Assembly: GCF_011758745.1 (NCBI RefSeq)
Contig: NZ_JAANOV010000001.1
Coordinates: 3,472,001-3,536,000, forward strand
Reading direction: 5' to 3'
From: Amycolatopsis granulosa
Lineage (GTDB): Bacteria > Actinomycetota > Actinomycetes > Mycobacteriales > Pseudonocardiaceae
DNA: 64,000 nt
Below the pieces are notes generated by a model that saw nothing but the letters and a program-made list of their open reading frames with translations, was not told where the DNA came from and searched no databases. Shown here in pieces: positions 1-64,000 of this stretch; the stretch's first letter is position 1, and each line of letters starts with the position of its first letter. The position numbers were made by a program, and so were the translations under genes.

Positions 1-508
1 GCAGCTTCATCGCGTGCGCGCGTGCCGCGTCCCGGTCGGCGGTGACGACGACGCCCTTGCCGGCGGCCAGCCCGTCGTCCTTGACCACCCAGGTCGGGCC
101 GAAGCGGCCCAGCGCGTCATCGAGCTTCGCCGGGTTGTCCACGATCTCGCTGCGTGCGGTGGGCACCTTCGCGGCGGCCATCACGTCCTTGGCGAACGCC
201 TTCGAGCCTTCGATGCGGGCCGCCGCCGCGGACGGGCCGAACACCGGGATGCCGGCCTTGCGGACCGCGTCGGCCGCGCCCGCGACCAGCGGCATCTCCG
301 GGCCGATCACGACGAGGTCGGCCCGCCAGCTCTTCGCCAGCTCGGCGACCGCGGCCGCGTCGGCGGCGTCGACGCCGAGCTGCTCGGCCAGCGCGGCCGT
401 GCCGGCGTTGCCGGGCGCGCAGGCGAGCGCGGTGACGGCCGGGTCGTGGGACGCGGCGAGGAGCAGGGCATGTTCACGGGCGCCGGAGCCGATGACAAGG
501 ACACGCAC
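1..508 (-). CDS. purD: phosphoribosylamine-glycine ligase, 5' part only
   Basis: GAR synthetase ligates glycine to 5-phosphoribosylamine using ATP, the second step of de novo purine synthesis, in the cytoplasm. Only the first 169 codons are present; the gene runs off the left edge. The start is GTG at 508, giving [15 protein letters not shown], the family's usual N-terminus with the GSGAREHA loop. Further in, [14 protein letters not shown] and [13 protein letters not shown] match the N-terminal and ATP-grasp lid regions. It faces away from the phosphodiesterase gene. It is separated from purA by three genes, so the two purine genes are neighbours but not one operon. Identity is firm; completeness cannot be judged. 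Confidence 0.95.
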
Positions 509-648
509 GGAACTGAGCCTAGAGGGTTGCCGACGGCACGCCCCGTTCACCCGCCCGCCAGCCGCGCGCCGCCCGCCCGTGCCGCGGCCGTCGTCCGCAC
601 CGGTGAGAGTGGCCGGGAGGTCCCTTTCGTCCCCCCAGGAGGTTGATC

Positions 649-1743
649 GTGCGGAGAAGACTCGCGGCACTGGCGCTGTCCGGCCTGTTCCTGGCCGGCA
701 CCGCCGGTGTCACCAGTGCGAGCCAAGCCGCCCCGGCGAACGAGGAGCGTGCCGAACCAGTGGTCGTCGGACACCGAGGCGCGCCGGGTTACCGGCCGGA
801 GCACACGCTCGCCTCCTACGAGCTGGCCTACCGCCAGGGCGCCGACTGGGTCGACGTCGACCTGGTGCCCACCAGGGACGGCCAGCTGGTCGCCCGCCAC
901 GAGAACGAGATCGGCGGCACCACCGACGTCGCCGCGCACCCCGAGTTCGCGAACCGCAGGACCACCAAGGTGATCGACGGCACCGCGCTCACCGGCTGGT
1001 TCACCGAGGACTTCACCCTCGCCGAGCTCAAGACGCTGCGTGCCACCGAGCGCATCCCGGACATCCGCCCGGACAACAAGATCTACAACGGACGGTGGCA
1101 GATCGCGACCTACCAGGAGGTGCTCGACCTGACGCGGCGGCTGGGCCGCGAGCTGCACCGCACCCTCGGCACCTACCCGGAGGTCAAGCACTCCACCTAC
1201 TTCGCCTCGATCGGCAACCCCACCGAGCCGAAGCTCGTCGACATCCTCAACCGCAACGGGCTGAACAAGCGCAGCGCACCGGTCGTCATCCAGTCGTTCG
1301 AGGTGGCGAACCTCAAGGCGCTGAGCAAGCAGGTGAAGGTGCCGCTGGTGCAGCTCACCTCGGCCACTGGGGCGCCCGCGGACTTCGTCGCGAGCGGCGA
1401 CAAGCGGACCTACGCCGACCTGGTCACGCCGATCGGTCTGAAGGAGATCTCCACCTACGCCGACTACCTCGGGCCGGAGAAGGCGCAGATCATCCCGCGC
1501 ACGGCGAGCGGCACGCTCGGCACGCCGACCTCGCTGGTCTCCGACGCGCACGACGCCGGCCTGAAGGTCGTGCCCTACACCTTCCGCAACGAGAACAGCT
1601 TCCTGCCGGCCGAGCTGCGGTCGTCGGCCGACCCGGCCGCGTGGGGGAACGTCTTCGCCGAGCTGGATGCCTACCTCGCGACCGGTATCGACGGGCTGTT
1701 CGCCGACCAGCCGGACACCGCGCTCGTGGCCGTGCGGTCCTGA
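649..1743 (+). CDS. secreted glycerophosphodiester phosphodiesterase
   Basis: This enzyme hydrolyses glycerophosphodiesters to glycerol-3-phosphate and an alcohol, here outside the membrane. The AGGAGG at 637-642 is directly adjacent to a TTG at 643 but six bases from the GTG at 649, so 649 is preferred (364 aa, [12 protein letters not shown]). A signal peptide spans about residues 1-28, ending near ASQAAPA. The GDPD core starts with [16 protein letters not shown] (the HRG and E-x-T motifs) and continues through [17 protein letters not shown], the metal and phosphate site. Length and order fit the GlpQ-like secreted branch. It is monocistronic and ends in a strong hairpin terminator. Substrate specificity is not visible. 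Confidence 0.9.
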
Positions 1744-1755
1744 GTGGATGGTCCG

Positions 1756-1794
1756 CGGACACGGCCCGTGCGATCACGGGCCGTGTCCGGTTTT
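1756..1794 (+). terminator. intrinsic terminator after the phosphodiesterase gene
   Basis: A perfect 15-bp stem (1756-1770 with 1775-1789) has a CGAT loop and is followed by GTTTTC. It lies 13 bases after the stop codon and isolates the gene from the downstream exporter. Confidence 0.85.
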
Positions 1795-1960
1795 CCGCGG
1801 TTGGTGAACGTGATCCCGAACACCCGAAAAGTCTTCGCGTCATAGCCTGTCGCCCGGCTAGTCTCAATGGGGACTGAGGGGGATCTGTTTCTCGTTCGGG
1901 GTTTCCTCCTGCGGTCGGCCCCTTTCCCGTGAGCCTTCGCAACTGGACGGACACCAGCCC

Positions 1961-3493
1961 ATGACCACCATTTCGGACGACAGACCTCCGAACACCGACA
2001 AACTCGACAGCGCCGTGCTGAAGGTGGCCGCGGTCGTCGTGCTCGGCGCCGTGATGGCGATCCTCGACACCACGGTCGTCAACGTCGCCCTGCAGGCGCT
2101 GACGCTGCAATTCCACACCTCGTTCGACACCATCCAATGGGTCGCCACCGGCTACATGCTGGCGCTGGCCACGGTCATCCCGGTCACCGGCTGGGCGTGC
2201 GACCGGTTCGGCACCAAGCGGCTGTACATGCTGGCGATCGCGTTCTTCCTCATCGGCTCGGCGCTGGCCGGCGCGGCGTGGAACATCGAGTCGCTGATCG
2301 TGTTCCGGGTCCTGCAGGGCCTCGGCGGCGGCATGCTGATGCCCGCCGGCATGACGATCCTGACCAAGACCGCCGGCCCGCACCGCGTCGGCCGCGTCAT
2401 GGCCGCGCTCGGCGTGCCGATGCTGCTCGGCCCGATCGGCGGCCCGATCCTCGGCGGCTGGCTGGTCGACTCGGTGAGCTGGCGCTGGATCTTCTACATC
2501 AACGTGCCGATCGGCGTGGTCGCGATCCTGCTGGCCTGGCGGCTGCTGCCCAAGGACGAGCCGCGCCCGGCGGACAAGTTCGACTTCCCGGGCATGCTGA
2601 TGCTCTCGCCCGGTCTGGCCGCGCTGATCTACGGCGTGTCGAACATCCCGCACCACGGCGGTGTCGGGGCGACCAACGTGTGGCTGCCCGGCATCATCGG
2701 GATCGTGCTGACCGTCGCGTTCGTGGTGCGGGCGCTGAAGGTCCCCAACCCGCTGGTCGACCTCACCCTGTTCCGCAACCGCACGTTCAGCGTGGCGATG
2801 GTGACCATGACCCTGTTCATGATCGCCTTCCTCGGCTCGATGCTGATCCTGCCGACGTACTTCCTGCTGGTGCGCGGGGAGAGCGCCCTGCAGGCCGGTC
2901 TGCTGCTCGCGCCGCAGGGCATCGGCGCGATGATCACCATGCCGATCGCGGGCAAGCTGGTCGACAAGATCGGCGCGGGCAAGGTCGTGCTGCCCGGTCT
3001 GGTGCTGATCATCGCGAGCGTCGCGGTGTTCACCCAGGTCGGTGCCGACACGTCCTACCTGCTGCTGATGGGCGCGCTGTTCGTGATGGGCCTCGGCATG
3101 GGCATGACCATGATGCCGATCAGCACCGCGGCGTTGCAGACGCTGACCCAGCGCACCGTGGCCCGCGCCTCGACGGCCATGAACATCGTGCAGCAGACGG
3201 CCGGTGCCGTCGGTTCGGCCGTCGTGTCGATCATCCTGGCCAGCCTGCTCGCCGGGAAGTTCGGCGTGCCGACCAGCGACGGTCAGCTGGCGGCGACGGC
3301 CGCTCTGATGAACCCGGCCACGCACGACGGTGCCGCCGCGGCCAGCGCCGACGCGTTCGCCTCGACGTTCATCTGGACGCTCGTGCTGGTGGCGCTGTGC
3401 CTGGTGCCGGCGCTGTTCCTGCCGAAGAAGCCGGCCCTGCCGCCGGAGGAGGACGCGGCGGAGGACGCTCCGCCCGCGATGCTGATGCACTGA
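1961..3493 (+). CDS. MFS exporter, DHA2 (EmrB/QacA) family, 14 TM
   Basis: A predicted proton-driven drug or metabolite exporter of the inner membrane, 510 aa, the usual size for 14-TM DHA2 proteins. Visible family motifs are the motif A loop (CDRFGTKRLYM, about residues 85-95), motif C in TM5 (GPIGGPILGGWLVD) followed by WRWIFYINVPIG, and a short acidic C-terminal tail. No regulator gene is adjacent, so the substrate is unknown. Unlike the two other DHA2 exporters in this window it has no C-terminal beta-sandwich repeats. It is flanked by terminators on both sides and so is probably monocistronic. Confidence 0.9.
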   Translation: MTTISDDRPPNTDKLDSAVLKVAAVVVLGAVMAILDTTVVNVALQALTLQFHTSFDTIQWVATGYMLALATVIPVTGWACDRFGTKRLYMLAIAFFLIGSALAGAAWNIESLIVFRVLQGLGGGMLMPAGMTILTKTAGPHRVGRVMAALGVPMLLGPIGGPILGGWLVDSVSWRWIFYINVPIGVVAILLAWRLLPKDEPRPADKFDFPGMLMLSPGLAALIYGVSNIPHHGGVGATNVWLPGIIGIVLTVAFVVRALKVPNPLVDLTLFRNRTFSVAMVTMTLFMIAFLGSMLILPTYFLLVRGESALQAGLLLAPQGIGAMITMPIAGKLVDKIGAGKVVLPGLVLIIASVAVFTQVGADTSYLLLMGALFVMGLGMGMTMMPISTAALQTLTQRTVARASTAMNIVQQTAGAVGSAVVSIILASLLAGKFGVPTSDGQLAATAALMNPATHDGAAAASADAFASTFIWTLVLVALCLVPALFLPKKPALPPEEDAAEDAPPAMLMH

Positions 3494-3508
3494 CCTCGAT
3501 CCTCGGCG

Positions 3509-3540
3509 AAAGGGCCCCGGACTTTCCGGGGCCCTTTCTC
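3509..3540 (+). terminator. intrinsic terminator after the DHA2 exporter
   Basis: A perfect 12-bp stem (3509-3520 with 3526-3537, arm AAAGGGCCCCGG) has an ACTTT loop. The 3' arm ends in TTT followed by CTC. It lies 15 bases past the stop codon. Confidence 0.85.
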
Positions 3541-3605
3541 GTGCGCCAGGCCCGTGCGGTGCGTCTCACCGGGTGGGGCGCGTGCCGCTGGGTAAGGATG
3601 CCGGT

Positions 3606-5258
3606 ATGGAGCTCCTGACCTTGATGGCGGTGCTGGCCGGTGCCCTGGGGCTGACCGCGGTCGCCCGGCGGTTCAACCTGTCGGCACCCCTGCTGGTGGT
3701 CGTGGCGGCGCTGGCCGTCTCGTTCGTCCCCGGCGTGCCCCGGGTGGAGATGGAGCCGGAGCTCGTCCTCACCCTGGTCCTGCCGCCGCTGCTGTACTCG
3801 ACCGCGCGGGAGAGCTCGTTCGCCCAGTTCAAGGCCGCTGCCCGGCCGATCATCGGGCTCGGGGTGGTGCTCGTCGTCATCACGGCGCTGGTCGTCGGGT
3901 TCGTCGTGCACCTGTTGCTGCCCGATCTGCCGATGAGCTCGGCGTTCGTGCTGGGTGCCGTGGTCGCGCCGCCGGACGCGGTGACCGCCGCCGCGATCGG
4001 CCGCCGCCAGCACCTGCCGCGGCGGCTGATGACGGTGCTCACCGGGGAAAGCTTGGTCAACGACGCCGCCGCGCTGACGCTGTACAAGATCGGGCTCGCC
4101 GCGGTCCTCGGCGCCGCCGGGTCGCTCGGCCACGGCTTCCTGGTGTTCCTCGTCGCCGCGGTGCTCGGCATCGGCGTCGGGCTCGCCGCGGCGGTGCTGG
4201 TCTCCCTCATCCGGCGCAAGCTCGAGGACCCGCTGATGGAATCGGTCTTCGGCATCATCGTGCCGTTCGCGGTGTACGTGACGGCGGAGCACCTGCACCC
4301 GTTCTCGGCGGACTTCAGCGGGTCCGGTGTGCTCGCGGTGGTGGCCGCCGGACTGTACCTCGGCGACCGCTCGCTCTACGCCGGCTCGGCCACGCGCGTG
4401 CAGGACTCGTCGATCTGGGCGTCGTTCGACGTGCTGCTCGAGGCGCTCGTGTTCGCGCTGATGGGACTGCAGCTGCCGTTCGTGCTGGCGGGCGTGAGCG
4501 CCAACGCGCACGACAACTGGCAGCTGTGGTGGTGCGCGCTCGCCGTGCTCGGCGTAGCGATCGCGATCCGCATCCCGTACGTGTTCCTCAACGCCTACCT
4601 GCCCCAGGCGGTCCGGTTCTTCGGCCGGGAACGCGACCGGCCGCCGACCCGGAACCTCCTCGTGCTGTCCTGGGCCGGCATGCGCGGCGTGGTGACGCTC
4701 GCCGCCGCGGCCGGTGTGCCACTGCTGACCAACGCCGGGCAGCCGTTCCCCGGCCGCGACGAGATCCAGCTGTGCGCGTTCGTCGTGGCGATCGGGACGG
4801 TGCTGGTCCAGGGTCTCACCCTGCCCGTGCTGATCCGCCGGCTCGGCGTGCACGACAAGGACGACGCGGAGCGGGACGCCGAGGAGGAGATGGCGGCCCG
4901 CGAGGCGGCGATGCACGCGGCACTGGACCGCCTCGACGAGATGACCCCCGAGCTGGTCGGCAAGCTCGGCATCCCGCAGGAGCGGGCCGAACGCCTCGGC
5001 AACCGGCTGCGGGCGCTGGTCGAGACGCGCTACCGCGGTGCGGTGGCGGCGATCTCGCTCAGCGCGGAGGAACGCGAGTCCAGCCCGCACGCCGCGTTCG
5101 TCCAGGCGCGCCGCGACCTGCTGCTCGTCCAGCGCGAGACGATGCTGGAGCAACGGGCCGAGGGCAAGCTCGACGACGAGGTGCTGCGCAAGGTCCTGCG
5201 CGAGCTGGACCTGGAGGAACTCGCCCTGTCGGACACGCTCATGGCGCGGCTGTCCTGA
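3606..5258 (+). CDS. CPA1-family cation/proton antiporter (NhaP-like)
   Basis: A monovalent cation/H+ exchanger of the cytoplasmic membrane, 550 aa. AAGGA at 3594-3598 sits seven bases before ATG 3606 (MELLTLMAVLAG), so the longer reading from 3573 is rejected. About 12 TM segments fill residues 1-420. The CPA1 signatures are VVAPPDAVTAAAI (TM5 region) and GESLVNDAAALTLYK (TM6), which carry the ion-binding Asp and the ND pair. A charged, helical cytoplasmic tail of about 130 residues follows (EEEMAAREAAMHAAL onward) and is probably regulatory. Na+ versus K+ preference cannot be read from sequence. It is convergent with purA. Confidence 0.9.
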   Translation: MELLTLMAVLAGALGLTAVARRFNLSAPLLVVVAALAVSFVPGVPRVEMEPELVLTLVLPPLLYSTARESSFAQFKAAARPIIGLGVVLVVITALVVGFVVHLLLPDLPMSSAFVLGAVVAPPDAVTAAAIGRRQHLPRRLMTVLTGESLVNDAAALTLYKIGLAAVLGAAGSLGHGFLVFLVAAVLGIGVGLAAAVLVSLIRRKLEDPLMESVFGIIVPFAVYVTAEHLHPFSADFSGSGVLAVVAAGLYLGDRSLYAGSATRVQDSSIWASFDVLLEALVFALMGLQLPFVLAGVSANAHDNWQLWWCALAVLGVAIAIRIPYVFLNAYLPQAVRFFGRERDRPPTRNLLVLSWAGMRGVVTLAAAAGVPLLTNAGQPFPGRDEIQLCAFVVAIGTVLVQGLTLPVLIRRLGVHDKDDAERDAEEEMAAREAAMHAALDRLDEMTPELVGKLGIPQERAERLGNRLRALVETRYRGAVAAISLSAEERESSPHAAFVQARRDLLLVQRETMLEQRAEGKLDDEVLRKVLRELDLEELALSDTLMARLS

Positions 5259-5392
5259 CCTGAGCCGCCCCCGCCGCCGTGTGAGCCACGCACCAGGTCG
5301 ACGAGCACTGCCCCGTCCGCTGCCCCGTCCTCGACCTCTTCCGCAACCCGACGGCCGACGAGGACTTCACGGGGCTGATCCGACGACGTCGC

Positions 5393-7402
<2,010 letters not shown>

Positions 7403-7462
7403 CGGACGGCCCGCGCGCAGTCAAGGCCGCCCCGGTTTCGGCTCACAGGCTGGGAAGCGGGG

Positions 7463-7489
7463 TTCAACTGCTGGGTCCGTGCTTAGCGT
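7463..7489 (+). promoter_or_regulatory. candidate leaderless promoter of the peptide ABC operon
   Basis: TTCAAC at 7463-7468 and TAGCGT at 7484-7489 form a -35/-10 pair, although the spacer is only 15 bases. The -10 ends six bases before GTG 7496, and no Shine-Dalgarno sequence precedes that codon. The mRNA would therefore begin at or near the start codon. Confidence 0.35.
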
Positions 7490-7495
7490 TGTCCC

Positions 7496-9106
7496 GTGCC
7501 TCCCAGCCTCCCCGCGAAAATCCTGCCCCTCGCCGCTGCCGCCGCGCTGCTCGCGAGCGGGTGCTCCTCCGGCGCGACGACCACGGACGCCGGCCCGCCG
7601 CGCCCCGGCGGCACGCTGACGATCGCCGTCGGCTCCAATCCGGACTGCCTCGACCCGCAGCAAACCGGCACGAACGCGGCCCTCAACGTGGGCCGCCAGC
7701 TCGTCGACTCGCTCACCGACCAGGACCCGGCCACCGGCGAGATCAAGCCGTGGCTCGCGGAGCGGTGGGAGAGCAACGCCGACTCCACCAGCTTCACCTT
7801 CCACCTGCGGTCCGGCGCCACCTTCGCCGACGGCACCCCGCTCGACGCGGCCGCGGTCAAGACCAGCTTCGACGGGGTCAAGGCGCTGGGCACGAAATCC
7901 CTGCTGGGACTGGGATACCTCGTCGCGTACCGCGGTGCCACCGTGGTCGACCCGCGGACCGTGCGAATCGACTTCACCGCGCCCAGCGCGCAGTTCCTCC
8001 AGGCCAGCTCCACGATGTCGCTCGGCATCCTCGCGCCGGCCGCGTACCGGAAGACCCCGGAGCAGCGGTGCCAGGGCGACGGCCTGATCGGCTCCGGCCC
8101 GTTCGTCTTCGACAGCTTCAAGCAGAACGCCGACATCGTGATCACCAAACGCAAGGGCTACGCCTGGGGGTCGTCGCTGTGGCGGCACCAGGGCGAGGCG
8201 TACCTCGACCGGATCGACTACAAGATCGTGCCCGAGCCCGGCGTGCGCACCGGCAGCGTGCTGTCCGGCCAGATCGGCGCGACCACCGAGGTCCAGCCGG
8301 TGGACGAGGCCCAGTTCCAGGGCAACGGGTTCAGCGAGCAGACCCGGCCGAACCCGGGCATCGTGTTCAACCTGCACGCCAACGTCACCCGCGGTGTCCT
8401 CACCGACGACAACGTGCGGCAGGCGCTGGTCAACGGCGTGAACCGGCAGGAGGTGGTCGACACCGTCCTGTCGCCCAACTACAAGCCGGCCACGAGCATC
8501 CTGGCCTCCACCACCCCGTTGCACGCCGACCTGTCCGCGCAGCTCGCCTACGACCCGGCGGGTGCCGCGCGGCTGCTCGACACCGGCGGCTGGGTTCCCG
8601 GCGCCGACGGCATCCGCACCAGGAACGGCCAGCGGCTGACGGCGACGGTCGTTTACGCCCCGCTGTTCAACCAGAGCCAGAGCGTGCTGGAGCTGATCCA
8701 GCAGCAGCTGCGCAGGATCGGGTTCGACCTGGTGCTGGAGCCGCACCCCAACGCCGAGGTCCTGCAGATCCAGCAGGCGAACGGCTACGACCTCCTCTGG
8801 TACAACGTGACCCGCGCCGACCCGGACATCCTGCGCAACAACTTCTCCACCAAGGCGGGCAACCGCAGCCGGCTGCAGCCCGGCAACCCGCTCGACGCGG
8901 TGCTGGACGCGCAGGCCGCCACGGTCGACCCGGCGGCCCGCCAACAGCCCGTGACGGAGGCGCAGCGGCTCATCGTGGCGAACGGCTACGCGATCCCGGT
9001 GTTCGAGCTGACCCAGGTCGTGGCGCTGGGACCGGACGCGCACGCGGTGAACTTCGAGGCGTCCTCGCGGTTGCAGTTGTTCGACACCTGGGTGTCGGGC
9101 TCATGA
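7496..9106 (+). CDS. ABC transporter substrate-binding lipoprotein (SBP_bac_5)
   Basis: The extracytoplasmic receptor of a peptide/nickel-type ABC importer, 536 aa. The GTG start gives a lipoprotein signal ending in LAAAAALLASGC, with Cys about residue 23 as the lipidation site. The mature protein opens with GGTLTIAVGSNPDCLDPQQ, typical of the DppA/OppA family, and LNVGRQLVDSLTDQDPATGEIKPWLAERW is the signature region. It overlaps the first permease by four bases (ATGA at 9103), the start of a tightly coupled four-gene operon. The family also takes up oligopeptides, nickel, opines and sugars, so the ligand is undetermined. Confidence 0.93.
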   Translation: MPPSLPAKILPLAAAAALLASGCSSGATTTDAGPPRPGGTLTIAVGSNPDCLDPQQTGTNAALNVGRQLVDSLTDQDPATGEIKPWLAERWESNADSTSFTFHLRSGATFADGTPLDAAAVKTSFDGVKALGTKSLLGLGYLVAYRGATVVDPRTVRIDFTAPSAQFLQASSTMSLGILAPAAYRKTPEQRCQGDGLIGSGPFVFDSFKQNADIVITKRKGYAWGSSLWRHQGEAYLDRIDYKIVPEPGVRTGSVLSGQIGATTEVQPVDEAQFQGNGFSEQTRPNPGIVFNLHANVTRGVLTDDNVRQALVNGVNRQEVVDTVLSPNYKPATSILASTTPLHADLSAQLAYDPAGAARLLDTGGWVPGADGIRTRNGQRLTATVVYAPLFNQSQSVLELIQQQLRRIGFDLVLEPHPNAEVLQIQQANGYDLLWYNVTRADPDILRNNFSTKAGNRSRLQPGNPLDAVLDAQAATVDPAARQQPVTEAQRLIVANGYAIPVFELTQVVALGPDAHAVNFEASSRLQLFDTWVSGS

Positions 9107-10050
9107 GACGGTACCTGCTGCGCCGGGCCGGGCAGGCCGTCCTCGTGCTGTGGGCGGCGTTCACGGTGTCGTTCGTGATCCTGTACCTGCTACCGGGGGA
9201 CGCGGTGCTCGCGAAGCTCGGCGGCGCCGACGCCGGCACGGCGCTCACCGCCGAGCAGGTGGCCCGGGCGCAGGCGGAGTACGGGGTGGACGACCCGTGG
9301 CCGGTGCAGTACGGAAAGCGCTTGCTCGCCGCGCTGCACGGTGACTTCGGCACGTCGGTCACCACCGGCGACAGCGCCACGCACATGGTGCTCACGGCCC
9401 TGCCGCCGACGCTCGCCGTGGCCGGGCTCGGCCTGGTGCTGGCGATCCTGTTCGGCGGCGGTGCCGCCCTCGCCGGCACCTACACCCGGCACCGGTGGCT
9501 GGGCACCCTGTTGCAGTCGCTGCCGCCGCTGGGCATCTCGCTGCCGGTGTTCTGGGTGGGCCTGGTGCTGATCCAGATCTTCTCGTTCCAACTGCGGGTA
9601 CTGCCCGCGCTGGGCAACCACGGTCCGGAGTCGCTGATCCTGCCCGCGATCACGCTCGCGCTGCCGACCGGAGCCGTCATCGGGCAGGTGCTCGCGAAGA
9701 GCCTGCGCACGCAACTCGCCGAGCCGTACGTGGAGATCGTGCGCGCCCGGGGCGCGGGGCGGGCCACGGTCCACTTCGGACATGTGCTGCGGAACGCGGC
9801 GATCCCGGCGCTGACCATGCTGGGCGTGGTCACCGGTCAGCTGCTGGCCGGCTCGGTGGTGACGGAGACGGTGTTCTCCCGGGACGGCGTCGGCCGCGTC
9901 ACCACCGCGGCCGTCAACGCGCAGGACGTGCCCGTGGTGCAGGCGGTGATCGTGCTGGCCGCGTTCTGCTTCGTGGTGATCAACCTGGCGGTGGACCTGC
10001 TGTACCCACTGCTCGATCCGCGGGTGCGGAGGGAGGCGGCGCATGTCTGA
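9103..10050 (+). CDS. ABC importer permease, DppB/OppB type
   Basis: A 315-aa membrane permease starting MRRYLLRRAGQAVLVLWAAF, the characteristic first TM of DppB-type subunits. The periplasmic loop follows (LPGDAVLAKLGGADAG, then YGVDDPWPVQYGKRL), then five more TM helices. The BPD_transp_1 EAA loop is around EPYVEIVRARGAGRATVHFGH. ATG 9103 overlaps the binding-protein stop. It forms the channel with the following DppC-type subunit. Confidence 0.93.
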   Translation: MRRYLLRRAGQAVLVLWAAFTVSFVILYLLPGDAVLAKLGGADAGTALTAEQVARAQAEYGVDDPWPVQYGKRLLAALHGDFGTSVTTGDSATHMVLTALPPTLAVAGLGLVLAILFGGGAALAGTYTRHRWLGTLLQSLPPLGISLPVFWVGLVLIQIFSFQLRVLPALGNHGPESLILPAITLALPTGAVIGQVLAKSLRTQLAEPYVEIVRARGAGRATVHFGHVLRNAAIPALTMLGVVTGQLLAGSVVTETVFSRDGVGRVTTAAVNAQDVPVVQAVIVLAAFCFVVINLAVDLLYPLLDPRVRREAAHV

Positions 10051-10879
10051 CGTCCTCGCGGTGCCCGGCCGCGGCGGGTTCCTGCTGCGGCGGCCCGGTC
10101 TGGTGCTGGCCGTGCTGGTGCTCACGCTGGTCGTGGCGTGGGTGCTGGTGCCGTCGCTGTTCACCAGCCACGACCCGCTGGCCGGAGTGCCGCGCGAGAA
10201 GCTGCGGGCGCCGTCGGCGGCGCACCTGTTCGGCACCGACGAGACCGGGCGGGACGTGTTCGCGCGGGTCGTGCACGGGGCCGGGATGTCCCTGCGGGCC
10301 ACGCTGCTCGCGGTGCTGATCGCGCTGGTCGCCGGATCGGTGCTGGGCCTCGTCGCCGGGGCGCGCGGAGGATGGCTGGACTCGGCGCTGATGCGGGTCA
10401 TGGACGTGCTGCTGGCGATACCGCCGATCCTGCTGTCGCTGGCGCTGGTCACCGCGCTCGGGTTCGGCACCACCAAGGTGGCGCTCGCGGTGGGGGTGGC
10501 GAACGTGGCGAACTTCGCGCGGTTGATGCGCGCGGAGGTGATCCGGGTGCGGACCGGCGTGTACGTGGAAGCCGCGCGGGCGAGCGGCGTCCGGTGGTTC
10601 GGCGTGCTGGCGCGGCACATCCTGCCCAACGCGGTCGGCCCGGTGGTGGTGCTGGCGGTGCTCACGTTCGGCACCGCGGTGCTGGAGATCTCCGCGCTGA
10701 GCTTCCTCGGCTACGGCGCGGCGCCGCCGTCGCCGGAATGGGGGTCGCTGGTGTCCGCCGGCCGCGCGTACCTGGCGAGCGCCTGGTGGATGACCACGTT
10801 GCCCGGTCTGGTGATCGCCGCGGTGGTGCTGTCGGCGAACCGGTTGTCGAAGGCCCTGGACGGAGAACGGCATGAGTGA
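10043..10879 (+). CDS. ABC importer permease, DppC/OppC type
   Basis: A 278-aa second permease of the importer, starting at ATG 10043 inside the end of the previous gene (8-base overlap). It has the N-terminal TM, then the OppC signature [23 protein letters not shown], and six TMs in total. The EAA loop is at [23 protein letters not shown]. It overlaps the ATPase gene by eight bases, so translation of the four genes is coupled. Confidence 0.93.
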
Positions 10880-12437
10880 ACTGCTGGTGGTGCGGGATCT
10901 CGCCGTGTCCTACCGCACGCGGTCCGGTGTGGTGCCGGCCGTGCGGTCGGTCGGCCTGACGGTACGAAGTGGACAGACCGTGGCGGTGGTCGGCGAATCC
11001 GGTTCGGGCAAGTCGACCACCGCGCACGCGGTGATCGGGCTGCTGCCGCGTGGTGGGCGCATCGAGGGCGGGTCGATCACCTTCGACGGCCGGGAACTGA
11101 CCTCGCTGCCGGAGAAGGCGTGGCGCTCGGTGCGCGGCGCGGAGATCGCGTTGATCCCGCAGGACCCGACCGTGTCGCTGAACCCGGTCAAGCGGATCGG
11201 CGAGCAGGTCGGTGAGGCTCTGGTCGTCCACGGGCTGGCCACCCGGCGCGCGGCCCCGGCGCAGGCCGTCGAGTTGCTGGCGCGGGCCGGGATCGACAAC
11301 CCGGGGTTGCGGGCGCGGCAGTACCCGCACGAGCTGTCCGGCGGGCTGCGGCAGCGCGCGCTGATCGCGGCGGCGCTGGCCGGCCGGCCCAGGCTGATCA
11401 TCGCCGACGAGCCGACCAGCGCGCTGGACGTAACGGTGCAGCGGCGCATCCTGGACCACCTCGCGGAGCTGGCCGTGGAGGAGAACCTGGCGCTGCTGCT
11501 GATCACCCACGACCTGGGGGTCGCGGCCGACCGGGCGGACGAGATCGCGGTGGTGTCGCAGGGCCGGTTGGTGGAGCGGGCGCCGAGCGCGGAGCTGCTG
11601 GCCGCACCGGCGCAGGATTACACGCGGCGGCTGTTGGCGGCGGCACCCAGCCTGTCGACGGAACCGCTGCGGTCACGCCGCGCGGCGGGGACGGCGCTGG
11701 TCCGGGTTTCGGGACTGCGCAAGGACTTCGGCGCGATCCGGGCGGTGGACGATGTGTCGTTCGAGATCCCGCGCGGGCAGACCTTGGCGCTGGTCGGCGA
11801 ATCCGGGTCGGGTAAGTCCACGACGGCGCGGATGGTGCTGCGGCTCGCGGAACCGTCCGCGGGCACGGTGTCGTTCGACGGTGTGGACGTGACCGCCGTG
11901 CGCGGCGCGGAGTTGCGGCGGCTGCGGCGGCGGATGCAGCTGGTGTACCAGAACCCGTACGCGTCGCTGAACCCGAAGCTCACGGTGTCCCAGATCGTGT
12001 CGGAGCCGTTGCGGGCGTTCCGGGCTCCCGGGCGTCCCGAGGAGCTGCTGGACCAGGTGGCGTTGCCGGCGTCGATGCTGCGGCGCAGGCCGGCGGAGCT
12101 GTCCGGCGGGCAGCGGCAGCGGGTGGCGATCGCGCGGGCGCTGGCACTGCGCCCGGAACTGGTCGTGCTCGACGAGCCCGTGTCGGCCCTGGACGTGTCC
12201 GTGCAGGCCCAGATCCTGGAGCTGCTGGTCCGCCTGCAGGACGAGCTCGGGCTGACGTACCTGTTCATCTCGCACGACCTGGCGGTGGTGCGGCAGGTGG
12301 CCGACCACGTCGGCGTGATGCGCGCGGGCACCTTGGTGGAACACGGCCCGGCCGGCCAGGTCCTGCGAGAGCCGCGGCACGCCTACACGAAGGAACTGCT
12401 GAACGCGATCCCCGGGCGGGTGTCGGAGGTGGCCTGA
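10872..12437 (+). CDS. fused double ATPase of the peptide/nickel ABC importer (DppD-DppF type)
   Basis: A 521-aa cytoplasmic ATPase carrying two complete nucleotide-binding domains, replacing the usual separate D and F subunits. The first NBD (about residues 1-255) has Walker [11 protein letters not shown] near residue 40, signature ELSGGLRQR, and Walker [13 protein letters not shown]. The second (about 275-521) has [19 protein letters not shown] and [12 protein letters not shown]. Each ends with the oppD/F-type extension ([10 protein letters not shown] and [10 protein letters not shown]). The fusion is common in actinobacteria. It is the last gene of the operon. Confidence 0.93.
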
Positions 12438-12494
12438 CCGCCTGCAGTGCGGGGTGGCGGCCGGTCTGAGCAGGCGCCGGGTGCGGCGGGCGGT

Positions 12495-13121
12495 TCAGGG
12501 ATGCGGACGTGGGACCGGGCAGGTGAGCAGTACCGCGGAGATGCGGCATCGCTTTGCGACCCAGCTGTGCAGGTGGGGGTCGATGTAGGTGAGGACGTCA
12601 TAGATGTCCTGCTGGCGCTGGGTCAGCTCCTTGTTCCAGATCGGTTCATGGTGAGCGAGCCGGTTGCGGAACTGGTGAAGGCGCTTGATCGGCTGCTCGA
12701 TCGTGTGCCGGGCGCGGCTCGGGGCGTGTGGGAACCCGCTGGCCAAACTGGGCCACAGGGTGGTGTTGTACTGCTTGGCCAGCAGATACCGCCAAAATCC
12801 GAAGGTCAGTTCCGAGATGGTCTGGCCTGCGCCGGCGTGCTTTCCCTTGCGCCGGACCCGCTGACGGGCCTTTCGGATCTCCTCCCGCGCGGTCGTGTCG
12901 AGGTCCTGGCTCGGGTCGTCGAGCCACGAGCCGGGACGGCCCTTCGTCTGGTGCCGCACGGCCAGCCTGCTCGCCAGGACGTTGCGCAGCGCGATTTCCA
13001 GGTGGCCGAGGGTTTCCCAGTAGGCGGAGCCCGCCAGCGAGTTCCACGCGTAGAGTTCCAGGGCGGCGGCGCGGTCGTAGTGGCATTTGACCAGGTAGTC
13101 GGCCATTCGTGGGGTGCTCAT
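12495..13121 (-). CDS. Abi_2 / AbiF-like HEPN protein, putative abortive-infection RNase
   Basis: A 208-aa protein of the Abi_2 (AbiD/AbiF) family, thought to stop growth on phage infection by RNA cleavage. The start MSTPRMADYLVKCHYDRAAALELYAWN at ATG 13121 is chosen because upstream codons look non-coding; no clear ribosome site is present. The family layout is complete: LEIALRN in the N-half and FRNRLAHHEPIW in the C-half. R152-N-R-L-A-H157 is a textbook HEPN RxxxxH catalytic motif, and R52-LAVR-H57 also fits RxxxxH but may be chance. GC is visibly lower than in its neighbours, which suggests transfer. It is flanked upstream by a structured RNA candidate. Family call firm; RNase activity and defence role inferred. 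Confidence 0.8.
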   Translation of the reverse strand: MSTPRMADYLVKCHYDRAAALELYAWNSLAGSAYWETLGHLEIALRNVLASRLAVRHQTKGRPGSWLDDPSQDLDTTAREEIRKARQRVRRKGKHAGAGQTISELTFGFWRYLLAKQYNTTLWPSLASGFPHAPSRARHTIEQPIKRLHQFRNRLAHHEPIWNKELTQRQQDIYDVLTYIDPHLHSWVAKRCRISAVLLTCPVPRPHP

Positions 13122-13145
13122 CACAGCCAGCACGGCAGTGTTCGT

Positions 13146-13176
13146 TTGGTGATCCCCAGTCACGTCGGGTATTGTA
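13146..13176. promoter_or_regulatory. candidate divergent promoter between the RNA candidate (+) and the Abi_2 gene (-)
   Basis: On the plus strand TTGGTG (13146-13151) lies 18 bases before TATTGT (13170-13175), directing transcription into the hairpin region. On the minus strand the overlapping hexamer TACAAT (13176-13171) is a near-consensus -10 facing the Abi_2 gene, about 50 bases before its ATG, with no clear -35. Opposed overlapping promoters would let the RNA and the gene compete for polymerase. Confidence 0.4.
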
Positions 13177-13181
13177 TTCGG

Positions 13182-13283
13182 TGAAGACCGCTGAACGGTC
13201 CCTGGTGACTCTGAACAGGGTGGGCCACACCGCTGCGGTTGTGCTTCAGAAGGCGCCGCCCGATGGGCGGTGCCTTCTTGTTT
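13182..13283 (+). ncRNA. candidate structured RNA beside the Abi_2/HEPN gene
   Basis: About 100 nt with four consecutive predicted hairpins. They are 13186-13200 (GACCG/CGGTC, loop CTGAA), 13200-13220 (CCCTG/CAGGG, loop ending CTGAA), 13226-13243 (7 bp with one bulge, loop CTG) and the terminator at 13249-13277. The first two share base 13200, so their boundary is uncertain. Both loop copies of CTGAA are complementary to TTCAG at 13245-13249, just before the terminator, so a pseudoknot or alternative fold is possible. No coding potential is evident. The T-rich tail supports the plus strand. AbiF-type proteins are reported to work with a neighbouring RNA, which motivates the call. Strand and function are unproven. 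Confidence 0.4.
13249..13283 (+). terminator. intrinsic terminator ending the RNA candidate
   Basis: A 13-bp stem with one G-U pair (13249-13261 with 13265-13277) and a GAT loop, followed by TTGTTT. On the minus strand no T-run follows, so it acts for plus-strand transcripts, of which no annotated gene is upstream within reach. That implies an untranslated transcript. Confidence 0.7.
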
Positions 13284-13465
13284 CTGCAGCTCCACGGCCT
13301 TGATCAGCACTGGTGGGCTCAACCTTCGAGCGGACGTCGGCGAGCCGGCGTTCTCGCCAGTTCGTTCCAGGTCCGCACCTGGTGCCCCGGGCCGCGGCGG
13401 GTCGCCGACCGCTGGTACCCGGTCGGCGGCCCGCGGCGGCTGATCGCGGTTCCCGCCGCGACGTG

Positions 13466-15328
13466 CTACTCCGCGACCCCGTCACGCGGTTCCCGCACCA
13501 CGCGCAGGATTTCCCGCGCCGCGGCGTCGTTCTGCCGGAACGACGGGCCGTTGGTCCGCGGCCGGGTGAACGCGGCCGCCGAGCGGGCGCTCGTGTGCGG
13601 GCCCAGCGCGAACCGCCGCGGTTGGGGCCTGCCCAGCGCGTCCAGCAAGCGGCCGTCCGACACCCGCGTGTGGATCAGTCCCGACGGCAGGTCCCGCACC
13701 CGCTCCTCGGCCAGCTCGCCCGCGCCCCGGAGCTGCGCCAGCAACCCGTCCGAGGCACGCGAAACGCTCGGCGGCGGCAACCGCGCCTCGATCAGCGTCC
13801 GGGCCGTCACGGAGCCCGGAAAGCTGCCCGAGGACGCCACGAAGCCGTCCTCACCGAGCGAGATCCGGACGTCCGCCCCCAGGAACGACACCACCCCGGC
13901 CTGGTGCAACGCCAGCAGCTCGTGCAACCGGCGGGGCGGGGGACCGCTCGCGTAGTAGGAGAAGAACCCGTGCCACCAACCGTCCACGTCGGACACGTCA
14001 AGCCTGCCGGAGGCCATCAGGGCCGGCATCTGCTGGTACACCGACAGCAGGGCCATGAACGCACCCAGGTCCGCGGAGTACCGGGCATCCGCCCGCCGCG
14101 CCAGGTCGGCCTCCACATAGGACCGCAGGTACTTCCCGAACTCCTCCGCCGAGCCGAACCGCAACCCGGCCAGCGGGCGGTCCAGCCGGTCGAGGTCGAG
14201 CCGGTCCTCCTCGGCCGGCACGGCGCGCCGCACCAGCGCCTGCATCTCGCCGCTGTCCCAGTCGAACGCGGCGAATCCCCGCGCGAACTCGGCGAAGGGC
14301 ACCAGCACCCGGGACGGATGGCCGGTGAACAGCTCGCTGTAGTACCCCCACGCGAGCTCCTTCGCCACGTGCGGCCACACGTCCGCGCGGAAGTCCAGGT
14401 GCCGCTCCCGCGCCAGCAGCTCCGCCACCCGCGCCTGGTCGAAGAACCGCGGCAGCTCCAGCGGTGCGCCCTGCAACCGGTAACCGGGCTTCGCGTGGTA
14501 GGGCACCCCGCGCCGGGACCCGATGTGCAGCACCGGTTCCGCGCCGCTGCGCTGGTACACCAGGCCGCCCGCGCGCTCGGTGAACCGCCCGCCGCGACCC
14601 TCGGTCAGCAACAGCATCAGGTCGACGAACGCCAGCCCGAACCCGCGCACCAGCACCGGTTCGCCCGGCGCGACGTGCTCGTAGTCGACGTCGGCGGTGT
14701 AGCCGGCCGGGTAGTAGGCCAGCCCGTGCCGCGCCGCGAACCCGGCCAGTTCCCGCTCAACCGAACCCGGGTCGGCGTCGAGGTGCCCGACCGTCAGCAC
14801 CACCGCGTCCGCGTCGAGCGGCTCGGCCACGCCCGCGAGCCACACCCGCGTCCCGTCGATCCGCGTCACGCGCGTGCGGTGCTCCACCACCTCGATGCCG
14901 CGGGGTAGCCCGGCCAGCACGTGCCGGTACACCCAGTCCAGGTAGGCGCTGGTCAGCCGCCGGGTGGGAAAGGACGTACCGCGCAACGCGTCCAGCTCGT
15001 CCCGCAGGTCCGCCGGCACGTCGTAGCCGATCCGCCCGTTGCGCACCTCCTGCGCCCACTGCCACAGCGACGGCCCGCTCCGCACCGGGCCGGTCATCGT
15101 GACCGAGTCGTCGGTGAACATCGTGACGTCCTCGGCCATCGAGTTCATCCGCAGCAGCGGCGACTGCTCGTACCGCCAGATCCGGCCCGCGCCGGGCGGG
15201 AACGGGTCGATCAGGTGCACCACCAGGCCCGCGGGCCCGAGCAGCTCGGCCGCGTTGGCGGACAGCCGTTCCAGCACGCCGATCCCACGCGGCCCCGCCC
15301 CCACGATCGCGAGCTGAGACGGCGCCAT
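13466..15328 (-). CDS. FAD/NAD(P)-binding protein (NAD_binding_9 type)
   Basis: A 620-aa putative flavoprotein. The start MAPSQLAIVGAGPRGIGVLERL at ATG 15328 puts the Rossmann GxGxxG dinucleotide motif (GAGPRG) right at the N-terminus, as in the family; the longer frame upstream adds only Arg-rich non-coding sequence. Further in, YPAGYTADVDYEHVAPGEPVLVRGFGLAF resembles the second nucleotide-binding region. Relatives are found beside ornithine-hydroxylase-like or YdhS-type proteins, but no reaction is established. The TetR gene lies 57 bases upstream on the same strand, so co-transcription is possible and the TetR may control it. Confidence 0.75.
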   Translation of the reverse strand: MAPSQLAIVGAGPRGIGVLERLSANAAELLGPAGLVVHLIDPFPPGAGRIWRYEQSPLLRMNSMAEDVTMFTDDSVTMTGPVRSGPSLWQWAQEVRNGRIGYDVPADLRDELDALRGTSFPTRRLTSAYLDWVYRHVLAGLPRGIEVVEHRTRVTRIDGTRVWLAGVAEPLDADAVVLTVGHLDADPGSVERELAGFAARHGLAYYPAGYTADVDYEHVAPGEPVLVRGFGLAFVDLMLLLTEGRGGRFTERAGGLVYQRSGAEPVLHIGSRRGVPYHAKPGYRLQGAPLELPRFFDQARVAELLARERHLDFRADVWPHVAKELAWGYYSELFTGHPSRVLVPFAEFARGFAAFDWDSGEMQALVRRAVPAEEDRLDLDRLDRPLAGLRFGSAEEFGKYLRSYVEADLARRADARYSADLGAFMALLSVYQQMPALMASGRLDVSDVDGWWHGFFSYYASGPPPRRLHELLALHQAGVVSFLGADVRISLGEDGFVASSGSFPGSVTARTLIEARLPPPSVSRASDGLLAQLRGAGELAEERVRDLPSGLIHTRVSDGRLLDALGRPQPRRFALGPHTSARSAAAFTRPRTNGPSFRQNDAAAREILRVVREPRDGVAE

Positions 15329-15385
15329 GTCCCCGACGCTACGGAAAAACCGGCACGGCCGACCGGTCTCCCGCATCCTGGACGC

Positions 15386-16036
15386 CTACCGGACCCGCGC
15401 GATGACCTCCGGGGCGCGGCGGTAGAGCCGCAGCACGCCACCGATGGTGAACTCGGTGAGCAGGTCGATGAGCGCGTCCCGGTCCGGCGCCGCGCCGTGC
15501 CAGTCCATCCCCACGAGCGACTCGACCATCGCGAAGTACATCGTGACCAGCGCGGTGTCCGCGCGGCCCGGCTCGACGCCGAAGGCCGCCCACCGCTGCC
15601 CGCTCGCCTCGGTGTAGACCCGCGCCAGCCGCTCCCTCAGCCGGGACAGCGCCGGGTCGCCCGCGCGCTCGGCCTCCTGCAACAGCGGCAGCACGCCGGG
15701 GTGCTCGGCGACGAAGTCGAACAGGTTCGCGTAGTTCTTGCGTGCCCAGCTCGTCAGGTCCAGGTCGGCGTCGCTCGCGCCGGCCGTGGCGATCGCGGCG
15801 TACGCCTGCTCCTCCGCCTGTTCGAGGACGGCCGCGAACAACGCGTGCTTGTCGCCGTACACCTCGTAGACCGCCTGCCGGGTGAGGCCCGCCTCGCGCG
15901 CGATGTGCTCGATCGTGGCGCCCGCCAGGCCGCTCGTGGCGAACACGTGCGCCGCGGCGGCGAGGACGAGCGCCCGCTGTTCGTCGACCGGCACCTTCCG
16001 GGGCCGGCCGGGTCCACGCTTCCGGGGCACCGACAT
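15386..16036 (-). CDS. TetR-family transcriptional regulator
   Basis: A 216-aa repressor. ATG 16036 (MSVPRKRGPGRPRK) follows GAGG at eight bases and is preferred over the longer frame. The arginine-rich tip is an AT-hook-like GPGRPRK. The TetR_N helix-turn-helix covers about residues 20-66 (ALVLAAAAHVFATSGLAGATIEHIAREAGLTRQAVYEVYG), and the rest is an all-helical ligand and dimer domain. A perfect palindrome begins 15 bases before the start codon, consistent with autoregulation. The likely targets are itself and the flavoprotein downstream; the ligand is unknown. Confidence 0.9.
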   Translation of the reverse strand: MSVPRKRGPGRPRKVPVDEQRALVLAAAAHVFATSGLAGATIEHIAREAGLTRQAVYEVYGDKHALFAAVLEQAEEQAYAAIATAGASDADLDLTSWARKNYANLFDFVAEHPGVLPLLQEAERAGDPALSRLRERLARVYTEASGQRWAAFGVEPGRADTALVTMYFAMVESLVGMDWHGAAPDRDALIDLLTEFTIGGVLRLYRRAPEVIARVR

Positions 16037-16050
16037 GACTGCCACCTCAC

Positions 16051-16080
16051 CCGGTTTCCGACCTGACCGCCGGAAACCGG
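16051..16080. promoter_or_regulatory. palindromic operator candidate for the TetR regulator
   Basis: Perfect 10-bp arms CCGGTTTCCG (16051-16060) and CGGAAACCGG (16071-16080) are separated by 10 bases. The half-site centres are 20 bp apart, two helical turns, so both arms face the same side of the DNA. It lies just upstream of the TetR start codon. Confidence 0.6.
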
Positions 16081-16187
16081 CTCGCCGTTCCGGGGCGCCC
16101 GCGAGCGCCGTGACGTCCTGCCACTCGCGCAGTGACAGCAACCCCATCATCCGTCACGTACGGAGCCGGTTCGTCCCGGCCCGGCGA

Positions 16188-16217
16188 GGCTCGCGGCCGG
16201 AAAAGGGGCCGCGAGCC
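16188..16217 (-). terminator. hairpin downstream of the DUF3151 gene
   Basis: A perfect 11-bp GC-rich stem (16188-16198 with 16207-16217) with an 8-base loop, 32 bases past the DUF3151 stop. There is no T-run on the minus strand, so it is a weak terminator candidate only. Confidence 0.35.
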
Positions 16218-16248
16218 GTCGCCGGGGCGGCGTTGTGGTGGGCCGGGC

Positions 16249-16656
16249 CTACTGGAGGCCGGTCGCCGCGGCGGCCGCCGGGTCGGAGTCGGCGATGAAC
16301 TTGCGGCAGCGCTCGTACTCCTCGGTCTCGCCGAGGCGCTGGGCGGCCTTGGCCAGGGCCGCCAGGGCACGCAGGAAGCCCTGGTTGGGGCGGTGGTCCC
16401 AGGGCACCGGGCCGAAGCCCTTCCACCCGGCGCGGCGCAGCTGGTCCAGCCCGCGGTGGTAGCCGGTGCGGGCGTAGGCGTAGGCGGGGACGAACTCACC
16501 CGCCTCCAGCGACCGCTCGGCCAGGGCCGCCCACGCCTCGCTGAAGTCGGGGTGCTCGGCGGCCACGTCGGCCGGGTCGGTGCCCGCGTCCATCGCGGCC
16601 TGTGCGTCCACCCGGTCGGGCAGCCGGGTGGGGTCGGGTTCCAGCAGGTTCGTCAT
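16249..16656 (-). CDS. DUF3151 family protein
   Basis: A 135-aa soluble protein, MTNLLEPDPTRLPDRVDAQ. The family motif is the Trp/Pro-rich centre YAYARTGYHRGLDQLRRAGWKG followed by GPVPWDHRPNQGFLRAL. The fold looks like a short TPR-type helical repeat (AALAERSLEAGEFVPAYAYARTGY). DUF3151 proteins are restricted to actinobacteria and usually sit near fba, as here (the membrane-protein gene lies between). The function is not known. The downstream RNA ends in a GC hairpin. Confidence 0.85.
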   Translation of the reverse strand: MTNLLEPDPTRLPDRVDAQAAMDAGTDPADVAAEHPDFSEAWAALAERSLEAGEFVPAYAYARTGYHRGLDQLRRAGWKGFGPVPWDHRPNQGFLRALAALAKAAQRLGETEEYERCRKFIADSDPAAAAATGLQ

Positions 16657-16675
16657 GGTGCCCAGTATCGGCGGC

Positions 16676-16759
16676 TCACACGAACAGGCTCGCGAGGACC
16701 CCGCTGCCGAGGAGGACGAGGGCGGCGATCAGAACCGCGGCGACGAAGCGTTTCGGCAT
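16676..16759 (-). CDS. possible 27-aa single-TM small protein
   Basis: The reading frame ATG 16759 to TGA 16676 encodes MPKRFVAAVLIAALVLLGSG followed by VLASLFV. It is a positively charged tip plus one hydrophobic helix, the form of a membrane-anchored small protein. It lies 19 bases upstream of the DUF3151 gene on the same strand and would be its leader cistron. No clear ribosome site precedes it. Too short to test by codon statistics; moderate to low confidence. Confidence 0.4.
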   Translation of the reverse strand: MPKRFVAAVLIAALVLLGSGVLASLFV

Positions 16760-16878
16760 CACGGCCCGACACGATGCCCGGCGGCGGCCGCCCGGCGCAA
16801 GCGAGTCACGCCTCAGGGTGAACCCTGATTTTCGCTCGTCCCGCTCCACCGGCGGCGGCGACCATGGATGATGTCCGC

Positions 16879-18052
16879 ATGACGAAGGCGCTCGAGGGGG
16901 CTGCCGAGGGTGCCGCCGTGCCGCGCGGACCCATCGGCAGGACGAAGCTGTTTTTCGCCACCCACTGGGAGCGGGGCGCGCCGGGACGGCCCACGCCGGA
17001 GTGGGTGCTGCGGTTCGCGTACGGGATGTGGCTGGTCGCGTTCGCCTTCAAGGTGCTCGGCTCGTCGTGGGACATGTCGTGGCACTTCAAGTTCATCCGC
17101 GACGACTTCGCCCCGCCGCACCTGATCAACACCGTGGGCACCGGCATCGTCATCGTCCTCGTCGCGATCCACAGCTACACCGGCCTCGGCTGCGACCGCC
17201 GTTCGCTGCGGCTGATGCAGGCCGGGCTGGTGATGTTCCTGATCGCGGCGCCGCTGGACGTCATCAACCACCGCATCAGCGGGCTCGACCTGACCGCGTG
17301 GAGTCCCACGCACATGCTGCTCTACATCGGCACCGGCGTGATGCTCGCCGGTGTCCTGGACGGCTGGATGAAGTCCGCGCCCCCGGGCCGGTTCCGCACG
17401 CTGGTGCTGACCGGGCTGTGGGTGTTCTTCCTGGAGAACACGTTCTTCCCCAACGGCCAGCAGGAGTACGGCATCCTCAGCCTGCGGGCGTGGGAGCGCG
17501 GTGCGCCGGAGGCCGAGCCGTCGCTGCTGAGCTTCGCCGCCCAGCAGATCGGTCACCCGGTGGACCGGGCGGCGGTGCTGCACTTCGCGATGCCGATCGC
17601 CGACTGGGTCTACCCGTTGTGGGGCGTGGGGGTGACGGCACTGGTCCTGGTGATCGCCCGGCACACGATCGGCCGGGCGTGGGCGGCGACCGCGGTGGCC
17701 GCCGTGTACGTGGCCTACCGCGCGATCATCTGGCCCCTGCTGGTGGCCGGCACGTTCCCGGCCTCGGCGATCCCGTTCTACCTGATCGCCGTGGGGTTCG
17801 CGGTGGATGTGGCGTTCCGCGCCGGGCGGGGGCACCGCGTGCTGACCCCGCTGGCCGGCGGGCTGCTGGTGGCCGCGTTCGGGTACGGCGCGCTGTGGCT
17901 CCAGTCGCAGCTGCGGCCGTGGCTGCTGGGCGATGCGCACACCGAGTCCGCGCCGCCGTTCGCCTACTGGCCCGCGCTGGCGGTCCTGGTGGGGCTGCCA
18001 CTCCTGTGGTGGGCCCTCACGCGGCTGGTGAGGACCCACCGGGAGGTACCGG

Positions 18053-18060
<8 letters not shown>
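16879..18060 (+). CDS. polytopic integral membrane protein, function unknown
   Basis: A 393-aa protein with about nine or ten TM helices from residue 45 to the end. A hydrophilic N-terminus (GRTKLFFATHWERG) precedes the first helix. Conserved-looking loops include SSWDMSWHFKFIRDDFAPPH, LTAWSPTHMLLYIGTGV and FFPNGQQEYG, with several His and Trp residues in membrane-proximal positions that could bind metal or haem. I do not recognise a named family. ATG 16879 (MTKALEG) is chosen because a GATGAT hexamer sits upstream for a leaderless transcript; ATG 16864 would add five residues. Its 3' end overlaps that of fbaA by eight bases (convergent). Confidence 0.7.
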
Positions 18061-19084
<1,024 letters not shown>

Positions 19085-19199
19085 CGTGGGTCCTCCTAGC
19101 TGTGGTTCGCCTTCCTTGCCCGAATCGTACGAGGTCGGCGGTGGGAGGACAGTGTGCTGGCTCTCTGCCGCGCAGGTCAGGAACGATCAAGTGACCAAA

Positions 19200-19223
19200 G
19201 CCGCTCCGCGGCGGCGGAGCGGC
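19200..19223 (-). terminator. hairpin terminator between the F420 oxidoreductase and fbaA
   Basis: A perfect 10-bp stem (19200-19209 with 19214-19223) with a GGCG loop, nine bases beyond the oxidoreductase stop. On the minus strand it is followed by TTTGG. It separates that gene from the fbaA promoter. Confidence 0.6.
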
Positions 19224-19232
19224 CTCGCGTGA

Positions 19233-20060
19233 TCAGGACAGCAGGGCCTCGCTGACGGCGCGGTAGCCGGGCAGCGGGTCGTCGCCGAGGACCTGGATGC
19301 AGACGTGGTCCGCGCCGGCGTCGAGGTGGGCCTGGATGCCGCGCGCGATCGAGTCGATGCCGCCGTGCAGGGCGAGCGCGTCGATCAGCGCGTCGCTGCC
19401 GCCGTCGTCCAGGTCGGCCTCGGTGAAGCCGTGGCGGAGCAGGTTGGTGCGGTAGTTGACCAGGCCGAGGTACGGGTGCTGGACGGCGGGGCGCCCGATG
19501 GCACGGGCCGTGCCGGGGTCGGTCTCCAGCACGATCTTCTGCTCGGGAGCCAGCAGCACGCCGTCGCCGAGGATCTCCCGTGCCTCCTTGGTGTGGGCGG
19601 GCGTGGTCAGGTACGGGTGGGCGCCCGCGGTCCGCTCGGCGGCGAGCTTCAGCACCTTCGGGCCCAGCGCGGCGAGCGCGCGGGCGGCGACCGGCACGCC
19701 CGCTTCGTCGAGGCCGTCGAGGTAATCGACGATCTTGTCGTAGGGCTTCTGGTACTCCTGGGTCGCCTCCGGGTGGCCGATGCCGACGCCGAGGAGGAAC
19801 CGGCCCGGGTGCCGGGCCTCGATGCGGTGGAAGGACGCGCCGACCGTGGCCGCGTCGTCCTTCCACATGTTGACGATGCCGGTGGCGATCGTGATGCGCT
19901 CGGTGGCGTCGAGCAGCTCGTCGACGATGTCCAGCCGCCCGTCGGGGGAGCCGCCGATCCAGATCGCGCCGTAGCCGAGTCGTTCGACCTCGCGTGCCAG
20001 GTCCGCGTCCAGCTGGTTCCAGCGCCGCCAGATACCGATCTTGCCGAGTTGAATGGCCAT
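19233..20060 (-). CDS. LLM-class F420-dependent oxidoreductase
   Basis: A 275-aa luciferase-like TIM-barrel enzyme expected to use coenzyme F420. ATG 20060 gives MAIQLGKIGIWRRWNQLDAD. Family landmarks are the strand pattern GYGAIWIGGSP, ERITIATGIVNMW, HPGRFLLGVGIGHPEATQEYQKP and the C-terminal GADHVCIQVLGDDPLPGY. The short form without insertions is typical of the actinobacterial TIGR-type F420 families. The substrate is unknown. It is divergent from the aldo/keto reductase with only 50 bases between starts, so the two redox genes may share regulation. Confidence 0.88.
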   Translation of the reverse strand: MAIQLGKIGIWRRWNQLDADLAREVERLGYGAIWIGGSPDGRLDIVDELLDATERITIATGIVNMWKDDAATVGASFHRIEARHPGRFLLGVGIGHPEATQEYQKPYDKIVDYLDGLDEAGVPVAARALAALGPKVLKLAAERTAGAHPYLTTPAHTKEAREILGDGVLLAPEQKIVLETDPGTARAIGRPAVQHPYLGLVNYRTNLLRHGFTEADLDDGGSDALIDALALHGGIDSIARGIQAHLDAGADHVCIQVLGDDPLPGYRAVSEALLS

Positions 20061-20110
20061 GCCCGTGCCAACTCCGGCGGGGGCGCGTGGCATTCCTCTA
20101 CGTTGGGGTC

Positions 20111-21034
20111 ATGGCGAAAATCGGTGACCTCGAGGTGTATCCGCTCAACCTCGGTGGCAACGTCTTCGGCTGGACCGCCGACGAGCAGCAGTCCTTCGCG
20201 GTGCTCGACGCGTACACGGCCGCGGGCGGGAACTTCGTCGACACCGCGGACGTGTACATGGCGCGCGTTCCGGGCAACTCGGGCGGTGAGTCGGAGACGA
20301 TCATCGGTAACTGGCTGGCGCGCCGTGGCCGCCGGGACGACGTGGTGATCGCCACGAAGGTGGGCGCCTGGGCGGCACGGCCGGGGGTGAGCGCGAAGAA
20401 CATCCGCGAGGCGGCGGAGGACTCGCTGCGCCGGCTGCGCACCGACCACATCGATCTGTACTACGCGCACAAGGATGTCGGGGACGTGCCGCTCGCGGAG
20501 ACGCTGGAAGCGTTCGACTCGCTGGTGCGTGCGGGGAAGGTCCGGTACCTGGGGGCGTCGAACTACAGCGCGGAACGGCTGGCCGAGGCGCTGTCCATCG
20601 CGGACCGCGAGGGGTTCGCCCGGTACGTCGCGGTGCAGCCGCAGTACAACCTGGTGGAGCGCGGGTACGAGCAGGAGCTGGCCCCCCTCGTGGCGGCGGA
20701 GGGGCTGTCCTCGCTGCCGTACTACGGGCTGGCCCGGGGATTCCTGACCGGGAAGTACCGCTCGCGCGAGGCCGGCGGCAGCCCGCGGGCCGAGGGCGCG
20801 CTGGCGTACCTGGACGACCGGGGCGAGCGGGTGCTGGCGGCGCTGGACGAGATCTCGGCCGCCCACGGGACCACGCCGGCCGCCGTCGCGCTCGCCTGGC
20901 TGGCCGCGCAGCCGACCGTCACCGCGCCCATCGCCAGTGCCCGGAACGTGGACCAGCTGTCGGATTTGCTGGCTTCCGTGGCACTGCGGTTGACCGAGAC
21001 GGAGCTCGCGGCCCTGGACGACGCGTCGCGGTAG
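20111..21034 (+). CDS. aldo/keto reductase
   Basis: A 307-aa NADPH-dependent (beta/alpha)8-barrel oxidoreductase. The catalytic tetrad is visible: Asp and Tyr in DTADVYM, Lys in IATKVG, His in LYYAHKDVG. Cofactor-binding elements GASNYSAERL and PIASARNVDQLSDLL follow. ATG 20111 comes six bases after TACGTT (20099-20104), a good -10, with no Shine-Dalgarno; the transcript is probably leaderless. The substrate is unknown; the family reduces aldehydes, ketones and sugars. Confidence 0.92.
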   Translation: MAKIGDLEVYPLNLGGNVFGWTADEQQSFAVLDAYTAAGGNFVDTADVYMARVPGNSGGESETIIGNWLARRGRRDDVVIATKVGAWAARPGVSAKNIREAAEDSLRRLRTDHIDLYYAHKDVGDVPLAETLEAFDSLVRAGKVRYLGASNYSAERLAEALSIADREGFARYVAVQPQYNLVERGYEQELAPLVAAEGLSSLPYYGLARGFLTGKYRSREAGGSPRAEGALAYLDDRGERVLAALDEISAAHGTTPAAVALAWLAAQPTVTAPIASARNVDQLSDLLASVALRLTETELAALDDASR

Positions 21035-21049
21035 ACGCCCGGCCGGTGC

Positions 21050-21706
21050 TCACCGCGCCACCTCCAGCTCCAGGCCCAGCACGCGCACCGTGCGCCGGCG
21101 CCGCAGCCAGCCGCGTCCGGGCGGGGCGTCCGGCAGCTCGTCGAGGAACGCCTTGCGCTGCCCCGGTGTCGCCGAGCGCCAGCGCAGGGACAGCATCGGG
21201 CGGACCGGGGCGATGAAGGGCCGCACGCCTTCGTGCGCCTGGTCGAGCCGGTCGTGGTAATCGGGATCGGGGCGGTAGGTGAGGTCGAGGTCGATCAGCG
21301 GGTCGGGACCGCCCGCGTGGTGCTGGCACCGCGCGAGCATCCGGGCGAGCTCGTCCAGCGCGATCCGCACCGTGCAGGGCATCTGGTCCCGCCAGCGGCC
21401 GGGGAGCGGTGCGTGCACCGGCGCCGCCGCCACGTCCTCCGCGAGCACGATCAGCGCCCGGATCCGGGTGCCCGCGAGCTCGACGAGGACCTGCTGTTCC
21501 TGCGGGTGGACGACGAACCGGGCCTCCCGCCCGGCCAGGACCGACCCCGACCGTCCCGCCACCCACTCCTGCGCCTCACCGGGCGAGACGAACGTGAACA
21601 CCAGCTCGTCGCCGGCGAGGGTCATCGCGACCGGGAACAGGGAACCGAGGTCGTGCATGAACTCCGAGCCGACGACGAGTGCGGCCTTCGAGCCGCCTGT
21701 GGTCAT
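21050..21706 (-). CDS. uncharacterised protein in the roadblock cluster
   Basis: A 218-aa soluble protein I cannot place. It begins MTTGGSKAALVVGSEFMHDL and has a mixed alpha/beta first half (FVVHPQEQQVLVELAGTRI) and a charged second half rich in Arg and Pro (YRPDPDYHDRLDQAHEGVRPFIAPVRPM). No TM or signal sequence is seen. It is the third gene of a run with two roadblock/LC7-like genes (27-base and 34-base gaps), so it is probably an accessory factor of the same unit. No nucleotide-binding motif is visible. Confidence 0.65.
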   Translation of the reverse strand: MTTGGSKAALVVGSEFMHDLGSLFPVAMTLAGDELVFTFVSPGEAQEWVAGRSGSVLAGREARFVVHPQEQQVLVELAGTRIRALIVLAEDVAAAPVHAPLPGRWRDQMPCTVRIALDELARMLARCQHHAGGPDPLIDLDLTYRPDPDYHDRLDQAHEGVRPFIAPVRPMLSLRWRSATPGQRKAFLDELPDAPPGRGWLRRRRTVRVLGLELEVAR

Positions 21707-21733
21707 CGCCCACTCCTCTTGTGCGAGCGCGGC

Positions 21734-22108
21734 CTACACCTGCAGGTCGGCTTCGATGCGCTTGAGGTAGTGCCGGGCCAGCGCCAGGTTCGCCCGCTCC
21801 CGGTCCAGCACCAGGTACAGGAACATGGACGCGCGGGAGCCGGGCGTGTCCAGCAGCCGGATCAGGTGGTACTGGCGGTGCAGCGTGATCAGGATGTCCT
21901 CGATCGAGTCGTTGAGCCCGAGCGACGACATCACGCGCAACTTCGACCGCACGACCTCGGTGTTGCCGGCCGCGGCGATCTCCAGGTCGAACCAGTCGTC
22001 GCCCCCGGCGGTGCCGAGCGACATCCCGCTCTCGTAGTCGACCAGCGCGACGCCGAGAGCGCCGGTGATGCTCATGGCTTCCTTGAGCGCGGTGTCGATG
22101 TTCATCAT
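21734..22108 (-). CDS. roadblock/LC7-like protein
   Basis: A 124-aa small alpha/beta protein, MMNIDTALKEAMSITGALGVALVDYESGMSLG, with the helix-strand-strand start of a roadblock/LC7 domain (ALGVALVDYESGMSLGTAGG). The later strand-helix half is FLYLVLDRERANLALARHYLKRIEADL. AGGAGG lies eight bases before ATG 22108. Roadblock proteins dimerise and often serve as GTPase-activating or scaffold partners (MglB, conservon CvnB). It would pair with the 22143 protein. No GTPase is encoded nearby. Confidence 0.72.
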   Translation of the reverse strand: MMNIDTALKEAMSITGALGVALVDYESGMSLGTAGGDDWFDLEIAAAGNTEVVRSKLRVMSSLGLNDSIEDILITLHRQYHLIRLLDTPGSRASMFLYLVLDRERANLALARHYLKRIEADLQV

Positions 22109-22142
22109 GATCAGTTCCTCCTGTAGCTGGTTTCCGTGCCGG

Positions 22143-22514
22143 CTAGGCGGTCAGGATCGAGGCGATCCGGTCGATGACGGGCCGGGTCTCGAACAGCAGG
22201 CGCCCGACGTTCAGACCCTTGTCCCCCAGCACCACCATCAGCGCGATCCGGCCGATGGCGTAGACGGCCATGTAGCCGTCGCTGCTGAACACGACGGTCT
22301 GGTTCAACGTGCCCTGGCCCGCCAGTTCGGACGCCTGGCGCGCGATGCCCAGGTCGGCGGCGGCGAGCGCGGAGATCTTGGCGGGGTCGATGGTCTCGGC
22401 CACGTCGGCGAAGATGCAGATCCCGTCGACCGCCGCCACCACCGTGTCCGTCACCCCGGCGACACTTTCGCGGAGGCCGCGCAATTCGGCGGCGAGCGCG
22501 TCGAAGTCCACCAC
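22143..22514 (-). CDS. roadblock/LC7 domain protein
   Basis: A 123-aa protein closely matching conservon-type roadblock proteins. The sequence runs ELRGLRESVAGVTDTVVAAVDG, then IDPAKISALAAADLGIARQA, then GYMAVYAIGRIALMVVLGDKGLNVGRLLFETRP. The start is GTG at 22514 or 22511 (consecutive GTG codons); the longer ATG frame would run through the palindromic leader and is rejected. It heads the three-gene unit 22143-21734-21050. Streptomyces conservons add a sensor-kinase-like protein, DUF742 and a GTPase, all missing here. Confidence 0.82.
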   Translation of the reverse strand: MVDFDALAAELRGLRESVAGVTDTVVAAVDGICIFADVAETIDPAKISALAAADLGIARQASELAGQGTLNQTVVFSSDGYMAVYAIGRIALMVVLGDKGLNVGRLLFETRPVIDRIASILTA

Positions 22515-23064
22515 TTGTCCGTCTTTCTCCGTCAGCGGGCGCAAAGTCTCAGGAACGCGACTTTGCGTTCTCTGAACGTCAGAAAAATGGCATAAAAATG
22601 GGCGACAGCCGAGTCGAATGACATTCACCCGTTCGAGTGGCGCCTGGATCTAGGACACTACCCCAACCGCACTGAGAGCGCGTGAAGGTGGCCGTGTCTA
22701 ACAACGTACAACACGAACGGGTGAAATTGATCGCACCAGGTAACGGTAGGTCCGGGTGCTGGTCGTGTGACAATTTCGGCGCGGGCAGGTCAATGGTTTC
22801 CGCTTTTCGGCCGCCGACGTGACGTGGCACGACGGTGGTGCTCATTCCGAAAAGGACGGACACGGAGGGGGATTCGAGTACCGCGATGCGCACCGGGCCG
22901 CGGCCGCCGGGCGCGGGCCTGGTCCACAGCGTGGAGCAACGGGAATTCGGCCGTTCGGCCCAGTCGCCGCCGCCGTGTGAGATCCGCTACCCCGCCGCGG
23001 GCGTGTCGTGGCACGAGCTGGTTCCACTGACGCCGAACGACAGTGGACTGGCAAGCTCACTCGC
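22515..23064. other. 550-bp intergenic region with two inverted repeats, no gene seen
   Basis: It separates the divergent roadblock unit and WYL gene. The roadblock-proximal half is AT-richer than the rest of the window. It contains a 9-bp perfect inverted repeat (22540-22548 with 22559-22567) and a 12-bp perfect inverted repeat TTCACCCGTTCG (22624-22635 with 22714-22725). A plus-strand frame from 22835 lacks a ribosome site and overlaps the WYL gene; I do not accept it. Confidence 0.6.
22540..22567. promoter_or_regulatory. palindrome upstream of the roadblock unit
   Basis: CGCAAAGTC (22540-22548) and GACTTTGCG (22559-22567) are perfect 9-bp arms 10 bases apart, beginning 26 bases upstream of the GTG start at 22514. 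The geometry resembles the TetR-type operator at 16051. It could be an operator or, in RNA, a hairpin in the leader. Confidence 0.45.
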
Positions 23065-24051
23065 ATGCGCGCGAGCAGACTGGTCTCAGCCCTGTTGCTG
23101 CTCCAGACCCGGGGGCGGATGACCGCGCGGCAGCTGGCCGACGAACTGGACGTCTCCGTCCGGACGATCTACCGGGACATGGACGCGCTGTCCGCGGCCG
23201 GCATCCCCCTCTACGCCGATGCCGGCCACGACGGCGGCTACCAGCTGCTCGACGGCTACCGCACACGGCTCACCGGGCTGACCACCGACGAGGCCGAGGC
23301 GCTGTTCCTGTCCGGGTTGCCCGGGGCCGCCGCGGATCTCGGGCTGGGTGCCGTGCTGGCCACCGCCCAGCTCAAGCTGATGGCCGCGCTGCCGGAGGAG
23401 CTGCGCGACCGCGCAGGCCAGCTCCAGCAGCGCTTCCACCTGGACACCTCGGGCTGGTACGCCGACCCGGAGCCCGCCCCGCACCTGGCCGCGGTGGTGC
23501 AGGCCACCTGGAACCAGCTCCGGGTCCGGGTGAAGTACCGCAGGTGGGCCGCCCCGCACGAGGTGACCAGGGTCGTCGAGCCCTACGGCGTGGTGCTCAA
23601 GGCGGGCCGGTGGTACCTGGTGGGGGGCAGTTCCGGGTCCGTCCGGACCTACCGGGTCTCGCAGATCCTCCGTTTGCAGCCGCTGGCCGAGCGGTTCCCG
23701 CGCCCGCCCGGATTCGATCTGGGGCGGCACTGGGACAGCTACCTCGAGGAGTTCGACGCCCGCCGGTACGTGGGCGAGGCGACGGTCCGCATGACGACGT
23801 CCGTGTTCGACCGGCTCACGCACCTGCTCGAACCCGATCTGGTGCGTGCGGCGCGGGAACGCGCCGAACCGGACACCGCGGGCTGGATCCGCACGGTCAT
23901 CCCGATCGAGTCCACGGACCACACCGCCGGGCTGCTGCTCCGGCTCGGCGCCGAGGCGGAGGTGCTCGCACCGGACTCGCTGCGGCAGCGGCTGGCCACC
24001 ACCGCCGCGACGCTCGCCGAGCTGTACGGCAGGCCCGCGTCCCCGACATGA
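23065..24051 (+). CDS. WYL-domain, DeoR-type HTH transcriptional regulator
   Basis: A 328-aa regulator. The N-terminal winged helix (MRASRLVSALLLLQTRGRMTARQLADELDVSVRTIYRDMDALS) is followed by the WYL domain, in which GVVLKAGRWYLVGGSS stands at the WYL position, and a C-terminal WCX-type extension. Such proteins sense small ligands or nucleic acid. ATG 23065 is preferred. It lies upstream of a dehalogenase-exporter pair on the same strand. The motif CAGTGGAC occurs before both this gene and the dehalogenase, suggesting self- and target regulation. Confidence 0.9.
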   Translation: MRASRLVSALLLLQTRGRMTARQLADELDVSVRTIYRDMDALSAAGIPLYADAGHDGGYQLLDGYRTRLTGLTTDEAEALFLSGLPGAAADLGLGAVLATAQLKLMAALPEELRDRAGQLQQRFHLDTSGWYADPEPAPHLAAVVQATWNQLRVRVKYRRWAAPHEVTRVVEPYGVVLKAGRWYLVGGSSGSVRTYRVSQILRLQPLAERFPRPPGFDLGRHWDSYLEEFDARRYVGEATVRMTTSVFDRLTHLLEPDLVRAARERAEPDTAGWIRTVIPIESTDHTAGLLLRLGAEAEVLAPDSLRQRLATTAATLAELYGRPASPT

Positions 24052-24074
24052 CATCGCATTTCTCGTGATCTTCG

Positions 24075-24096
24075 CTGACACCAGATGTCAGTGGAC
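24075..24096. promoter_or_regulatory. inverted repeat in the dehalogenase promoter region
   Basis: CTGACA (24075-24080) and TGTCAG (24086-24091) form a 6-bp inverted repeat with a 5-base gap. They are fused to the octamer CAGTGGAC (24089-24096), which is also found at 23041-23048 upstream of the WYL gene. It is a candidate WYL operator, 72 bases before the dehalogenase GTG. Confidence 0.4.
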
Positions 24097-24162
24097 CGCC
24101 GTTAGCGTCCGGACGCCGGGCCTGCCGCCCGGGTGCACGACGTGGACAGCGAAGGACGAGAA

Positions 24163-25101
24163 GTGATCCCGGAACACGAGACGTTCGACGGAACCTGGCC
24201 GTTCCCGGCCCGCTACTGCGAGGCCGCGGGGTTCCGGCAGCACTACGTGGACGAAGGTCCACGGCGAGGCGGGGAAACCCTGGTGCTGCTCCACGGTGAA
24301 CCGACCTGGGGCTACCTGTGGCGGCACCTCGTCGGCCCCCTGTCCCGGCAGCACCGGGTGGTCGTGCCCGACCACATGGGCTTCGGCAAGAGCGACACGC
24401 CGCCCGGGCGCGGCTACCTCGCCGACGAGCACGTGGACAACCTGGAGCAGCTGCTCGTCGGCGAACTCGACCTGCAGGGGATCACGCTGGTGTTGCACGA
24501 CTGGGGCGGTCCCATCGGCACCGGTTTCGCCGTCCGGCACCCGGATCGCGTCAGCCGCATCCTCGCCACCAACACCGTGCTGCCCCTGGGGCTGCCGGGC
24601 TACGCGGAACTGATGCAGCACAACTTCGCGGACAGCTCGTGGTTCCGCTGGGCGCGGGCCGCGCACGCCGACGGCACCCTGGAAGTCCTGCTCGGCAACG
24701 CCGGCCACACGATCACCCACCTGATGCTCGCGTTGCAGACCATCACCCGTCCGCAGATCGTCACCCCGACCTGGGTTCGCGCCTACTCCGCGCACTTCAC
24801 CGGCCGGGCGCAGTGCCGTGGCGTGATCCGGTTCCCCCAGCAGCTCGTGGCCCCCGACCCGGACGCTCCCGCGCCGGCACCGCCCGACCCGGCGGCCGTG
24901 GCGGCGCTGCGGGGCAAGCCCGCGCTGCTCGTGCAGGGGATGCGGGACACCGCGCTCCTGCCGCGCTACACCGTGCCCGCGTTCCGGCTCGGCTATCCCG
25001 GCGCCCCGGTCGTCGAACTGCCCCAGGCCGGTCACTTCACGCCGGAGGACGCGCCGGAGACCCTGCTGGCCCTGCTGGACCTGTTCCTCCAGACCACCTG
25101 A
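24163..25101 (+). CDS. haloalkane dehalogenase-like alpha/beta hydrolase
   Basis: A 312-aa alpha/beta-hydrolase. GTG 24163 follows AAGGA at six to seven bases, so the reading from 24133 is rejected. The nucleophile elbow is VLHDWGGPIG, with Asp followed by Trp, the haloalkane dehalogenase arrangement (Trp helps bind the halide). The oxyanion segment is LLHGEPTWGYLWRHL, and the base is His in QAGHFTPED. It would release halide from alkyl halides by hydrolysis, although some members act on other esters or epoxides. It is followed 22 bases later by an exporter gene and preceded by a WYL regulator. Confidence 0.85.
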   Translation: MIPEHETFDGTWPFPARYCEAAGFRQHYVDEGPRRGGETLVLLHGEPTWGYLWRHLVGPLSRQHRVVVPDHMGFGKSDTPPGRGYLADEHVDNLEQLLVGELDLQGITLVLHDWGGPIGTGFAVRHPDRVSRILATNTVLPLGLPGYAELMQHNFADSSWFRWARAAHADGTLEVLLGNAGHTITHLMLALQTITRPQIVTPTWVRAYSAHFTGRAQCRGVIRFPQQLVAPDPDAPAPAPPDPAAVAALRGKPALLVQGMRDTALLPRYTVPAFRLGYPGAPVVELPQAGHFTPEDAPETLLALLDLFLQTT

Positions 25102-25123
25102 CCCGCGCTTCACGGGATCCCAG

Positions 25124-26362
25124 ATGACTCTCAGCTCCACCAGACCCGTGCTCGTCCTGCTCGCCCTCGGGCTGTTCGCGATCGGCACCGACGGATACGT
25201 GATCACCAGTCTGCTTCCCGACGTCGGGCACGCCCTCGGTGTGTCCGACAGCGCCGCGGGACAGCTCATCACGGTGTTCGCCCTCGCCTACGCGGTCGGC
25301 GCCCCCGTGCTCGGCGTACTGACCGGCGGCCTGCCCCGGCGCCCGCTGCTGATCGGCAGCCTGGCGGTGTTCGCGCTGACGAACGCGGGCGTCGCGATCG
25401 CCGGTTCCTACCCGGTCATGATGGTCGTGCGGGTACTGGCGGCGCTCGCGGCCGCCGTGTTCACCCCGGCCTGCTCGGCCACCGCGGCCGTCCTCGCCGC
25501 CGATGGCCGGCGCGGCCGGGCGCTGGCCACGGTCGCCGCCGGCGTCAGCCTGTCCACCGCGCTCGGGGTGCCGCTCGGTGCGCTGGTCGGCGCCGCGTTC
25601 GGGTGGCGGGTGACCTTCCTGGCGATCGCCGTGCTCGCCGCACTCGCCACGGCCGGGCTCGCCCTGTTGCTGCCCAGCGTGCGGACACCGCCGGCCACCG
25701 GGTTGCGCGCCCGCATCGCGGTCGCCCGGACCCGCGGCGTGCCCACCGCGCTCGGTCTCACGGTGCTGTGGATCGCCGGGGCGTTCACCGTGCTGACCTA
25801 CGTCAACCCGGTGCTCGGTGACCTCGCCGGGGTGCGCGGGTCCGGGCTGGCCGTGTGGTTGCTGGTGTTCGGGGTGGCCGCGGTCGCGGGCAATGCCGTG
25901 GGCGGGCGCGCGGCCGACCGGTACCCGGCGACCTCGCTGGCCGTGGTGACCACGGCTGGGCTCGCCCTCGCGCTGACCACCTTCGGCGTGCTCGCCTCGC
26001 TCGGGGTGCACGGACGCACGGGCATGGTCGCCGCTGCGGTGGTGCTCGCGGTGTGGGGGGTGTTCGGGTGGGCGTTCATGCCCGTCCAGCAGCACCGGCT
26101 GGTCGAGCTGGCCGCCGGGGACGCCGGGGTGGTGCTCTCGCTCAGCGCCAGCGCGACCTACATCGGCATCTCGCTGGGCGGGTTCGCCGGTTCGCTCGCG
26201 CTCACCTCGGGTGGCGTCGCCGCGGTGGGCTGGACCGCGGGAGCCATCGAGTCGTGCGCCGTGCTCGCCGCGATCGCCATCGCGGTGGCGCACCGCCGCC
26301 GGGTACGGGGTGTCCGGGCCGCTGCCGCGGGCATGGACACCGCGACTTCACCTACTCGGTAG
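25124..26362 (+). CDS. MFS exporter, DHA1 family (12 TM)
   Basis: A 412-aa 12-TM major facilitator, similar in layout to the Cmx/CmlR chloramphenicol-efflux and arabinose-efflux proteins. It starts MTLSSTRPVLVLLALGLFAIGTDGYVITSLLPDV, with Asp in TM1 (GTDGYV). Motif A is replaced by the short GVLTGGLPRRPLLIG, and motif C is GVSLSTALGVPLGALVG. It is in one operon with the dehalogenase, so it may export that enzyme's product or substrate; this is inference. The stop codon overlaps an inverted-repeat operator for the next gene. Confidence 0.88.
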   Translation: MTLSSTRPVLVLLALGLFAIGTDGYVITSLLPDVGHALGVSDSAAGQLITVFALAYAVGAPVLGVLTGGLPRRPLLIGSLAVFALTNAGVAIAGSYPVMMVVRVLAALAAAVFTPACSATAAVLAADGRRGRALATVAAGVSLSTALGVPLGALVGAAFGWRVTFLAIAVLAALATAGLALLLPSVRTPPATGLRARIAVARTRGVPTALGLTVLWIAGAFTVLTYVNPVLGDLAGVRGSGLAVWLLVFGVAAVAGNAVGGRAADRYPATSLAVVTTAGLALALTTFGVLASLGVHGRTGMVAAAVVLAVWGVFGWAFMPVQQHRLVELAAGDAGVVLSLSASATYIGISLGGFAGSLALTSGGVAAVGWTAGAIESCAVLAAIAIAVAHRRRVRGVRAAAAGMDTATSPTR

Positions 26363-26379
26363 TAGCTTACTCGCGGTAG
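26352..26379. promoter_or_regulatory. two tandem TAC...GTA elements upstream of the SDR gene
   Basis: CTAC-TCG-GTAG (26352-26362) and TAC-TCGCG-GTA (26368-26378) are two similar imperfect palindromes 5 bases apart, just before the SDR start at 26399. The first covers the exporter stop codon. This is the arrangement of a TetR-type operator; no TetR gene is adjacent. Confidence 0.4.
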
Positions 26380-26398
26380 GTTGAGGTAGGGTCCGGCC

Positions 26399-27277
26399 AT
26401 GGCCAACGTCAAAGGCAAGGTCGTGCTCATCACCGGAGCTGCGCGCGGCATCGGCGCCGGGCTCGCCGAACGGCTCGCGGCCCGCGGCGCCAAGGTCGCC
26501 CTCGTCGGGCTGGAGGCGGACGAGCAGCGCAAGGTCGCCGAGCGCATCGGCGACTCGGCGCGCGCCTGGGAGGCCGACGTCACCGACTGGACCGCCCTCG
26601 AACAGGCCACGGCCGGCGTCGTGGAGCACTTCGGGGGCATCGACATCGTGATCGCGAACGCGGGAATCGCCACGACGGGCTTCGTCCGCTCCGTCGACCC
26701 CGCCGCTTTCGAGAAGGTCATCGAGGTCGACCTGCTCGGCGTGTGGCGCACCTTCCGCGTCACGCTGCCGCACGTCATCGAGCGCAAGGGCTACCTGCTG
26801 GCGATCTCCTCGCTCGCCGCGATCACCCACGCCCCCGGCATGGCCAACTACGCCGCGGCCAAGGCCGGCGTCGAAGCCTTCTGCAACAGCCTCCGGGCCG
26901 AGGTCGCCCACCTCGGCGTCAAGGTCGGGGTCGCCCACCCCACGTGGATCCGCACCGATCTGGTCGAAAGCGCCGATGCCCACCCGGTGTTCGGCAAGCT
27001 GCGCGCCGGCATGCCGGGCCTGCTCGGCCGGACCTACCCGCTCGGCGTGGCCCTGGACCACCTCGAGGCCGGTGTCCTCAAGCGGGCCCGCGTCATCCAC
27101 GTGCCGAAGTGGGTCGGCCTGCTCAAGGCGGTCCGCGCGCTGCTGCCGCCGGTCGTCGAGCTGGGCGCCCGCACCAGGGTGCCCGCCGCCGACCGCGCCG
27201 CGCTCGAGGACATCAAGGCCCGCGGAGCGCGCGAGGCCGCGGTGACCGGGCACGGCGGACGGGCCGCGACCCGATAG
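26399..27277 (+). CDS. short-chain dehydrogenase/reductase
   Basis: A 292-aa Rossmann-fold oxidoreductase. Cofactor site ITGAARGIGAG (about residues 10-20), NAG motif IVIANAGIA, and a catalytic Ser-Tyr-Lys in ISSLAAITHAPG followed by NYAAAKAG. A C-terminal extension past the usual 250 residues (VPKWVGLLKAVRALLPPV) looks membrane-associated, as in mycobacterial lipid-modifying SDRs. ATG 26399 lies 36 bases after the exporter stop, behind a candidate operator, so it may have its own promoter. It is followed nine bases later by a PPOX-fold gene. Confidence 0.9.
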   Translation: MANVKGKVVLITGAARGIGAGLAERLAARGAKVALVGLEADEQRKVAERIGDSARAWEADVTDWTALEQATAGVVEHFGGIDIVIANAGIATTGFVRSVDPAAFEKVIEVDLLGVWRTFRVTLPHVIERKGYLLAISSLAAITHAPGMANYAAAKAGVEAFCNSLRAEVAHLGVKVGVAHPTWIRTDLVESADAHPVFGKLRAGMPGLLGRTYPLGVALDHLEAGVLKRARVIHVPKWVGLLKAVRALLPPVVELGARTRVPAADRAALEDIKARGAREAAVTGHGGRAATR

Positions 27278-27285
27278 GAGCCGTC

Positions 27286-27738
27286 ATGTCCCGCCGCGAC
27301 CAGATCAGGATGACCGGCGACGAGGTACTCGCGTTCCTCGCCGGGCAGAAGATCATCAACGTCGCCACCATCAACCCCAACGGCCGCCCGCACCTCGCCC
27401 CGCTGTGGTACGTCCCGCGGGGCGGGGGTGTGGCGACCTGGACCTACCGCAAGTCCCAGAAGGTCGCCAACCTCCGCCGGCTGCCGCAGGCCACCGTGCT
27501 GGTCGAGACCGGCGACACCTACGACCGGCTGCGTGGCGTCCAGTTCGAGGCCGACGTCGAGATCGTCGAGGACACGGCCGCCGTCGCCGCGATCGGCGCG
27601 GCCCTGGCCGAGCGCTACGGCGGCGGCTCGCTGGCGGCCGACGTGGTGGCCGCGCAGGCGGCCAAACGGGTCGGCCTGGTGTTCACGCCGACGAAGATCG
27701 TCAGCTGGGACCACACCAAGCTCGGCGGCGCCTACTGA
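27286..27738 (+). CDS. PPOX-class (pyridoxamine-oxidase fold) flavin/F420-binding protein
   Basis: A 150-aa split beta-barrel protein, MSRRDQIRMTGDEVLAFLAGQ. The usual family core is visible: INVATINPNGRPHLAPLWYVPRGG, TYRKSQKVANLRRLPQATVLVETGD, and a C-terminal FTPTKIVSWDHTKL. Actinobacterial relatives bind F420 or FMN and reduce or oxidise small substrates. TAGGAG precedes ATG 27286. It is likely co-transcribed with the SDR upstream. Cofactor choice cannot be settled by eye. Confidence 0.85.
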   Translation: MSRRDQIRMTGDEVLAFLAGQKIINVATINPNGRPHLAPLWYVPRGGGVATWTYRKSQKVANLRRLPQATVLVETGDTYDRLRGVQFEADVEIVEDTAAVAAIGAALAERYGGGSLAADVVAAQAAKRVGLVFTPTKIVSWDHTKLGGAY

Positions 27739-28007
27739 AGCCAGGCGCCCAGCGTCGGATTGATCTCCCGCACCGTGTAGCTCTCCAGCGCGCCCTCCGC
27801 GATGTAGGGGTCGGCGTCCAGGAGCTCCTGCAGGGTGTCGGCGTTCGCGGCCTGCATCAGGTACGCGCCGCCGGTGTCGTCGGTGAACGGCCCGGCCACC
27901 GCGACCGTGCCCTTGTCGGCGAGCTTCTTCAGGTACTCGCGATGCCGCGGTCGCACCTCCGCGTACTTCCCCTGGTCGTAGACCGTCTGCACCAGGAACC
28001 AGGCCAT
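27732..28007 (-). CDS. YciI family protein
   Basis: A 91-aa single-domain ferredoxin-like-fold protein. ATG 28007 (MAWFLVQTVYDQGKYAEVRPRH) follows GGAGGT. The family pattern is HREYLKKLADKGTVAVAGPFTDDTGGAYLMQAAN, then DPYIAEGALESYTVREI. YciI proteins are dimeric with a possible His-Asp active site; a dehydrochlorinase-like activity is known for distant relatives, and no general role is established. Its 3' end overlaps that of the PPOX gene by seven bases (convergent). Confidence 0.88.
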   Translation of the reverse strand: MAWFLVQTVYDQGKYAEVRPRHREYLKKLADKGTVAVAGPFTDDTGGAYLMQAANADTLQELLDADPYIAEGALESYTVREINPTLGAWLQ

Positions 28008-28124
28008 GCGCACCTCCGTCTGAGTACTGCTCCGCACGCTACCGGGTGGCGAGGATCAACCGATACGCTGGGCGAGCGTGCAGAGCACGTGGACAAACGG
28101 GTTGGCCGAGGACAGGCGGGATAC

Positions 28125-28697
28125 ATGGCGGACGGCAGCGCGGGGCGCAGCGTCGAACGCACGCTCGGGCAGTTGCGCACCATGGACGGGGTCGGTACCG
28201 CGTCGGCCCAGCCGGCCGGCCCGCTGACGCTGGAGGACCTCTACAAGGTCCACCGGATGCGGCTGGTGCGGCTGGCGATCCTGCTGGTCGACGAGCCGGC
28301 CACGGCCGAGGACGTCGTGCAGGAGGCGTTCACCGGTCTCTACCGGAACTGGGGCAAGCTGCGGGACGCCACCGCCGCGGTGGCGTACCTGCGCACCGCG
28401 GTGGTAAACGGGTCGCGCAGCGTGCTGCGGCGCCGCAAGACGGCGCGCGAGTACGTCCCGCCGCACGCGGTCAACGCGCGCTCCGCGGAGAGCCTGGCGA
28501 TGCTGTCGAGCGAGCACCAGTCGGTGGTGGACGCGCTGTCGAAGCTGCCGCCGCGGCAGCGCGAGGTGCTGGTGCTGCGCTACTACGGCGGTCTCTCCGA
28601 GGCGGAGATCTCCGAGGTCGCGGGCATTTCGAAGGGCACCGTGAAGTCCACCGCGAGCCGGGCGCTGGAGGCTCTCCAGAAGGCCATGAGTGGCTGA
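28125..28697 (+). CDS. ECF sigma factor, SigE family
   Basis: A 190-aa extracytoplasmic-function sigma factor that redirects RNA polymerase. ATG 28125 (MADGSAGRSVERTLGQL) is chosen although GTG codons in the leader are possible. Region 2 spans about residues 38-105 (LYKVHRMRLVRLAILLVDEPATAEDVVQEAF, the polymerase and -10 contact). Region 4 spans about 130-185 (LPPRQREVLVLRYYGGLSEAEISEVAGISKGTVKS, a helix-turn-helix). No anti-sigma gene is adjacent; the next gene is nagA, 16 bases on. An upstream TACGCT (28064-28069) is a plausible -10. Confidence 0.9.
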   Translation: MADGSAGRSVERTLGQLRTMDGVGTASAQPAGPLTLEDLYKVHRMRLVRLAILLVDEPATAEDVVQEAFTGLYRNWGKLRDATAAVAYLRTAVVNGSRSVLRRRKTAREYVPPHAVNARSAESLAMLSSEHQSVVDALSKLPPRQREVLVLRYYGGLSEAEISEVAGISKGTVKSTASRALEALQKAMSG

Positions 28698-28699
28698 GC

Positions 28700-28711
28700 T
28701 GGTTTAGACCA
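28700..28711. promoter_or_regulatory. dre-like site (DasR operator) at nagA
   Basis: TGGTTTAGACCA differs at one position from the palindromic dre core TGGTCTAGACCA used by the GntR-type regulator DasR for aminosugar genes. It lies just past the sigma-factor stop and immediately before nagA, whose annotated ATG is three bases downstream. Repression by DasR, relieved by glucosamine-6-phosphate, is the established logic in Streptomyces. Confidence 0.7.
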
Positions 28712-28713
28712 AT

Positions 28714-29862
28714 ATGCTGGAGCCTGTGACGGGTTTCGTGCTGACGGGTGGCAGGCTCGCCCTCCCCGAGGGGCTGGTGGACGACGGGTGGCTCGTCGTC
28801 ACCGGCGGGACGATCGCGGGCATCGGGACCGGGACGCCGCCCCCGGGTGAGCGGGTGGACGTCGGCGGTGCCTACGTGGTGCCCGGGTTCGTCGACGCGC
28901 ACTGCCACGGCGGCGGGGGCGGGTCGTTCTCCAGCGGTGATCCCAAGGAGATCGTCACCGCCATCAAGGCGCACCGCAGGCACGGCACGACCACCATGCT
29001 GGCGAGCCTGGTGTCGGATCCGGTGCGGGCGCTGGTGGACCAGATGGCGGTGCTGCGCGAGCTGGTGACCGACGGCGAGCTGGCCGGCATCCACCTGGAA
29101 GGACCGTTCATCGCCGCGTCCCGGTGCGGCGCGCACGACCCCGCGGTCCTGCGGGAACCCGACACGGCGACCGTCGACGCCCTGCTGCGCGCCGGTCACG
29201 GCGCGGTGCGGATGGTGACGCTGGCGCCGGAGCTGCCCGGCGGCGTGCGCGCGGTGCGGCAGCTGGCGGAAGCCGGGGTGATCGCGGCGATCGGGCACAC
29301 CGACGGCACCGAGGAGCAGATCCGCCCGGCGATCGACGCGGGCGCGACGGTGGCGACGCACCTGTTCAACGGCATGCGACCACTGCACCACCGTGAGCCC
29401 GGCCCGATCGGCGTGCTGCTCGACGACGAGCGCATCACCGTCGAGCTGATCTGCGACCTGGTCCACGTGCACCCGACGGTGCTGCGGATCGCGGCCCGCT
29501 ACGCCGGCCGCGGCCGCACGACCCTGATCACCGACGCCATGTCCGCCACCGACGCCGCCGACGGCCGCTACCACCTGGGCCGGCTGGAGGTCGACGTGCG
29601 GGACGGCGTGGCGACCCTGGCGGACACGGGTTCGCTGGCCGGCAGCACGCTGACCATGGATGCGGCGTTCCGGAACCTGGTCAGGGGTGCGGGGCTGTCC
29701 GTCCCGGACGCGGTGCGGGCGACGTCCGGACGGCCGGCCGAGCTGCTCGGCCTGGACGACCGGCTCGGGTCGTTGCGCACCGGCCTGGCGGCGGATCTGG
29801 TGGTGCTGGACGCCGACCTGAGGCCGGCCCGCGTGCTGCGGCAGGGCACCTGGATCGCCTGA
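28714..29862 (+). CDS. nagA: N-acetylglucosamine-6-phosphate deacetylase
   Basis: Removes acetate from GlcNAc-6-phosphate to give glucosamine-6-phosphate, feeding cell-wall recycling and chitin use. It is a 382-aa amidohydrolase of normal length. Metal and substrate residues are visible in VDAHCHGGGGG, HLEGPFI, IGHTDGT, ATHLFNGM and ITDAMSATD. No ribosome site precedes ATG 28714; GTG 28726 (MTGFVLTGG) has GGAG three bases away and may be the true start, which would also free the dre-like operator. The sigma gene 16 bases upstream may share a transcript. Confidence 0.95.
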   Translation: MLEPVTGFVLTGGRLALPEGLVDDGWLVVTGGTIAGIGTGTPPPGERVDVGGAYVVPGFVDAHCHGGGGGSFSSGDPKEIVTAIKAHRRHGTTTMLASLVSDPVRALVDQMAVLRELVTDGELAGIHLEGPFIAASRCGAHDPAVLREPDTATVDALLRAGHGAVRMVTLAPELPGGVRAVRQLAEAGVIAAIGHTDGTEEQIRPAIDAGATVATHLFNGMRPLHHREPGPIGVLLDDERITVELICDLVHVHPTVLRIAARYAGRGRTTLITDAMSATDAADGRYHLGRLEVDVRDGVATLADTGSLAGSTLTMDAAFRNLVRGAGLSVPDAVRATSGRPAELLGLDDRLGSLRTGLAADLVVLDADLRPARVLRQGTWIA

Positions 29863-30540
29863 TCACGCCTCCGGTGCGGCGACGTGCTCGACGTACAGCG
29901 GCGTCGCGACGAGGATGGTGCGCTCGTCCTCCGGCAGGACCGCGGTGATCCGCGCGTACCCCGCCACCCAGGCGGCCGCGAACTCCGGCTGGAGGCGGTC
30001 GGCCAGCCGGTCCATGGCCGTCACCACCCGGCCGAGGAACCGCTCGTCCCCCGCGTTCCCGGCCTGGCCGGGGTCGGTCAGCTTCAGCAGCACCTGGGTG
30101 AACCGCACCCACATCGAGTGGTGCCACCGGTCGTCCATGTCCCGCTCGGCGGGCAGCGAGCCGACCAGGTGGTGGCGCGAGCCGTGCAGCAACAGCCGGA
30201 GCCGGCCGCCGGTCGGGTACTCCGCGCCGGCCTCGTCCACGTCCAGGAACACCACCGCCCCGCCGACCTCGCCGTAGGCCATCGGCGCCTCGAAGTGCAC
30301 CCACTCGCCGGGACGCACCCCGGGCTCGGCGAACCACCGGGGCGCTCGCGGCGACGCCTCCAGCGCGGCGACCGCACCCGCCAGCCCCGGCTCGGTCTCG
30401 CGCGCCGGCTTGCCCACCTTGATGCCGCCGACCGGGGTGGTTACCTGGGCCTCCACGTCCCGCAGGCCCCGCGGACGCCTGGGCAGATCCGGGACCAGTT
30501 GCCGCAGCTTCGCCTCGGAGACGTAGATCAGTTCACGCAC
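29863..30540 (-). CDS. conserved actinobacterial protein (SAVMC3_10250-like)
   Basis: A 225-aa soluble protein of unknown function, starting GTG 30540 (MRELIYVSEAKLRQLVPDLPRRP). Features include GEWVHFEAPMAYGEVGGAVVFLDV and LLLHGSRHHLVGSLPAERDM. A long helical tail (VVTAMDRLADRLQPEFAAAWVAGYARITAVLPEDERTILVATPLYVEHVA) follows. The opening is the form I associate with a family seen in streptomycetes and Amycolatopsis, but I am working from memory. No catalytic motif or TM is visible. It is divergent from a small membrane protein gene and convergent with nagA. Confidence 0.65.
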   Translation of the reverse strand: MRELIYVSEAKLRQLVPDLPRRPRGLRDVEAQVTTPVGGIKVGKPARETEPGLAGAVAALEASPRAPRWFAEPGVRPGEWVHFEAPMAYGEVGGAVVFLDVDEAGAEYPTGGRLRLLLHGSRHHLVGSLPAERDMDDRWHHSMWVRFTQVLLKLTDPGQAGNAGDERFLGRVVTAMDRLADRLQPEFAAAWVAGYARITAVLPEDERTILVATPLYVEHVAAPEA

Positions 30541-30577
30541 CTGCCCATGGTGCCCGTCGTTGATTACGCTGTGGCGG

Positions 30578-30877
30578 GTGAGCGAGCCGAAGGATCCGGA
30601 ACGGCTGCTGGCCGAGGCGCTGCAGGCGCAGGCCCGCAGTGCGCCGCACCCTGGTCCGCCGTCCGGGGGGTGGCCGGAGCCGGGGCTGCTGTCCGGTACC
30701 GGCGCCAGTCCGCTCGAACGCGAGCGCGCGGCCCTGGCACATCCGCCCCGAAAGCCGGCCGCGGCACCGCGCCGGGGCGTGCCGGCCCGCCCGCTACCGG
30801 TTTACTGGGTGCTCGGCCTGGCGGCCCTGCTGGGCTTCGCGACCGGCGCCGTCATCGGTCTCATCACTCTGTTCTGA
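30578..30877 (+). CDS. small membrane protein with one C-terminal TM
   Basis: A 99-aa protein: a hydrophilic, Pro- and Ala-rich N-terminal 75 residues (MSEPKDPERLLAEALQAQA) and one TM helix VYWVLGLAALLGFATGAVIG near the end. The topology suggests a cytoplasmic domain anchored by its tail. TACGCT (30565-30570) ends eight bases before GTG 30578, so the mRNA may be leaderless. The function is unknown. It sits just upstream of a DedA gene. Confidence 0.65.
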   Translation: MSEPKDPERLLAEALQAQARSAPHPGPPSGGWPEPGLLSGTGASPLERERAALAHPPRKPAAAPRRGVPARPLPVYWVLGLAALLGFATGAVIGLITLF

Positions 30878-30892
30878 GCCCGCATACTGCAC

Positions 30893-30907
30893 ACAGGGTC
30901 ACCCTGT
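30893..30907. promoter_or_regulatory. 15-bp palindrome in the dedA promoter
   Basis: ACAGGGT-C-ACCCTGT is a perfect palindrome with a single central base. It abuts TACCGT (30907-30912), a -10 that lies eight bases before the DedA GTG start. A protein bound here would block the promoter. The cognate regulator is unknown. Confidence 0.5.
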
Positions 30908-30920
30908 ACCGTTTTGTGTT

Positions 30921-31643
30921 GTGATTCTCGCCGAGACCGCGACCACGCTCGCTCTGATGCCGAAGTGGTTCAACCCCGAGTACCTGCTGACCCAGTTCGG
31001 CGCGTACGTGATCGTCGGGCTGTGCCTGGTCATCTTCATCGAGAGCAGCATCTTCCCGGTGCTCCCCGGTGACTCGCTGCTGTTCACCGCCGGCCTGTTC
31101 GTGGCGCAGGGCTCGATCCACACCCCGTTGTGGCTGGTCTGCACCCTGGTGACGATCGCGGCGCTGCTCGGCAACGTGGTCGGCTACCTCATCGGCTGGA
31201 AGGTGGGCCCGGCGCTGTTCAAGCGGCCGGACTCGCGGTTCTTCAAGCAGGAGTACGTCGACAAGACGCACGCCTTCCTGGAGAAGCACGGCTCGAAGGC
31301 GGTCGTGCTGGCGCGGTTCGTGCCGTTCGTGCGCACGTTCATCACCTGGATCGCCGGTGTCGGCCGGATGGACCCGAGGAAGTACTTCACCTACACGGTG
31401 CTCGGCGGCATCCTGTGGGCCGCCGGTATCACCGCGCTGGGGCACGTGCTCGGCAACATCTCCTTCATCAAGACCAACATCGAGGCCATCTTCATCCTCA
31501 TCGTGCTGGTCTCGGTGGTGCCGATCGTGATCGAGTACGCCAGGAACCGCCGCGAGAAGAAGCTCGCCGCCGCCCAGTCCCCCGCCCCCGCCGCCGAGTC
31601 CGACGGCGAGGTCACGCAGCGGATCCCGCGCGTCGACCCCTGA
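30921..31643 (+). CDS. DedA family membrane protein (SNARE-associated/VTT domain)
   Basis: A 240-aa polytopic protein of the DedA family, implicated in undecaprenyl-phosphate or phospholipid flipping and membrane homeostasis. The VTT core is complete: FIESSIFPVLPGDSLLFTAGL, then GNVVGYLIGWKVG, then FLEKHGSKAVVLARFVPFVRTFITWIAGVGRM (the FxRFxPxxR motif). The C-terminal 40 residues are charged and cytoplasmic. GTG 30921 follows a -10 with no Shine-Dalgarno. This one corresponds best to the DedA gene near fba in mycobacteria. A second DedA gene lies at 37625. Confidence 0.9.
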   Translation: MILAETATTLALMPKWFNPEYLLTQFGAYVIVGLCLVIFIESSIFPVLPGDSLLFTAGLFVAQGSIHTPLWLVCTLVTIAALLGNVVGYLIGWKVGPALFKRPDSRFFKQEYVDKTHAFLEKHGSKAVVLARFVPFVRTFITWIAGVGRMDPRKYFTYTVLGGILWAAGITALGHVLGNISFIKTNIEAIFILIVLVSVVPIVIEYARNRREKKLAAAQSPAPAAESDGEVTQRIPRVDP

Positions 31644-31656
31644 GCAGAACCGGGAC

Positions 31657-31688
31657 GGCCGCCGCACGAGCACGGGTGCGGCGGCCTT
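31657..31688 (+). terminator. intrinsic terminator after dedA
   Basis: A perfect 11-bp stem (31657-31667, arm GGCCGCCGCAC, with 31676-31686) and an 8-base loop, followed by TT. It begins 13 bases past the stop. Confidence 0.7.
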
Positions 31689-31704
31689 CGCGCGTCTCCG
31701 GCCG

Positions 31705-31899
31705 TCAGAACCGTTCGTCGTCGGGGAGGCGGCGGAGCAGGTCACCGGCCTCGTCGTCGGTTCGGATCGGGCCGGTCGGCCGGGGTATCGGGCCGGCCAT
31801 GGTGGCCGGCCGGAGCTCGCCGGTGGCGAGCAGCGCTGACACGGCATCCGGCGGTGCGGGTTCGGAGCGGTGGATCACCACGTGAACGTACTGCTCCAT
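31705..31899 (-). CDS. small hypothetical protein, 64 aa
   Basis: MEQYVHVVIHRSEPAPPDAV to the end ...DDEAGDLLRRLPDDERF. The sequence is hydrophilic with a short N-terminal beta-strand-like segment and an acidic tail, and has ordinary actinobacterial codon use. There is no Shine-Dalgarno sequence and no recognisable domain. It lies alone between the dedA terminator and the FAD-oxidase gene on the strand of the latter. It could be a real small protein; moderate confidence. Confidence 0.5.
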   Translation of the reverse strand: MEQYVHVVIHRSEPAPPDAVSALLATGELRPATMAGPIPRPTGPIRTDDEAGDLLRRLPDDERF

Positions 31900-31915
31900 T
31901 GCCGATCGGCGTGGA

Positions 31916-33307
31916 TCAGCTCATCGAGAACATCGAGCCCGGGTTGAACAGGTTGTCCGGGTCGAGCGCCTGCTTGATCCGCCGGTGCACGCGCATCCCG
32001 ACCGGCCCGATCTCGCGCTCCAGCCACTCCCGCTTGATCTTGCCGACGCCGTGCTCACCGGTCACCGTGCCGCCCAGCGACAGCCCCACCCGCAGGATCT
32101 CGTCGAACGCCCGCCGCGCCCGCGCGAACTCGTCCGCGGAGCCGGGCTGGTAGACGATCGTCGGGTGCATGTTGCCGTCGCCCGCGTGCCCGACCACCGC
32201 GATGCGCAGGCCGACCTCCTCGCTGATCCGCCGGCACCCGGCGATCAGCTCGGCGATCCGCGTGCGCGGCACCGAGACGTCGTCGGTCAGCCACACGCCG
32301 TACTGCTCCAGCGCGGTCAGCACCACCCGCCGCGCCTGCATCAGCATGCGGCCCTCTTCGAGGTCTTCGGTGGCGTAGACCATGGTCGCGCCGCTGTCGG
32401 CGCAGATCTGCTCCAGCGCGGCGAGTTCCCGGCGGGCCGCCTCGCCACCCGAGTCGGACTGGCACAGCAGCAGCGCCTGGCAGTCGGAGCCGGCGCCGAG
32501 GTCGGTCTTCAGGTACGTTTCCGCCGCCTTGATCGAGCTGGCGTCCATGATCTCCATCAGCGACGGCACCAGCCCCTCGCGCACGGTGCGCGCCACCGCG
32601 GTGCCGGCCGCCTCGGTGGTGTCGAAGCCGGCGACGAGGGTGGCCGGCGCCTGCGGCAACGGCCGCAACGCCAGCGTGGCCTGGGTGATCACGCCGAGCG
32701 TGCCTTCGCTGCCCACGAACAGCCGGGCAAGGTCGTACCCGGCGACGCCCTTGACGGTCCGCCGGCCGGCCTTCAGCAGGGACCCGTCGGCCAGCACGAC
32801 CTCCAGCCCGAGCACCGAGTCGGTCGTCACGCCGTACTTCACGCAGCACAGGCCGCCGGCGTTGGTGGACAGGTTGCCGCCGATCGTGCACCAGTCGTAG
32901 CTGGACGGGTCCGGCGGGTAGAACAGTCCGTGTTTCGCCACGGCGTCGCGGAGGTCGAGATTGACCACGCCCGGCTGGACGACGGCGAGCCGGTTGGCCG
33001 CGTCGATCTCGACGATCCGGTCCAGCTTGGTCATCACCAGCACCACGCAGCCGTCGATCGCGTTCGCCGCGCCGGACAGTCCACTGCCGGCGCCGCGCGG
33101 CACGATCGGCACCTTCGCCGCCGCGCAGGCGCGGACCACCGCCTGCACGCCCTCGGCGTCGGACGGCAGTACCACCGCCAGCGGCCGCCCGGAGGGGGCC
33201 AGCGGCATCATGTCGCGGGAGTAGCTGCCGGTGACGTCGGCGTCGGTCAGCACGGCATCCTTGCCCAGCTCGGCGCGGAGGGTCGTCAGCAAAGCGTCGG
33301 TGCTCAT
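31916..33307 (-). CDS. FAD-linked oxidase, glycolate oxidase GlcD / D-lactate dehydrogenase type
   Basis: A 463-aa flavoprotein of the VAO family oxidising a 2-hydroxyacid such as glycolate or D-lactate. The FAD_binding_4 domain (residues about 40-180) shows PRGAGSGLSGAANAI, YPPDPSSYDWCTIGGNLSTNAGG and VGSEGTLGVITQATLALRPLP. The C-terminal oxidase domain ends VGHAGDGNMHPTIV, TGEHGVGKIKREWL and IKQALDPDNLFNPGSMF, all standard. The partner subunits GlcE and GlcF are not nearby, so it probably works as a single-subunit dehydrogenase. ATG 33307. Confidence 0.9.
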   Translation of the reverse strand: MSTDALLTTLRAELGKDAVLTDADVTGSYSRDMMPLAPSGRPLAVVLPSDAEGVQAVVRACAAAKVPIVPRGAGSGLSGAANAIDGCVVLVMTKLDRIVEIDAANRLAVVQPGVVNLDLRDAVAKHGLFYPPDPSSYDWCTIGGNLSTNAGGLCCVKYGVTTDSVLGLEVVLADGSLLKAGRRTVKGVAGYDLARLFVGSEGTLGVITQATLALRPLPQAPATLVAGFDTTEAAGTAVARTVREGLVPSLMEIMDASSIKAAETYLKTDLGAGSDCQALLLCQSDSGGEAARRELAALEQICADSGATMVYATEDLEEGRMLMQARRVVLTALEQYGVWLTDDVSVPRTRIAELIAGCRRISEEVGLRIAVVGHAGDGNMHPTIVYQPGSADEFARARRAFDEILRVGLSLGGTVTGEHGVGKIKREWLEREIGPVGMRVHRRIKQALDPDNLFNPGSMFSMS

Positions 33308-33375
33308 GCATCTATGGTAGTGCCGATCACGTCCGCACTGCGGAAAAAGTTTTCCACTCTGGCCCCGGGAAATTC

Positions 33376-33392
33376 AGTTGCCTGTGGCAACT
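33376..33392. promoter_or_regulatory. MarR operator candidate 1
   Basis: AGTTGCC-TGT-GGCAACT, a perfect 7-bp inverted repeat with a 3-base centre. It shares the AGTTGC/GCAACT core with the second palindrome 70 bases downstream. It lies between the FAD-oxidase start and the MarR gene and could affect both. Confidence 0.5.
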
Positions 33393-33454
33393 AAAGTGTC
33401 ATCGACCACAACGGCGTTATTTGACTGGCGCAACCAACTATCCGGGGTGCATCC

Positions 33455-33477
33455 TTGACGTAAGCAACTAGTTGCTT
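33455..33477 (+). promoter_or_regulatory. promoter with embedded MarR operator 2
   Basis: TTGACG (33455-33460) is a good -35. The 16-bp perfect palindrome AAGCAACTAGTTGCTT (33462-33477) fills the spacer directly after it. A repressor bound there would exclude RNA polymerase. MarR ATG is 41 bases downstream. A further half-match, GCAACCAACTA, occurs at 33430-33440. Confidence 0.65.
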
Positions 33478-33518
33478 CGGTCAATTAAGACAACCCGCAC
33501 GAAGAGAGTGATCCGGCC

Positions 33519-34043
33519 ATGCCATCACGCGTCGAGGAAGCGGCCATCACCGACACCGAGCTCGACATCGCCGACGAGCTCGGCGTGCAGCTCGTCCGGT
33601 TCATGCGCCTGCTCACCAAGGCGAAGTCCCAGGTGGCCAAGCTCGGTCCGGACGGGATCGAGCGCGCGGCGTACGCCATTCTCTTCCAGCTCGTCCACGA
33701 CGGGCCGCAGCGCACGAGCAGGCTCGCCGACGCCCTGCACGCCGAGATCTCGACGATCAGCAGGCAGAGCAGCTCGCTGGTCCAGCACGGCCTGGTCGAG
33801 CGCCTGGCCGACCCGGAGGACGGGCGGGCCTGCCTGCTCGCGCCGACCCAGGAGGGCCTGCGCGTGTTCGAGGAGAACCGCAAGCAGCGCAACCGCTGGC
33901 TCGCCGAGGTGCTCGCGGAGTGGCCGGAGGAGGAACGCCGGGTCCTGAACAAGCTCCTCGACCGGCTCAACACGGGGATCGAAGCGCACGCTCCACATCT
34001 CGCCGATCAGATCTCGGCACGCAGCAAGGGGGAAAAGGCATGA
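33519..34043 (+). CDS. MarR-family transcriptional regulator
   Basis: A 174-aa winged-helix repressor, MPSRVEEAAITDTELDIADE. The recognition region is AAYAILFQLVHDGPQRTSRLADALHAEISTISRQSSSLVQHGLVERLADPEDGRACLLAPTQEG, with the DGR wing typical of MarR proteins. The C-terminal dimer helices are long. It overlaps the exporter gene by four bases (ATGA at 34040), so both are made from one mRNA. The palindrome in its promoter suggests autorepression relieved by an exporter substrate. Confidence 0.92.
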   Translation: MPSRVEEAAITDTELDIADELGVQLVRFMRLLTKAKSQVAKLGPDGIERAAYAILFQLVHDGPQRTSRLADALHAEISTISRQSSSLVQHGLVERLADPEDGRACLLAPTQEGLRVFEENRKQRNRWLAEVLAEWPEEERRVLNKLLDRLNTGIEAHAPHLADQISARSKGEKA

Positions 34044-36694
34044 CACGCGCCTCACGAGAACAACCGGCGCCGATGGGCGGCGCCGCCGCGGACGAAGGCC
34101 CGCGCCTGAGCCACAAACAGATCCTGACCATCCTCAGTGGACTCCTGCTGGGGATGTTCCTGGCGGCGCTGGACCAGAACATCGTCAGCGTCGCGATCGT
34201 CCGCATCGCCAACGACCTGCACGGCTTCGACCAGCAGGCGTGGGCGACCACCGCCTACCTGATCACCGCGACCATCGCGACGCCGTTGTACGGCAAGCTG
34301 TCCGACATCTACGGGCGCAAGCCGTTCTACCTGACCGCGATCGCGTTGTTCGTGGTCGGCTCCGCCGCCTGCACGTTCGCCAACTCGATGTACGAGCTGG
34401 CCGCGTTCCGGGCGTTCCAGGGCCTTGGTGCCGGCGGTCTGATGTCGCTCGCCATGACCATCGTCGGCGACGTGGTGCCGGCCCGGGAACGGGTCAAGTA
34501 CCAGGGCTACTTCATGATGGTGTTCGGTAGCGCGACCGTCCTCGGCCCGGTGCTGGGCGGCCTGTTCTCCGGCTTCGACAGCCTCGGCGGCCTCGACGGG
34601 TGGCGCTGGATCTTCCTGATCAACGTGCCGATCGGCGCGCTCGCGCTGGCGGTCGTGGCGAAGGTGCTGAACGTGCCGCACCAGCGGCAGGACCACCGCA
34701 TCGACTGGTTCGGCGCGGTCTCGCTGGCGATCGCCGTGGTGCCGCTGCTGCTGGTCGCCGAGCAGGGCCGCAGCTGGGGCTGGGGCTCGACGACCTCCGT
34801 GATCTGCTACGCCGTCGCCGCGTTCGGCGTCGTGCTGTTCCTGTTCGTCGAGTACGTGATGAAGGACGAGGCGCTCATCCCGCTGCGGCTGTTCCGCAAC
34901 TCGACCTTCAGCGTCTCGATCGGTGGCGGCACGCTGGTCGGTATCGGCATGTTCGGGTCGATCAGCATGATCCCGCTGTACTTCCAGGTCGTGCGGGGTT
35001 ACTCGCCGACCCAGGCGGGCCTGCTGATGCTGCCGCTGGTCCTGGGCATCATGACCGGCTCGCAGATCTCCGGCCGGATCACCGCGAAGACCGGGCGGTA
35101 CAAGATCCTGCCGGTGGTCGGCACCGTGCTGATCGCCGCGGGTGCCGCGCTCTACGCGCAGGTGCACTACAACAGCCCGCTGTGGCAGCCGCTGCTGATC
35201 GCGCTGCTCATCGGTCTGGGCCTGGGTGGCTGCATGCAGACGCTGATCATCGCCGCGCAGAACGCCGGCCCGCGCCGCGACATGGGTGTGTCGACCGCGT
35301 CGGCGACGTTCTTCCGGCAGATGGGCGGCACCCTGGGTGTCGCGGTCTTCCTGACCATTCTGTTCAACCTGCTGCCGGGCAAGATCGCCGACGCGTTCGG
35401 CGGCGCGCTGCCGAAGGGCTTCGACCAGGGCCAGCTGGGTGCGCTGCAGGCGGACACCAGCGGGCTGCACCACCTGCCCGACGCGCTCCAGGTGCCGATC
35501 CTGACCGGGTTCACCAACTCGATGCACGGCGTCTTCTACGTCGCCGGTGGCGTGGCCCTGCTGGCCGCGGTGGTGCTGGCGTTCATGAAGGAGATCCCGC
35601 TCGCCGGTGGTCCCTCCGCTCAGCCCGCGCCGCCGGTCGAAGGCGGCGAGGCCCTGCTGCCTGTCGAAGATGCGCACGCCACCGCGCAGGTCACGGCGGA
35701 GGACACCGCGGAGGACACCTGGGCGGACGCGGACGCCGCGTTCGAGCAGGAGCGTGAACCCGTTCTCGTCGGTGGGAGGCACTCGTTGAGTGGTAACGGG
35801 CACGGCGAGTACCAGCTCACCGGGCAGACGGGGCCGATCACGAACGCGGTCGCCAGCGCCGGGGCGGAGCAGGCACTGGGCACCGGCGGGCAGGCCGTCA
35901 GCGGCACCGTGCGGCGGCAGGACGGCAGCCCGGTCGGTGGCGCCGCGCTGACCCTGATCGACCAGCGGGGCCGTCAGGTCTCGCGGGCGACCGGCGGTGG
36001 CGACGGCGACTACCGCATCAGCGCGCCGGGCACCGGCACGTACGTGCTGATCGTGTCCGCGGCCGGGCATCAGCCGCAGGCGGCCAGCGTGCTCGTCGGG
36101 GGCGGGCCGGCCCGGCTGGACCTGACACTCGTCGGCTCGGGCGAGGTGAGCGGCGTGGTCCGGGTGGCGGGCAAGGCCGTGCCGCTGCCGGGCGCCACGG
36201 TGACCCTGACCGACTCGCGCGGTGAGGTCACCGGCGCCGCGATCAGCGACGCCGACGGCGGGTACGTGTTCCGCGGCGTCGGGTCGGGTATCTACACGCT
36301 GGTGGCCAGCGCCGACCGGATGCGCCCGGTCGCGTCCCTGATCAGCGTGCCGGACAGCGGCGTGCTGCACCAGGACATCGAGATCGCGGCGGCCGTGGTG
36401 CTGGCCGGGACCGCCCGGACCGACAGCGGCCGGCCGGTGCCGGACGCGCGGATCACGGTCCTGGGCGCCGACGGGAACGTCGCCGCGGTCGCCCGGACGG
36501 ATGAAAACGGCGAGTACGTCGTCAGCGACCTGCCGGAAGGTGACTACACCGTCGTCGCCAGCGGGTACCCGCCCGCGACGAGCCAGGTGAACCTGCCGGG
36601 TGGTGGCGACGTCCAGCACGACGTCCGGCTGGGCTACGAGCAGGTGCTCGACCAGCTCGGCGACCCGGCCAGCAACGGGGCGGAGAGGTCATGA
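34040..36694 (+). CDS. DHA2 (EmrB/QacA) exporter with three C-terminal beta-sandwich repeats
   Basis: An 884-aa fusion. Residues about 35-560 are a 14-TM DHA2 exporter (LAALDQNIVSVAIVRIAND in TM1, LSDIYGRKPFYL motif A, GPVLGGLFSG motif C). After an acidic linker (about 560-620) come three repeats of about 85 residues resembling CarboxypepD_reg/CnaB-like domains. Each has a pattern like VSGTVRRQDGSPVGGAALTL, then DGDYRISAPGTGTYVLIVSA. A 14-TM protein with an inside N-terminus would place these domains in the cytoplasm, which is odd for a usually extracellular fold. Operon: marR-this gene-yceI, each overlapping by four bases. Substrate unknown. Confidence 0.88.
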   Translation: MTRASREQPAPMGGAAADEGPRLSHKQILTILSGLLLGMFLAALDQNIVSVAIVRIANDLHGFDQQAWATTAYLITATIATPLYGKLSDIYGRKPFYLTAIALFVVGSAACTFANSMYELAAFRAFQGLGAGGLMSLAMTIVGDVVPARERVKYQGYFMMVFGSATVLGPVLGGLFSGFDSLGGLDGWRWIFLINVPIGALALAVVAKVLNVPHQRQDHRIDWFGAVSLAIAVVPLLLVAEQGRSWGWGSTTSVICYAVAAFGVVLFLFVEYVMKDEALIPLRLFRNSTFSVSIGGGTLVGIGMFGSISMIPLYFQVVRGYSPTQAGLLMLPLVLGIMTGSQISGRITAKTGRYKILPVVGTVLIAAGAALYAQVHYNSPLWQPLLIALLIGLGLGGCMQTLIIAAQNAGPRRDMGVSTASATFFRQMGGTLGVAVFLTILFNLLPGKIADAFGGALPKGFDQGQLGALQADTSGLHHLPDALQVPILTGFTNSMHGVFYVAGGVALLAAVVLAFMKEIPLAGGPSAQPAPPVEGGEALLPVEDAHATAQVTAEDTAEDTWADADAAFEQEREPVLVGGRHSLSGNGHGEYQLTGQTGPITNAVASAGAEQALGTGGQAVSGTVRRQDGSPVGGAALTLIDQRGRQVSRATGGGDGDYRISAPGTGTYVLIVSAAGHQPQAASVLVGGGPARLDLTLVGSGEVSGVVRVAGKAVPLPGATVTLTDSRGEVTGAAISDADGGYVFRGVGSGIYTLVASADRMRPVASLISVPDSGVLHQDIEIAAAVVLAGTARTDSGRPVPDARITVLGADGNVAAVARTDENGEYVVSDLPEGDYTVVASGYPPATSQVNLPGGGDVQHDVRLGYEQVLDQLGDPASNGAERS

Positions 36695-37512
36695 GCGGAT
36701 TGCGCGCGCAGATCCACACGGCCGAGGGCTGGGCGGTGGAGAACGCGGTGCTGACGGTGACGGACATGAGCGGCCAGCAGGTCGCGCGCGCCGTTGCCGA
36801 CGCCACGGGAGCGGTGGTCACCCCACCGCTGCCCGCGGGCATCTACACCGCGGTCCTCACCGCCGCCGGGTACGCCCCGCTGGCCCGGACCGCGCAGATC
36901 GGGTCGGACGGATCGGGCTCGCTGGGCGAGCTGGTGGTCACACCGATGGCCGGAGCCGTCGAGCTGCCACCGCCCGGCCCGTGGACCATCGACCCGGTGC
37001 ACTCCAGCGCCGTGGCGACGGCCCGGCACCTCGGGATCGCCAGCATCAAGGCCCGGTTCTCCGACATCGGCGGCCGCATCGACATCGCGCGGCCGGCCGA
37101 GCGGTCGCGGGTCGAGGCCGAGATCAAGGCCGCGAGCATCGACACCGGCATCAAGATGCGTGACGACCACCTGCGGTCGCCGGAGTTCCTGGACGTCGAG
37201 GCCCATCCGGTGATCGGGTTCGTCAGCACCGGGATGCGGCAGCGCGGCGCGGACACCTGGACGCTCGCCGGTGAGCTGACGCTGCACGGCGAGCGCAAGG
37301 CGATCGAGCTGGAGCTGACCTACGGCGGTTACGGGCCCGACCCGTGGGGCGGGATGCGGGTCGCGTTCCACGCGGCGACGCAATTGCACCGCAACGATTT
37401 CGCGATCAACTACAACGCGATGGTGCGGGCCGGGGTCGCCGCGATCGGCTCGAACATCAAGATCGAACTCGACATCGAAGCCGTTCAGGGCGAGTCGTTG
37501 CCGCAAATGTGA
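36691..37512 (+). CDS. YceI-family protein with N-terminal CnaB-like domain
   Basis: A 273-aa two-domain protein. Residues 1-88 (MSGLRAQIHTAEGWAVENAVLTVTDMSG, then LPAGIYTAVLTAAGYAPLA) are a beta-sandwich repeat of the same type as the tail of the preceding exporter. Residues about 95-273 are YceI, a lipocalin-like barrel binding polyisoprenoids or related lipids. The YceI markers are WTIDPVHSSAVATARHLGIASIKARF, then DDHLRSPEFLDVEAHP, then ELTLHGERKAIELEL. There is no signal peptide, so it is cytoplasmic unless exported otherwise. ATGA overlap with the exporter. A terminator follows. Confidence 0.88.
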   Translation: MSGLRAQIHTAEGWAVENAVLTVTDMSGQQVARAVADATGAVVTPPLPAGIYTAVLTAAGYAPLARTAQIGSDGSGSLGELVVTPMAGAVELPPPGPWTIDPVHSSAVATARHLGIASIKARFSDIGGRIDIARPAERSRVEAEIKAASIDTGIKMRDDHLRSPEFLDVEAHPVIGFVSTGMRQRGADTWTLAGELTLHGERKAIELELTYGGYGPDPWGGMRVAFHAATQLHRNDFAINYNAMVRAGVAAIGSNIKIELDIEAVQGESLPQM

Positions 37513-37519
37513 GCCGGAT

Positions 37520-37555
37520 ACGCGGTCGTGCGTTTTCGTCAACGCGCGACCGCGT
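37520..37555 (+). terminator. hairpin terminator after the marR-exporter-yceI operon
   Basis: A 13-bp stem with one G-U pair (37520-37532 with 37543-37555) and a 10-base loop containing TTTT, eight bases past the stop codon. Confidence 0.55.
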
Positions 37556-37586
37556 TCCGTAACGATCGACGCAATTCCGCCGCACA

Positions 37587-37618
37587 GTTGAGTGCTGTTC
37601 GCTCGCGGCACGTAGGCT
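37587..37618 (+). promoter_or_regulatory. dedA promoter with partial HAIR element
   Basis: TTGAGT (37588-37593) and TAGGCT (37613-37618, 19-base spacer) form a promoter six bases before the DedA GTG. GTTGAGT-N7-GCTCGCG (37587-37607) matches the clpB HAIR element in the first half-site and in four of seven bases of the second, with the same 7-base spacing. Weak HspR binding is possible. Confidence 0.4.
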
Positions 37619-37624
37619 TTCCGG

Positions 37625-38305
37625 GTGACTTTCGACTTCGCCGCGTCCGAAGCCGTCGGCGTGGGCTGGTTGGACACGGCCGGCCCGCTACTGGTCTGGG
37701 TCATCGTGCTCAGCTTCGTGTTCGTCGAATGCGCCCTCATCATCGGGTTGTTCCTGCCCGGCGACTCGCTGCTGTTCGCGGCCGGCGTGGTGCTCGCCTC
37801 GCACGGCGCGGACGCGAGCGCCTGGCTGTTGTCGGTGGCCGCGCTGGTGGTGGCGGTGGTCGGCAACCAGGTCGGGTACTACATCGGGCAGCAGACCGGG
37901 GTCCGGTTCATCGCCCGGCGCGGGGGCAAGGTACTCAACCGGGGCAACCTCGACCGGGCCAGGGAGTTCCTCGACCGCAGGGGCTTCCTCGCGATCGTCG
38001 CCGCCCGGTGGATCCCCTGGGTCCGCACGCTGGCGCCGCTGATCGCCGGCGCGGCCCGCATGAACCCGCGCCGCTTCGCGCTCGCCACCGCGCTCGGCGG
38101 CCTGTTCTGGGTGCCCTCGCTGGTCCTGCTCGGTTACTACGGCGCCGGCCTGCTGGACACGATCCCGTGGGTGAAGACGGTGCTGGTCTGGCTGTCGGTC
38201 GCGTTCTTCGTGTTCGGCACCGGCTACGGCGTGTTCCGCTACCGCCAGGAGATCCGCCGCCCGGTCGACGACGAGCCGGACCAGGAATACCGGACCGCGG
38301 CCTAG
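37625..38305 (+). CDS. DedA family membrane protein (second copy)
   Basis: A 226-aa VTT-domain protein with FVECALIIGLFLPGDSLLFAAGV, VVGNQVGYYIGQQTG and FLDRRGFLAIVAARWIPWVRTLAPLIAGAARM. It differs from the 30921 copy in the substrate-site segment (CALIIGLFLPGDS versus ESSIFPVLPGDS). GTG 37625 directly follows a -10, so it is probably leaderless. It is convergent with the VOC gene, four bases apart. Confidence 0.9.
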   Translation: MTFDFAASEAVGVGWLDTAGPLLVWVIVLSFVFVECALIIGLFLPGDSLLFAAGVVLASHGADASAWLLSVAALVVAVVGNQVGYYIGQQTGVRFIARRGGKVLNRGNLDRAREFLDRRGFLAIVAARWIPWVRTLAPLIAGAARMNPRRFALATALGGLFWVPSLVLLGYYGAGLLDTIPWVKTVLVWLSVAFFVFGTGYGVFRYRQEIRRPVDDEPDQEYRTAA

Positions 38306-38309
38306 CGCG

Positions 38310-38723
38310 TCACGAGTCGATGTCGGCCCAGACCTCGAGCTGGATGCCGTCCGGGTCGCGGAACACCACGACCGCGGAACCCGGCAGCGTCCGCGACGCC
38401 TTCGCCGGGCTGTACTCCACCCCGTACTCCGCGAGCCGCCGCTCCCACTGCTTCAGCTCGGCGTAGGTGGGCACCGTGAACGCCACGTGGTCGAGCCCGG
38501 TCCGCCGCTCGTCGAACGGGCCGCGCTCGGTGTCCGGGTGCTGCAACAGCACCACCGAGAACGCCTCGCCCGGTGCCTGGAGGCGGACCTTCCGCAGCCC
38601 GGTCGCCGGGTCCTCGCGCCGACCCGTCTCCCGCAGCTCCAGCACCCGCTCGTACCAGGGCACGCTCCGGTCGACGTCGGTCACCGTGAGGGCCAGGTGG
38701 TGCACTCCGGTCAGCTTCGGCAT
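38310..38723 (-). CDS. VOC family (glyoxalase/dioxygenase fold) protein
   Basis: A 137-aa metalloenzyme-fold protein. ATG 38723 (MPKLTGVHHLALTVTDVDRSVPWYERVL) follows GAGAGGGA. The paired beta-alpha-beta-beta-beta modules are visible: HHLALTV, then GLDHVAFTVPTYAELKQWERRLAEYGVEYSP, then VVVFRDPDGIQLEVW. The metal ligands expected are His (HHLAL), His (DHVAF) and Glu (LEVW). It could be a glyoxalase, an extradiol dioxygenase or a resistance protein; context gives no hint. Confidence 0.87.
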   Translation of the reverse strand: MPKLTGVHHLALTVTDVDRSVPWYERVLELRETGRREDPATGLRKVRLQAPGEAFSVVLLQHPDTERGPFDERRTGLDHVAFTVPTYAELKQWERRLAEYGVEYSPAKASRTLPGSAVVVFRDPDGIQLEVWADIDS

Positions 38724-38928
38724 ACCGTCCCTCTCACCCGTTCGAGCCCCCTCCGTCGGTACAACGTGCCATGGGGGTTCCCGGTTTCCGCGGGACGTAC
38801 CTGTGGACAACCGAGAGATTCATCCACAGGGTGTGGGCAAATAGGCGACCACCGCCAACCGGCCGCGCCGCTGTTGGCTCGCGCCGCGTCTCCCCGCTCC
38901 GGGCCGGGCGAACCAGCCGAGCGCCGCT

Positions 38929-39576
38929 TCAGATCACGAAGTTCTGCAGCGGCAGGTTCTCCAGCACCAGGTCGGCCCGGCTCGCGGTGGTCTCGATCAG
39001 GTCGGCGTTGCGCTGGTCGCTGCCCAGTGCCCGGCCCTTCGCCTCGACCAGCGTGCGGCCGTAGCGGCGGTGCCGGTTGACCAGCCGTTCGATCCGCTCC
39101 TGCTCGTCCGGCTTGAGGAACCACACCTCCTCGAGCAGCCCAGGCACCTCGCGCCACGGCTCCTCGTCGACCAGCAGGTAATTGCCCTCCGTGATGACCA
39201 GGGGAACCTCCGGTGGCACGCACACCGCGCCGGCGATCGGCTCCTCGATCTCGCGCCGGAACAGCGGCGCGTACACCGTCTCGCTGGTCTCCTTGATGCG
39301 GCGCAGCAGGTTCACGTAGCCGTGCGAGTCGAACGTGTCCGGCGCGCCCTTGCGCTCGGTGCGGCCCAGCCGCTGCAGCTCGACCTGAGCGAGGTGGAAC
39401 CCGTCCATCCCGACCACGACCGCGCGGTTGCCGAGCGCGTCGGCCAGCCCGCGAGCCAGGGTGGTCTTGCCGGCCGCGGGCGCGCCCACGATCCCCAGGA
39501 TGGATCGCCTGCCCCGCGTCACCAGGCCCTCGGCCCTGGTCAGCAGCTCGTCGAACGTCGGACTCGTCACCGTCAT
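38929..39576 (-). CDS. nucleoside/sugar kinase of the PRK/uridine-kinase family (FrcK-like)
   Basis: A 215-aa P-loop kinase. ATG 39576 (MTVTSPTFDELLTRAEGLV) overlaps the PfkB stop by four bases and is preferred over the longer frame. Walker A is GIVGAPAAGKTTLARGLA (about residues 28-45). Substrate and lid elements are GMDGFHLAQVELQRLGRTERKGAPDTFD, with a late ITEGNYLLVDEEPW. It is the last gene of the sugar importer operon. In Sinorhizobium a related kinase, FrcK, ends the fructose operon frcBCAK. That precedent is from memory and the phosphorylated sugar here is unproven. Confidence 0.8.
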   Translation of the reverse strand: MTVTSPTFDELLTRAEGLVTRGRRSILGIVGAPAAGKTTLARGLADALGNRAVVVGMDGFHLAQVELQRLGRTERKGAPDTFDSHGYVNLLRRIKETSETVYAPLFRREIEEPIAGAVCVPPEVPLVITEGNYLLVDEEPWREVPGLLEEVWFLKPDEQERIERLVNRHRRYGRTLVEAKGRALGSDQRNADLIETTASRADLVLENLPLQNFVI

Positions 39577-40412
39577 CGCACTCCCAACTTCCGCACTTCC
39601 GGGACCCACGCCCGGGGTCCCGCGTGCCGCACCTTCGTCGCGGCCACCTCGTTGGCGAACCGGATCAGCTCCGGCAGCCGAAACCGTCCCACGCCGTACG
39701 CCAGCGCGCCGTGCCAGACGTCACCCGCGCCCAGCGTGTCCACCGCGCGCACGCGCGGCACCTCGATCTCACCAGCACCGTCCGCCGTTTCCCAGCGCAC
39801 CGGCCGCGGCCCGTCGGTCACCACGACCGCGGGCACCCCGCGCTCCCGCAGGCCCGGTCCCGGCACGCGGAAGTGCGCTGAGCAGGCCGCGATGCCGACC
39901 AGCGGCAGCAGGTCGTCCAGCACCGGTTTCCAGCTGCCGGCATCCAGCACGACCGGGATGCCGTGCTCGCGCGCCCACCGCGCCACACCGAGCGCCAGCC
40001 GCGGCAGGTGCCCGTCGACCAGCACCACGCGGACGTCGTCCGGCAGTTCGCCGGGCATCGCGCCGGGGTGCTGCCCGGCGTTGCGGGACACCACCGTCCG
40101 CTCGCCGTCGCGGTCGCGCACCGCCACGGCGCTCACCGCGGGTGGTTCGTCCTGGTCGGGGGCGATGTCGGCGACCCGCACGCCGTGCGCGGACAGGTCG
40201 GCGCGGGCCAGCCCGGCGAGCGGGTGCCGGCCCAGCGCCGTCACCAGGACGGCCTCCTCGCCGAGGGCCGCGACCGTCACGGCGGCGTTGGTCGCCGGTC
40301 CGCCCGCGGCCACCTCGACGCTCAGCGACTGCACCTTCTCGCCCGCCGCCGGCAGCTCCGCCACCCGCTGCACGAGGTCGACCGTGCACAGCCCGGCGAG
40401 CAGGACCGTCAT
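39573..40412 (-). CDS. PfkB-family carbohydrate kinase
   Basis: A 279-aa ribokinase-like sugar kinase. The N-terminal GLCTVDLVQRVAELPAAGEKV and the glycine-rich AAGGPATNAAVTVAALG are the sugar-binding strands. The C-terminal DTLGAGDVWHGAL holds the catalytic Asp and the anion hole. ATG 40412 overlaps the ATPase stop by four bases. Phosphorylation of the imported sugar (fructose, ribose or a related ketose) is the likely task; two kinases in one operon may act on different substrates. Confidence 0.88.
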   Translation of the reverse strand: MTVLLAGLCTVDLVQRVAELPAAGEKVQSLSVEVAAGGPATNAAVTVAALGEEAVLVTALGRHPLAGLARADLSAHGVRVADIAPDQDEPPAVSAVAVRDRDGERTVVSRNAGQHPGAMPGELPDDVRVVLVDGHLPRLALGVARWAREHGIPVVLDAGSWKPVLDDLLPLVGIAACSAHFRVPGPGLRERGVPAVVVTDGPRPVRWETADGAGEIEVPRVRAVDTLGAGDVWHGALAYGVGRFRLPELIRFANEVAATKVRHAGPRAWVPEVRKLGVR

Positions 40413-41215
40413 GCCGACAGTCCGGTGTGGATCGCCGACTCGACTTCCGTCACCTGCCCGTCCTCACCGACCCGCAGCGCGCCGGTGATCAGCCCGACCA
40501 CCTGGTTCATGCTCGTCGTCTTCGGCGACACATCCGCGACGCGGCGGCCCAGCCGGTGCACGTGGATGCGGTCGGCGATCTCGAAGACGTGCGGCATGTT
40601 GTGGCTGATCAGCACGACCGGCAGGCCGCGCTCCCGGATGCGGTCGATCAGCTGGAGCACCTTCGCCGACTCGGCGACGCCGAGCGCGGCGGTCGGCTCG
40701 TCCATGATCACCGCCTTGGTGCCGAACGCCGCGGCCCGGGCCACGGCGACACCCTGCCGCTGGCCGCCGGAGAGCGTCTCGACCGGCTGCGTGATCGACT
40801 TGATCTTGATGTCCAGCTCGTCCAGCACCCGCTGGGCCTCGGCGCGCATCTTCGCCGTGTCCAGCTTGCGCACCAGCCCGAGCACACCGCCGCGGCGGAT
40901 CTCCCGGCCCAGGAACATGTTCGTCGCGATGTCCTGCGCCGGCGCGAGCGCCAGGTCCTGGTACACGGTCTCGATGCCGCACCGGCGCGCGTCCAGCGGT
41001 GTCCGGAAGTGCACCGGTTCGCCGTCGACGAAGATCTCTCCGGAGTCCGGCACCAGCGCCCCGGACAGCGCCTTGATCAGGCTCGACTTGCCGGCACCGT
41101 TGTCGCCGACCACGGCGAGCACCTCGCCCGGTTCCAGGTCGAAGTCCGCGCCGTCGAGGGCGGTGACGCGGCCGAAGCGCTTGACCAGGCCGCGCGCCGA
41201 CAGGGTGGGGGTCAT
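40409..41215 (-). CDS. sugar ABC importer ATP-binding protein (FrcA-like, single NBD)
   Basis: A 268-aa ATPase, MTPTLSARGLVKRFGRVTALDGADF. Walker A GDNGAGKSSLIK, Q-loop and VYQDLALAPAQDIATNMFLGRE, signature LSGGQRQGVAVARA, Walker B AVIMDEPTAALG. The wording QDLALAPAQDIATNMFLGRE and the single NBD (instead of the duplicated RbsA/XylG form) point to the FrcA subgroup. ATG 41215 overlaps the permease stop by four bases. Confidence 0.9.
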   Translation of the reverse strand: MTPTLSARGLVKRFGRVTALDGADFDLEPGEVLAVVGDNGAGKSSLIKALSGALVPDSGEIFVDGEPVHFRTPLDARRCGIETVYQDLALAPAQDIATNMFLGREIRRGGVLGLVRKLDTAKMRAEAQRVLDELDIKIKSITQPVETLSGGQRQGVAVARAAAFGTKAVIMDEPTAALGVAESAKVLQLIDRIRERGLPVVLISHNMPHVFEIADRIHVHRLGRRVADVSPKTTSMNQVVGLITGALRVGEDGQVTEVESAIHTGLSA

Positions 41216-42207
41216 TTCTTCCTCCTGGCGAGCCGGTCCACGGCCACCGCGGCGATCACCAGCGCACCGGTGGCGACGTCCTGGTACAGCGAGTCGACGC
41301 CGAGCTGCGTCAGCCCGGAGCGCAGCACCGTCACGATCAACGCGCCCATCATCGTGCCGAACACCGATCCGCGTCCGCCGAACAGGCTGGTGCCGCCGAG
41401 CACGACCGCGGTGATCGAGTCGAGGTTGCCCAGCTGGTAGGCGTTCGGGTCGGCGTTGGGCACGCGGCCGAGCGCCTGCCACGCGGCGATCCCGAAGATC
41501 AGCCCGGCCACCAGGTACACGGACACGATGGTCCGGTTGACCTTGATGCCGCTCAGCCGCGCCGACTCGGGCGCGTTGCCGACCGCGTAGACGTGCTTGC
41601 CCCACGCGGTCCGGGTCAGCGCATACCACAGCACCAGGTACATGACCAGCGCGAGCGTCATGCCGTAGGTGACCGGGATGCCGCCGAACAGGTAGCGGCG
41701 GGTGCCCAGCCACGCCGGCAGCGAGCCGGGCGCGATGGGCACCGCCTGCCCGCCCGCGACGAGCTTGCCCGCCGCGGTCAGCATGGTGAACAGGCCGAGC
41801 GTGACGATGAACGGCGGCAGCTTGATCCGGGTGACCAGGGAGCCGGTGACGAGCCCGAGCAGGGACGTGACCAGCACGCCGAGGATCAGCGCGAAGATCC
41901 CGGGCACGCCGCCGACCAGCAGCTTCGCCATCAGCAGCGTCGCCAGGACCATCGCCGCGGCGTTCGACAGGTCGATGCCGGCGGTGAGGATGATCAGCGT
42001 CTGCCCGAGGGCGAGCGTGCCGACCACCAGCGACTGCTCGACCACCAGCGACAGGTTGTCCAGGTCCAGGAACGTGCTGGTGGACACCGAGAACACGACG
42101 ACCGCGACGACCAGTGCGAGCGCGGGCCCGATCGCCGGGGCGCGCAGGAAGAACTCGCCGAGGCTCTCGCGCTCGCCCCGGTCCACCGTGCTGGCTGTGG
42201 CTGTCAT
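41212..42207 (-). CDS. sugar ABC importer permease (FrcC/RbsC type)
   Basis: A 331-aa BPD_transp_2 permease with about ten TM helices. ATG 42207 (MTATASTVDRGERESLGEFFLRAP) is chosen because it overlaps the binding-protein stop by four bases. Characteristic segments are LGQTLIILTAGIDLSNAAAMVLA (the GGIDLS-type motif), YALTRTAWGKHVYAVGNAPESARLSGIKV and LGGTSLFGGRGSVFGTMMGALIV. It carries the sugar through the membrane with the FrcA-like ATPase. Confidence 0.92.
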   Translation of the reverse strand: MTATASTVDRGERESLGEFFLRAPAIGPALALVVAVVVFSVSTSTFLDLDNLSLVVEQSLVVGTLALGQTLIILTAGIDLSNAAAMVLATLLMAKLLVGGVPGIFALILGVLVTSLLGLVTGSLVTRIKLPPFIVTLGLFTMLTAAGKLVAGGQAVPIAPGSLPAWLGTRRYLFGGIPVTYGMTLALVMYLVLWYALTRTAWGKHVYAVGNAPESARLSGIKVNRTIVSVYLVAGLIFGIAAWQALGRVPNADPNAYQLGNLDSITAVVLGGTSLFGGRGSVFGTMMGALIVTVLRSGLTQLGVDSLYQDVATGALVIAAVAVDRLARRKK

Positions 42208-43214
42208 TTCGTCCCCCAGCAGTTCTGCAGGCCCCACTCGGTGTTCTGGCTGGCCACGCCGGGCATCGGGTGGTCGGTGATGACGACGGAGCCGGTGTCG
42301 ATGAACCCGCTCGGCTTCTGCCCGGTCCTGGCGTACCGCACCGCAGCGGTCACGCCCTCCTCGGCCATCTTGCGCGGGAACTGCATGACCGTGGCCGCGT
42401 ACAGGCCGTCACGCACGTTCTGCACGCCCTGGCAGCCACCGTCGATCGAGCCCATCACGAGCTGCCCGGCCAGGCCACGCGCCTGCAACGCCGCGTACGC
42501 GCCGCGCGCGGTCGGCTCGTTCATCGTGTAGACGGCGTCGATGTCGGTGGTGCGCTGCAGCAGGTTCTCCATCTTCTGCTGGGCGATGGACTGGTCGCCG
42601 TTGGCGTTGTCCCGGCCCACGATCGCCGGATCGCCGTCGGAGAGCCCGCTGCCCTGGAGGAACCCGTTGTGCCGGTAGGTGTCCACGGTGCTGCCCGCGG
42701 TGCCGTCGATCATGATCACCTTCGGCGGGCGGCCCCCGAGCGCGGCCTTGACGTAGGCGCCCTGCTGGCGGCCGGCCGCGACGTTGTCCGTGGCGTAGGT
42801 GGCGTCCACCGCGCTCGCCGGGTCGGTCGCGGTGTCCAGCGCGATCACCAGCACCCCCTCCTGCCGGGCCCTGGCGATGGCGGCGAGCACGCCGGTGGAG
42901 GAGTTCGGGGTGATCAGGATCGTGGTAACGCCCTGCTGGACCATGTTCTCGATGGCCCGGACCTGGCCGTCGTTGTCGCCGTCGAACTGGCCGGCCAGCG
43001 CCATGAAGCCGGCGCCCTGGGCCTGCGCGGCAGCGCTCGCCGCGTTGCGCAGCTCGACGAAGTACGGGTTGGTTTCGGTCTTCGTCACCAGGCCGACCTT
43101 GGCCTGGCCACTGCCCGCCGGGGCCGAGTTCCCGCCCCAGTGGCGCTCGACGGTGCACCCGCTGACGGCCAGCACGCCGGCCGTGACGAGGCACAGGAGA
43201 CTCCGCTGTCTCAC
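42204..43214 (-). CDS. sugar ABC importer substrate-binding lipoprotein (FrcB/RbsB type)
   Basis: A 336-aa periplasmic-binding-protein type I receptor. GTG 43214 (MRQRSLLCLVTAGVLAVSGC) is preferred because GGAGGG is four bases upstream; the longer ATG frame has no such site. The lipobox is LAVSGC. The mature part follows the RbsB layout: KVGLVTKTETNPYFVELRNAA, then ITPNSSTGVLAAIARARQEGVLVIALDT, then AVYTMNEPTARGAYAALQ. It is the first gene of a five-gene, translationally coupled operon and divergent from its LacI regulator. Confidence 0.92.
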   Translation of the reverse strand: MRQRSLLCLVTAGVLAVSGCTVERHWGGNSAPAGSGQAKVGLVTKTETNPYFVELRNAASAAAQAQGAGFMALAGQFDGDNDGQVRAIENMVQQGVTTILITPNSSTGVLAAIARARQEGVLVIALDTATDPASAVDATYATDNVAAGRQQGAYVKAALGGRPPKVIMIDGTAGSTVDTYRHNGFLQGSGLSDGDPAIVGRDNANGDQSIAQQKMENLLQRTTDIDAVYTMNEPTARGAYAALQARGLAGQLVMGSIDGGCQGVQNVRDGLYAATVMQFPRKMAEEGVTAAVRYARTGQKPSGFIDTGSVVITDHPMPGVASQNTEWGLQNCWGTK

Positions 43215-43280
43215 GCTGCCCTCCGCATCGAGGCTGATCACATTGCCGATCGGGACGGTAGGAGGGCTTACACTGCTCCG

Positions 43281-43304
43281 GCAAGCGTTTGCGCAAACGC
43301 TTGC
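43281..43304. promoter_or_regulatory. 24-bp perfect LacI-type operator
   Basis: The half-site GCAAGCGTTTGC (43281-43292) and its exact reverse complement (43293-43304) meet at a central CG, the hallmark of LacI-family operators. It lies between the divergent lacI-type gene (start 43332) and the sugar importer operon (start 43214), so one repressor dimer could control both. Confidence 0.85.
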
Positions 43305-43331
43305 GGATCGTTCGCTCGCTGGAGACCCCTG

Positions 43332-44342
43332 ATGCCGTCCAGGCCCACCCAGAAGGACGTCGCCGACCTCGCCGGCGTCTCGATCACCACCGTCTCACAC
43401 GTGGTGAACGGGACCCGCGCGGTGGCGCCGGAAACGAAGGCCGCCGTGCTGCGCGCCATCGAGGAAACCGGCTACACCGGGGATGCGGTCGCCCGCTCGC
43501 TGGTCACCGGCGGCACCCGGCAGATCGGGGTGGCGATCTCGCTGCTGGCCAACCCGTACTTCGCGGCGCTGATGCAGGCCATCGAACGCGAGGCGGCCGC
43601 GGCCGGCTACACCGTGTTGCTCGCCGACACCCACGACGCGGTCAAGACCGAGCAGGAGACCGTGCGGACGCTGCGGTCCCGGCGGGTCGAGGGCATGCTG
43701 CTCACCCCGGCCGCGGGCGACGGGCGCGTGATCAGCGAGCTGGTGTCGCTCGGGCTGCCCACCGTGCTGATCGACCGGCTCACCATGCGCACCGACGTGG
43801 ACCAGGTCGGTTCGGAGAACATCCAGTCGACGTCCGCGCTCACCGAGCACCTGGCGTCGCTGGGGCACCGGCGGATCGGGTTCGTGGGCGGGATGCCCGG
43901 CCTGGCCACGTCGGAGGAGCGCACGCTCGGCTACCGGCTCGGCCTCGGGCGCGGGGGCCTGTCCTGGAACCCGGAGCTGGTGGTGCCGGGGCATTCGTCG
44001 CGGGAGGGCGGTGCGGCGGCGACGGCGAAGCTGCTGGCGTTGCCGGACCGGCCGACGGCGCTGGTGGTGGCGAACGATTCGATGATGGTCGGCGTGCTGC
44101 ACGAGATCCGCCGGCGCGGCCTGGTGGTCGGGCGGGACCTCGCGCTGGCCGGGTTCGACGACGTCGAGTGGTCGGACCTGGTCGAGCCGCCGTTGACCAC
44201 GATGGCCCAGCCCATCGAGGAGATCGGGCGGCGTGCCGTGCGGCTGCTGCTCGCGCGGATCAAGGAGCCGGAGCGGCCGTTCGAGACGGTGCGGCTGCCG
44301 CCCCGGTTGATGCACCGCGCGTCCTGCGGGTGCGGCTTGTAG
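43332..44342 (+). CDS. LacI-family transcriptional regulator of the sugar importer
   Basis: A 336-aa repressor. The helix-turn-helix is at the N-terminus (PTQKDVADLAGVSITTVSHVVNGTRAV), the hinge helix ALRAIEE-like region follows, then a ribose-binding-protein-like effector domain (QIGVAISLLANPYFAALMQAI, FDDVEWSDLVEPPLTTMAQP). The C-terminus ends with Cys residues (RASCGCGL). ATG 43332. Divergent orientation and the shared palindrome make the importer operon its target; the effector is probably the imported sugar or its phosphate. Confidence 0.92.
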   Translation: MPSRPTQKDVADLAGVSITTVSHVVNGTRAVAPETKAAVLRAIEETGYTGDAVARSLVTGGTRQIGVAISLLANPYFAALMQAIEREAAAAGYTVLLADTHDAVKTEQETVRTLRSRRVEGMLLTPAAGDGRVISELVSLGLPTVLIDRLTMRTDVDQVGSENIQSTSALTEHLASLGHRRIGFVGGMPGLATSEERTLGYRLGLGRGGLSWNPELVVPGHSSREGGAAATAKLLALPDRPTALVVANDSMMVGVLHEIRRRGLVVGRDLALAGFDDVEWSDLVEPPLTTMAQPIEEIGRRAVRLLLARIKEPERPFETVRLPPRLMHRASCGCGL

Positions 44343-44344
44343 GA

Positions 44345-44474
44345 CGCCTGCAGTGCGGCGGTCGGACAGCCGGGCCCGCGGCGGGAGCTGAGGAACAGGG
44401 GCCCCTGTGGTACGACCCTCGAGGTAGCGGGGCAGCAGCCGGGCACTGCGGGTCTGCCAGGTGATCACGTCGGC
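44345..44474 (-). pseudogene. integrase (tyrosine-recombinase related) C-terminal remnant, frameshifted
   Basis: On the minus strand one frame reads ADVITWQTRSARLLPRYLEG then RTTG, the next frame GPLFLSSRRGPG, and the third RARLSDRRTAG. Joined across two frameshifts these reproduce a segment common in actinobacterial site-specific integrases (TWQT..ARLLPR...GR..GPLFL..R.A, then ARLSYRRA). No N-terminal part, catalytic core or start codon remains. It lies just past the LacI gene. This is pattern recognition from memory; a tblastn of the region would settle it. Confidence 0.6.
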
Positions 44475-44574
44475 GGCGCCCTCTTGTGCCGGACCCGGTG
44501 TGGTAGCCGCGAAACAGGCACGGCACCGCGATCGCCGCTTCCGCGTCCCACCCGGACCGAGAGAGAGGAATCCG

Positions 44575-44772
44575 GTGGGGGTCTCCGACATCATCTTCGG
44601 ACTCGTGTTCGTGCCGTTGGGGCTCTGGATAATCATCAACCCGCGGTCCGTGTGCGAGTCGTCCGACCGGCGCGGCGGCGGCCGCGAGTACACCGAGCAG
44701 GAACTGATGCTCGCCCGCCTCGCGGGTGCCGCGGGCATCCTGCTTTACGTGGCCGCGGTGATCTTGTTCTGA
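44575..44772 (+). CDS. small membrane protein, two TM, 65 aa
   Basis: MGVSDIIFGLVFVPLGLWII forms the first TM, then a charged loop (RSVCESSDRRGGGREYTEQEL), then a second TM AGAAGILLYVAAVILF. GAGAGAGGAA precedes GTG 44575 at a suitable distance. The family is not recognised. It lies between two gene remnants, so it may be a surviving cargo gene of a decayed element or an independent small membrane protein. Confidence 0.6.
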   Translation: MGVSDIIFGLVFVPLGLWIIINPRSVCESSDRRGGGREYTEQELMLARLAGAAGILLYVAAVILF

Positions 44773-44784
44773 GCGCTCGCGCGC

Positions 44785-44990
44785 AGCCGGTCCGGCCACA
44801 GCTCGAGCTGGGTGGTGGCTGGTGCGCAGGCAGTCCGGGCAGGTGAAGCTGCGTTGCTGCGGCACCGCGCTGGGCACGCCGGTCAGCCCTCGCAGCCGGA
44901 CCGCTTCCACGTCCGCGTCGTCATCATCGCGGCGTTCGCGCTGCCGCCCGCCGCCCGCACCTGATCCCGTGCCGGGCGTCGGCGCGGGTG
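44785..44990 (-). pseudogene. possible remnant of a small zinc-ribbon protein
   Basis: A minus-strand frame reads RSFTCPDCLRTSHHPARAVAG. CxxC followed by SHHP resembles the small zinc-finger proteins (CPxCGRxSHHPxD...GYC) found in actinobacterial mobile elements, but the second Cys pair is lost and the frame runs on without sense. No start or stop fits a gene. Weak evidence. Confidence 0.3.
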
Positions 44991-45980
44991 TCACAGGGTG
45001 GCCGCGGCTTCCAGGAGCATCCAGGCGCCCAGTTGCACCGAGAGGTCCCGGGACGGGTCGCCGGCCCGGGGTGGCGGCGGTGGCGCGGGCTCGCTCCACT
45101 CCGGGCCGAACAGCGGGCCGCCGGCCGCGTCGGCGGCACCGGTCCAGGCGGCCTCCGCCGAGGCGAGCACCAATGACCGCGCCGCGTCGGCCTCCGGGCC
45201 GGCGGGCAGGCGGTGCGCGGCCAGCGCCAGGTAGCGCGCCAGGATCCCGGCGAACAGGCCGCCGTCCCCGCCGCCCTGGCCGCGCAGCACCCCGCCCGGC
45301 GCGCAGTGCGCCGCCACCGCCCGCACGGTCCGGCCCGCTCTGTCCAGTTCGGACATTTCCAGGCAGGTGCCGAGGAAGACCCCCTGGCAGTAGGTGTAGA
45401 TCTCCTGGACCAGGTCGTGACTGTCCACCCGCAACCCGTCCCACACCAGGCCGGTGTCCGGGTCAACGAGTGTTTTCTCCATCCAGTCCAGCAGTTCCCG
45501 CGCCCGGGCCACGTCCCCGGCCCGCGCGAACAGGATCGCCGCCGGGCCGTTCGACGGCGCGTTCTTGAACCGGTCCCCGCGCCGCCACCAGATGCCGCCA
45601 CCGCCCTCCGGCGACCACCCCGACCGCAGCTCGCCGAGGAAGAAGCCCACGTCCCGCCCGGTGCGCTGGAGTGCGAGCCCGAGCCACGCCAGGTCGTCGT
45701 AGTAGTCGTTTCGCCAGTTGCCGAAGTTGCGCAGCCGCATCGACGACACGAACCGGTCGATCGCCGCCGCCCGCGCGGGCGTGGGGTCGCGCAGCTGGGC
45801 GTCGATGAGGCAGTCCAGGAAATGCGCCTGCCACCAGTAGTTCCAGTGCCAGTGCACCCGCTGGCCGGGAGTCGCCGGCCAGTCGCTCCGCGCGAGCAGC
45901 GTGCCCGGCAGGCCCCAGAGGCGGCGCAGGTGCCGGGTGACGATCGCCCGTTCCGCGGCGGCGGCCCAGTCGCTGTGCAT
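44991..45980 (-). CDS. glycoside hydrolase family 76-like protein
   Basis: A 329-aa (alpha/alpha)6-barrel protein of the GH76 (endo-alpha-1,6-mannanase) type. The catalytic double Asp is in NWRNDYYDDLAWLGLALQRTG. Family aromatic residues follow (GGGIWWRRGDRFKNAPSNGPAAILFARAG, then GLVWDGLRVDSHDLVQEIYTYCQGVFLG). There is no signal peptide, so it is probably cytoplasmic, as for the mycobacterial relative near dedA (Rv0365c, from memory). ATG 45980 is chosen; ATG 45992 would add four residues. Mannose-rich glycolipids or glycogen-like polymers are possible substrates. Confidence 0.82.
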   Translation of the reverse strand: MHSDWAAAAERAIVTRHLRRLWGLPGTLLARSDWPATPGQRVHWHWNYWWQAHFLDCLIDAQLRDPTPARAAAIDRFVSSMRLRNFGNWRNDYYDDLAWLGLALQRTGRDVGFFLGELRSGWSPEGGGGIWWRRGDRFKNAPSNGPAAILFARAGDVARARELLDWMEKTLVDPDTGLVWDGLRVDSHDLVQEIYTYCQGVFLGTCLEMSELDRAGRTVRAVAAHCAPGGVLRGQGGGDGGLFAGILARYLALAAHRLPAGPEADAARSLVLASAEAAWTGAADAAGGPLFGPEWSEPAPPPPPRAGDPSRDLSVQLGAWMLLEAAATL

Positions 45981-46038
45981 GACCCCCATCATGGTTCGGC
46001 GCCGGCCATCGCGCTGGGCGCGGTGACTCCCCAGCCGG

Positions 46039-46689
46039 CTACCAGGCGGTGGCCAGGTCCGCGTGCTGCCGGATCCAGGCGTGCATGACGATGCCGGCGG
46101 CGACCCCGGCGTTGATCGACCGCGTGGAGCCGAACTGCGCGATCGACACGACGATCTCGGCCGCGTCGTGGGCTTCGGCCGACAGGCCGGGTCCTTCCTG
46201 CCCGAACAGCAGCACGCACGCCCGCGGGAGGTCGGCGGTCTCGACGCGCCGCGCACCCGGGGTGTTGTCGACCGCCACGATCGTCAGCGCGCGGTCGTGC
46301 GCGTACGCGGCGAGCGAGGGGACGTCCGCGTGGTGTTCGAGGTGCTGGTAGCGATCGGTGACCATCGCGCCCCGCCGGTTCCAGCGGCGCCGTCCCACGA
46401 TGTGCACCGCGGCCGCGGCGAACGCGTTCGCGGTGCGCACCACCGTGCCGATGTTGTGGTCGTGCTGGAAGTTCTCGATCGCGACGTGGAACGGGTGCCG
46501 CCTGCGGTCGATGTCCGCGACGATCGCCTCCCGCCGCCAGTACCGGTAGGCGTCCACGACGTTGCGCCGGTCGCCGTCGGCGAGCAGCTCCGGGTCGTAG
46601 CGGTCATCGGCGGGCCACTCGCCCGCCCAGGGGCCGACGCCCACGGGCTCCCGGGCGATCCATTCGGTCGGGCCGGCCTCTTCGTTCAT
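46039..46689 (-). CDS. SpoU/TrmH-family RNA 2'-O-methyltransferase
   Basis: A 216-aa SPOUT enzyme that would methylate a ribose in rRNA or tRNA using SAM. The three SPOUT motifs are present: NIGTVVRTANAF, LFGQEGPGLS and STRSINAGVAAGIVMHAW, the trefoil-knot SAM site. A 60-residue N-terminal extension (MNEEAGPTEWIAREPVGVGP) precedes the catalytic domain. ATG 46689. In the mycobacterial counterpart region a similar gene lies between the GH76 gene and pyrE. The target nucleotide cannot be predicted. Confidence 0.9.
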   Translation of the reverse strand: MNEEAGPTEWIAREPVGVGPWAGEWPADDRYDPELLADGDRRNVVDAYRYWRREAIVADIDRRRHPFHVAIENFQHDHNIGTVVRTANAFAAAAVHIVGRRRWNRRGAMVTDRYQHLEHHADVPSLAAYAHDRALTIVAVDNTPGARRVETADLPRACVLLFGQEGPGLSAEAHDAAEIVVSIAQFGSTRSINAGVAAGIVMHAWIRQHADLATAW

Positions 46690-46925
46690 GCCACGATCAT
46701 GCGCCGCGGCCGATCCGCGCGGCGATCCGCGGTCGCATCGCCGCGGTTCGCGACCTGTACCGTGCGCGCGGAACCGCGCGAGAAACCCCTTACCGGGCAT
46801 AGTGGTGGTCGCTACCGGTCGCGCTGGAACACGGCAGTCGAAGAGACTGTTGAGCAATCCTCTTGTGGGAGAAGTGATCAAACTGATAGTTTCCGCGCTC
46901 CGCTCCCGACCGGAAAGGCAGCACG

Positions 46926-47327
46926 ATGGAACTCCGCAGGACTTTGCTCGCCGCAGGCGCCGTCGCCGCGACCGCCACGGCGGTACTGGCGGGCACCAGC
47001 ACCGCCGCGGCCGCCGCCTATTCCCCGCCCGGGGGCTGGGACCACATCTGGCCGTCCGCTGATGGCGCCGCGGTGGTGTACGTCGAGGAGCACGGCGACG
47101 TGATCAAACTGTGCGACACGAAGAGGAACTCGTTCGGTGCGTTTCTAGCGGTGTGGAAGAACGGCTCAATCATCACCAACTGGACAGCCGGCGATGGGGG
47201 CTGCAAGACGCACCAGGCGTCGGAGGGCAAGCCGTACGACCTCCCGGAAGGAGCGCGGATCGAGCTGCGGTTCCACGGCACGGCAGGGGGCCCGGACACG
47301 AGGCAGTCCTTCACCAACGACCACTGA
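46926..47327 (+). CDS. small secreted protein of unknown function
   Basis: A 133-aa protein with a clear Sec or Tat-like signal: MELRRTLLAAGAVAATATAV, cleavage likely after AGTSTAAAAA near residue 31. The mature 100 residues are hydrophilic and beta-rich with two Cys that could form a disulfide (KLCDTKRNSFGAFLAVWKNG and DGGCKTHQASEG). Codon use is less GC-biased than in neighbours and it has its own hairpin downstream, so it may be a recent arrival. The family is not recognised; surface or spore-coat proteins of this size are common in actinomycetes. Confidence 0.65.
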   Translation: MELRRTLLAAGAVAATATAVLAGTSTAAAAAYSPPGGWDHIWPSADGAAVVYVEEHGDVIKLCDTKRNSFGAFLAVWKNGSIITNWTAGDGGCKTHQASEGKPYDLPEGARIELRFHGTAGGPDTRQSFTNDH

Positions 47328-47336
47328 GCCGCCCGC

Positions 47337-47357
47337 GGGCGCTTTCGGGTAGCGCCC
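47337..47357 (+). terminator. small hairpin after the secreted-protein gene
   Basis: A perfect 7-bp stem GGGCGCT (47337-47343) with AGCGCCC (47351-47357) and a 7-base loop, ten bases past the stop. No T-run follows. Confidence 0.4.
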
Positions 47358-47494
47358 GGAGGACAGCATCGGTGCGGTGCGGAGGCGGGACCGTGCACCG
47401 CGAGCGCGGCCACAAGCCTGCGGCGCCCGCAGAAAGGACGTCCTGGGCAGGAAACGGTGCGCCGGGTGCCGGGCGGAAACCTCGGTGTGGTGTC

Positions 47495-47884
47495 CTAGGC
47501 CTGCCGCATCGCGTGCGCCGACGGGTGTTCCCGGTGCTTCCAGCGCAGGTACGCGCCCGCGTAGGAGAAGACCACCAGCGCCAGCGCCACCGCGGCCACC
47601 ACCGGCAGCATCGACCGCGGGAACACCGTGCCGTAGATGTAGTAGGCGTTGAACCCGCCCGGCAGCGGACCGAGCCCCTGCAACTCGCGGAAATAGTCCT
47701 CGAGCGCGGTGAGCGGGCAGGGAATCGGGAACACGTTCACGGCCACGCCCCACATGGCGAAGAACACATGCACAAGAAGGCTGCGCGGCCACCGCCAGGC
47801 GAGAAACCCGCCGAGACCGATGTAGAGCAGAGCCAGAATGTGCACCCCGACCGTGATGTCGGCCAGCACCCCAGCGGTCGTCAC
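47495..47884 (-). CDS. DUF2784 family membrane protein
   Basis: A 129-aa protein with four TM helices (VLADITVGVHILALLYIGLGG, LLVHVFFAMWGVAVNVF and others). The DUF2784 signature is FPIPCPLTALEDYFRELQG. GTG 47884 (MTTAGVLADI) is preceded by AGGGGG; an upstream ATG at 47920 would add a polar segment. The function is unknown, and the family is widespread in actinobacteria and proteobacteria. It sits 113 bases downstream of pyrE on the same strand. Confidence 0.85.
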   Translation of the reverse strand: MTTAGVLADITVGVHILALLYIGLGGFLAWRWPRSLLVHVFFAMWGVAVNVFPIPCPLTALEDYFRELQGLGPLPGGFNAYYIYGTVFPRSMLPVVAAVALALVVFSYAGAYLRWKHREHPSAHAMRQA

Positions 47885-47997
47885 GCCGCCCCCTTCCCGC
47901 GAATCCCCTGGTCCCGACATTACTCCCGATCAAGGCAGGAATGTCGACTCGAATTCCGGAGATCACTTCGGGGTTTCCCCCTAGGGGGCGGCGGTAA

Positions 47998-48558
47998 TCA
48001 CAGTCCGAGGTCGTCCAGGTTCAGCAGGTAGCGATAGGTGAGTCCTTCTTTTTCGATGGCCTCACGCGCACCGGTGTCGCGGTCGACCACCGTCGCCACG
48101 CCGACCACCGTCGCCCCGGCCTCGGTGAGCGCCTCGACGGCGGTCAGCACGCTGCCGCCGGTGGTCGAGGTGTCCTCCACCGCCAGCACGCGCTGCCCGG
48201 CGACCTCGATGCCCTCGATGCGGCGCTGCATGCCGTGCGACTTGGTGGCCTTGCGCACCACGAACGCGTCGAGCACCTTCCCGTCGGCCGCGGCGGAGTG
48301 CAGCATCGCGGTCGCCACCGGATCCGCGCCCAGTGTGAGCCCGCCCACCGCCACGTAGTCCCAGTCGGCCGTCAGCTGGCGCATGAGCCGGCCGATGAGC
48401 GGGGCCGCCGCGTGGTGCAGCGTGGCCCGCCGCAGGTCGATGTAGTAGTCGGCCTCCTTGCCGGAGGCCAGCATCACCTTGCCGTGCACCACCGACAGCT
48501 CGGTGACGAGACGTGCCAGTTCCAACTTCGCGGTTCGATCCAACGCCGGGTTAGCCAC
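47998..48558 (-). CDS. pyrE: orotate phosphoribosyltransferase
   Basis: Transfers ribose-phosphate from PRPP to orotate, giving OMP in pyrimidine synthesis. 186 aa. The PRPP-binding motif VLAVEDTSTTGGSVL is the type I PRTase loop (about residues 120-134). N-terminal ELSVVHGKVMLASGKEADYYIDLRR is the orotate-site region typical of OPRTase. The gene starts GTG 48558. It is unlinked to the other pyr genes here but near clpB, as in mycobacteria (pyrE/umpA close to clpB, from memory). Confidence 0.95.
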   Translation of the reverse strand: MANPALDRTAKLELARLVTELSVVHGKVMLASGKEADYYIDLRRATLHHAAAPLIGRLMRQLTADWDYVAVGGLTLGADPVATAMLHSAAADGKVLDAFVVRKATKSHGMQRRIEGIEVAGQRVLAVEDTSTTGGSVLTAVEALTEAGATVVGVATVVDRDTGAREAIEKEGLTYRYLLNLDDLGL

Positions 48559-48579
48559 GTCCGGAAGTCTTACACACGG

Positions 48580-49554
48580 CTACGACATTCCCGCGCGTGC
48601 GCACGCCCGGCCGAACCGCGCGGCCCATTCGCGCAGCTGGTCCCGCAGCTCGGGCGGCCCGACGACCCGGAACTCCGCGCCGAGCGCGCCCAGCGCCAGC
48701 GCGGGCCAGTCCAGGGAGGCGGCCGTCATGCGGATCCGGCAGTGCTCCGCGCCGGCCTCCTCGACCGTCGCCCACCGGCCGATCCGGTCCCGCACCACGG
48801 CGGCGGGCAGCTCGGCGACGACCTCCACCTCGTACGGCCGCGGCAACGAACCGAGCGCGTTGCGGACGAACTCGGCCGCGTCGGCGGCGGGCAGTTCCCG
48901 CGGCCGGAACCGCGCACCCGTGCCGCGCGGTGCGCTCAGCCGGTCCACGCGGAAGTTGCGCCAGTCGTGCCGGGTCAGGTCGTAGGCGACCAGGTACCAC
49001 TGGCGGCCCAGCGGGACCAGCCGCAGCGGTTCGACCTCGCGCGCCGACTCGCGGCCGCCGGCATCGGTGTAGGCGAACCGGATGCGCTCGCCGTCCCGGC
49101 AGGCGAGCGCGATCGTGGTGAGCACGCCCGGGTCGATGCGGGGTGCGGAGGTGCCGGGCCACACGGCCGGCACGGTCATCTCCCGCAGCGCGTCGACCCG
49201 GCGGCGCAGCCGGGCGGGCATCACCTGCGTCACCTTCGCGAGCACCCGGACCGAGGACTCCGCGAGGCCGTCGACCGAGTTCTGCGCGGCAGTCTGGAGC
49301 CCGACCGTCAACGCGACCGCCTCGTCGTCGTCCACGACGAGCGGCGGCAGCGAGGCGCCCGCGGCGAGCTGGTAGCCGCCGTCGACGCCGCGCTGCGCCT
49401 CCACCGGATACCCCAGCTCGCGCAGGCGGTCGATGTCGCGGCGCAGCGTCCGCGGCGAGACGCCCAGCCGGTCCGCCAGCTCGCTGCCCGGCCAGTACCG
49501 GTGGGTCTGCAGCAGGGACAGCAACCGCAGCGTCCGGGAGCTCGTGTTCGCCAT
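48580..49554 (-). CDS. WYL-domain transcriptional regulator paired with a DinB-type gene
   Basis: A 324-aa regulator: N-terminal HTH (RTLRLLSLLQTHRYWPGSELADRLGVSPRTLRRDIDRLRELGYPVEA), then the WYL domain, where PLGRQWYLVAYDLTRHDWRNFRVDRL is the WYL segment, and a C-terminal extension. It is divergent from a DinB-family gene with 90 bases between, a pairing seen often in actinobacteria. A perfect inverted repeat lies in the shared promoter region. It is probably a repressor or activator of the DinB gene and itself. Confidence 0.9.
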   Translation of the reverse strand: MANTSSRTLRLLSLLQTHRYWPGSELADRLGVSPRTLRRDIDRLRELGYPVEAQRGVDGGYQLAAGASLPPLVVDDDEAVALTVGLQTAAQNSVDGLAESSVRVLAKVTQVMPARLRRRVDALREMTVPAVWPGTSAPRIDPGVLTTIALACRDGERIRFAYTDAGGRESAREVEPLRLVPLGRQWYLVAYDLTRHDWRNFRVDRLSAPRGTGARFRPRELPAADAAEFVRNALGSLPRPYEVEVVAELPAAVVRDRIGRWATVEEAGAEHCRIRMTAASLDWPALALGALGAEFRVVGPPELRDQLREWAARFGRACARAGMS

Positions 49555-49577
49555 GGTTCCGATTCTCGCCCAATTCA

Positions 49578-49592
49578 GGCCAGAAACTGGCC
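49578..49592. promoter_or_regulatory. inverted repeat in the WYL/DinB shared promoter
   Basis: GGCCAG-AAA-CTGGCC is a perfect 6-bp inverted repeat, 24 bases upstream of the WYL ATG (49554) and 53 bases upstream of the DinB ATG (49645). Candidate operator for the WYL protein. Confidence 0.45.
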
Positions 49593-49644
49593 GGTATGCC
49601 CCTTATCGTGGTCTTACCAGGGAAAACGAGGAAGGGAAACCGAG

Positions 49645-50166
49645 ATGACCACCGCCCAGACCGTCACCGGTGAGCGCGCCGACCTGCTGGCCACGCTCGC
49701 CAAGCACCGCTTCTTCCTGACTTTCACCACCCGCGGCCTGACCGACGAGCAGGCCCGCCTGCGGACCACCGCGAGCGAGCTGTGCCTGGGCGGGCTGATC
49801 AAGCACGTCACGTCGGCCGAGCGGGGCTGGGCGGCCTTCATCGTCGAGGGTGCCTCCGCGATGCCGAACTTCGCGGAGATGACCGACGAGGATTACCGGC
49901 AGCGGGAGAACGACTTCAAGCTGCTGCCCGGCGAGACGCTGGCGGAGGTGCTCGCCGCCTACGAAGAGGCCGCGCGCCGCACCGACGAGCTGGTCGCCAC
50001 CGTGGACCTGGACGCCGTGCTGGAGCTGCCGAAGGCGCCGTGGAACACCGAGCAGGCGTGGTCCGTGCGCCGGGTGCTGCTGCACATCATCTCCGAGACC
50101 GCCCAGCACGCCGGACACGCGGACATCATCCGCGAGTCCCTGGACGGCCAGAAGACGATGGGCTAG
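49645..50166 (+). CDS. DinB-superfamily protein (DUF664 type)
   Basis: A 173-aa four-helix-bundle protein. The metal-site histidines expected for DinB folds appear in [18 protein letters not shown] and in [24 protein letters not shown]. Relatives are mycothiol- or bacillithiol-dependent transferases or damage-inducible proteins. GAGGAAGGG precedes ATG 49645. It is regulated with its divergent WYL partner. It overlaps the end of the SDR gene by four bases (convergent). Confidence 0.87.
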
Positions 50167-50927
50167 GTGCGGTCGCGGCCGGCGACGAGGCTGGAGATGC
50201 GCCGCAGCAGTCCCCGCGGCAGCAGGCCGCCGATCGCCACGATCGCCTTGTACTGCGGCGACGGAACGGAGATGACCTTGCCGCGCCGCAGGTCCGCAAG
50301 GCCCTCGGCGACCACCCGGTCGGGGGAGAGCCAGAACGCCTTCGGGCCCGGCTTGGCCAGCCCGGCGCGTGCGTGGAACTCCGTCTCGGTGAAGCCGGGG
50401 CACAGCGCCGTCATCCGGATGCCGGCCGGCAGTGCCGCGGCGATGCCCTCGGTGAACGACGTGACCCAGTTCTTGCTCGCCGTGTACGTGGAACCGCGGC
50501 CGGAGAAGAACCCGGCCACACTGGAGACGTTGACGATCTCGCCGCGGCCCCGCTCGATCATGCCGGGCAGGGCCGCGCGCGTCAGCCGCAGCACCGCGGT
50601 CACGTTCACGTCCAGCTGCGCCTGCAACTCGTCGACCGGCGCGGTCCAGAACTCGCCCGCCAGGCCGAAACCGGCGTTGTTGACCAGCAGGTCGACCGGT
50701 CCGGCGGCCAGCCGCGCCTCGACCGCGGCCCGGCCGTCCGCGGTGGCGAGGTCCGCGGGCAGCGTGGCGGCCGTGATCCGGTGCCGTTGCGCGAGCTCAT
50801 CGGCAAGCGCTTCCAGCCGTTCCGCGTTCCGCGCGACCAGGATCAGGTCGTAGCCCTCCTCGGCGAGGCGGCGGGCGAAGGCGGCGCCGATGCCCGCGGT
50901 GGCGCCGGTGACCAGCGCCGTGCTCAC
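50163..50927 (-). CDS. short-chain dehydrogenase/reductase
   Basis: A 254-aa SDR with cofactor loop [28 protein letters not shown], and catalytic Ser and YxxxK in [21 protein letters not shown]-terminal hydrophobic helix ([19 protein letters not shown]) suggests membrane contact. GTG 50927 overlaps the stop of the upstream membrane-anchored protein by four bases. Substrate unknown. Confidence 0.9.
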
Positions 50928-51649
50928 TGCACGGGCCCGGCGGGCGGTGGGGCGCTCAGGCCGGGCTGCTCGGAATCGCCGGGCTGCCAGCCTCGTCCAC
51001 CGGCGGCGTACTCGTCGTCGAACGGGTCGACGATGTCGGCGATCTCGCCGAGGTCACGGAGCAGGCGCTCCAGCCGGGACGGCCCGGCCTGCGGCGCGAC
51101 GCTGGCGAGCACCCACTCGTTCTCCAGCCAGGCCACGCCGACGTCTCCGCCGAGCGCGTCGGCCGCGTCCACGAGCTCCTGGGTGATGACCGCGCGGGCG
51201 CCCTCCGGGTCGTCGGCGAACGCGTAGCGCTGACCGACCGGGCCGAGCAGCTCCGGCATGTCCGACCGCTGGAACGGCACGCTCGCCAGCCACAGCTCGA
51301 CGAGCACCGGGTGCGCCCGGTTGCACCGCACGGCGACCACGACCGCCGGGATCTGCCCGTCGGCCTCGATGTCGAACACGAACACCGGGCGGCGGCCGTC
51401 GGCGGTGAAGGTGGACCCGACGACGACGTTGACCGCCGTCTCGGCCCGGAAGTAGCCGAGCGCGCCGCCGGACCACTGCCGGACGAGCCGCTCGTCCTCC
51501 TCGGCGAACTGCCATCCGCGCAGGTCGGACCAGCGCATCCGCTCCCGGTTGCGGGAGCCCTCCCTGGTCCGGTCCACGGCGAGCAGCAGCAGACCCGCCA
51601 CCAGTGCGACGGCGGCGATGACGAACCAGACCCACGCCGGAATACCCAC
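50924..51649 (-). CDS. membrane-anchored protein near clpB (Rv0383c-like)
   Basis: A 241-aa protein with an N-terminal TM ([23 protein letters not shown]), a short basic stretch ([14 protein letters not shown]), and a soluble domain (residues about 45-200) containing [16 protein letters not shown] and [29 protein letters not shown] Pro/Gly-rich tail follows. The GTG start is at 51649. It is downstream of clpB on the same strand behind a hairpin. A one-TM protein next to clpB is, as I recall, conserved in mycobacteria (Rv0383c). The function is unknown. Confidence 0.75.
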
Positions 51650-51668
51650 GGGGGTGAGGGTAGCGCGC

Positions 51669-51697
51669 CGGGCCGCTGAACCAAGGTCAACGGCCCG
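51669..51697 (-). terminator. hairpin terminator after clpB
   Basis: Outer stem CGGGCCG (51669-51675) with CGGCCCG (51691-51697). The inner part TGAACC/GGTCA adds five pairs with one bulge. It lies 12 bases beyond the clpB stop. There is no long T-run. Confidence 0.5.
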
Positions 51698-51709
51698 TGT
51701 CGCAACCCG

Positions 51710-54313
<2,604 letters not shown>

Positions 54314-54386
54314 CCCACACTCCATGTCGCGAAATGCCTGCCGGAGACCCTCCTCCAGGTCCCTCGACAAGTACAACGGCAACAAA

Positions 54387-54407
54387 GTTGAGTGTGTTCC
54401 GCTCAAC
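54387..54407. promoter_or_regulatory. HAIR element (HspR operator) upstream of clpB
   Basis: GTTGAGT-N7-GCTCAAC fits the HspR-associated inverted repeat CTTGAGT-N7-ACTCAAG: the spacing is identical and each half has a conserved TGAG core. It should place clpB under the same repressor as the dnaK operon. Confidence 0.85.
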
Positions 54408-54431
54408 CCTGACTTTTTCCACGAAGATGCG

Positions 54432-54466
54432 GGAAGGCCGCCCCCGGCGGACGGGGACGGCCTTCC
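54432..54466 (-). terminator. terminator of the second marR-exporter operon
   Basis: Stem GGAAGGCCG (54432-54440) with CGGCCTTCC (54458-54466), extended inside by CCCC/GGGG after one bulged base, 11 bases past the exporter stop on the minus strand. It also shields the clpB promoter from read-through. Confidence 0.6.
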
Positions 54467-54477
54467 GGCGCGGGCGG

Positions 54478-56808
54478 TCAGCGCGGGTGCGTCAGCTCCA
54501 CATCCCGGGACAGCGGGGTGCCCGCGATGACCTCGAGTCGTGCGGCTACCGGCGCGTACCCGCTGGTCACGATCGTGTAGTCGCCGGCGGGGAGGTCGGT
54601 GAAGGAGTACCGGCCGGCCTCGTCGGACAGGGTCATCGCGACCACCTCACCGGCCGCGTCGAGCAGCGTCACCTGGGCCTCGGCGATCGGCCGGTCGTCG
54701 CGCCCGGCCCGGACGACACCGCCGAGCCGCGCGGTCGGCACCAGCTCGACGTCGTGCGTGGACTGGGCACCCTCGATGGTCACCAGCGGCACGGCGGCCG
54801 GCTGGTGGCCCGGCGCCGTGACGGTCAAGGTGTGCACGCCGCCGGGCACGTCGTCGAAGCGGTACCACCCGTCCCCGCCGGTGACCAGCGACGAGACGAC
54901 CTCGCCCTGGTCGTCGGTCAGCACGAGCGTCGCGCCGCCGACCGGCCGGCCGTCCGGCGTGCGAACCGCGCCGCTCAGGCCACCGGCGCTCGCCATCTCG
55001 AGGTCCCGCCGCACCGGCTGCCCGTCGACGGTGACCATCGCGGCGCTGGGCTGGAACCGGGCGGCCGCCGCGATCAGCAGGTAGGTGGCGTCCGGCGCGG
55101 CGGTGAGCCGGTAGCTGCCGTCCGCCGCGGTCAGCGTGCGTGCCACCTGCTGCCCCGACGCGTCGGTCAGCGTCAGCGCGGCACCGGCCAGCGGACGGCC
55201 GGACGGGCCAGTCACCACCCCGTGCACCGACGAGCCGGTGTCCGCCGGCGTGGCCGTCCCCGTGCCACCGGCGTTGTCGCTGAGGTCCAGGCTGCGGCGC
55301 AGCGGCACCTCCTTCATGAACACCACCGCGATCAGCGTGACCACGGCGATGATCCCGCCGGCGAAGAAGATCGAGCCGATGCTGTCGCCGTAGGCGGCCC
55401 GCACGATCGACTGGAACGGCTCCGGCAGCGCCGCGAGGTTCAGGCTGCTGCCGGCGCGGCCCGCCCCGGCCTGGATGCCCATCGCCGCGAGCGCACGGGA
55501 CACGTGATCGCTGACCTGCACGCCGAGCAGGGCGCCCAGGGCCGACACCCCGGCCGAACCACCCAGTGTGCGGAAGAAGGTGACCACCGACGACGAGGAA
55601 CCCATGTCCTTCATCGCCACCGTGTTCTGCACGACCAGCACCAGGTTCTGCATCAGCGCGCCGACGCCGAGGCCGAGCAGCGCCAGGTAGGCGCCCATCA
55701 GCACCAGGTTGGTCCGGTGATCGATGGTGCTGAGCAGGAACAGGCTCGCGACCAGCAGCACCGCGCCGCCGAGCATCCACCCCTTGGTCTTGCCGGTGCG
55801 CGAGATGACCTGGCCGGCGACCGTCGAGGACAGGAACAGTCCCAGCATCATCGGGATGGTCATCAGACCGGCGTGCGTGGGCGAGTAGCCGCGGGAGAGC
55901 TGGTAGTACTGCCCGAGGAACACCGCACCGCCGAACATCGCCGTGCCGACCGACAGGCTGCCGATCACCGCGAGGGTGAAGGTGCGATTGCGGAACAGCC
56001 GCAGCGGGATCACCGGGTCAGCGACCCTCGATTCGACGAGCACCGCCAGCGCCAGCGCCACGACCGCGCCCGCCAGGTAGCACAGCGTCGACCAGGACCA
56101 CCAGGCGAAGCTGCCGCCGGCCAGGGACACCCAGATCAGCAGCAGCGAGACGCCGCCGACGAGCAGGGTCGCGCCCAGCCAGTCGATCTTCACCTGCCGC
56201 TTGAGCACCGGCAGGTGCAGGGTCTTGCCCAGGACGATGAACGCCGCCACCGCGACCGGGACGGTGATCCAGAAGTTCCAGCGCCAGCCCAGCGGCGAGT
56301 CCACGATCACACCGCCCAGCAGCGGTCCGGCGACCGTCGCCAGCGCGAACACCGCGCCGATGTAGCCGCTGTAGCGGCCGCGGTCGCGCGGGGAGATCAT
56401 CGCCGCGATCACGACCTGGACCAGCGCCTGCATGCCGCCGAGGCCAAGGCCCTGGACCGCGCGGAACGCGATCAGCTCGGGCATGGACTGGGAAATGCCG
56501 CCGAGCACCGAACCGGTCGTGAAGACCACGATCGACAGCTGGTACAGCATCTTCTTGCTGAACAGGTCCGACAGCTTGCCCCAGATCGGGGTGCTCGCCG
56601 TCGAGGCCAGCAGGGTGGCCGTGACCACCCAGGTGTACTGGCTCTGCGAGCCGTCGAGGTCGGCCAGGATCGTCGGGAGTGCGTTCGAGACGATCGTGGA
56701 GGACAGCACGGCGACCAGCAGCGCCAGTAGCAGGCCGGCGAACGCGCGCCTGACCTGGCGCGGTGTCATCGCCTCCTGGTTCGCTGTCGTGCTCACTTCT
56801 GCGATCAC
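54478..56808 (-). CDS. DHA2 exporter with three C-terminal beta-sandwich repeats (second copy)
   Basis: A 776-aa fusion. The 14-TM DHA2 part (about residues 1-515) has [21 protein letters not shown] in TM1, [15 protein letters not shown] (motif A) and [25 protein letters not shown]. Three repeats from about residue 528 to the end follow, for example [20 protein letters not shown], then [20 protein letters not shown], and [18 protein letters not shown]. The GTG start at 56808 overlaps the MarR stop (GTGA) and is preceded by AGAGGA. Same architecture as the 34040 exporter but clearly diverged. Substrate unknown. Confidence 0.87.
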
Positions 56809-57299
56809 TTCCTCTTCTCCGCCGGGGCGGACGCGCAGGGGACCGGCGCGTGGCCGAGGGCCTCGCGCAGTCCTTGGTTCATCAAGGTCAACCGGTCGGT
56901 GAGTCCTTCGACCTCGTCGTCGGTCCAGTCCGCGAGCGCGCGCTGGATGAAGTCGACGTGCAGTGCGCGCCAGCGCTCCAGTTCGGCGAGGCCCGTCTCG
57001 GACAGGCTGATCAGGCTGGCCCGGCCGTCCTCGGGCGCGGGCCTGCGCACGATGAGGCCGGCGGCGGCGAGCTGGGCGATCTGCCTGCTGACCACCGAGA
57101 TGTCGACCATCTTGCGTTTCGCCAGTTCCGATGGGCGGCTTTCGCCGTGCACGTGGAGTTCGGACAGCAGCATGGCGGCCGCGGGGTGCAGGCCGTCGTG
57201 CTCGCGCTGCCAGGACTGCGTGATCCAGGCGTGCTGGAGCTGTCCGGCCGCGCGCAGCGCACGCATCAGCTGGACGGCCCTCTCTTCGCGGTCCCCCAT
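56805..57299 (-). CDS. MarR-family regulator of the second exporter
   Basis: A 164-aa winged-helix regulator. ATG 57299 (MGDREERAVQLMRALRAAGQL) follows GGAGGT at six bases; the ORF's longer reading to 57359 crosses the operator and is rejected. The DNA-binding part is RPSELAKRKMVDISVVSRQIAQLAAAGLIVRRPAPEDGRASLISLSETG, with the DGR wing. The first gene of a two-gene operon with the exporter. Its promoter holds an array of CAACTA half-sites. Confidence 0.92.
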   Translation of the reverse strand: MGDREERAVQLMRALRAAGQLQHAWITQSWQREHDGLHPAAAMLLSELHVHGESRPSELAKRKMVDISVVSRQIAQLAAAGLIVRRPAPEDGRASLISLSETGLAELERWRALHVDFIQRALADWTDDEVEGLTDRLTLMNQGLREALGHAPVPCASAPAEKRK

Positions 57300-57325
57300 C
57301 GACCCACCTCCAGGTTGGTTGTCAT

Positions 57326-57362
57326 ATACAACTATAGAGTGGGTAGTTGTATGCCACAACTA
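57326..57362 (-). promoter_or_regulatory. promoter with MarR operator array
   Basis: On the minus strand TTGTGG (57359-57354), a 17-base spacer and TATAGT (57336-57331) form a strong promoter. It is overlaid by three ACAACTA/TAGTTGT half-sites: ATACAACTA (57326-57334), TAGTTGTAT (57344-57352) and ACAACTA (57356-57362). The first two form a perfect 9-bp inverted repeat, the last two a 7-bp one with a 5-base gap. A bound MarR dimer would cover the -10 or -35. Confidence 0.75.
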
Positions 57363-57499
57363 TCTAAGTAGGTGATGTGTCCCACGGGTTCTCCCGAACC
57401 ACCCGGAAGGAGCAACTTCGCGTGGATCCGCATCCGGGCCGGATACTCTGCGACCGGCCGGTAACTCGTTCGCGAGCCGGCGACTGACTGAGCGGGGTG

Positions 57500-57587
57500 G
57501 ATTATTCATGATCGTTTTCACGGCGAACGGGTGCTCTGGCCTGCTGCTGCATGGCGCGCGGCCGCGGTTGCGCGTTCATGAATAATC
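57500..57587. repeat. 12-bp inverted repeat flanking 64 bp upstream of the flavohaemoglobin gene
   Basis: GATTATTCATGA (57500-57511) and TCATGAATAATC (57576-57587) are exact reverse complements, AT-rich islands in a GC-rich region. Ten bases separate the second arm from the ATG at 57598. They could be two operator copies for a nitric-oxide or redox sensor, or ends of a small insertion. Confidence 0.55.
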
Positions 57588-57597
57588 GATCGCGAGC

Positions 57598-58812
57598 ATG
57601 ACCGAGCACCCCGGCGCACCCCGGAGCAGCCCCGCACCCATGACCGCCGACCCCGTCAGTCCCGTACCCCGGTCCGTGCACCGGCAGGCGCCGCCTGCCG
57701 TCACGGCGATGGTGCGCCTGATCCGGGACTCCTGGGCGAAGGCCGAGCCGTACCTGCCCGAGGTGACCCAGTTCTTCTACGGGATGCTGTTCACCCTCGC
57801 CCCGGCGACGCGGGACTTCTTCCCGATCAACATGGAGGTGCAGCGCAACCGCATGGTGCGTGCGCTGGTCCACGTCGTGCAAATGGTCGACCAGCCCGAC
57901 GACCTGGTGCCGTTCCTGCGGCAGCTCGGCCGCGACCACCGCAAGTTCGGGGTCGTGCCGAGCCACTACGAGGCGGTCGGCACCGCGCTGCTCGCGGCGA
58001 TGAAGACCCAGCTCGGACCGGACTGGACCGACGAGGTCGAACGCGCGTGGGCGGAGGCGTTCACGATCATCGCCCGTCAGATGCAGGCAGCGGCCGCCAC
58101 CGACACCAACCCGCCGAACTGGTCCGCGCGGGTGGCCGAGCACCGGCGGCTGACCTGGGACCTGGCGATGGTGCGGCTGGAGCCGGACCAGCACATCCCG
58201 TTCCGCCCCGGGCAGTACCTGAGCGTCGAGGTGCCGCAACGGCCGCGGCTGTGGCGGTACCTGTCCCCGGCGAACGCACCCCGCCCGGACGGCTCCGTGG
58301 AGTTCCACATCCGCGCCGTCGAGGGCGGCTGGGTGTCGCGGGCCATCGTGAGCCACACCCAGCCGGGGGACGTGTGGCGGTTCGGGCCACCGGTGGGCAC
58401 GCTCGGCGTGGACCGGGACAGCGGCCGGGACGTGCTGATGGTCGCCGGCGGCACCGGGGTCGCGCCGATGCAGTCCATGCTCGACGACCTGTCCCAATGG
58501 GGCGAGAACCCGAAGGTGCACCTGTTCTACGGCGGCCGCACGTGGGAGGACCTGTACGCGCTGGAGATGTTGCGGATGATCGCCTCCTGCAACCCGTGGC
58601 TGACCGTGACGCCGGTGGTCGAGTCCGGGCCGCGGCCGGTCGGCGGCGAGGAGGGCACCCTGGCCGACGCGGTGACCCGGTACGGCGCCTGGCCAGGGCG
58701 GGACGTGCTGGTCGCGGGCTCGCCGGCGATGATCCGGGCGACCGTGTCGCGCATGCTGGTGGCCGGCACCGCGCTCGACCAGATCCGGTACGACCCGTTC
58801 ACCATCGACTAG
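57598..58812 (+). CDS. type II flavohaemoglobin-like globin-reductase
   Basis: A 404-aa fusion of a globin (residues about 35-165) and an FAD/NAD(P) ferredoxin-reductase module (about 170-404). The globin part has the B-helix Tyr in FFYGMLFTLAP and a proximal His in RDHRKFGVVPSHY. The reductase has FRPGQYLSVEVP, WRYLSPANAP (FAD) and GGTGVAPMQSML (NAD(P)H). In mycobacteria the relative Rv0385 is, from memory, a type II flavohaemoglobin with altered haem environment and D-lactate-linked redox chemistry rather than classic NO dioxygenase. ATG 57598; an inverted repeat lies upstream. The dienelactone hydrolase gene follows seven bases on. Confidence 0.88.
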   Translation: MTEHPGAPRSSPAPMTADPVSPVPRSVHRQAPPAVTAMVRLIRDSWAKAEPYLPEVTQFFYGMLFTLAPATRDFFPINMEVQRNRMVRALVHVVQMVDQPDDLVPFLRQLGRDHRKFGVVPSHYEAVGTALLAAMKTQLGPDWTDEVERAWAEAFTIIARQMQAAAATDTNPPNWSARVAEHRRLTWDLAMVRLEPDQHIPFRPGQYLSVEVPQRPRLWRYLSPANAPRPDGSVEFHIRAVEGGWVSRAIVSHTQPGDVWRFGPPVGTLGVDRDSGRDVLMVAGGTGVAPMQSMLDDLSQWGENPKVHLFYGGRTWEDLYALEMLRMIASCNPWLTVTPVVESGPRPVGGEEGTLADAVTRYGAWPGRDVLVAGSPAMIRATVSRMLVAGTALDQIRYDPFTID

Positions 58813-58819
58813 TCCGCGC

Positions 58820-59515
58820 ATGGAGATCCCGGTCTCGGACGGCACCATCCGCGGGCACCTGGCCACGCCGCGGCGGGAGGTCGCCGGCGAGCCGCCGTGG
58901 CCCGGAGTCGTGGTGGTGCACGACGTGGTGGGCCTGTCGCGGGACGCGCGCAACATCACCGACCGCTTTGCCGCCGCGGGGTTCCTGGCGCTGGCCCCCG
59001 ACCTGTACTCGCGCGGCGGGTTCGTCCGGTGCGTGCGGTCGGTGTTCCGGGAGCTGACCGCCGGCCGCGGGCGGGCGTTCGACGACCTCGGTGCCGCCCG
59101 GTCCGTGCTGGCCGCCCGGCCGGACTGCACGGGACGCGTCGGCGTGGCGGGGTTCTGCATGGGCGGCGGGTTCGCGCTGGTGGCCGCCTCCCGCGGGTTC
59201 GCCGCGTCCGCGCCGTACTACGGGCCGCTGCCCGCTGACCTGTCCGCTTTGGACGGAGCTTGCCCGGTCGTGGCTTCCTACGGCGGGAAGGACCGGTGGC
59301 TCAAGGGTGCCGCGGCGAAGCTGGACGCGGCGCTGTCGGCGCGTGGCGTCCCGCACGACGTGGTGGAGTACCCGACGGCCGGGCACAGCTTCGCGAACCA
59401 GTTCCCCGGCCCGGTCGACGTGCTGCTCAAGATCGCCGGGATGAGCTACGACCGCGACGCGAGCGAGGACGCCTGGCGCCGGGTGCTCGCCTTCTTCGCC
59501 GAGCACCTCCGCTGA
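58820..59515 (+). CDS. dienelactone hydrolase family protein
   Basis: A 231-aa alpha/beta-hydrolase with a Cys nucleophile: GVAGFCMGGGFAL (the GxCxGG elbow), Asp in ASYGGKDRWL and His in AGHSFANQF complete the triad. The N-terminal loop HDVVGLSRDARNITDRFAAAGF matches DLH. ATG 58820 lies seven bases after the globin-reductase stop, so they are likely one operon. Function in lactone or ester hydrolysis is inferred; the link to the globin is unexplained. Confidence 0.88.
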   Translation: MEIPVSDGTIRGHLATPRREVAGEPPWPGVVVVHDVVGLSRDARNITDRFAAAGFLALAPDLYSRGGFVRCVRSVFRELTAGRGRAFDDLGAARSVLAARPDCTGRVGVAGFCMGGGFALVAASRGFAASAPYYGPLPADLSALDGACPVVASYGGKDRWLKGAAAKLDAALSARGVPHDVVEYPTAGHSFANQFPGPVDVLLKIAGMSYDRDASEDAWRRVLAFFAEHLR

Positions 59516-59619
59516 CACCCAGGACGACAGCAGCCGCCGGGGCCGGCGCTGGATGGTCCACAGTGGACGTCCCGGAGTGGATCGCCCCGGCCAGGGGGGA
59601 TCGCCCCTCGGCGAACCGG

Positions 59620-60048
59620 TCATCGCCGCCGGCGTGGCTTCCAGACCACCAGCGCCGTTTCCTGCCTCATCGGCACCAGATCCTTGCGGTAGGACCGGTG
59701 CACCGCCGCCGCGGCCTGCTCGGCCGCCGCGTACGCGGTGGCGATCTCCTCGGTCAGTTCGGCGATCCGGGACCGTAGCGCCTCGACCTGGTTCTCCAGC
59801 TCGATGATCCGTTTGATGCCCGCGAGGTTCACGCCCTCCTCCTGGGACAACCGCTGCACCTCACGCAGCAGCGCGATGTCCCGCATGGAGTAGCGCCGCC
59901 CGCCGCCCGCGGTGCGCCCCGGCGACACCAGGCCCAGCCGGTCGTAGGACCGCAGCGTCTGCGCGTGCAGGCCGGACAGCTGCGCGGCCACCGAGATCAC
60001 GAAGACCGGGGTCTCCTCGTCCGCCCCCTGCGGCAATCCGCCGAACAC
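59620..60048 (-). CDS. hspR: heat-shock repressor HspR (MerR family)
   Basis: A MerR-type repressor that binds HAIR elements with DnaK as co-repressor. GTG 60048 is chosen because GAGAGGAG is nine bases away; the TTG at 60057 would sit directly against it. The protein is 142 aa. The HTH is [32 protein letters not shown]-like ([30 protein letters not shown]), followed by [38 protein letters not shown] and a long coiled coil. Last gene of the dnaK operon, so repression forms a feedback loop. Confidence 0.95.
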   Translation of the reverse strand: [142 protein letters not shown]

Positions 60049-60053
60049 CTCGA

Positions 60054-61229
<1,176 letters not shown>

Positions 61230-61262
61230 CGGACGTCTCCTCCTCTCGCTGTCGGAACAGGG

Positions 61263-61954
61263 TTACTGCTGTGTGTTCTCATCCGGCAACTGCTCGACCG
61301 GTAGCTCACCCTCGACCGGGCCGTCGCCCGGCTCGTGATCGGTGACGCCCACCAGCGCGGCCCGCAGCGTGCGGTCGCCGAAGCGGTAGCCGCGGCGCAG
61401 CACGGTCGTCACCGTCGGCCCGGACACGTCCGGCGAGGTGCTGTGCTGCACGGCCTCGTGGACGCTCGGGTCGAAGGGGTCGCCCTCCGCGCCGAACGGC
61501 TCGAGCCCGATCCGCTGCAGGCTCGCGACCAGCTTGTCCGCGACCGCCTTGAACGCGCCGGTGAGATCACCGTGCTGCTCGGCCCGTTCGAAGTCGTCGA
61601 GCAGCGGGAGCAGCTCGCCCACCACGGTGGCCTTCGCCGCGGAGACCACGGCCTCCCGGTCGCGGTCCACCCGCTTGCGGTAGTTCGCGAACTCCGCCTG
61701 CAGGCGCTGCAGGTCGGCGGTGCGCTCCGCGAGCTCCTTCTCGACCTCGGACGGCGCGGCCACCGCGTCGTCCACGATGGACTCGCCGAGCGATGGCCCG
61801 GCGGAGGCCGCCGGGGCGTCCTGGGTGGACGCTTCGGCAGCCTCCGGCTGGGTCCGCACCTGACCGGTCTCCGGGTCGATCTTGCGCCGGTCCCGGACGA
61901 CCAGGGGCTCGGTGACCGGCTCCTGCTCGTCGATCTCGTTCGAGTGGCGTCCCG

Positions 61955-61958
<4 letters not shown>
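61263..61958 (-). CDS. grpE: nucleotide exchange factor GrpE
   Basis: A 231-aa exchange factor that releases ADP from DnaK. The N-terminal 70 residues are low-complexity and acidic, then a long coiled coil ([36 protein letters not shown]). The C-terminal beta domain ends with [44 protein letters not shown], which contacts DnaK. GTG 61958 overlaps the dnaK stop by four bases. Confidence 0.95.
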
Positions 61959-63820
<1,862 letters not shown>

Positions 63821-63879
63821 GGTGTGTTCCCTCCTGGTGTGCCTTGTGCGCAGCTCTTGAGCTGCGGTTTCGCGCCCGC

Positions 63880-63955
63880 GTTGAGCGCTTCCCACTCAAG
63901 TTCTATCTCGGGCGCGCGATGGGCGTCAACCAGACTTGAGTGCTACTCGCTCAAC
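63880..63955. promoter_or_regulatory. two HAIR elements in the dnaK promoter region
   Basis: HAIR 1 is GTTGAGC-N7-ACTCAAG (63880-63900), whose second half equals the consensus. HAIR 2 is CTTGAGT-N7-GCTCAAC (63935-63955), whose first half equals it. They are 55 bases apart, centre to centre. Tandem HAIR sites precede dnaK in other actinobacteria. HspR encoded downstream should bind here. Confidence 0.88.
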
Positions 63956-64000
63956 CTTTCTGACAGGGTAACGAGCGGGTTCGCGCCGTTGTTCCCGGCG

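Follow-up and report, generated by a model that had tools for sequence, protein, structure and literature searches.

The window, which is the whole 64,000-nt stretch of Amycolatopsis granulosa DNA that was analyzed, contains a minimal AbiF-type HEPN gene at 12495..13121 (minus strand) and, upstream of it on the opposite strand, a predicted gene for a small structured RNA of a conserved and covarying family. The locus is a real variant of the AbiF/ncRNA kind, correctly spotted in the initial annotation, and its function is a prediction: it is quite likely a phage-defence module of the AbiF kind that resembles RNA toxin-antitoxin systems, in which the RNA would hold a HEPN RNase off.

The HEPN gene and the divergent RNA in the window

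The gene encodes 208 amino acids and carries the catalytic motif R152-N153-x3-H157, which reads R152-N-R-L-A-H157 and bears out the RxxxxH HEPN motif first assigned to this frame. The Abi_2 layout reported there was also recovered using Pfam (E 3.4e-5, 24.6 bits), at 1 bit below the cut-off of 25.6 bits, and Abi_2 was matched by 59 of 86 homologues. In the 86-row protein alignment R152, N153, and H157 were invariant, as were E42, R46, W66, G108, and W123. The window gene and its homologues thus encode Abi_2 HEPN proteins with R-x4-H, as in AbiF/ncRNA systems, and the window protein has the AbiF three-dimensional fold; the kinship to AbiF, originally marked as inference, is supported by this comparative evidence. 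An NCBIfam search of the protein returned no family, and a PDB profile search returned designed ankyrin-type proteins only, which were taken as chance matches. The reading frame stays open upstream to a TTG at 13322, and the ATG at 13121 was taken as the likely start because the extension would cross the RNA.

The predicted RNA gene (13181..13283, plus strand) is approximately 100 nt long, with its start placed by promoter spacing and the conserved leader of the family. Its core (13187..13239), delimited by the covariance model R1 described below, covariation, and folding, is a nested stem in which P1 pairs 13187-13191 with 13235-13239, P2 pairs 13196-13199 with 13229-13232, P3 pairs 13204-13206 with 13224-13226, and P4 pairs 13208-13212 with 13217-13221; the internal loop sets CCCU (13200-13203) opposite AC (13227-13228). 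The best place for R1 in the window was 13187-13249 (plus strand) at 14.1 bits, followed by a place at 4.7 bits, and Rfam at the gathering cut-off gave no match in the window. Four consecutive hairpins had been described in this region; the minimum-energy fold is instead one nested stem with internal loops followed by a terminator, and covariation backs the nested stem. This fold was obtained whether the start was set at 13175, 13181, or 13183 (end 13283). The longer stretch 13175-13290 folds differently, as bases past the terminator pair back; it folds better than 200 of 200 shuffles (z -4.2), to which the terminator contributes part.

The promoter-like TTGGTG-N18-TATTGT was found as annotated, with a -35-like TTGGTG at 13146..13151 and a -10-like TATTGT at 13170..13175 (plus strand), at the spacing of the RNA family. 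Both elements lie inside the family ranges given below, so the RNA is expected to start near 13181; a consensus scan for sigma-70 promoters returned no site. The annotated intrinsic terminator (13248..13283, plus strand) was likewise recovered, as a hairpin of 14 pairs at 13248-13278 followed by a T-rich tail (TGTTT), and the RNA should end there. A 3-kb scan found 2 terminator-type sites vs 1.1 in shuffles, so that the site alone is weak evidence. The plus-strand orientation of the RNA and the pairing, both marked as inference at the outset, are supported by the comparative evidence that follows, namely linkage, conserved layout, and covariation.

Conservation, covariation, and linkage of the RNA family

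In the homologues the motif lies upstream on the opposite strand and consists of an outer stem, a second stem, an asymmetric internal loop, and a third stem. The outer stem is often CCCCGG/CCGGGG and is followed in many relatives by T-rich DNA, the internal loop sets CUCU or CCCU opposite A plus one base, and the third stem varies in length. Of 193 gene matches, 180 passed a filter on profile coverage, and 159 of these remained after removal of copies. A descriptor scan of the 450 nt upstream of these 159 unique genes gave scores of at least 20 on the divergent strand in 102 and on the sense strand in 5. R1 was built from 45 of the descriptor-found RNAs, with the window excluded, and six duplicate loci (L034-L037, L041, and L079) were excluded from the R1 scans of homologue loci. 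R1 matched at the expected place for 142 of the 159 genes (141 divergent) and, among genes of loci outside the R1 rows, for 96 of 113 (87 at 20 bits or more; 95 divergent), so that, given these counts and the covariation, a conserved structured RNA adjoins the gene as in AbiF/ncRNA systems. One gene of the 142 has its better RNA match on its own strand, with matches at L181:3793-3847 (plus) and 3860-3919 (minus). Tandem RNA copies precede a single gene in two loci (L089:1506-1554 and 1571-1619; L058:1285-1334 and 1352-1400; all plus strand), and an unrelated SAM-IV riboswitch lies near another homologue (L006:2880-2998, minus strand).

Two-sided changes were present in 10 of 13 pairs of the 45-row alignment, with 84 such cells vs 27.4 in shuffles, a covariation that is inflated because the rows were picked by a pairing descriptor; the descriptor strand scan, the R1 counts, and the covariation in a 16-row alignment are better evidence. 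These 16 rows of the window's clade were hand-picked among closer relatives and placed by R1, descriptor, or homologous position, and equally close relatives (e.g., L042, L110, L111, and L114) are absent from them. In this alignment 92.5% of cells pair, vs 52.0% at best with the partners slid; two-sided changes occur in 9 of 19 pairs, a number reached by 3 of 500 shuffles, and in 28 cells vs 8.7 in shuffles. Further pair types were not above shuffles in the same alignment, and RNAalifold, unaided, gave 16 pairs, 7 of them with double changes.

The promoter is also a family trait. After 8 of the 96 relatives were dropped as near-copies, TANNNT was found 9-30 nt before the outer stem in 73 of the remaining 88; a control window contained it in 6 of the 88, and the opposite strand of that stretch in 21. 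Of the occurrences, 71 fall 16-19 nt before the stem, and TTG peaks 39-42 nt before it. As judged by record titles, homologues with an R1 match occur in Actinomycetota, Alpha- and Gammaproteobacteria, Acidobacteria, and a cyanobacterium, so the description of the pair as an actinobacterial version was too narrow.

Linkage was assessed in 394 genomes of the host's class, in which the protein profile matched in 70 and R1 in 59; both were found in 47, the RNA alone in 12, and the protein alone in 23 (Fisher 4e-32). The absences are soft because both scans score limited numbers of candidates per genome, and the test is not fully independent because the R1 rows include loci from that sample. Of 88 RNA places, 60 lay within 1.5 kb of the start of a protein match, 57 of them 27-149 nt away, and all 60 were divergent from the gene. 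On a tree of 92 proteins, for which the loop subtypes of the window and L003 were labelled by hand, the subtype changes 9 times vs 25.4 in shuffles, none of the 500 shuffles giving so few changes, and the RNA and gene are therefore mostly inherited together.

These observations bear on two readings that would deny the RNA a protein partner. The element could merely terminate transcription between neighbours, or be a promoter-terminator region, and the outer stem followed by T-rich DNA is indeed terminator-like in many relatives; this is improbable, as the stem contains a conserved internal loop, for which a terminator has no need, and the RNA accompanies the gene into several phyla and retains its own promoter. 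Nor is the RNA a leader in the window, because the only convincing gene downstream, encoding a FAD-NAD(P)-binding protein (13466-15376), is on the minus strand. It might also regulate expression of the HEPN gene by attenuation or antisense action, without binding the protein, much as RCd22 of C. difficile is described as acting in cis too, on abiF transcription (PMC12373285). Such a role seems very unlikely for an RNA on the other strand, at a median of approximately 90 nt from the gene start: since it is divergent and points away from the gene, attenuation in cis is impossible and antisense action would need a long mRNA leader.

Mobility and relationship to AbiF, PD-T4-5, and ToxIN

The stretch 12435..13505 appears to be an inserted module, as it is missing between the same two neighbour genes, an ABC-transporter gene and the FAD-NAD(P)-binding protein gene (Pfam), in a genome of the same genus (G008). 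There the neighbours are 14 bp apart, vs approximately 1.07 kb including the module in the window; in another (G010), approximately 630 nt of mostly other DNA take the module's place. Among the 12 other same-genus genomes compared, a match through the module was listed for G012 only. Protein relatives, counting full-length AbiD/F-like ones, were found on 862 plasmid records using one query (E 1e-5) and in 7 phage records, and an R1 search of 8 plasmid or phage relatives from named records found the RNA absent in 7. Three gammaproteobacterial plasmid relatives among these (L222, L224, and L226) have in common another element no more than ~100 nt before the gene, seen by eye, together with a terminator-like hairpin, which is possibly a third RNA type.

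The closest known system is AbiF with the abiF ncRNA (RF03085; AbiFr of PbAbiF, PDB 8vz6; RCd22 of C. difficile), which has the HEPN fold and R-x4-H in common with the window family, as well as a small adjacent RNA that combines an outer stem with the core GCCUCU..AUGC. The outer stem, AGC/GCU, and CUCU and AU round a small hairpin in RF03085 equal the core of the CUCU subtype here, a likeness seen by eye, and RCd22 is described as ending in a terminator (PMC12373285), as the window RNA does. The layouts differ, since RCd22 is reported to lie upstream of, co-directional with, and co-transcribed with abiF (PMC12373285), whereas the window-family RNA is divergent from its gene. In the host's class, the RF03085 loci with a recognizable AbiF frame (L031, where the frame is broken, and L033) also have the RNA co-directional with the gene; a further RF03085 copy (L032:1501-1536, minus strand) directly follows two tRNA genes, and none of the ORFs listed there is an AbiF frame. 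The window-family protein aligns with 8vz6 only from residue 41 of the latter onward, and the RNA family has, unlike RF03085, a second core subtype with CCCU. A search of 16 loci including the window's own (L001) returned no RF03085 match up to E 5, and R1 gave none up to E 1 on three RF03085 loci. Judged by anatomy, the two RNAs are probable relatives. Divergent layouts may already be described in the 2017 abiF-motif paper or the Cell 2025 AbiF/Cas13 paper.

By sequence family the protein belongs with PD-T4-5 of E. coli (Vassallo 2022), which was the top PADLOC match of 85 of the 86 homologues; the window protein matched at E 1.3e-14 with partial coverage (33-215 of 309 profile positions). 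PD-T4-5 is described as plasmid-borne and distantly related to AbiF/D, is classed with abortive, toxin-antitoxin-like systems, and has reported abortive anti-phage activity in E. coli (all PMC9519451). R1 found no RNA beside an E. coli gene with the full PD-T4-5 score (444.9 bits), so the RNA need not extend to the whole PD-T4-5 family. In type III toxin-antitoxin systems (ToxIN), an RNA antitoxin binds an RNase toxin of the ToxN fold. The likeness, by analogy, is that of an RNA antitoxin acting on an RNase toxin; the window family differs in having a HEPN rather than a ToxN fold, a divergent RNA with its own promoter, and usually one RNA copy.

Predicted function and RNA copies without the gene

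By analogy with AbiF, the RNA is probably what keeps the AbiF-related toxin in check. The gene would yield a small HEPN ribonuclease, expected to form a dimer with R152/H157 at its centre, and the divergent promoter a short RNA of approximately 100 nt, which could be made in excess independently of the mRNA. The nested stem with its CYCU/AN internal loop would then bind the protein; like RCd22 and the RNA of PbAbiF, it should bind the HEPN dimer and block the RNase centre. Bulge nucleotides of AbiFr are reported as inhibitory contacts in a review (PMC12737573), and the conserved single-stranded CYCU/AN loop may be their natural counterpart. Were the balance upset, e.g., by a phage shutting off host transcription, the freed enzyme would cut RNA and stop the infected cell. 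RNA binding, inhibition, toxicity, and defence against phage by the pair are thus extrapolated from work on AbiF. That the RNA instead serves as a guide, using base pairing to steer the HEPN enzyme toward a target rather than inhibiting it, is suggested by the proposal of AbiF as the Cas13 ancestor (PMC12165695, PMC12737573) and is highly improbable, as the RNA model has no long unpaired stretch, the internal loop is conserved while the hairpin loop varies in length, and AbiF is described in a review as lacking RNA-targeting specificity (PMC12948488).

In the 394 genomes, 28 of the 88 RNA places lay away from the gene, including 6 of the 38 places that scored at least 40 bits. Inspection of 13 of the 28, in 12 fetched loci, found no family gene, and a rescan of eight genomes found none at all in G314, G352, G265, and G204. 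Solitary cellular copies with no gene in the fetched stretch occur in L189, L202, L207, L210, L214, L216, L218, and L219, near the middle of each locus and in several cases with a promoter-like -10. Ordinary terminators probably account for some low-scoring distant copies, such as those in L217 and L221, which by eye come after tRNA-like sequence.

When viral contigs were scanned with a pattern for the RNA, 15 matched, including two pairs of near-copies (L239/L243 and L244/L249), vs 7 and 2 for two scrambled-core control patterns. CA occupied two diagnostic positions left free by the pattern in 15 of 15 contigs vs 0 of 9 control matches, and R1 scored at least 27 bits in 13 of 15. The gene was present, and divergent, in the fetched stretch of L247 only; L239 ends too close to judge, but its sequence there is identical to that of L243. 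With a CCCU-type pattern, 4 contigs were found (R1 32.6 to 57.5 bits), with no gene in the fetched stretch. Well-formed viral copies with no gene in the fetched stretch include L249:2115-2162, L244:788-835, L236:1360-1404, L238:6405-6454, L242:7810-7855, L243:485-530, L250:3710-3752, L252:1247-1296, and L254:7212-7261, among others. Neighbours were checked in 12 contigs: in 5 they had no match, and in 7 they included phage genes for structure, packaging, replication, or a methyltransferase. In L249 and L244 the copy is flanked by a major-head gene and a tail gene, in the gap occupied by Tphi in T7; R1 gave no match on T7's own Tphi, and therefore no claim is made that T7 carries the RNA. Nothing of interest emerged when three phage stretches and T7 were scanned with Rfam, and one phage copy used as a blastn query had no match among annotated phages.

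The viral copies, several of them in phage operons, are candidate RNA mimics. A copy of RF03085 is reported in a lytic cyanophage, with no decoy role stated in the passages on it (PMC9964418). As a tentative hypothesis, the RNA could be a currency of the arms race, with gene-less phage copies acting as decoy antitoxins against host AbiF-type toxins and solitary cellular copies serving as anti-addiction or decoy RNAs too.

An origin of Cas13 from AbiF with its RNA has been proposed (PMC12165695, PMC12737573). A large compact branch in which the RNA is placed differently and transcribed separately is an independent source of evidence on which RNA parts are important (the conserved CYCU/AN loop) and on the evolution of RNA control over a HEPN enzyme. 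It would supply Rfam with a missing family, name the RNA partner for many 'Abi family' genes, both chromosomal and plasmid-borne, and allow the idea of phage-borne RNA decoys to be tested.
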